Shown: in pieces, positions 1 to 24,259 of the stretch | How the letters are laid out: the number at the start of each line of letters is the position of its first letter | How positions within the stretch are numbered: the stretch's first letter is position 1 | Origin: a virus | DNA: 24,259 bases | Strand: one strand, 5' to 3' | Virus record (IMG/VR): IMGVR_UViG_3300031999_003766 | Coordinates: 1 to 24,259 of that record | Notes under the pieces: model-generated | Database searches by the model: none | What the model was told of the DNA's origin: nothing | The model's input: the letters and a program-made list of their open reading frames with translations, nothing else | Translations under genes and position numbers: made by a program

Positions 1-1466
1 GATGTCTCGAAATCGGCAAATACAGTCCCATCTGTACGGGTGATGCGACACTGCGGATTCGACGCATCCGCCACGTCGAAAGCGCGGTCGGGGTGGGTGG
101 TGCGGACGCCGACATTCCCGGTAGTGGCAAGATAGAAATATGGCGCAGACGAAACGTGCAACTCAAGCGTTAATCCGTCAATGACGGTTTTCTTGTACTG
201 GTTCAGTGTCCTGTCATACGACACGATGAGTCCACGGCTGAGCGATGTACTATACGCCATCTCTATGGCTGGACCGCCGCTCTCGGTCGCATCTATCACG
301 CCCCCCTTGGACCGGAACATTCCGCTCTCAAGTTGCAAGGTTCCCCTTCGGGCAAGGGTCATATTGGCAGACGGAACGCTGTTGGATATGGTGTAAAATA
401 CCATGTTTGCGTTCATCGCGGTAGCGGAGTCCACCACGACCGTGGATGCTATTAGCGCACCCCTCTTTTCCGCGTTGGATGTCCCCGTGCAACCGAAAGC
501 AATGGCCCCCAGAGTGGTTCCGACCTCGGTAAGGCTATTGTTGATTGCTATCAACCCATATCGCCCTGTTCCCCCAAGCTGATACTTTGTGAAAGTTCCT
601 CCGTCTCCCATCGCCGTCACCGTGTTGGTGCCGAGCGTCGCCAGATAGTTTTCGGTGTTGATTGACCAAATCGCGCTGTTGTCGCTCCGGTATCCGGCGA
701 GCAGTCCGGCGGATTGGTCGTACCAAATACGCGCCGCACCCGTAAGTCCAGCCGCAATATCGCCTTGCCCCGCCGCGTCGGTGACGGTGCCGACATTTAC
801 ATACTGAGTCACCTGCTCCGTGCCGGTGATGAGGAGGTTGGTCCCAGAGAACGTCATGTTCGCGGAGCCGGTGAGGAGGCCAGCTACACCGCCGTAGACT
901 ACATGAGTCGCTGTGATACCGGAGTCGGTGAGGTTGGCGAAGGTGGGGGATGCGCCAGTGTGGATATCCTGAGGGAGCGAAAGGGTAACATCCGTGGAGC
1001 CCCACAGAACGTCAGACCCGTTCGCCACGCTCACCTGATTCGAGGTGCCCAGAATGTCGGCAGTGTGAGTGTGGGAGTGGGCAGACGTGGCGAAGGCCGC
1101 CGCATGACTGCCGTCCAGCGTGTCGGCGTCGAGCCCGCTTCCCGGCCCCTGCGGGATGTCCGCCACCTGGAGGGTATCCCACGCTGGCGCCGCACTTAGC
1201 GCGCCGTCTCCGACCTGGCGGAGGAATTTGCGGGTCGTCGTGATGTTGCCTGCGAGCTTGTTCCACGCGGGAGTCGCGTCGCCGTACAGGAGATCGCCGA
1301 GCGTGGGAACGGAGGCGGCCACGAGAAGCTTATCGTTCGCCGCCGAATCCGCGTCGTGCCATCCGTCCGTCTTGGCGTAGAGTTCGCGCTGACCTGCCGG
1401 AGGAGCGGAAGGCTTCGCGCCCAGCTCGTACAGCCGCTTCACGCTCTGGAGTGAATCGTCAGGCAC
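1..1466 (-). CDS. Tail fibre protein, partial (C-terminus beyond left edge)
   Basis: An uninterrupted frame of 488 codons runs from a GTG at 1466 off the left edge, so the end is missing. The start follows GGAGG by 6 nt and overlaps the glycosyltransferase stop by 8 nt. The protein is glycine-, serine- and threonine-rich. Residues 111-119 read GLDADTLDG, a motif typical of phage fibre repeats, and a His-rich HSHTH stretch follows at about 130-134. Near the visible end, NVGVRTTHPDRAFDV resembles the NVGIGTTSP-type motif often found shortly before a C-terminal chaperone or S74-type autocleavage domain, which would lie outside the window. The role is probably host-surface binding at the distal tail. 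Base composition falls towards the left edge, as expected for a fast-exchanging host-range gene. Fibre identity is well supported; receptor specificity cannot be read. Confidence 0.85.
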   Translation of the reverse strand, partial: MPDDSLQSVKRLYELGAKPSAPPAGQRELYAKTDGWHDADSAANDKLLVAASVPTLGDLLYGDATPAWNKLAGNITTTRKFLRQVGDGALSAAPAWDTLQVADIPQGPGSGLDADTLDGSHAAAFATSAHSHTHTADILGTSNQVSVANGSDVLWGSTDVTLSLPQDIHTGASPTFANLTDSGITATHVVYGGVAGLLTGSANMTFSGTNLLITGTEQVTQYVNVGTVTDAAGQGDIAAGLTGAARIWYDQSAGLLAGYRSDNSAIWSINTENYLATLGTNTVTAMGDGGTFTKYQLGGTGRYGLIAINNSLTEVGTTLGAIAFGCTGTSNAEKRGALIASTVVVDSATAMNANMVFYTISNSVPSANMTLARRGTLQLESGMFRSKGGVIDATESGGPAIEMAYSTSLSRGLIVSYDRTLNQYKKTVIDGLTLELHVSSAPYFYLATTGNVGVRTTHPDRAFDVADASNPQCRITRTDGTVFADFET

Positions 1467-2199
1467 GCTTCACCTCCAGGGATTTCATGCACGCCTCCAC
1501 CACGTTCTCGGGGAAGACGTGCCAGAAGTTATCAAGCGGGGTCGTGCTCTCGTAGGCGAACGAGCGCGAGTGAGTCGGGCCGAAGAGAACAACCTGGGGA
1601 GTCCCGACCGAGGCGGCGAGGTGGAAGCTCCCGCTGTCGTTTCCCACGTAAAGGTCGCACTCCGCGAGGATCGCCGCCGTCTGGCGGACGTGGAGGCCCT
1701 GGCAGAGCGGGCGGTCGGAGGAGAGCTTCGGAGTACGCTTCTCGCCGCCGCCGATTTCCACGACGGAGACGTCCCGGCCTTGGAAGAGCTTGACCGTCTC
1801 CTGGAACTTGGCGAGGGGCCACATCCGCTCCGTCACCATCGCGTGATAATCCATCGCCACGATGGGGCGCGAAAGTCCGCGCAGGGCCATCGGCCCGAAT
1901 CCGCGCTCCCTGTCCGTGAGGAATATCTCCGGGCAGGTATTCAGGCATTTGAAGCCAAATTCCGCCGCCATCTGCGCCGGCATATTCCCGAGTTCGGGAT
2001 ACTTCTTGTGGTTCAGCTCGACCGTCCCGACAAGTTCCTCGACGCCCCATCCGACGTAGGGATTCCGTTCCCAGACGTAGGGGTGCCTGTGGCTGTCGAC
2101 GGAGATCAATTCCTCCGGCCACTTGCGCTTGAACTCGCGCACGAAGGCCGTCACCGCCAGGTGATCGCCCAGGCCGTTCGCCTTGACCAGAATCCTCAT
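1459..2199 (-). CDS. GT9-family (heptosyltransferase-like) glycosyltransferase
   Basis: 246 aa. The start MRILVKANGLGDHLAV matches the N-terminal nucleotide-sugar-transferase strand and GLGD loop of the GT9 (ADP-heptose:LPS heptosyltransferase) family. YVGNDSGSFHLAASVGTP at residues 184-201, followed by VVLFGPTHS, is the conserved C-terminal donor-binding signature. It is shorter than the usual bacterial enzyme of about 320-350 aa, so the middle is compact. The ATG lies 7 nt after AGGTGA and 7 nt past the GT2 stop; the end overlaps the fibre start by 8 nt, so it is co-translated with a GT2-like enzyme and the fibre gene. It is probably cytoplasmic. Substrate is unknown: it could glycosylate the fibre or another virion protein, or remodel host surface sugar. 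Family call is firm, role is inference. Confidence 0.85.
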   Translation of the reverse strand: MRILVKANGLGDHLAVTAFVREFKRKWPEELISVDSHRHPYVWERNPYVGWGVEELVGTVELNHKKYPELGNMPAQMAAEFGFKCLNTCPEIFLTDRERGFGPMALRGLSRPIVAMDYHAMVTERMWPLAKFQETVKLFQGRDVSVVEIGGGEKRTPKLSSDRPLCQGLHVRQTAAILAECDLYVGNDSGSFHLAASVGTPQVVLFGPTHSRSFAYESTTPLDNFWHVFPENVVEACMKSLEVKRA

Positions 2200-2206
2200 C
2201 TCACCG

Positions 2207-2920
2207 TCACCTGATCCACGCCATCACGCGGCGCCCGTATTTCTCCACGAGGTGGCACTTGCTCTCGAAGGCCAGTCGCCCCAGTTCGGGGCGCTCCCGG
2301 TAGCCGGAAAGGAAGCTCTCGTGGTTCACGACCACGCGCTGATAGATAGTCACGCGGTATCCCGAGTCGATTGACCGGATCGCGTAATCGGTGTCGTCGT
2401 ATCCGTAGCCGGTGAATCCCTCATCGAACGGCCCCACCTTTCGGTAGAGGTCCATCGGCAGGAGCGCCGCGACGAGAGTGAAGTCCGCGGGCTGGATGTC
2501 CGTCATCTCCCACGGAGCACCGGCGGCAAATATCTGGTGGCCCAGCACGTCCCCCTTGAGCGCGGGGGCGAGGATGCAGCGGTCTCCCATGTCGGCCGAG
2601 ATGCGTACCATCTCGTCGATCCCGAGCGGAGTCATCAGGAAAGCGTCGTCCTCGACCAGGAAGGCATACGGGGTTTTGACCTGGGCGAGGCCGAGATTCC
2701 ACGCGCGCGACATGATGAAGCGCCCCGGGTTCATCGCCACCGCCTCGGCGCCGAGGTCTTTTGCCTCCGCCGCCGTCGCCTCGTTCCCCGCGACCACGAT
2801 CGCCCGGAGGCGTCCGTAGTGGGCATCGCGGATGGATTTCCAGCTCCGGCGCAGCCGCTGGGGCCGATAGGCGGGAGTCACGACGGTCCAGTCCTCGACG
2901 TTCACGGGGTTCGCCGCCAT
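2207..2920 (-). CDS. GT2-like (GT-A fold) glycosyltransferase
   Basis: 237 aa. WTVVTPAYRPQRLRRSW at residues 11-27 is the nucleotide-binding first strand of a GT-A fold. FLVEDDAFLM around 87-96 supplies the metal-binding acidic (DXD-like EDD) motif, and GYGYDDTDYAIR at 171-182 matches the acceptor/catalytic-base segment (G-x-DD-x-D) of family 2 enzymes. No membrane helix or signal peptide is seen, so it is a soluble cytoplasmic enzyme. The start overlaps the stop of the 188-aa tail gene by one base (TGATG), with GGGGGA 8 nt upstream. The GT9 gene starts 7 nt after its stop. The pair sits inside the tail tip/fibre module, which suggests modification of a virion protein or host glycan, but donor and acceptor are unknown. 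Confidence 0.85.
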   Translation of the reverse strand: MAANPVNVEDWTVVTPAYRPQRLRRSWKSIRDAHYGRLRAIVVAGNEATAAEAKDLGAEAVAMNPGRFIMSRAWNLGLAQVKTPYAFLVEDDAFLMTPLGIDEMVRISADMGDRCILAPALKGDVLGHQIFAAGAPWEMTDIQPADFTLVAALLPMDLYRKVGPFDEGFTGYGYDDTDYAIRSIDSGYRVTIYQRVVVNHESFLSGYRERPELGRLAFESKCHLVEKYGRRVMAWIR

Positions 2921-3486
2921 CAGACGTTCCCCCTTCCGGAGACATAGGCGAGGGCGAGATCCCCGACCTCGACGTACTGGCCCACCTCATCGCTCGCCCA
3001 GGCGATCTCCATGGTCACGAGGTCCCCGGGGACGTAGGTTTCCGCCGGGGTAAGTTGTTTAAGCGTCCAGGTATTCGCGAGCGCGGGCAGGATCGAGACT
3101 CCGTTGACGCCGGAGTCGGCCGCCCCGTTCTTGAGCAGGGTCGCCGTGAGCGTCGGCCCGGAGATGTCGTTCGCACGGATGATGAGTGCGACCGCGTTCG
3201 CGGGGAAGCTGCCGAAGTCGTAAGGGATGCGGATACGCCGGCGGAGGTACGACGAGAGCGCCCCGCCCAGGACGGAAGAGACACGGGGGATCGCGCGCGA
3301 AGAGACAGCGTCCCATTCCGCGCTGTACTGGTGCCCGCCGCTCTGGAAGAAATCCCACGGTTCGTCGAGAGAGGCGTAGTGGAGGAAGCCCTGGAAGCCG
3401 TTCGACGCGATCTCTGCCCCCGTATCGAGGAATTTCCAGTATCCCCCGGCGTATTCCCACCGCAGGACGTTACGGAGAGAATCCAT
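2920..3486 (-). CDS. Tail tip-associated structural protein, unknown
   Basis: 188 aa, family not recognised. There is no signal peptide or membrane segment. The second half (about 90-188) alternates hydrophobic and small polar residues with few charges, as in a beta-sandwich of phage appendage proteins. The first 60 residues are rich in W, Y and F (for example YAGGYWKFLDTG). The ATG follows the stop of the upstream 547-aa gene after one base and has no clear ribosome site, so translation probably depends on reinitiation. The stop overlaps the GT2 start. Position between tip and glycosyltransferase/fibre genes suggests a baseplate or receptor-binding accessory, possibly the glycosylated substrate; this is inference from context. 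Confidence 0.65.
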   Translation of the reverse strand: MDSLRNVLRWEYAGGYWKFLDTGAEIASNGFQGFLHYASLDEPWDFFQSGGHQYSAEWDAVSSRAIPRVSSVLGGALSSYLRRRIRIPYDFGSFPANAVALIIRANDISGPTLTATLLKNGAADSGVNGVSILPALANTWTLKQLTPAETYVPGDLVTMEIAWASDEVGQYVEVGDLALAYVSGRGNV

Positions 3487-3487
3487 A

Positions 3488-5131
3488 TCAATCGAACGTG
3501 ACCATCGTTCTTTTTTCCCAAACCTCTACGTTGGCGTCATAGGTTGGGTCGAGCACCCTGTCATCGCAACGGCGCTCGATCCAGAGCATATAGATGCATT
3601 CCTCTTCCGGGAACCCCGTGAAATAAGCAGTAACCCGGTCCCACGCAGAATCCTCTCCGTAGGCTGTAGTCGAGTCCAGCACGATCGCCCTTCCGAATAT
3701 TTGATCGTTCTCTTGCGGTGTATCTCCCAGGTAACACATGATCTTGAGGTCAAGAGTTACTCTTTCCCCGGACTCGATCTGATCACTAACCTTGAGCATC
3801 TCCTCAACGCAGATATTTCTGTATCCGGCTGGTTTGGTCCCAGTCTCAACGGAGCAGGGATTGATTTCCACCCCGGGGTCATAAGGGTAGACATTGAATC
3901 TCTGGCTCATCGCCGGGCTATTCGCTACTGCGGTGCCCTGCTGGGTTTGCGTTGATCCCGCGTTTTCATAGATCGGCACCGCCTTCCCATCAAGAATAAC
4001 ATGGGTGCGCGGATCATAGGTCGGCGTATTCGGATAAGTGTTCTTTGTCGGGTCCGCGGGTTTCCCATCCGGATTGGCCTCTCCTCCTGGGGTGGCGGTG
4101 GGGGGCCTGTCCCCGTGCCCTTGAGTCGGAGTTCCGGACCCGCTTCCTCCTCCGCTCTGCGGTTTCGGGGGAGGGGGATTAAGCGGTTTTTTGTCGTACT
4201 TCGGGCCGTCGTCTCCGCCGGGGCGGGGGACCTTGACGTGGCCGCGCCACTGTTTCGCGGCGAGCCGCGGGATCTTATCGTGATTCGAGAGGAGGTCGTT
4301 CGCGGCATCCATCCCCAGCGAGGGGGCGTCTTTGGACGAGACGTAGAAGTGGACCTCGCGCGCCTCGTCGGTATAGACGTCCTTCGTCTTCTCCGGCTCG
4401 TGGAAGAACTGCGCGAGCCCCGCCTGGGTGAAGAAGTGGACGTCCCCCCGGAGGGCGGCCTCAGTCTTCTTTGTCGGCCTCGAGAGCGTCCCCTGGGCGG
4501 CGCCGACGAGGGCGATGATGTGCTGGAGCTGTCCGATCGCCGTCCCCTGCGTGAGGAAGCCCGCGTTCCCCGCCATGTTGATCGCGAGGGCCGCGCGCTT
4601 CTTCTCCGGCTTCCCGTTCGCGTACAGCATCGTCAGGAAGCCCGCTCCGTTGAAGGCCAGCTCGTTGTCGTCGACCTTGGTCCCGAGGTCCACGAGCCAG
4701 GTCATGTCGGAGAGCCAGGCCCAGGACTGCGCCTTCTCGTGTTGGTCGAGGACCATCGTCGAGCGGCACTCGCGCTCCCGCGCGTAGTTCGAGTGGTCGC
4801 TGATGAATCTGAGGGCCCAGACGCAATCCTTCCCGCGCCCGTTCTCCTCATGTAGTCGGGGGACCCAGTTGTCGGGCTCGAAGAGGCGGAGGGTCACGAC
4901 GGGCGCATTCTTTCCGCGATCCGGCTGGAGGGCGTCCGCGAACTTCGCCCGGTGGGCCTTCTCGTCGTAATCCGCGATCGCCTGCGCGCGCGAGGCCAGC
5001 TCGGCCCCGAGTTTCTTGATCCGGTCGTTAGTGACCGGGGATTCCGAGAGATCCCAGAAGGTGAGGGCCTCGACGGTGGGGTTATAGACCTGCCCGTCCC
5101 CGGGGTCCCCGCCGCCAAAAGGAGAAGCCAT
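3488..5131 (-). CDS. Large tail tip structural protein with Pro/Gly-rich linker
   Basis: 547 aa from the ATG at 5131. An upstream in-frame extension exists, but this ATG gives a protein-like N-terminus just after the preceding stop; the ribosome site is weak (GGGAC). Three parts are visible. Residues 1-300 form a soluble domain with mixed composition. Residues about 301-372 are a low-complexity linker of P, G, K and D. The final 175 residues form a separate domain with several cysteines and a run of E/D/R. The DNA for the last part is clearly less GC-rich than the first, so the C-terminal domain may have been swapped in. No enzyme motif was recognised. Order in the operon, after a BppU-like gene and before a small tip protein, suggests a distal tail or receptor-binding component. 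Function is not assigned. Confidence 0.7.
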   Translation of the reverse strand: MASPFGGGDPGDGQVYNPTVEALTFWDLSESPVTNDRIKKLGAELASRAQAIADYDEKAHRAKFADALQPDRGKNAPVVTLRLFEPDNWVPRLHEENGRGKDCVWALRFISDHSNYARERECRSTMVLDQHEKAQSWAWLSDMTWLVDLGTKVDDNELAFNGAGFLTMLYANGKPEKKRAALAINMAGNAGFLTQGTAIGQLQHIIALVGAAQGTLSRPTKKTEAALRGDVHFFTQAGLAQFFHEPEKTKDVYTDEAREVHFYVSSKDAPSLGMDAANDLLSNHDKIPRLAAKQWRGHVKVPRPGGDDGPKYDKKPLNPPPPKPQSGGGSGSGTPTQGHGDRPPTATPGGEANPDGKPADPTKNTYPNTPTYDPRTHVILDGKAVPIYENAGSTQTQQGTAVANSPAMSQRFNVYPYDPGVEINPCSVETGTKPAGYRNICVEEMLKVSDQIESGERVTLDLKIMCYLGDTPQENDQIFGRAIVLDSTTAYGEDSAWDRVTAYFTGFPEEECIYMLWIERRCDDRVLDPTYDANVEVWEKRTMVTFD

Positions 5132-5144
5132 CGCTATCGTCCCG

Positions 5145-5510
5145 CTACGGGAGGTCCACCACGTCATCAATCATGAAATCAACGGAACGGGAATCTGTGG
5201 GGGGCGTCCCGGCCACGTAGCCCGCGGCCCACCAGCGGATCTCGCCCGGCCATGTCCCGGGGCAGTTGCACGTCTGGGCCGCCGTGAGCGCGAACTCGTA
5301 CTCCCCGTTTAGCCCGTCCGTGACGGAGGCGTCGACGTCGAACCAGGCCCGGGAATCCGGGAGCTCCACGTCCTGCTTCACGATCAGCTTGATGTCGTAG
5401 GCGCTGATGTCCAGGACCGCCTCGGGATCCGCCTCGTTCCGCGCATCCTTCATCACGCGCTTGATCGTCGGCGCCGAGTTGTACCGGACCTTGATCGTCT
5501 CGTCGGACAT
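5145..5510 (-). CDS. BppU N-terminal-domain-like baseplate protein
   Basis: 121 aa. The pattern IKVRYNSAPTIKRV, then a segment around AYDIKLIVKQDVELPD, then WPGEIRWWAAGYVAG, resembles the N-terminal Ig-like domain of phage baseplate upper proteins (BppU type), in which beta strands carry a parameterised polymer attachment. This is recognition by eye, not a profile match. The ATG overlaps the stop of the 820-aa hub gene by one base (TGATG) and is preceded by AGGGA at 8 nt, so it is coupled to the hub. It is far shorter than a complete BppU, so it may act as a small adaptor linking the hub to the following tip proteins. Confidence 0.55.
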   Translation of the reverse strand: MSDETIKVRYNSAPTIKRVMKDARNEADPEAVLDISAYDIKLIVKQDVELPDSRAWFDVDASVTDGLNGEYEFALTAAQTCNCPGTWPGEIRWWAAGYVAGTPPTDSRSVDFMIDDVVDLP

Positions 5511-7972
5511 CAGGATTCCCTTTCAGTCTGGAGGGCCTCGCGAAGATCCGCCTTGTCCGTCCGCCGGGGGGCCCGGGCCATCGGCGCGAGGAGGGGCATC
5601 CGGGCGCCCGGGGCGTTCACGGAGACGTGAGTCTGCCCCACGTCGCCGTCCCAGTCGTGCTGAACGGAGCAGATCCCGGCGTCGAGGACGCACTTCCGGA
5701 GGCCGTGGAGCTCCATGACCCAGCCGGGGACGATCGCGGGCCCGGCGAGCATCGCGGCCGCCTTGCCCTTCGCCTCCGAGTAACAGGCGTTGTAGTTCAC
5801 GGGGTTCCCGTTCTCCTGGAGGTACTCCCTGGATTCCATCCGGACCATGTGGGCCTTGATCGGGCTGGAACGGTGACAGCCTCCGAAGGTCGGTTTCGCG
5901 TCCGAGGTCGGGTCCCCGCCGTCGTCGGCGAAGAATAGGAAGTTCGTGAAGGCCCCGGCCCAGGAGCCCTTGATCTCGTGGCCGAACGTGACCACGACGG
6001 CGCCGTTCGCGATGACGTGGACCGAGTCGCCGTTGAAGAAAAAGGGCTTGTCGATCGTCACGAGGGGAACCGAGGATTCGATCAGCCCGGTTTTAGGGTC
6101 CTTGACCCACGCCTTCTTCGTGGCACACTGGCCGGTGTTGAAACGGGCGAGGAGAGAACCGTTTTTCTCGTAGTTGGCCTTCATCTCCCCCATCTTGTTC
6201 CTGATATCCAAGATAGCTTTTTCTTGGGATTCGATCTCCTTGTCGAGATGCTGGATCATGGAATCGTACCGAGCCTTCGCCTCCTTCGCGGCCGCGCTTT
6301 CGGTGATAGCCTTTTTCCTCATGTCCTCGGCCATGACCTGGCCGAAACGCTTTACGGCGGCCTTGTAATCAAAGGCGGGAGTCGTTTCACCGGGTTCCAC
6401 GCCGAACTTGGCGAGCTTCGCGTTGTCGAGAGATTTCTCTAATTCTTTATTTGCCTTGTTCAGCTCGTCGTAGGTGTCCTTGTTCTTCTTTTCGTATTCA
6501 TATTTCAGAATTTCGAGCTGATCTTTCACCCCGACGGCGCGGGCCATAAGGGCCTCGTGTTCTCTCTCGAATTCCTTCCATGTCCTGAAGAACTTCTCCC
6601 CAACGAAGTTAGCGCGAACGACCGGAGGGAGGAGAACGAAGTCGTCAACGTCCCCCTTAGACTCCTTGTCCTCCGGGTGCTTCTTCGTGAATTCCCCCTG
6701 AAGCTCCTGGAGATACCACGCGGAATCAACCATCGGAAGCCAGGGGACAAGCTCGATCACCGGATCGTCGGTGAGGCGGCCCGTCCCGATCACCTTCCCC
6801 GCCGGGGAGATCATGAATGTCGGGAGATAGTACCGATAGGCCATCTTGAGGGCGTCTCTCCTCCCGTTGTGAGACATGGCGGATTCGTGCGTTGAGGGAA
6901 CGGGCGGAACGTCCGCGTACTGGCGCGGACCGCCAACGAAGACGTGACGGTTCAGCTCCGACAGGGAATAACCCCAGGCCGCGCAGCGGTTTTCCAGTGT
7001 GTACCAGTTGCCGTCCTCGGGATCCTGGATGACCGGGACACAGTGGGCGCTCTCCCTCTGGACGCGCTTCCCGCCAAGAACGCAGACCGCCGAGGGTCTC
7101 TTGGTCGGCGTCGACGTAAGCCGCTCGTATTGCATCTCGCCGGGGGAAACGCTCTCGGGCTTTCGGGGGGCCGTTGCGAGCGTCTGCTTCCCGATCCGAT
7201 TCGAGAACTTGAGATTGACGGCGTATTTCCCGTCGGGCTGCATCTGGGCCTTGAGCCCGAAGCGTTCCAGGAACTTTTCGAGGTGCTGAAGCGCGGGTTC
7301 CCCCTGGCCCTCGATCCCCTGCGGCGAGTCGAACTGCATGACATTCACGTCGCACTCGCCCGCAATCGGCGGGGACCCGGGGAGTTGGGAGAAGAGGAAT
7401 TCGAGGACGTCCATGAAGGGCCAGGGATTCTGATCCTCCTTCAGGGTGTCGTAGTCCCATGCCCCGTTCTTTTTCCGGCAGTTGATCCGGCAGAGGAGGC
7501 CACCCTGATCGTAATACTGCCGGATGTCGGTGAGCGGGACACGGACCAGGCCCTCGCGATGCTCCAGGATCGTCGCGAGGTCGCGCGTCGTTTCCTCGGT
7601 CCCGACGTCCACGTAGACGTCCGAATACTTGATCTCGCGGACCGTCTTCCCGGACTTGTCGTCTACCGTGCGGAGGATGAGGTCCCCAGAGAGGTTGAGG
7701 CCCTCGGATGGGTTCGGCATGGGACCCCGGTCCGCCGTCGTGGACGCAGACTTCTTGAATCGCTCCCAGGTCCGGATGTCCACGCAGCCGTCATGCTCGA
7801 CGCCTCCGACGGCTTCCCAGGGGATCGATCGGCCCTTGATCTCGATCTGACCCATGTCCTCAAGCGGAATCTCGACCACCCCGTGCTCGGGTTGCAGGCC
7901 GTCCGAACGCCGGTAGGCCCCCCGGACGCACTTGTACCCCTGGTAGACGATCTCGCAACGAAGGACCGTCAC
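5510..7972 (-). CDS. Tail hub / tip protein with inserted coiled coil
   Basis: 820 aa, GTG start 5-6 nt after AGGTGA. The N-terminal ~430 residues look like a globular beta-rich tail hub protein with scattered cysteines. Residues about 458-605 change to a long charged helical stretch (for example EYEKKNKDTYDELNKANKEL) with heptad-like spacing, a probable coiled coil. Residues 610-820 return to a globular domain containing GDSVHVIANGAVVVTFGHEI. Its size and position after the tape-measure slot and before BppU-like, tip and fibre genes match a central tail tip or baseplate hub. The helical insert is encoded by DNA less GC-rich than its flanks. Its start codon lies only about 10 bp from the -35 box of the divergent plus-strand gene. 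Hub assignment is by position and architecture; no family was recognised with certainty. Confidence 0.65.
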   Translation of the reverse strand: MTVLRCEIVYQGYKCVRGAYRRSDGLQPEHGVVEIPLEDMGQIEIKGRSIPWEAVGGVEHDGCVDIRTWERFKKSASTTADRGPMPNPSEGLNLSGDLILRTVDDKSGKTVREIKYSDVYVDVGTEETTRDLATILEHREGLVRVPLTDIRQYYDQGGLLCRINCRKKNGAWDYDTLKEDQNPWPFMDVLEFLFSQLPGSPPIAGECDVNVMQFDSPQGIEGQGEPALQHLEKFLERFGLKAQMQPDGKYAVNLKFSNRIGKQTLATAPRKPESVSPGEMQYERLTSTPTKRPSAVCVLGGKRVQRESAHCVPVIQDPEDGNWYTLENRCAAWGYSLSELNRHVFVGGPRQYADVPPVPSTHESAMSHNGRRDALKMAYRYYLPTFMISPAGKVIGTGRLTDDPVIELVPWLPMVDSAWYLQELQGEFTKKHPEDKESKGDVDDFVLLPPVVRANFVGEKFFRTWKEFEREHEALMARAVGVKDQLEILKYEYEKKNKDTYDELNKANKELEKSLDNAKLAKFGVEPGETTPAFDYKAAVKRFGQVMAEDMRKKAITESAAAKEAKARYDSMIQHLDKEIESQEKAILDIRNKMGEMKANYEKNGSLLARFNTGQCATKKAWVKDPKTGLIESSVPLVTIDKPFFFNGDSVHVIANGAVVVTFGHEIKGSWAGAFTNFLFFADDGGDPTSDAKPTFGGCHRSSPIKAHMVRMESREYLQENGNPVNYNACYSEAKGKAAAMLAGPAIVPGWVMELHGLRKCVLDAGICSVQHDWDGDVGQTHVSVNAPGARMPLLAPMARAPRRTDKADLREALQTERES

Positions 7973-7981
7973 GGATTCACC

Positions 7982-8010
7982 TTGCCTTCCGCCGGGACCA
8001 GGGCTATAGT
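7982..8010 (+). promoter_or_regulatory. Sigma70-like promoter for the plus-strand membrane gene
   Basis: TTGCCT (7982-7987) and TATAGT (8005-8010) are separated by exactly 17 bp. The expected transcription start, about 8016-8017, falls at the ribosome site GGAGG (8017-8021) that precedes the ATG at 8026, giving a leader of about 10 nt. This would let the gene be expressed separately from the minus-strand late operon. Motifs are seen directly; activity is inferred. Confidence 0.55.
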
Positions 8011-8025
8011 TCCCTTGGAGGTTCT

Positions 8026-8346
8026 ATGGATACTGCACAGAGGGAGCGATGGAGGGGGAAGGGATTCGGCCCGTCCTTCTGGTTCGTCCTCGCCTTCCTG
8101 GCAATCGCCCTCTTTGCGGTCACGACCTACGGGCTCGTCCAGTATCAGCGCAGGAATTCGGAGGCTCGCGCAAATGTCGAGAGGGCCCGGCAGAGGGTCG
8201 AGGAAATAAAACAACGCCGCGAGGACGAGGAACGCGAACGCCAGGCCCGCCTTGAAAAAGCTCTGGAGGAATCCAAAGAAAAGGCGCACCGAGATTTTGA
8301 GGCCTGGTACATGGAGAGAATCCGGGCTATTAACGAGCCGAAGTAG
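8026..8346 (+). CDS. Membrane-anchored coiled-coil protein mimicking the tape-measure-slot C-terminus
   Basis: 106 aa, the only convincing plus-strand gene. GGAGG lies 4 nt before the ATG and a promoter with ideal spacing precedes it. Residues 17-40 form one strong hydrophobic helix, with positive charges on both sides so topology is unclear. Residues 46-90 are a charged coiled coil. The last 56 residues align without gaps to residues 147-202 of the 202-aa minus-strand protein at 9370-9978: 25 identities, including RVEEI, RRE, and F-x2-WY-x-ERIR-x3-EP at both C-termini. In two conserved blocks, 9 of 18 identical residues use different synonymous codons, so this reading frame is under protein-level selection. 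It faces a hydrophobic minus-strand ORF (7969-8352) judged to be mainly its shadow. Likely a cargo gene expressed in lysogens or early infection, perhaps blocking tail-protein function at the membrane; the role is hypothesis. Confidence 0.75.
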   Translation: MDTAQRERWRGKGFGPSFWFVLAFLAIALFAVTTYGLVQYQRRNSEARANVERARQRVEEIKQRREDEERERQARLEKALEESKEKAHRDFEAWYMERIRAINEPK

Positions 8347-8348
8347 AC

Positions 8349-9368
8349 TCATCCGCTCACCGCCCCGTCCCCGGGCGCGCTCCCCAGGCTGATGAGGTTG
8401 TGGTTGTCCGAATGCTTCGACGACGGCTCCCCCTGGGTTGACTTCCAGACCTCGTGATAGTCCAGCCGGTACTCCCCATTCCTCGGATCGCCGTTGATGA
8501 CCGGGCCCTCTCCCCGGCGCTCCATGTCCGGGCAGCGCCGCATGGTCTCCGATTCGGTGAAGTGCTCCCCGGGCGGTTGCATCGCGGGATCGTAGCTGAT
8601 GATCGTCCCCTCGACCTCGGCGATGGAGGCGGATCGTTGCTTCGCGTACAGGACGGGGTCCGCGTTCCCGGCCGACGGGCGGTCGATGAATCCCTTCCCG
8701 GGCTTCCAGGTGACGCGGCAGACCCAGGACTTCACTCCCTTGGTATCGGCCTCCCAGATCCAGACCCCGGTCGCCCGCTTGTCCTGGGGGAACTTCTCCG
8801 TATCTTCGATCGTGTACTTCTCGGCCGGCCGGAAGCCCATGACGGCGCTCAAGGCGCTCGCGACGGAGGTTGATTTCGCCGTGGCCTTCCAGACCTTCCG
8901 GACGACGCTCCCGTTCTTCTTTGTGACCGAGAGAGAGGTCTGGAATTCGTAGAGCGTCTCGCCGCCTCCGCTCGCATTGCCCTTGCCCTTAAAGGCGATC
9001 GTGAAGGCGTAGCGCCAGTGGCCTTTCCCGCTCCCGCCCTCCTCGCGCCCGAGCGAGCGGAATTCGGTGACGTAGGGGCCGTCGAATCCGTCCTCGGGCT
9101 TGAGGTCGAAGCGCGTCGTTCCGTCCTGCTTGATCTGAACGCGGACGGCGAGCGTCTGCTCGGTGACGAGTTCCGAGTACGTCACGAGGTTCGCGCCGAC
9201 GGTGGCGGGCGTGGGATCGACGAGAATGCCCTCGACGTCGAAGAGGTAATCGACGCTCTCAATGTCGCCGTTCTCGTTGGTATTGGCCTTGAAGGCGCTG
9301 TCGAAGCGCATATTCGCGTCGATAGTCCTGGCGGCCGCGCCTTCGTCGATGATTACGCTCCAGCCCAT
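8349..9368 (-). CDS. Distal tail / baseplate protein, unknown
   Basis: 339 aa, ATG one base after the stop of the 202-aa tape-measure-slot gene; the nearest purine-rich site is GGAG at 12 nt. The sequence is beta-rich and soluble, with many short strands and glycine turns, and no membrane segment or enzyme motif was recognised. The C-terminal 80 residues contain a D/R/H-rich stretch (for example PGEHFTESETMRRCPDME). In lambda-type tails the genes directly after the tape measure encode distal tail and tip-complex proteins, which is the best inference here. Its stop lies 2 nt from the stop of the convergent plus-strand gene, without a visible terminator between them, so late transcripts must run through that gene in antisense to reach the hub gene. 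Confidence 0.65.
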   Translation of the reverse strand: MGWSVIIDEGAAARTIDANMRFDSAFKANTNENGDIESVDYLFDVEGILVDPTPATVGANLVTYSELVTEQTLAVRVQIKQDGTTRFDLKPEDGFDGPYVTEFRSLGREEGGSGKGHWRYAFTIAFKGKGNASGGGETLYEFQTSLSVTKKNGSVVRKVWKATAKSTSVASALSAVMGFRPAEKYTIEDTEKFPQDKRATGVWIWEADTKGVKSWVCRVTWKPGKGFIDRPSAGNADPVLYAKQRSASIAEVEGTIISYDPAMQPPGEHFTESETMRRCPDMERRGEGPVINGDPRNGEYRLDYHEVWKSTQGEPSSKHSDNHNLISLGSAPGDGAVSG

Positions 9369-9369
9369 G

Positions 9370-9978
9370 TTATTGAGGCTCCATCAAGCTCCGGATGCGT
9401 TCCTGATACCAATTCTGGAAGAATTCCCGGGACTCGACCTTCGAGATCGCGTTGTATTCCTCCATACGCTTGGCTTTCTCCTCCACCTCCCTCTCCCGCC
9501 TCTCCAGGATCTCCTCGACCCTGCGACGATTGAGGATGACCTCGGCCTGCGCCTTCTCGATCCGCTCGTTAAGCCGCTTCACGGCATGGGCGAGTTCCTG
9601 GACCGTTGCCAGCGTCGCAAAGACAACCGCGCCCGGGGGGCCTCCGATCATGGCCCCCGTGACCGCCGCCGTCCCGATGTGCGCGATCGGCTGCGCGGCC
9701 TCGGGAATGCCGAACTCCGAGACGATCATCCCGACGCCGAACGCGATCCCTGTCTTGATCCCCGTCTTCGTGAGGCGGTGCTCGATCCGGCTCGTTACCC
9801 GCTCCAGGTTCGTCGCCTGCGTCTCGGCAATCTTGAGGCTGGACTGGAGGCGCGCGACGGCCTGGCGGATCCCCGCCGTCTTCTGGTCCACCTGGAGAAC
9901 CTTCGCGTCCACCTGGGCGAGCTGGCCCCCGACGGCGCTCAGGTCGACGCTCAGTCCTGCGCGGATCTCTTCGCCCAT
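9370..9978 (-). CDS. Tape-measure-slot coiled-coil protein
   Basis: 202 aa. Residues 11-70 form a predicted helical coiled coil. Residues about 72-128 are an Ala/Gly/Ile-rich hydrophobic region (for example GIAFGVGMIVSEFGI). Residues 132-185 are a highly charged coiled coil, and the end is F-x2-WY-x-ERIR-x3-EPQ. Helices flanking a hydrophobic zone, plus its place after tail tube and chaperone-slot genes, fit a tape-measure protein, which sets tail length and can enter the host membrane during DNA ejection. It is very short: typical siphovirus tape measures exceed 600 aa. At about 0.15 nm per residue it would specify a tail of only about 30 nm. The C-terminal 56 residues have a membrane-anchored paralogue at 8026-8346. 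It could instead be another tail-assembly protein. Confidence 0.6.
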   Translation of the reverse strand: MGEEIRAGLSVDLSAVGGQLAQVDAKVLQVDQKTAGIRQAVARLQSSLKIAETQATNLERVTSRIEHRLTKTGIKTGIAFGVGMIVSEFGIPEAAQPIAHIGTAAVTGAMIGGPPGAVVFATLATVQELAHAVKRLNERIEKAQAEVILNRRRVEEILERREREVEEKAKRMEEYNAISKVESREFFQNWYQERIRSLMEPQ

Positions 9979-9982
9979 GGTC

Positions 9983-10414
9983 TTACGCCACCTTCTCCTC
10001 GGGCTTTGGGGTCTCCACGCGCCGGGCCTGGAGCTTCACGATCGCCTCGCGCGCGAAGTCCTCGAGGATGGCGCCGTCGAGCCCCGCGATCGCCTGGGCG
10101 AGCGGCCCCACGGGCTCGAAGAAGTTCGCGATCCCCCGGGCCACCTGGACGAGGGTCCACTCGGACTTCTCGTACTCCGCGAGGAGCGTGTTGAGCCGCG
10201 AGCAGGCCCCCGCGTAGTCGACGGCCCCGCTCTCGAACCGCCGGCGGGCCAGGAGGAGAACGGAGAAGACCCCGTTCGCGCGCGTGAGGGCCTCCACGAA
10301 GCCGTCGAACTGGGCCCCGTCGACCCCCCGGTAGGTGAAGAACGTCTCGCCGAACCGTACCCCGGGCGTCTCGCCCCCGTCGATCCAGGCCCAGGGCGCC
10401 TTCTTCTCGTCCAT
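9983..10414 (-). CDS. Putative tail assembly chaperone-slot protein
   Basis: 143 aa, ATG 7 nt after AAAGGAGA. It is soluble and mostly helical: residues 30-125 alternate hydrophobic and charged residues (for example FVEALTRANGVFSVLLLARRRF), and the tail is a K/E/P-rich stretch. It lies between the structural genes and the tape-measure-slot gene, where lambda places gpG/gpGT. No slippery heptamer or overlapping extension frame is seen, and only 4 nt separate it from the next ATG, so there is no room for a frameshifted T-like domain. The chaperone role is inferred from position only. Confidence 0.5.
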   Translation of the reverse strand: MDEKKAPWAWIDGGETPGVRFGETFFTYRGVDGAQFDGFVEALTRANGVFSVLLLARRRFESGAVDYAGACSRLNTLLAEYEKSEWTLVQVARGIANFFEPVGPLAQAIAGLDGAILEDFAREAIVKLQARRVETPKPEEKVA

Positions 10415-10439
10415 GCCCGTCTCCTTTCGTGACCCGCTT

Positions 10440-11648
10440 CTACACGGTGATCGCGTCCGCCAGGCTGTCGGTGAAGAGGTTCGAGCCCGACTCGGGGAGG
10501 CTCGCCCGCCTCATGTGGGAGAGCTTCGTGGCGAACTTGCCCGCCTCGTTGTTCGTGAGCGCGACCGTAAAGCGATCTCCGAGGCGCGGGGTCAGGATGT
10601 CGAACGTGATGTCGTTGTCCTCGTCATCGACATGATCGAGTAGCGCGTGGGCGGCCGCCTTGTCGAACGTGGCCTGGAAGCGCGTCCCGTTCTTCATGGT
10701 CTTGTCGATCGCGGAGGTGCTGGATGTCCCGCTGATGGTCGAGTCGCTGCCGACTTTCGTCGTGCGGTCGGAATTGTTGTACCACTCGATGAGCCAGACG
10801 TTGGCGGCCCGGCGGACGACCCGGACGCAGAGGACGCCGCCGTTCATGTCACCTTCCTTCGGGGTCGAGATCGTGGTGGCGGCGGCGACGAAGATCACTC
10901 CGGTATCCCCGCTCTTCGTGGGGGCCGCCAGACCCGGGCGCGTGAGGATCGTCGTGAGACCCGTCGGGCCGTCCTCGTGGGACTTCTCGCACGTCAGATC
11001 GTTGTCCGCCTCGATGATCCTCGTCCCGTCCGGGAGGGGCAGGGGAAGCTCGATCGCGAGCTTGAGCTTCGGGGCCGTCACGTCCTCGGAGACGACGGTG
11101 ATGACGAGCGTCCCCTGGAGGGTATGGCTGATCCCCGCCATGGAGGTCTTCGCGAGGGTCCCGCGGTTGCCGCTCTTGGCCGTGAGGGACCCGCAGGCGA
11201 TGACGTTCGGGGTGACGTAATAGGAGTCCGCGACCATCTCCCGCCGCAGGGCGCCCCAGATGCCGTTCCGGGCGATGATGGAGATCGCGCCGTCGATGTC
11301 CTCGTAGTCGTAGTCGATGGCCCCGCCGGCGGCCTTCTCGTCCGAGGCGGACAGGTCCGCCTTCAGGAGCCCGAAGAAGCCCGCGTCGCTCTCGACCCCG
11401 CTACGCCAGGCCTGCCACTCGCTGGCGATCTTGGCGGCGAGGGTGTTCTGGAGGTAACCCGCGAGCGTCGTGTAGACGTTCTTCTCCTCGGTGTCGGACA
11501 GCCCGAAGCCGTTCGTCTTCGAGAGGATCCGCGCGTAGTGGGTCGAGCTCGAGGCGAGGGCGGCGTGCTCGTAGAACTTCTTGAGCGAGTCGCTCACGAT
11601 GAGCAGGGTCCCGAGCTGGGTCGGGAAGGAAGCGTATGCAAGGCCCAC
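10440..11648 (-). CDS. Phage structural (tail) protein, unknown
   Basis: 402 aa, GTG start 6 nt after AGGAGG. The first ~100 residues are helical (for example KKFYEHAALASSSTHYARIL), followed by beta-rich domains with Thr, Ser, Asp and Gly, including VITVVSEDVTAPKLKLAIELPLPLPDGTRI. No cysteine clusters or enzyme motif. Its position directly after the tail tube gene and before the chaperone slot, a strong ribosome site and large size suggest an abundant virion component. Candidates are a second tube-like subunit, a tail-surface decoration or a connector; no family was recognised. The lack of a sheath-size gene (about 450-500 aa with tube partner of about 170 aa) argues against a contractile tail, though a distant sheath cannot be wholly ruled out. 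Confidence 0.65.
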   Translation of the reverse strand: MGLAYASFPTQLGTLLIVSDSLKKFYEHAALASSSTHYARILSKTNGFGLSDTEEKNVYTTLAGYLQNTLAAKIASEWQAWRSGVESDAGFFGLLKADLSASDEKAAGGAIDYDYEDIDGAISIIARNGIWGALRREMVADSYYVTPNVIACGSLTAKSGNRGTLAKTSMAGISHTLQGTLVITVVSEDVTAPKLKLAIELPLPLPDGTRIIEADNDLTCEKSHEDGPTGLTTILTRPGLAAPTKSGDTGVIFVAAATTISTPKEGDMNGGVLCVRVVRRAANVWLIEWYNNSDRTTKVGSDSTISGTSSTSAIDKTMKNGTRFQATFDKAAAHALLDHVDDEDNDITFDILTPRLGDRFTVALTNNEAGKFATKLSHMRRASLPESGSNLFTDSLADAITV

Positions 11649-11661
11649 GGGGAACCTCCTA

Positions 11662-12645
11662 TTAAGCGAGTCCGATCGTCACGAAATCACTTCCCACTTC
11701 CGTCGCGATTCCCTTCGCGCGGAAGACGCTGTATTCCTGGCCCGACTGCCCGGGCGGATCGATCTTGAGGAGCACCCCGTAGAGGTTGATCGTGAGGACC
11801 GTCCCGTCCTCGGCCGTGGACGTGATCCGGTAGCGGCTCGGCGTCCCTGCCCGGACCGGGTCGAAGATCGCCCAGCTCTCATCCGAGTAGTCCGCGAGGA
11901 ACTCGATCTCGGCCTTGAGGGCGCCGGCCTTGTAGACGCTGAACATCCCCGATCCCTGATCCCAGAATTTCCCGAGGCCCTGGTCGAGCCCCACCCGGAG
12001 CGCACGGAAACGGAGGGAGACGTTCGCGCCGGCGGGGTCCCGGACGAGCGTCGTATTCGCGGTCGGAAAGATGCTCTTGTCGGAGGGCTGCATGGGCGCT
12101 ACGGGGAACGTGATCCCGCCGGCGTTCTGGGCCTGCACGAGCACCTTCCGGCCCGCGTAGGCCGCCCGGATGGCGAGGTACTTCTGGCGCCCGCCGAGCC
12201 ACTCCAGGGAGAGCCGGGGAATCCAGGCGTCCTGGATCCGGACGAGCCGGCGCGTAACGGTCCCGGCCCCGAAGCGGTCCTCCACGTGCGCGAGGGTGAG
12301 CCAGCGGGTGGCGGAGATCCCCGTCGCGAGCGTAAAGGCCCCGGCGGCGTAGGCCCCGAAGTTGCTCTGGAGGAGCCACTTCAGGGCTGCCTCGGTGCCC
12401 TTCACGATGAGGGTCCCCTCGGGCTCGTCCTCGCCAAGATACCGCGCGTCGTCCTTGGGGCCGTAGTCGGCGTCCATGTACGCGTCGACCTGGACGTCCG
12501 GGCCGGCCCAGATCGCTGTCTCTTCGGTCCAGAGCCGGGTCGCTCCCGCTGCCGTAAGATCGGCGGCCGGTGTTCCCATGGCGGACTGGAAGATGGCGTA
12601 TAACGCCGCAGCTCGACCGGCCCGGACGTTGGTCGGGACTACCAA
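11662..12645 (-). CDS. Major tail tube protein
   Basis: 327 aa from a TTG at 12645, chosen because it lies one base after the previous stop with GGAGG 10 nt upstream. The next ATG would remove the N-terminal segment. The order of motifs, EGTLIVKGTEAALKWLLQSNFG, then RLVRIQDAWIPRLSLEW, then NAGGITFPVAP and SDKSIFP, then MFSVYKAG and ESWAIFDP, follows a phage tail tube family known from siphoviruses of actinobacterial and proteobacterial hosts (recognised by eye). Such subunits stack as hexameric rings around the tape measure to form the DNA channel. It follows two tail-completion genes and precedes the chaperone and tape-measure slots, the standard order. Confidence 0.7.
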   Translation of the reverse strand: MVVPTNVRAGRAAALYAIFQSAMGTPAADLTAAGATRLWTEETAIWAGPDVQVDAYMDADYGPKDDARYLGEDEPEGTLIVKGTEAALKWLLQSNFGAYAAGAFTLATGISATRWLTLAHVEDRFGAGTVTRRLVRIQDAWIPRLSLEWLGGRQKYLAIRAAYAGRKVLVQAQNAGGITFPVAPMQPSDKSIFPTANTTLVRDPAGANVSLRFRALRVGLDQGLGKFWDQGSGMFSVYKAGALKAEIEFLADYSDESWAIFDPVRAGTPSRYRITSTAEDGTVLTINLYGVLLKIDPPGQSGQEYSVFRAKGIATEVGSDFVTIGLA

Positions 12646-12646
12646 G

Positions 12647-13129
12647 TTAAGACCACCTCCTCGCTTCCACCTGGAGGGAGAGGACCGTCTTGTAGACCAT
12701 CTGGGGCCCGGAGGTCCCGTTGATCTCATCGGGCCCGTGGGAGTCGATCTGGACCGTCTCGGGGGTGTAGAGCTGCCGCTGGCTGGAGATCGCGAAGATC
12801 GTCGCGGCCCCCGTGAGGGCGTCGCGCACGGCCTCGGCCTTGACCCGCGCCTCCTTGGACCAGTCGGCGTTCCCCGTCCGGAGGGACCAGTAGATGATCT
12901 CGATCGTGTACCGCTCCATGATTTCGCCGGAGGCGGGGCCCTCGAACTCCTCGACGCCGCGGAGGTCCACGAAGAAGAGGTTCATCGAGCCCGAGGTGAT
13001 GTAGCTTCCGTTCTCGACCAGCTCGACGTCGTCCTCGAGGGTCTTGTAGCCGTTGACGATGGACCCCTGGCCGGAGAGGGCGGTCGCCACCGCCGCGATC
13101 GCCGCGTCCAGGGTCGGAGTCGTCGCCAT
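12647..13129 (-). CDS. Tail terminator-like protein
   Basis: 160 aa, ATG one base after the previous stop. The small alpha/beta layout (N-terminal helix LDAAIAAVATAL, central strands MNLFFVDLRGVEEF, helix KEARVKAEAVRDALTG, last strand TVLSLQVEARRW) matches the size and order of tail terminator proteins such as lambda gpU, which cap the finished tail before head joining. Residues GEIMERYTIEIIYWS form a predicted strand. It is the second of two adjacent genes of this kind, immediately before the tube gene, where gpU stands in lambda. The exact role (terminator versus head-tail stopper) cannot be settled from sequence alone. Confidence 0.6.
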   Translation of the reverse strand: MATTPTLDAAIAAVATALSGQGSIVNGYKTLEDDVELVENGSYITSGSMNLFFVDLRGVEEFEGPASGEIMERYTIEIIYWSLRTGNADWSKEARVKAEAVRDALTGAATIFAISSQRQLYTPETVQIDSHGPDEINGTSGPQMVYKTVLSLQVEARRWS

Positions 13130-13130
13130 G

Positions 13131-13601
13131 TCAAACCGCCTTCGTCGCGAAAGGGTTCGTCCGGTCCGCGCGCGCGAGGACGTGGATCACGAGGGAGCCC
13201 GTGACCGCCTCCTGATTCACTTCCGTCTCGTGCGTCCTCTCCTCGGCGACCCAGGTCCTCCGCGCCAGGTTCGCCGCGCCGTTGTTCCAGTAAGGGTTCG
13301 CGTACACGAGCTTCTTCACGTCGGCCATGAGGATCGCGAGCAGCGCGTAGGTGGTCGCCACGCAGATGAACTGGACCTCGATCAGGAGTTCCTCGGCCGC
13401 CCGAAGGTGCCAGCGGTTGTTCGTCCCGTTGTGGCGGACGACTACCGCGGGGCATCCGGCCGACCGAACGTCGGCGGGGGCCTCCGGAGGCCGGAAGATG
13501 TTCGCGGCGAGGACGGTCTCCTGGTAGCCTCCGCCGATCGTAATCCCCGCGAGCTTCGTCTCGATGAGGTCGAGAATCTGTTCCGTGAGCGGGGCCGTCA
13601 T
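13131..13601 (-). CDS. Head-tail joining / tail completion protein
   Basis: 156 aa from the ATG at 13601, one base after the previous stop; the frame extends upstream, but only inside the preceding gene. It starts with a helix (LTEQILDLIETKLAGI), then a strand-rich core including CPAVVVRHNGTNNRW and ELLIEVQFICVAT, then a helix ALLAILMADVKKLVY. This layout (helix, P-x-VVV-type strand, long strand with E-x-x-x-E-V) is common in phage minor tail and neck proteins. Position between the HK97 gp10-like gene and the terminator-like gene supports a connector role. No specific family is claimed. Confidence 0.6.
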   Translation of the reverse strand: MTAPLTEQILDLIETKLAGITIGGGYQETVLAANIFRPPEAPADVRSAGCPAVVVRHNGTNNRWHLRAAEELLIEVQFICVATTYALLAILMADVKKLVYANPYWNNGAANLARRTWVAEERTHETEVNQEAVTGSLVIHVLARADRTNPFATKAV

Positions 13602-13602
13602 C

Positions 13603-14337
13603 CTACCACCGCCACTTTCTGGGCTTCGGCGCCCGGTGCTCGACGATGGTCTTCCAGGTTCCGAGCTTCGGCGGCTTGTACTTGGCGGCGCGCGCGGCGT
13701 CCATGATCTTCCGGCCCTTGGCCCAGTCGATCTTCCCGGCGTCCGACTCGCCCGCACGGGGCTTCATCGCAGCCGACTTGGCCGCGAACTGCTCCATCGT
13801 GGCCTTCTGCCACCGAGCCTTCCCCTGGAGGTTCTTCTGCCCGAAGCGCGTCTTCGGGTCAAACCGCTCCTTCGCCCACGAGGCCTCCCTGGCGGTGTCG
13901 GCCGCGGAGAGTCCGCCGATTTCCTCGAGGGCGACTCCGGCAATCGCCGCGGCGGCCCCGACGGACTGGCTGGCCTGGGACGCCACGAACCGGAGAGCCA
14001 TCCGGAGCTCGTCGACCGTGAGCTTGCATTCCTCGATGAAGACTCGGCGGAACCCGAGCTTCCCGCTCGCCTCGTGCTGGGCGGCGTAGTAGGCGATATT
14101 CCCGCCGATCGAGGCCCGGAGGGCGGATTCCCCGGGGCCCGCCCAGACCTTGTACATGAGGGACCGCTGGAGGCGGCCGCTCTTGCGGTAGACGCCGGGA
14201 GGACCGGAGAGGCGCTCGCGCATCATGCGGGACCGGAAGCGCCGGCCTCCGCCGAGGAGGACGCGCCGCGTGACGGCGGCGACCTCCCGCTGGAAGGCCG
14301 CGAGCTGCGGGGCCACCGAACTCGTGTAGACCGACAT
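13603..14337 (-). CDS. HK97 gp10-like / gpZ-like tail completion protein
   Basis: 244 aa, ATG after a GAGGGAG site. The N-terminal part has a basic helix with GGGRRFRSRMMRERLSG, then PGVYRKSGRLQRSL. RSGRLRRS-type motifs followed by IGGNIAYYAAQHEASG (GxxxxYAxxxExG) are the signature of HK97 gp10-like tail completion proteins. A C-terminal extension of about 100 residues is rich in Lys, Arg and Ala and ends in a Trp/Lys-rich tail, longer than the usual family size of about 130-150. It is the first gene after the capsid gene, separated by the hairpin cluster at 14374-14413. Confidence 0.7.
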   Translation of the reverse strand: MSVYTSSVAPQLAAFQREVAAVTRRVLLGGGRRFRSRMMRERLSGPPGVYRKSGRLQRSLMYKVWAGPGESALRASIGGNIAYYAAQHEASGKLGFRRVFIEECKLTVDELRMALRFVASQASQSVGAAAAIAGVALEEIGGLSAADTAREASWAKERFDPKTRFGQKNLQGKARWQKATMEQFAAKSAAMKPRAGESDAGKIDWAKGRKIMDAARAAKYKPPKLGTWKTIVEHRAPKPRKWRW

Positions 14338-14373
14338 CCGTCTCCCTCTTTTCGTCTCCTTCCGGGTCCCCTT

Positions 14374-14413
14374 CGGGGGCCCGGGAGGAGGCCCCCGGGT
14401 TTCCCCGGGGGCC
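14374..14413 (-). other. Mutually exclusive GC-rich hairpins after the capsid gene
   Basis: Arms 14390-14399 and 14404-14413 form a perfect 10-bp stem with a 4-nt loop (GAAA on the transcript strand). Arms 14374-14381 and 14390-14397 form an alternative 8-bp stem that shares one arm with the first. No T-tract follows, so this is not a standard intrinsic terminator. It fits a processing, stability or attenuation element between the highly needed capsid gene and the tail genes. Confidence 0.55.
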
Positions 14414-14438
14414 CCCGAGAGAGGCGAAGGCGGATGCT

Positions 14439-15407
14439 CTAGGCGTCGATCTTCAAGAGATGGCCGAGGGCGCTGTCGAGCACCTTCTCGTCCGCGTCAT
14501 ACCGGGCCCGGAGCACGTCGGACCGGACCTGCTCCTCGCGGTAGCTCTCGACGACCAGGTCCTCCGCGTTTTCGGGGGTCCAGATGTAGGACCGCGCGAC
14601 GGACGGCTCGTCGATGGGAGCGCCGGGCTTGCAAAGGCGGCAGATCATCGCGTAGTCGTCGACCCAGATGTCGGACAGGCTCGCGGCGATGCCTTCGTTC
14701 GCGGTGTTCTTCACGCCGCCGGCGACGATGATCTGCTCCAGACCGAAGATCGCCGCGAGGTTCTGGGCGACGGCCGCTTCGGAGAGGAAGGAGATCCCCG
14801 GGAACCGGGACTTGATCTCCGTGTTCGCCAGGAGGTTGTTGTACATCACCCGGCCGATGATCATCGCGTTCGCGCGCATCCCCGTGCCGGAACGGACCTT
14901 CTCCTTCGCGGCGGCCACGGGGGCGATGACGGCGCTCGAGGCGGCGTCCCAGGGGGCGGACGAGACGTCCGTGGTGAGGGCCGCGCCGGTCCAGGTCGAG
15001 GTGTTGAAGATCAGGGCGGCCACCCGGATCTCCCGGGCGATCTTCAAGCGCCGGATCACCTGGCGGAGGGTGGCGGACTCCATGTCGAAGTCGCTCGCGT
15101 AGAACTTCCGCTTCCGGTCGTCCACCACGCCTTCGAGGCCGTACTCCTTCGTGGCGAAGGTCTTGTCCTCCGCACCGATGTCCACGCGCTGGTAGGCGGC
15201 GCCCGAGGCCCGCTTGGTGTCGGCCGTCATGAGGGCCGTCTCCCGCGTGATGCAGGAGTGGGAGCCCTCGCTCACGGGGGTCGGCCGCTTGGGGCAGACC
15301 TGGTCCGCGATGAAGGACGCGAATTCGGGGTCTTCCTGGAACTCCTCGTAGGCGGCCCCGAGGTCCGGCCTCGGCGTCGCGTAGGTTCCGCTGTAGTTCA
15401 CGGCCAT
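14439..15407 (-). CDS. Major capsid protein
   Basis: 322 aa, ATG 9 nt after a clean AAGGAG. Position after portal, protease/scaffold and decoration genes equals that of lambda gpE. The N-terminal region (1-60) is acidic and flexible (AAYEEFQEDPEFASFIAD). A segment FATKEYGLEGVVDDRKRKFY around 83-102 and helices ESATLRQVIRRLKIAREIRVAAL follow the E-loop and spine-helix region of HK97-fold capsids. GMRANAMIIGRVMYNNLL (about 178-195) matches the A-domain strand-helix. No cleavage site can be assigned. It assembles the icosahedral shell. A capsid identity is well supported by size, order and these segments, though not by a profile search. Confidence 0.85.
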   Translation of the reverse strand: MAVNYSGTYATPRPDLGAAYEEFQEDPEFASFIADQVCPKRPTPVSEGSHSCITRETALMTADTKRASGAAYQRVDIGAEDKTFATKEYGLEGVVDDRKRKFYASDFDMESATLRQVIRRLKIAREIRVAALIFNTSTWTGAALTTDVSSAPWDAASSAVIAPVAAAKEKVRSGTGMRANAMIIGRVMYNNLLANTEIKSRFPGISFLSEAAVAQNLAAIFGLEQIIVAGGVKNTANEGIAASLSDIWVDDYAMICRLCKPGAPIDEPSVARSYIWTPENAEDLVVESYREEQVRSDVLRARYDADEKVLDSALGHLLKIDA

Positions 15408-15438
15408 GGCTTTTTTCTCCTTGACACTCTTGTTTCAG

Positions 15439-15460
15439 GCGCGCCTAACGGCGGGCGCGC
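15439..15460 (-). other. Hairpin between decoration and capsid genes
   Basis: GCGCGCC (15439-15445) pairs with GGCGCGC (15454-15460) across an 8-nt loop. It lies in the 76-nt gap just upstream of the capsid gene's ribosome site. There is no T-tract. Similar hairpins occur in the two neighbouring gaps, suggesting mRNA processing or protection rather than termination. Confidence 0.4.
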
Positions 15461-15483
15461 GGCGCCTCACGATCCGCCCCGGC

Positions 15484-16329
15484 TTACTGCCGGTGGAGGA
15501 TGACGATGAAGTCCTCCAGGTAGACCTCGTTGTCCGCGTGGGCCACGCTCCACGTCGCCTTGAGGGCGATCGCCACGTCGCCCGAGAGGTCCTCGGCCGC
15601 GTCGTCCTTGCGGAAGGGCTTCGCCGTGACCGTGCCCTCGACGCCGTTCGCCACGAGGCCCGAGGCGCTGATGTGCCCGCCCGCGCCGGCGATCCGGACG
15701 GTGATCCAGGCGTGGATGAAGACGATGTCGGCGTCCGCCGCGTCCACGGCGGGGGTCGCCACGATCTCCTCGGTCCCGAGGTAGGCCTTCACCGTCAGGG
15801 TGTCGGTGCTGTTGTTGTCCAGCACGTAGGCCCGGGCGATGACCTCGATCACGTCGCCCGCCTTGAGCTTGGCGCCGTCGATGGTCTTCGAGCCGGTCGA
15901 GAACGCCGTCTCAACCGTGGTGTTTTCCACTTCCGTCGAATCGGCGATGGAGGCCAGGACGAGGCCGCCCCTGTCCTGCTCGGGGACGACCTCGATGACG
16001 GCGAGGTTCGCGCTTCCGGCCTGGAGGGCGATCCCGAGGGCCGGCCCGTCGGTCGTGTGGACGTCGTTGACCTTGCCGTCGTCGGCCCCGTAGAGGGTGT
16101 CGCCGATGTCGACGGCGGCCGAGCACACCATCTTGCGGGTGCCCGGGGCGCTCCAGAGCCTCACTGCCACCGGGTCGTCGTGCGCGGCGATCGCTTCGGT
16201 GGTGCCGATCCCGACGTCGTCGGCGTCGGCGTAGACGACCTCCTGGCTGCTGTCCAGCTTCACCCGGGCGTAGGCGATGAGCGCCTCCCCGGCCGTGAAG
16301 GTCCGGATTCCGCTCGTGTTTTCCTGCAT
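15484..16329 (-). CDS. Capsid decoration protein with C-terminal beta-sandwich domain
   Basis: 281 aa, ATG 8 nt after AAGGAG. Residues 1-120 (GEALIAYARVKLDS, then GIALQAGSANLAVIEVV) resemble the DUF2190-type capsid decoration fold, and the position between scaffold and capsid genes is that of lambda gpD. Residues about 125-281 are a second, Thr/Asp/Asn-rich domain (TVETAFSTGSKTIDGAKLKAGD, then STDTLTVKAYLGTEEIV) typical of phage beta-sandwich appendages. The fusion is about twice the usual decoration length of 110-130 aa. The extra domain probably projects from the capsid surface and could bind host, sugars or mucus. Decoration role is supported by order; the appendage role is inference. Confidence 0.7.
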   Translation of the reverse strand: MQENTSGIRTFTAGEALIAYARVKLDSSQEVVYADADDVGIGTTEAIAAHDDPVAVRLWSAPGTRKMVCSAAVDIGDTLYGADDGKVNDVHTTDGPALGIALQAGSANLAVIEVVPEQDRGGLVLASIADSTEVENTTVETAFSTGSKTIDGAKLKAGDVIEVIARAYVLDNNSTDTLTVKAYLGTEEIVATPAVDAADADIVFIHAWITVRIAGAGGHISASGLVANGVEGTVTAKPFRKDDAAEDLSGDVAIALKATWSVAHADNEVYLEDFIVILHRQ

Positions 16330-16372
16330 CTGTGTTTCTCCTTGTCCTTCGTTTCCGTTTCGATCACATCCC

Positions 16373-16389
16373 GGCCGCGACGCGCGGCC
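16373..16389 (-). other. Hairpin after protease/scaffold gene
   Basis: GGCCGCG (16373-16379) and CGCGGCC (16383-16389) form a perfect 7-bp stem with a 3-nt loop, extendable by two pairs past one mismatch. It lies just past the protease/scaffold stop. There is no T-tract, so a stability or processing element is more likely than a terminator. Confidence 0.4.
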
Positions 16390-16398
16390 CGGAGAGGG

Positions 16399-16908
16399 CT
16401 ACTTCATCCCGAGGGCCTTCTTCCTCGCGTGGTGCTCGGGGCCCCGGGCGATCTGCTCCTGGACGAAGGCCTCGTGGAGCTTCGGCTGGGTCCGCGCGAT
16501 GAACGACATCGCGACGACCATGCTGCACTTCTTCTCCGCGGCGTAGGCCCGGGAGGTCTCCATGAAGTCCGCCGAGCTGGGGCCGGCCTCTCCGGCCTGG
16601 GGGACCGGGGGCGCGCCGGCGGAGGCCGGGGGCTTCGGGGCCTCGGCGGCCTTCGCGGCCTTGGTGTCGGCCAGCTCCTTCGTGAGCTTGGCGTTCCGCT
16701 CGCGGAGCACCTTGCCGAAGGCGATCTCCGCCTGCTCCACGCTCGCGCCGGCGACGATCTGCTCGAGGGCGAACGTGTCCTCGCCGGGGAAGGCGGCGCG
16801 GATGTCCGCCTGCCGCTTCCGCTCGATCGCGAGCTGGTCCGGGGCGGTCGGGGCGACGGTTTCTCCGGCGCCGGCGGCCGCGGGGGGCGTCTTGGACTTG
16901 TCGTCCAT
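16399..16908 (-). CDS. Nested scaffold protein (Nu3-like), in-frame internal start
   Basis: ATG at 16908, in frame with the protease (residue 292 of the long form), is preceded 8 nt upstream by AAGGAG, a stronger site than most gene starts here. It would give a 169-aa protein that begins MDDKSKTPPA and consists of the linker and helical C-terminal region without the protease domain. This is the C/Nu3 arrangement known from lambda, in which the shorter product guides capsid assembly and is then removed. The start and site are seen; separate translation is inferred. Confidence 0.65.
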   Translation of the reverse strand: MDDKSKTPPAAAGAGETVAPTAPDQLAIERKRQADIRAAFPGEDTFALEQIVAGASVEQAEIAFGKVLRERNAKLTKELADTKAAKAAEAPKPPASAGAPPVPQAGEAGPSSADFMETSRAYAAEKKCSMVVAMSFIARTQPKLHEAFVQEQIARGPEHHARKKALGMK

Positions 16909-17781
16909 AACGCACTCTCCTTCTGAAAGAGACTCTTGTGCTGCGGCCCCCGGAACACCCGGAGCGCCTTTCGTTCCCTGTCCGTTCACGACCTGGTCGA
17001 TGAGCCCCATCTCGTTCGCGACCCCGGCGAGCCAGGTCCTCCCGCTCGCCCAGGTCCGCACGTCCTCGACCTTGGCGGAGCGCCCGCGGGCCACGTCGGA
17101 GATGAAGTTCTCGGCCATGCCGGTGATGACTTCGCGGAGGGCTTCGAGTTGGGGCTCGGTGATAGGGGCCCCGGGGACGCCGGCGCCCTTGTGGGGACCG
17201 CTCGAGATGACGTGGACCTTGACCCCCTCCATCTCCGCGGCCTTGGAGTAGTCGACCGCGACCGAGTAGACCCCGATCGAGCCGACGACGGCGTTCGCGT
17301 TCGCGCCGATCTTGACCGCCTGGGAGGCGAGCCAGTAGGCCCCGGAGGCCCCGAGGTCCTCGATGAGGGCGCCGACGGGCTTCTGCTCGCGGGCCTTGTA
17401 GATCGCCTCCGCGGCCTCCATGACGCCGGAGACCTGGCCGCCCGGGCTTTCGACCTTGAGCCGGATCGACCGGACGGCCTTGTCGTCGAGGGCGGACTGG
17501 ATGTCCTCGCGGATCTCGTCGTAACCCGTGGCGTTGATGCCGAACCAGGAGAGCCAGGCGGGGACGTTCTTGAGGAGGACGCCCTTCACGGGGATCTCCG
17601 CGACCCCGTCGGCGGTGATGCACATCTTCGACTTCCGCTTGCCGTCGGGCATACCGAAGGGACCGGCGAAGAAAAGCTGCTTCTCGTCCACCGCCGAGAG
17701 GCGCGAGATGAAACTCTCGAGCGCCCGGGGCTCCATGGCCCAGACGTCCTTTGAGAACTCGGCGAGGATGGGGTTATTCAC
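16399..17781 (-). CDS. S49-family capsid maturation protease fused to scaffold domain (lambda gpC-like)
   Basis: 460 aa, GTG start with AAGGAGG upstream and 8 nt overlap with the portal stop. VESPGG at 110-115 and EDLGASGAYWLAS at 141-153 carry the S49 fold with catalytic Ser146; Lys198 in SSGPHKGAG fits the catalytic Lys of the SppA/SohB class (Ser-Lys dyad). Residues 230-265 close the protease (ARGRSAK, then GRTWLAG and MGLIDQV). Residues about 270-460 are a Pro/Ala-rich linker and charged helices typical of a scaffold. As in lambda C/Nu3, the C-terminal part can be made alone from an internal start. It should process the prohead; expressed with the portal and capsid genes. Confidence 0.9.
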   Translation of the reverse strand: MNNPILAEFSKDVWAMEPRALESFISRLSAVDEKQLFFAGPFGMPDGKRKSKMCITADGVAEIPVKGVLLKNVPAWLSWFGINATGYDEIREDIQSALDDKAVRSIRLKVESPGGQVSGVMEAAEAIYKAREQKPVGALIEDLGASGAYWLASQAVKIGANANAVVGSIGVYSVAVDYSKAAEMEGVKVHVISSGPHKGAGVPGAPITEPQLEALREVITGMAENFISDVARGRSAKVEDVRTWASGRTWLAGVANEMGLIDQVVNGQGTKGAPGVPGAAAQESLSEGECVMDDKSKTPPAAAGAGETVAPTAPDQLAIERKRQADIRAAFPGEDTFALEQIVAGASVEQAEIAFGKVLRERNAKLTKELADTKAAKAAEAPKPPASAGAPPVPQAGEAGPSSADFMETSRAYAAEKKCSMVVAMSFIARTQPKLHEAFVQEQIARGPEHHARKKALGMK

Positions 17782-19366
17782 CGTCGCCCTCCTTGTCGGG
17801 GTCCTTGGGGTCCTTCTCGTCCTCGGGCTTCTCGTCGGGGTCGTCGGCCGGCGGGGGCTTCTTCTTCTCGTCGCCCGGCTTGGGCGCGGCTGCGGCGGGC
17901 GCGTCCACGGGGAGGCCCGCGAAGAGCTGCCAGGGGACCAGGACGCCGGTCTTCTTCTCGATGGCCTTCGCGCGCTCGATCGCGTCCTGGACCTCCGTCT
18001 CGCGCTGGGAGAGAACCTCTTCCCGGTCGAGCCCCTGGCTCTTGAGGACCTGGGCGTGCGTCGCGAACGACCGCTCGATCTGCGTCCCCATCGCCTGCGC
18101 TTCCTTGAGCTGGTCGATCCAGGGGAAGCGGGGCTTGATCCACTCGTGGCGGTTCCAGTCGGCGATGGGTTTCAACTCCCCGGAGGCGATCGCGCGGGAG
18201 ATCCGCCAGAGGTAGGTGGGCCGGTGGAATCCGAACTCGAGGAGTCCTTGCCACTTCCCGAAGCTCGCGTGGGCCTGCTCGAGGATCGCCCGGGACTGGC
18301 TGTAGTTGCTCTTCGTCCAGTCGAGGAGGATGAACTCAAGGGGGAGCCCCAGGGGGAGGCCGAGGAACCGGAGGAACGTCGTGATCGAGGCCGTGAAGTC
18401 CTTGCCCGGGATGTTGCGGTCGATGCCCTTCACTTCCTCGCCGGGTCGGCCGTGGAAGATGATCCCCGCGTCGATCTGGTGGATGCGCGCGGCGATGTCG
18501 CCCTCCACGTCCTTCGAGTCGTCGGTCGTGGATTCCTGGTAGGCCATGTCCGGACCGGCCTCCCGCGTGATCGACACGGCCATGCGCGCGAGGAGCTGCC
18601 AGGCGAGGGCCTCCGAATCGCAGACGTCGTTGATCCGGTGGAGCATCGAGAAGGCGGCCTGGGCGGGCGGGACTCCGCGGATGCTCGACGGCCTCTCGGG
18701 GCGGACGAGGTAGAGGAAGTCGGCGCGGCTGATCTTCTTCGCATCCGCGACGGAGGGCGCGCCGTTGATGTTCTTGAGATAGGGCGCGACGTAGAACGTC
18801 TGGGGGGCCCCGACGGAATCCTTCACGATCCCGTCGTCCATCTGGCTCGGCCCGCGGATCTGCTCGGCCTCGATGAGCTGGAGGAGCCCGCGGTCGGTCT
18901 TGATGGCGCCGACGTCGCCGCAGAGGAGCAGCTCGCGCGCGACCATCTCCTCGACGGCGGGCCCGGACTGGAGGCCCTTGATCTCCGGGCTGTTCTCCGT
19001 CCACCAGGTCTTCCAGATCGCTTCGGCTTTCGCGTTCCACTCCGGACTCCCGGTTTTCGCCTGGAGTCCGAAGCCCGACCCGGCGATGTTCTCGGCGGCC
19101 TTCTGGATCATGCCGCCGTAAATCGCATTGTCCCGGAAGAATTCGCGGGAGAGGTCGAGGAGCTTGGTCCGGTCGTATTTCGCGTGCGAGTCGCCCGATC
19201 CTGCGGTTCCGAGGCGTCCCTCGCGGACAGCCACGCGGACGGCGTGATAGCCGAGGGCGGAGTAGGCGCCCTTCCAGCGGACGACGTCCGCAACGGGACG
19301 CCCGCCGGAAGAGCGGGAGGGAGGAATCGCTTTCGGAGTGCGGGCGACGGAAGCCTTCTTCTTCAC
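17774..19366 (-). CDS. Portal protein (lambda gpB family)
   Basis: 530 aa. GTG at 19366 forms a GTGA overlap with the previous stop and begins with a Lys-rich VKKKASVARTP; longer in-frame extensions run over the preceding gene and are not used. DLSREFFRDNAIYGGMIQKAAENIAGSGF (71-99), IEAEQIRGPSQ and HRINDVCDSEALAWQLLARMAVSI follow the lambda-type portal family, as does FLGLPLGLPLEFILLDWTKSNYSQSRA. The portal forms the ring at one vertex for DNA entry and tail joining. The C-terminal 60 residues are a Pro/Lys/Asp/Glu-rich tail. Order terL-neck-portal-protease fits lambda A-W-B-C. Confidence 0.9.
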   Translation of the reverse strand: MKKKASVARTPKAIPPSRSSGGRPVADVVRWKGAYSALGYHAVRVAVREGRLGTAGSGDSHAKYDRTKLLDLSREFFRDNAIYGGMIQKAAENIAGSGFGLQAKTGSPEWNAKAEAIWKTWWTENSPEIKGLQSGPAVEEMVARELLLCGDVGAIKTDRGLLQLIEAEQIRGPSQMDDGIVKDSVGAPQTFYVAPYLKNINGAPSVADAKKISRADFLYLVRPERPSSIRGVPPAQAAFSMLHRINDVCDSEALAWQLLARMAVSITREAGPDMAYQESTTDDSKDVEGDIAARIHQIDAGIIFHGRPGEEVKGIDRNIPGKDFTASITTFLRFLGLPLGLPLEFILLDWTKSNYSQSRAILEQAHASFGKWQGLLEFGFHRPTYLWRISRAIASGELKPIADWNRHEWIKPRFPWIDQLKEAQAMGTQIERSFATHAQVLKSQGLDREEVLSQRETEVQDAIERAKAIEKKTGVLVPWQLFAGLPVDAPAAAAPKPGDEKKKPPPADDPDEKPEDEKDPKDPDKEGDGE

Positions 19367-19641
19367 GCGCCCGCCTTTCCGTAGGGGACGCCGCGAGTGA
19401 AGCTGCACCGATTCCCAAGCCCGGCGCTCACGAGCGCGGCTTCCTCGACTTCCTTCTTCGAGAGGGTTTCGAGGTAGTCCTGGAGGAAGTCGTAGGAGTG
19501 CGCTGTCCCCTCGGTCTGAATATTGCCGTTGGAGATTCGGTCGGATACTTCCTGGATGTGGAGGCGGAGGCGGGTTAGGCGGGTGGAGTTGCCGACGGCA
19601 TAGGTGATCCAGTCGGAATACGTCCAGGCCGGGCTCGGCAA
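19363..19641 (-). CDS. gpW-like head-tail connector
   Basis: 92 aa from a TTG at 19641, supported by GAGAGG 7 nt upstream; no ATG fits as well. It contains two helical segments, RLTRLRLHIQEVSDRIS (21-37) and YDFLQDYLETLSKKEVEEAA (50-69), joined by a turn, similar to short neck/head-completion proteins. It sits between the terminase block and portal, the exact place of lambda gpW, and its stop overlaps the portal start (GTGA). The gpW family link is inferred from place, size and helical layout rather than from a clear sequence match. It is preceded by the structured leader at 19642-19854. Confidence 0.65.
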   Translation of the reverse strand: MPSPAWTYSDWITYAVGNSTRLTRLRLHIQEVSDRISNGNIQTEGTAHSYDFLQDYLETLSKKEVEEAALVSAGLGNRCSFTRGVPYGKAGA

Positions 19642-19673
19642 CCGCGGTCCTCTCTCCCAGGACGCGCGGCTCT

Positions 19674-19713
19674 TGGGTGATAGGCCCCTGGGTGTAACGA
19701 CCTATCACCCAGG
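19674..19713 (-). repeat. Nested inverted repeats upstream of the neck gene
   Basis: TGGGTGATAGG (19674-19684) and CCTATCACCCA (19701-19711) are perfect 11-bp arms around a 16-nt loop. A second pair, CCTGGGTG (19687-19694) and CACCCAGG (19706-19713), reuses the right arm, so two folds compete. A further short hairpin (19721-19725 with 19733-19737) lies beside it. The element ends about 33 bp before the TTG start of the neck gene. It could be a protein-binding site or an RNA switch; no T-tract is present. Confidence 0.6.
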
Positions 19714-19809
19714 AGCCTTCGGCGGGGATCAGCCGCCTGCGCTTACGATTGGAGAGTTACCGGGATAGGGGAATAAATCAAGAGGGAATCGACATGGGGA
19801 CGCGAAATC

Positions 19810-19847
19810 GTCACGTATCCGTGACAAACCGTCACTTATCCGTGACA
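19810..19847. repeat. Two tandem 21-bp-spaced palindromic repeats
   Basis: GTCAC-GTATCC-GTGAC (19810-19825) and GTCAC-TTATCC-GTGAC (19831-19846) are repeated at a 21-bp period, two helical turns, each with inverted half-sites. They lie in the leader between the zinc-ribbon gene and the head operon, and a TATAAT occurs at 19856-19861 on the plus strand. This looks like tandem operator sites. In one plus-strand frame the repeat also encodes NRHVSVT-NRHLSVT, so a coding origin remains possible. Confidence 0.55.
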
Positions 19848-19854
19848 GACAGGG

Positions 19855-20118
19855 CTATAATTTCTGCCCGACGACCCGAAAGCGGCCCCGGCAAATCGGC
19901 GCCAGACACTCCCGATACTGGACGCCTCCGCGTTGCCCCGTGCGCTTCGTTTCCAGCGACCGGCACCTTGGGCACCGAACCTTCGTCGGGAACGCGAAGC
20001 TCGCCATGTCCTTCGCCGTGTCCGCGATTGACCTCTCGACGCTCGGCTTCGGCGGCGGGGGAGGGGAAGCCGCGTTCGAGATCATCGGCTTCGGTTCGAG
20101 TAACTTGGGTTTCTTCAT
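19855..20118 (-). CDS. Small zinc-ribbon protein (Com/Ogr-like)
   Basis: 87 aa, ATG 6 nt after GGGAG. The first ~35 residues are a flexible stretch containing PPPPPKPS. Residues 48-87 hold a compact Cys4 site: CPRC, then about 20 residues later YRECLAPICRGRFRV. The order CxxC, basic loop with TKRTGQ, YREC, ICRGRF resembles small phage zinc-finger regulators such as Mu Com or P2 Ogr-type proteins, which act as translation or late-transcription activators. Here it is the last gene before the leader with tandem palindromes and the head operon, consistent with a regulatory role, but a generic zinc-binding structural protein is equally possible. Confidence 0.65.
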   Translation of the reverse strand: MKKPKLLEPKPMISNAASPPPPPKPSVERSIADTAKDMASFAFPTKVRCPRCRSLETKRTGQRGGVQYRECLAPICRGRFRVVGQKL

Positions 20119-20140
20119 GGGGTTCTCCCTTCTCCAAGTA

Positions 20141-20425
20141 TCAATCCAATTTCAACCAAGAGGGCCGTGGTTTCATCGGGGGTGGGAAGTGCGCATTCTC
20201 TTCGTAGCCCAGAGGAGGACGAGGCCTATCCACCTCTGGAGGACTGTGGTCATATGGGTCCTCTAGGTTCCAGGGAATGATCGTACCCGAACGTCTGTTG
20301 TGCGAAGCACGCATCGACCATTCCAAGGAATATAGATAGGAAATCCAGGAACGATAAGTCCTTTCCGAACTCAACGCCTCCCCGATCTTCTGCCAGTACG
20401 GATCAGGCATACGCCCCTCACTCAT
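20141..20425 (-). CDS. Small hypothetical protein
   Basis: 94 aa, not recognised. Start at 20425 or the second ATG at 20410 (MPDPYWQ); neither has a good ribosome site. The first half contains YWQKIGEALSSERTYRSWIS and is rich in aromatic residues; the second half is Pro-rich with charged residues (DHSPPEVDRPRPPLG). There are no cysteines or membrane segments. It lies 22 nt before the zinc-ribbon gene and about 52 nt after the 77-aa gene, with an inverted repeat in that gap. GC content is lower than in the head genes. Coding nature is plausible but not certain. Confidence 0.45.
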   Translation of the reverse strand: MSEGRMPDPYWQKIGEALSSERTYRSWISYLYSLEWSMRASHNRRSGTIIPWNLEDPYDHSPPEVDRPRPPLGYEENAHFPPPMKPRPSWLKLD

Positions 20426-20433
20426 TCAAACAG

Positions 20434-20465
20434 CCCGGGGTAGTCCATGCGGGCCCTACCCCGGG
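20434..20465 (-). repeat. Perfect 10-bp inverted repeat between small genes
   Basis: CCCGGGGTAG (20434-20443) and CTACCCCGGG (20456-20465) are perfect arms with a 12-nt loop. On the transcript strand the stem is followed by CTGTTTGA and the next ATG, so it is a weak terminator at best; it may limit read-through or mask the start of the 94-aa gene. Confidence 0.5.
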
Positions 20466-20477
20466 GAGGTAAGATAC

Positions 20478-20711
20478 TTACCGCATCTTCGGGACCGGAC
20501 CGAGCAGCCGCATCGAGCCGCATCCTCCGCTGAATTTCCCGCTCGATCTCTGGAGCCGGATGAACTCCAGGTCGAGTCGGCAGGAACGAAGAACCTGGCC
20601 GGAAAGGGCCGAGATGGAGGACGCCTTCCTTGAATCCATCTTTCCCCTCCTTACCTCCTCAAGGGATTCCACCAGCAACTTGCGAAGCTCCGCCGTGTTC
20701 GTGACCACCAT
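20478..20711 (-). CDS. Small helical protein of unknown function
   Basis: 77 aa from the ATG at 20711, chosen over a TTG two codons upstream because AAGGAG lies 7 nt before it. The body is helical: ELRKLLVESLEEVRRGKMDSRKASSISALSGQVLRSCRLDLEFIRLQ. The pattern of a short helix, a K-x-D/K-x-A-x-x-I-x-x-L-x-G-Q-V linker and a second helix is common among small phage proteins found near terminase genes, whose role is not established. It ends with a Gly/Ser-rich tail. It overlaps the end of the 134-aa gene by about 50 nt in another frame. Confidence 0.7.
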   Translation of the reverse strand: MVVTNTAELRKLLVESLEEVRRGKMDSRKASSISALSGQVLRSCRLDLEFIRLQRSSGKFSGGCGSMRLLGPVPKMR

Positions 20712-21063
20712 CGCCAATCTCCTTAACCAATTCCCGAACCAAACACTGACACTCGTAAATCTCTTCGATGCGCTGTTTTAGGACGATCCGGTAAAAGCCC
20801 TGGGGCGTTCGGAGCCTTTTGAGAAGCGCCCTCTTCTCTGCCCGTTTCTGCTTTGCGATTTCTTTTAACCGAAACGCCCAACCGCAACTCCCCCATTCCC
20901 GAGGACGGACATTCCACTCCTCGGATACCACGCTCTTATGCAAGGCGCATGACAGGATCGGAAGGCCGCTCTCCCTTCTCGCAGTCCACACTACCGCGGC
21001 TTTGCATCTATGCCTCCAGCGGTTGTACTTAGGTCCATCTTGAACTTCAGCAAAGCAGCGCAT
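20659..21063 (-). CDS. Small probable zinc-binding protein
   Basis: 134 aa, ATG 16 nt after the preceding stop; the ribosome site is weak. The N-terminal third contains Cys3, Cys20, Cys39 and His42 in the arrangement C-x16-C-x18-C-x2-H (GPKYNRWRHRCKAAVVW, then LPILSCALHKS), which resembles small treble-clef zinc-knuckle proteins often found in phages. The second half is a long charged helix with FRLKEIAKQKRAEKRALLKRL and KQRIEEIYECQCLVREL. Function is unknown. It lies in the lower-GC cluster between terL and the neck gene and overlaps the next gene. Confidence 0.6.
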   Translation of the reverse strand: MRCFAEVQDGPKYNRWRHRCKAAVVWTARRESGLPILSCALHKSVVSEEWNVRPREWGSCGWAFRLKEIAKQKRAEKRALLKRLRTPQGFYRIVLKQRIEEIYECQCLVRELVKEIGDGGHEHGGASQVAGGIP

Positions 21064-21078
21064 CTCAATAACCCATAC

Positions 21079-21300
21079 CTATCTTCTCGCTTCCCATTCG
21101 CCCCTCCCGTTCCTCCACACTTCCAAGCCCTCCCATCCGCGATCCGTCTTGTACTTCTCCCATTCCTTCGCCGCCTTGGACTCGGGATCGAGGGCGCCTC
21201 GGGCCATGAAATGGAAGAACGCCCAGATGAAACGCTCCTCATCGGAGCGGACGTGCCCAGTCTCCTCAAGGCGCGCGAATGAAACGAATCGCTTGACCAT
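21079..21300 (-). CDS. Small hypothetical protein coupled to terL
   Basis: 73 aa. The ATG at 21300 overlaps the terL stop by one base (TGATG) with AAGGA 10 nt upstream, so it is translationally coupled. The sequence is rich in E, R, F and W (EERFIWAFFHFMARGALDPE, then KEWEKYKTDRGWEGLEVW) and shows no cysteines or membrane helix. It is probably a small cytoplasmic phage protein; family not recognised. Confidence 0.6.
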   Translation of the reverse strand: MVKRFVSFARLEETGHVRSDEERFIWAFFHFMARGALDPESKAAKEWEKYKTDRGWEGLEVWRNGRGEWEARR

Positions 21301-23282
21301 CAATAACTCGTCCTTATCTTCGCCTTCTCGCTCACGACCTCGGGCTTCGGCGGCGGAGGAGCCGCCTTCTTCTCGGGGCGCTTGATCTTCGCCAGCTTGA
21401 TCCCGAGCAAGTCCGCCGCCGCCCGCGCATAGCAGCAGCAGTCCAGGTAGTGATTCTGCTTCGAGAGCACGACCCACTTTATCTTGAGTTCCCGATCCGC
21501 CCGCGGGTCCATCTCCCGCTGTTCCGCCACGATCTGTCGCGCGAAGATGCGGAGCGCCGGATCGTTCGTGGCCCCCCGGAAGATCGTGAGCGACCCCGGC
21601 GCCCCCTGCGCAGCCGAGAAGCCGTCATGGACGGCCGACTTCCAGTAGTCGCCGTGGACCTCGAAGAGCCTGATCCCGAGCGGCTGTAGGGAGATCCGCC
21701 ACTCGTTCCCCTGTTGGCGCGTCGGCGTGGACTGCCCGCCGGAATGCCACAACCCGTTCCGCGATGAGGTCCCGAACCCGCGGCAGGCGAGATAGCGCCC
21801 CTGGCCGCTCTCGACGACCCAGCGGTAGACGACCTCCTGCTCGTAGCCCGAGTCCACGATGGCCAGGTCCGGGCGTCGGCCCCCGGACGGCGCGCCCCAT
21901 CCCGGATTGATGACGTTCTCGCGGAAGGCCCGGAGCGCCGAGAGGACGGCGACGGGGTTCTTCTTCCCGCCCTCCTGCGGGACGTCGATTCCCCCGAAGT
22001 CGATCACGTGGCCCTGCGCGTCGTCCTGCCAGCCGATGAGCGTCCACCAGATCACATACGACCCGACGTCGAGGGCGAGGACGAGCTTGAGGGTCTGGGG
22101 TGGGATCGCGCGCCGCTCGTGCTGGGTGATCTTCTGCAGGACGGTCTCCACCCGCGGCCGCGCGACGTCCAAGACCTCCTCCCGGAACGGCTCCGCCCAG
22201 GTGAACTGCGCGAGGGCTTTTGCATCCTCGGTGTTCCCCGAGTGATCCGCCCGGTACTCCGCCTCCGCGATGTCGGCCATGGTGAGGAGGCCCGAGGCGA
22301 GGGCGGTCCACCGGAAGCCGAACGTATCCGTCGCTGGCGGCGCGCCCGTGATCTCCCCGCTCTCGGGCTCCACCGCCTGGCCGCGGGAGAGGAGGGCCGG
22401 CTCCCGGAGGGCGAGCTGCCGATCCTGCTCCGTCCACCTGGCCGAGCAGCCGGGGCAGGCGAAGAACGCGCGGGCCCGGGCCGTGGGGAGGTCCGGGGAT
22501 TCCTGCCAGCCCCCGAACCCCTCCCTCTCCAGGGCCACCGGCCGCCGGCACTTCGGGCACCGGAACACGATCCGCGTGTCCGTCCCGTACTCGGAGACCT
22601 CCCGGTGGATCCGGCCGCGCTCGGTGCTCATCGTGCACTCGGCGTACACCCGCGCGCGGTCCCCGAAGGCGCGCGTCCTCGCCTCGATCTGCGTCACCGG
22701 ATCGGCTTCCCGAGACGCCTTCCCCGGTTCGTCCATCTTGTCGATCTCGGTCAGGACCACCACGCGGGCGGTGAAGCTCGACCGCTGGGCATCGCCTCCG
22801 CCGGCGCCCATGAAGCGCAGGGTGGCGCCATTCCCGAACCGGATCGCCGACGTGATCTTCCCCCCGCGCGACCCGGGGCCCTTCCTCGGCACGAGCGCCG
22901 CGTACCGCGAGACCTGGATGGACGGGAGGATCCGCTCCTCGTAGATCCCCTGCGCGAGGTCGATCTTCGGGACGCCGATGATGACCGACTCCCCGATCTC
23001 GAACAGGTGATACATCGTCGGCAGCACGAACCCGACCAGGGTCTTCCCGCTCTGGACGGAGCCCGAGAGGAAGAATCGCCGGAACCGCCCGTGGTCGAAC
23101 TCCTCGAGCACGAGTCGCGTCCAGGGCATGAAGTCCGCGCGGAACCGCAGGCCCCGACGCGGGCCCGTCGTGAGGATCAGCTCCTCCTCGGCGAACTGCA
23201 CCATGCTCCGGTGCGGCGCCGGCTGGCTGGCCCCGAAGGCCCGCGCCCATAGCTGGGCCTCCAGGAAGGGGGAGATCGTCAC
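21300..23282 (-). CDS. Terminase large subunit (GpA family)
   Basis: 660 aa, GTG start in a GTGA overlap with terS. Walker A is GSVQSGKT at 74-81 and Walker B is VVVLTEID at 174-181. Residues 239-285 carry a Cys4 zinc-ribbon (CPKC at 242-245, CPGC at 276-279), typical of GpA-type terminases. The C-terminal nuclease has LVLALDVGS (Asp405), LAIVDSGY (Asp477) and NHYLDC (Asp614). The ATPase translocates DNA through the portal and the nuclease cuts the concatemer at cos. Length is close to lambda gpA (641 aa). The tail of the protein is Pro/Lys-rich. Every key motif is present, so it should be functional. Confidence 0.95.
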   Translation of the reverse strand: MTISPFLEAQLWARAFGASQPAPHRSMVQFAEEELILTTGPRRGLRFRADFMPWTRLVLEEFDHGRFRRFFLSGSVQSGKTLVGFVLPTMYHLFEIGESVIIGVPKIDLAQGIYEERILPSIQVSRYAALVPRKGPGSRGGKITSAIRFGNGATLRFMGAGGGDAQRSSFTARVVVLTEIDKMDEPGKASREADPVTQIEARTRAFGDRARVYAECTMSTERGRIHREVSEYGTDTRIVFRCPKCRRPVALEREGFGGWQESPDLPTARARAFFACPGCSARWTEQDRQLALREPALLSRGQAVEPESGEITGAPPATDTFGFRWTALASGLLTMADIAEAEYRADHSGNTEDAKALAQFTWAEPFREEVLDVARPRVETVLQKITQHERRAIPPQTLKLVLALDVGSYVIWWTLIGWQDDAQGHVIDFGGIDVPQEGGKKNPVAVLSALRAFRENVINPGWGAPSGGRRPDLAIVDSGYEQEVVYRWVVESGQGRYLACRGFGTSSRNGLWHSGGQSTPTRQQGNEWRISLQPLGIRLFEVHGDYWKSAVHDGFSAAQGAPGSLTIFRGATNDPALRIFARQIVAEQREMDPRADRELKIKWVVLSKQNHYLDCCCYARAAADLLGIKLAKIKRPEKKAAPPPPKPEVVSEKAKIRTSY

Positions 23283-23746
23283 GAGATTAGCCCCCCTTTC
23301 TTCCCGGAGTCCTGCGCCCTCGCGAGCGCCTCCCGGATCGCCTGGCCCACCGCCAGCCCGTGCAGCCGCTCCACCGCCTCAAGCTCCCGGCCCATGGCCC
23401 CGAAGACCTCGCCCTGGATGCGGTACACGTCCTCGACTTCCACCAGCCGTCCCTCCGCCGCGTCGTTCTCACGCTTGGCTTGCCTGGCCTTCTCTTTCCG
23501 GTACTTTTCCAGGTTCGCCGACGTCCCGCCCCCGTGCGTGAGGTCCGGGTCGTCAATCCCCGCGTCTTTGTCGTGGAGCCACTTCGCCAGGTCCCAGAGC
23601 TTCACCCGCGGATTCCTCCCGGAGTGGTCCCGCGAGACCACTGGGAGCCCGGCCGCGAACCACCGGCTCATCGTCCGGTCGACGATCCCCAGGCGCCGGC
23701 GGATCTCCGCCCCCGTCACGACGGGCTCACGCTGCCGCTTCTTCAC
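23279..23746 (-). CDS. Terminase small subunit (Nu1-like)
   Basis: 155 aa from GTG 23746, which overlaps the HNH stop (GTGA) and has GGAGGG 9 nt upstream. Residues 9-58 form a winged-helix domain (TGAEIRRRLGIVDRTMSRWF, then RNPRVKLWDLAKWL) like lambda Nu1, which recognises the cos-proximal sites. A linker with HGGGTSAN leads to a charged helix EKYRKEKARQAKREND and a C-terminal part that should bind the large subunit. Coupling with terL (GTGA) is as expected for a terminase pair. No recognisable cos site was found in the window; it may lie upstream of the right edge. Confidence 0.85.
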   Translation of the reverse strand: MKKRQREPVVTGAEIRRRLGIVDRTMSRWFAAGLPVVSRDHSGRNPRVKLWDLAKWLHDKDAGIDDPDLTHGGGTSANLEKYRKEKARQAKRENDAAEGRLVEVEDVYRIQGEVFGAMGRELEAVERLHGLAVGQAIREALARAQDSGKKGGLIS

Positions 23747-24204
23747 GCGAGCTTGCCCTCCAGGTAGAGGACCACGCGGTCCGCCAGGTGCTCCCGCCAG
23801 CTCGCCCGGCAGACCGCCCTGATCCTGTCCTCGCCCGTGAGCGTCGGGTCCACACAAGGGGGCTCCCCCTGGCCGATCGAGACGACCGGAGCGTTCGGCC
23901 TCCCGGGCCTGGCCTCTATCTCCCCGAGCAGGCCGTTGCATCCGTGGCAGAGGAGGCCCCGAACCTTGCCTGTCTTGTGGTCGTGGTCGACTACGAGGCG
24001 TTGCGTCTGGTAGTCTCCGGCCCTCGGATTCCACCGGACGCTCCCGATGCTCCCGCAGATCAGGCACTTCCCATTCTGGCTGGCCAGCATTCGGCTGTAG
24101 TCCTCTGCGTCGATCCCATACTTCCGGATGAGCGCGGCTTCACGGGCCCGCTCGCCCTTGGCCTCGAGATGCTTCCTCAACTCCTCGGCGTCCTGCTCAT
24201 TCAT
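23743..24204 (-). CDS. HNH endonuclease (recombination endonuclease VII-like)
   Basis: 153 aa from the ATG at 24204, chosen over in-frame starts further upstream because GGGGG lies 8 nt before it. CLIC at 47-50 and CHGC at 86-89 form the zinc site; VVDHDHKTGKVRGLLCHGCN (71-90) is the beta-beta-alpha metal catalytic motif of endonuclease VII/HNH proteins, with His74, His76 and Asn90. HNH genes next to terminase genes are known in cos-type phages (for example HK97 gp74), where they assist terminase cleavage. Its end overlaps terS. It is the first gene visible in the late module; any promoter lies at or beyond the right edge. Confidence 0.9.
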   Translation of the reverse strand: MNEQDAEELRKHLEAKGERAREAALIRKYGIDAEDYSRMLASQNGKCLICGSIGSVRWNPRAGDYQTQRLVVDHDHKTGKVRGLLCHGCNGLLGEIEARPGRPNAPVVSIGQGEPPCVDPTLTGEDRIRAVCRASWREHLADRVVLYLEGKLA

Positions 24205-24259
24205 GACGACGACCCCCATTTCGAGTGGTACACGTGTCAAAACCGCGTAAACTTAAGAA

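Follow-up and report, generated by a model that had tools for sequence, protein, structure and literature searches.

A predicted membrane-anchored paralogue of the tape-measure-slot C-terminus, inverted within the tail module of a divergent temperate phage clade: a possible superinfection-exclusion protein

Why should a tailed phage carry, against the direction of its tail genes, a small gene whose product ends like the protein in its own tape-measure slot? The question is raised by the window, the whole stretch of 24,259 nucleotides that was analysed, which is a 24.3-kb tailed-phage fragment. Its head module is of the lambda type, the tail module that comes after it is highly divergent, and both lie entirely on the minus strand. 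The head module encodes the terminase gpA, a lambda-family portal and a gpE-like capsid (a weak match), with further genes in the protease slot and the decoration slot. The gene at 8026-8346 is the sole plus-strand gene called in the window, and its inverted orientation relative to the tail genes, pointed out in an earlier note on this DNA, is the same in a relative. Only three contigs carry this gene together with the gene for the protein in the tape measure protein (TMP) slot: the window, IMGVR 3300032046_004608 and IMGVR 3300037851_000418 (G001). The second of them adds little because it is identical to the window across the inverted gene, and the evidence on the pair rests on two independent sequence pairs, those of the window and G001. 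With its terminal repeats, the 45.4-kb G001 is effectively a complete genome; it encodes two integrases, one of them a tyrosine integrase, and an HTH protein that resembles a repressor. The phage type is temperate, as seen in this relative rather than in the window fragment.

Is the inverted gene a gene at all? High-GC DNA gives rise to many long shadow frames, among them numerous plus-strand ORFs of 100-600 aa in the window. In G001, an inverted 106-aa gene is kept with 68% identity, paired with a TMP-slot protein of its own, and comparison of the plus frame between the two phages gives a dS of 0.87 and a dN of 0.23 (dN/dS 0.26). A 127-aa minus-strand ORF on the opposite strand was considered as the true gene, since it fits the gap with ATGA- and GTGA-type overlaps, yet it was rejected on its dN/dS of 1.66 and its negative codon score. 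Thus, 8026-8346 is a genuine gene under purifying selection, as the earlier note had maintained when it took the plus-strand frame to be real. The expected co-occurrence of the two proteins in related phages is also borne out: they are found together in every contig covering the region.

Table 1. Features around the inverted gene, in positions of the window
Feature	Position	Strand	Basis
820-aa tail gene, other flank of the inverted gene	5510-7972	-	84% identical in G001
Antisense 127-aa open frame, judged a non-gene	7969-8352	-	dN/dS 1.66; negative codon score in both phages
Sigma-70-like promoter of the inverted gene, TTGCCT-17-TATAGT	7982-8010	+	Consensus match
Shine-Dalgarno GGAGG, 4 bases upstream of ATG	8017-8021	+	Sequence; identical in G001
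106-aa predicted membrane-anchored TMP-terminus paralogue	8026-8346	+	Intact in three contigs; positive codon score
Predicted membrane helix, residues ~17-39	8074-8142	+	Kyte-Doolittle 2.36-2.43 in both relatives
Last 56 residues of the 106-aa protein, homologous to the TMP-slot end (RVEEI..RRE...WYxERIR...EP)	8176-8343	+	
339-aa tail gene between both paralogues	8349-9368	-	No family match; conserved in G001
202-aa tape-measure-slot protein, with a coil at either end and a hydrophobic middle	9370-9978	-	Position, architecture
Last 56 residues of the TMP-slot protein (the part copied)	9373-9540	-	

How firm is the likeness between the two proteins? The earlier note had aligned their last 56 residues end to end, without gaps and with 25 identities, and the recomputed alignment is the same, the identical residues sharing a codon in 10 of 25 cases. 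The Smith-Waterman local score of the 106-aa protein against the TMP-slot protein is 133, and none of 5000 shuffles exceeds 64; anchored at the ends, the alignment scores 114, compared with 32 at the next-best offset, and 5000 shuffles that preserve the pattern of hydrophobic, acidic and basic residues reach at most 101. Compared with 580 proteins from these phages and related prophages, the 106-aa protein scores 133 and 137 against the two TMP-slot proteins and no more than 58 against any other. Profile-profile comparison (E = 9.4e-15) aligns residues 42-106 of the 106-aa protein with residues 138-202 of the TMP-slot protein, about 65 residues in all. A chance coiled-coil likeness was considered and rejected, as the class-preserving shuffles, the off-register alignments and the other proteins of the 580 all score lower. 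The C-terminus of the 106-aa protein is a diverged paralogue of the TMP-slot C-terminus, a conclusion stronger than the earlier note had stated. Recent gene conversion between the copies was also rejected: codons are common to only 10-12 of 25-29 identical residues, and DNA identity between the copies is so low (0.46-0.57) that no such event is needed. The earlier picture of a membrane helix in place of the tape-measure body holds in part. The helix is predicted, but a simple swap is not what is seen, because the TMP-slot protein is also hydrophobic before the shared coil; its most hydrophobic stretch, at residues ~105-126, has a Kyte-Doolittle value of 1.4 versus 2.4 in the 106-aa protein.

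The distribution of conserved residues differs between the paralogues. Between the window and G001, the TMP-slot protein is conserved apart from residues 169-188, where 3/20 are identical, and the end that comes next is near-frozen (13/14), while the 106-aa protein has 10/20 identical residues in its mid-coil and 8/14 at its extreme C-terminus, where WYxER and EP are kept. The residues invariant across all four proteins include the very TMP end (WYxER...EP). Each copy is slightly nearer to the TMP of its own phage, with a summed score of 249 versus 225 over the 56 residues. Since an exact test gives p = 0.13, co-evolution of the copy with the TMP is suggested rather than established, and the closer cognate match is a trend only.

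What is the protein that has been copied? The 202-aa gene has the chaperone-slot gene (143 aa) ahead of it and the 339-aa and 820-aa tail genes behind it, and the TMP slot was assigned by this gene order, the neighbouring genes having no family match. The protein is helical, with a hydrophobic middle that is glycine-rich, and the G001 protein is 78% identical to that of the window. The PHROG 4704 tape measure family matches the TMP-slot proteins weakly (E 0.011-0.022), and AlphaFold2 yields a poor model (pLDDT 55). On position and architecture, the 202-aa protein is likely to be the TMP. A tape measure this short is plausible as such by analogy with the Rhodobacter gene-transfer agent, which has one of about 202-aa size. 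A 74-aa family of unknown function, phrog_9104, matches both TMP-slot proteins (window 9370-9978; L015 8585-9193) at the junction from the hydrophobic part to the coil, residues 123-155 of the 202-aa protein, with E values of 0.003 and 1.5e-4. The TMP-slot proteins of window 9370-9978 and L004 10001-10597 differ by four residues, GIKT, which are repeated in one and not in the other; an indel of this sort could change tail length slightly.

The 106-aa protein consists of a short basic N-terminus, one predicted membrane helix and a charged coil, and AlphaFold2 models it as one continuous helix over residues 16-103 with a mean pLDDT of 86. In the window protein, the net charge is +2 on either side of the membrane helix, so that its topology, which would help to choose between possible functions, is ambiguous. 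None of the PADLOC defence-family profiles matches it above noise (best 2.4e-4, over helix and coil only), and a search of solved structures gave no useful match. The promoter-like site upstream of the gene is the only one within 7500-10500, where 0.3 would be expected, and both of its hexamers are unchanged in G001; 49 of the 53 leader positions are identical between the two phages, compared with 73.5% identity in the gene itself. On the plus strand, a terminator-like site was not found directly after 8346. The GC content of the gene is 0.586 in the window and 0.548 in G001, versus about 0.65 in the flanks, and its GC3 is 0.71 and 0.645, versus 0.82-0.88 in three neighbouring tail genes. In G001, the only minus-strand genes called are the inverted gene and the tyrosine integrase. 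Homology, constraint, the conserved promoter-like site and Shine-Dalgarno sequence, low GC3 and the minus-strand placement in G001 argue for a moron-like gene and TMP paralogue rather than chance; apart from the lack of a terminator, its features are those of a moron in a temperate phage. Its inverted position, its own promoter-like site and the temperate type of the phage make up the setting in which superinfection-exclusion morons are known.

What, then, might such a protein do? We tentatively propose, as the likeliest of the readings considered and by analogy with known exclusion systems, that it is a prophage-expressed inner-membrane protein that blocks the DNA entry of related phages through its TMP-like terminus. 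The inverted gene would be expressed from the prophage and its product located in the inner membrane, where the TMP-like terminus would either join an incoming TMP and be a non-functional subunit there, or occupy a membrane partner that the terminus of the incoming TMP needs. The DNA entry of related phages would thereby be blocked, and the 106-aa protein would be in effect a naturally encoded dominant-negative TMP fragment. The earlier note had described a constrained, predicted membrane-anchored paralogue of the TMP-slot C-terminus, and this description agrees with the dN/dS of 0.26 and with the retention of the gene alongside the TMP-slot protein in G001; its idea of a decoy is compatible with the evidence and may be one of several modes for such a copy. 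More doubtful, though possible, is the specific idea that the phage carries a natural dominant-negative of its own TMP, in which a prophage-expressed, membrane-held terminus poisons or pre-empts the entry conduit of relatives, by self-mimicry rather than as a dedicated binder. Counting against exclusion by exact mimicry, the extreme C-terminus is less conserved in the copies (8/14) than in the TMPs (13/14), because an exact mimic might be expected to be at least equally conserved. The 106-aa protein is provisionally classed with TMP-directed superinfection exclusion by function alone, without being assigned to any known family.

Several known systems resemble the proposed one in part. Three of them, HK97 gp15, TP-J34 Ltp and P22 SieA, are encoded by prophages, lie in the membrane or are anchored at the surface, and target the TMP or ejection proteins, in many cases by way of the C-termini (PMC10883804; PMC3952083). 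HK97 gp15, which is small and predicted to lie in the inner membrane, comes from a temperate phage; it blocks DNA entry, and hybrids with the HK022 tail tube and TMP genes escape the block (PMC10883804). The 106-aa protein is likewise a small, predicted membrane protein of a temperate phage, but it is a TMP-slot paralogue. We know of no report of gp15 homology to a TMP. Ltp of the Streptococcus phage TP-J34 is prophage-encoded and envelope-anchored, and its proposed target is the C-terminal end of the TMP (PMC3952083). Prophage origin, as in Ltp, and envelope anchoring, which is predicted in the 106-aa protein, are common to both; however, Ltp is a TMP-binding surface lipoprotein with repeat domains, whereas the 106-aa protein has a membrane helix and is itself TMP-like. 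P22 SieA, another exclusion protein of the inner membrane, is escaped by changes in the C-terminal regions of gp16 and gp20 (PMC10883804). It is a membrane exclusion protein, which parallels the predicted inner-membrane location of the 106-aa protein, but it targets the ejection proteins of a short-tailed phage, and no TMP-derived domain has been described in it. The SNIPE nuclease also acts at the inner membrane and associates with the TMP (PMC13190303). The closest functional precedent is an artificial one: according to the title of a study cited in PMC8310164 and PMC7354561 (Ruboyianes 2009), phiX174 pilot proteins with N-terminal deletions inhibit early stages of replication. As far as that title goes, a truncated conduit protein in the cell inhibits early infection in both the phiX174 H case and the proposed one, while the H deletions are laboratory constructs of a different, tailless phage.

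Could the anatomy of the 106-aa protein be accounted for without exclusion? The main named alternative is a spanin: Rz-type spanins likewise have a membrane helix at the N-terminus and a charged coil after it, and the window protein weakly matches PHROG Rz-like spanin profiles (best 5e-5), which would suit an inner-membrane spanin or other lysis protein whose likeness to the TMP-slot protein reflects shared coiled-coil ancestry with no functional linkage. However, the best match of the G001 copy is a family of unknown function and its best spanin match is only 0.0099, and the TMP-slot protein weakly matches a spanin family too, so that these matches are probably compositional. The gene is not part of a lysis cassette and opposes the late operon from its own promoter-like site, its product has a TMP-related end, and there is no lipoprotein partner close by, as no lipobox ORF is found in window 7501-9000 or G001 501-2000; elsewhere in G001, at 12.9-14.0 kb, a protein built of a helix plus a coil is accompanied by a lipobox ORF. 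A lysis role is accordingly very unlikely. The common terminus implies a common partner, and the gene for a possible one, the 339-aa protein, lies between both copies, which would fit a membrane-held assembly or regulatory factor that binds the tail partner of the TMP terminus and acts on tail assembly by guiding, delaying or stopping it. Orientation opposite to the tail genes and the gene's own promoter-like site argue against such a factor, which we regard as distinctly improbable; to our knowledge, no membrane factor of siphophage tail assembly has been reported.

Two further roles deserve consideration. By hetero-oligomerisation, the 106-aa protein might shield the membrane of the host against the TMP of the same phage, as an immunity to a pore-forming tail protein; its anatomy would be the same as for a decoy, and the TMP-slot protein is hydrophobic in its middle, but nothing indicates that the TMP-slot protein does harm by itself, and self-protection seems highly unlikely. 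A lysogenic-conversion membrane protein, in which a TMP-derived coil was recruited as a generic scaffold for a role unrelated to infection, would accord with the moron-like context, the low GC3 and the diverging mid-coil (10/20 identical). It would not readily explain why the residues invariant in all four proteins include the very end of the TMP as well as the generic coil, and we consider it unlikely.

If exclusion by the TMP-like terminus is true, a phage can build an entry inhibitor out of its own injection machinery, and docking at the inner membrane, or assembly within it, would be the task of the TMP C-terminus; this offers a general and readily testable recipe in model phages. The known TMP- or ejection-directed exclusion proteins reviewed here have been described as binding or blocking their target as dedicated proteins rather than as copying it, and no description of a natural TMP-derived exclusion protein was found in the literature searched, which was mostly outside subscription journals.

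The clade that carries the pair is otherwise nearly unknown. Scans of viral contigs for further relatives returned only the same two contigs and a 5.2-kb portal fragment. In INPHARED, neither the 106-aa protein nor the TMP-slot protein nor a 327-aa tail protein has a match, and the 339-aa and 820-aa proteins have no meaningful one; homologues of the tail proteins of the clade were not found in 50,697 phage records. A screen of 392 Planctomycetota genomes, together with genome scans, gave head homologues or noise and nothing else. The nearest capsids outside the clade, at 43% identity, lie in Planctomycetota genomes (10 of the 392 sampled), and the host is therefore probably a planctomycete. 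The capsid-related Planctomycetota prophages have no tail genes in common with the clade. One such planctomycete prophage, distant but with a related head, has a similarly short tape-measure-slot gene (225 aa) in a similar tail gene order (L024 13185-17660); its tail proteins have no detectable homology to those of the clade, and it lacks the inverted gene, which is present in all close relatives examined.

Some other features of these genomes may be mentioned. A candidate lysis cluster in G001 (L013 12882-13979) holds a helix-plus-coil protein and a 140-aa membrane protein, with an 83-aa lipobox frame inside the cluster, and no recognisable endolysin was seen in it. Two to four glycosyltransferase-like genes, assigned by eye and differing in number between the window phage and G001, directly follow the tail genes (window 1459-2920; L013 6490-9368). 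Finally, there is hardly any difference between window 7907-8793, which spans the inverted gene along with a large part of the 339-aa gene, and the corresponding part of 3300032046_004608 (L003 1921-2807), whereas the adjacent downstream block at 6930-7905 has clearly diverged between the two contigs, a pattern that points to recent mosaic exchange around the inverted gene.
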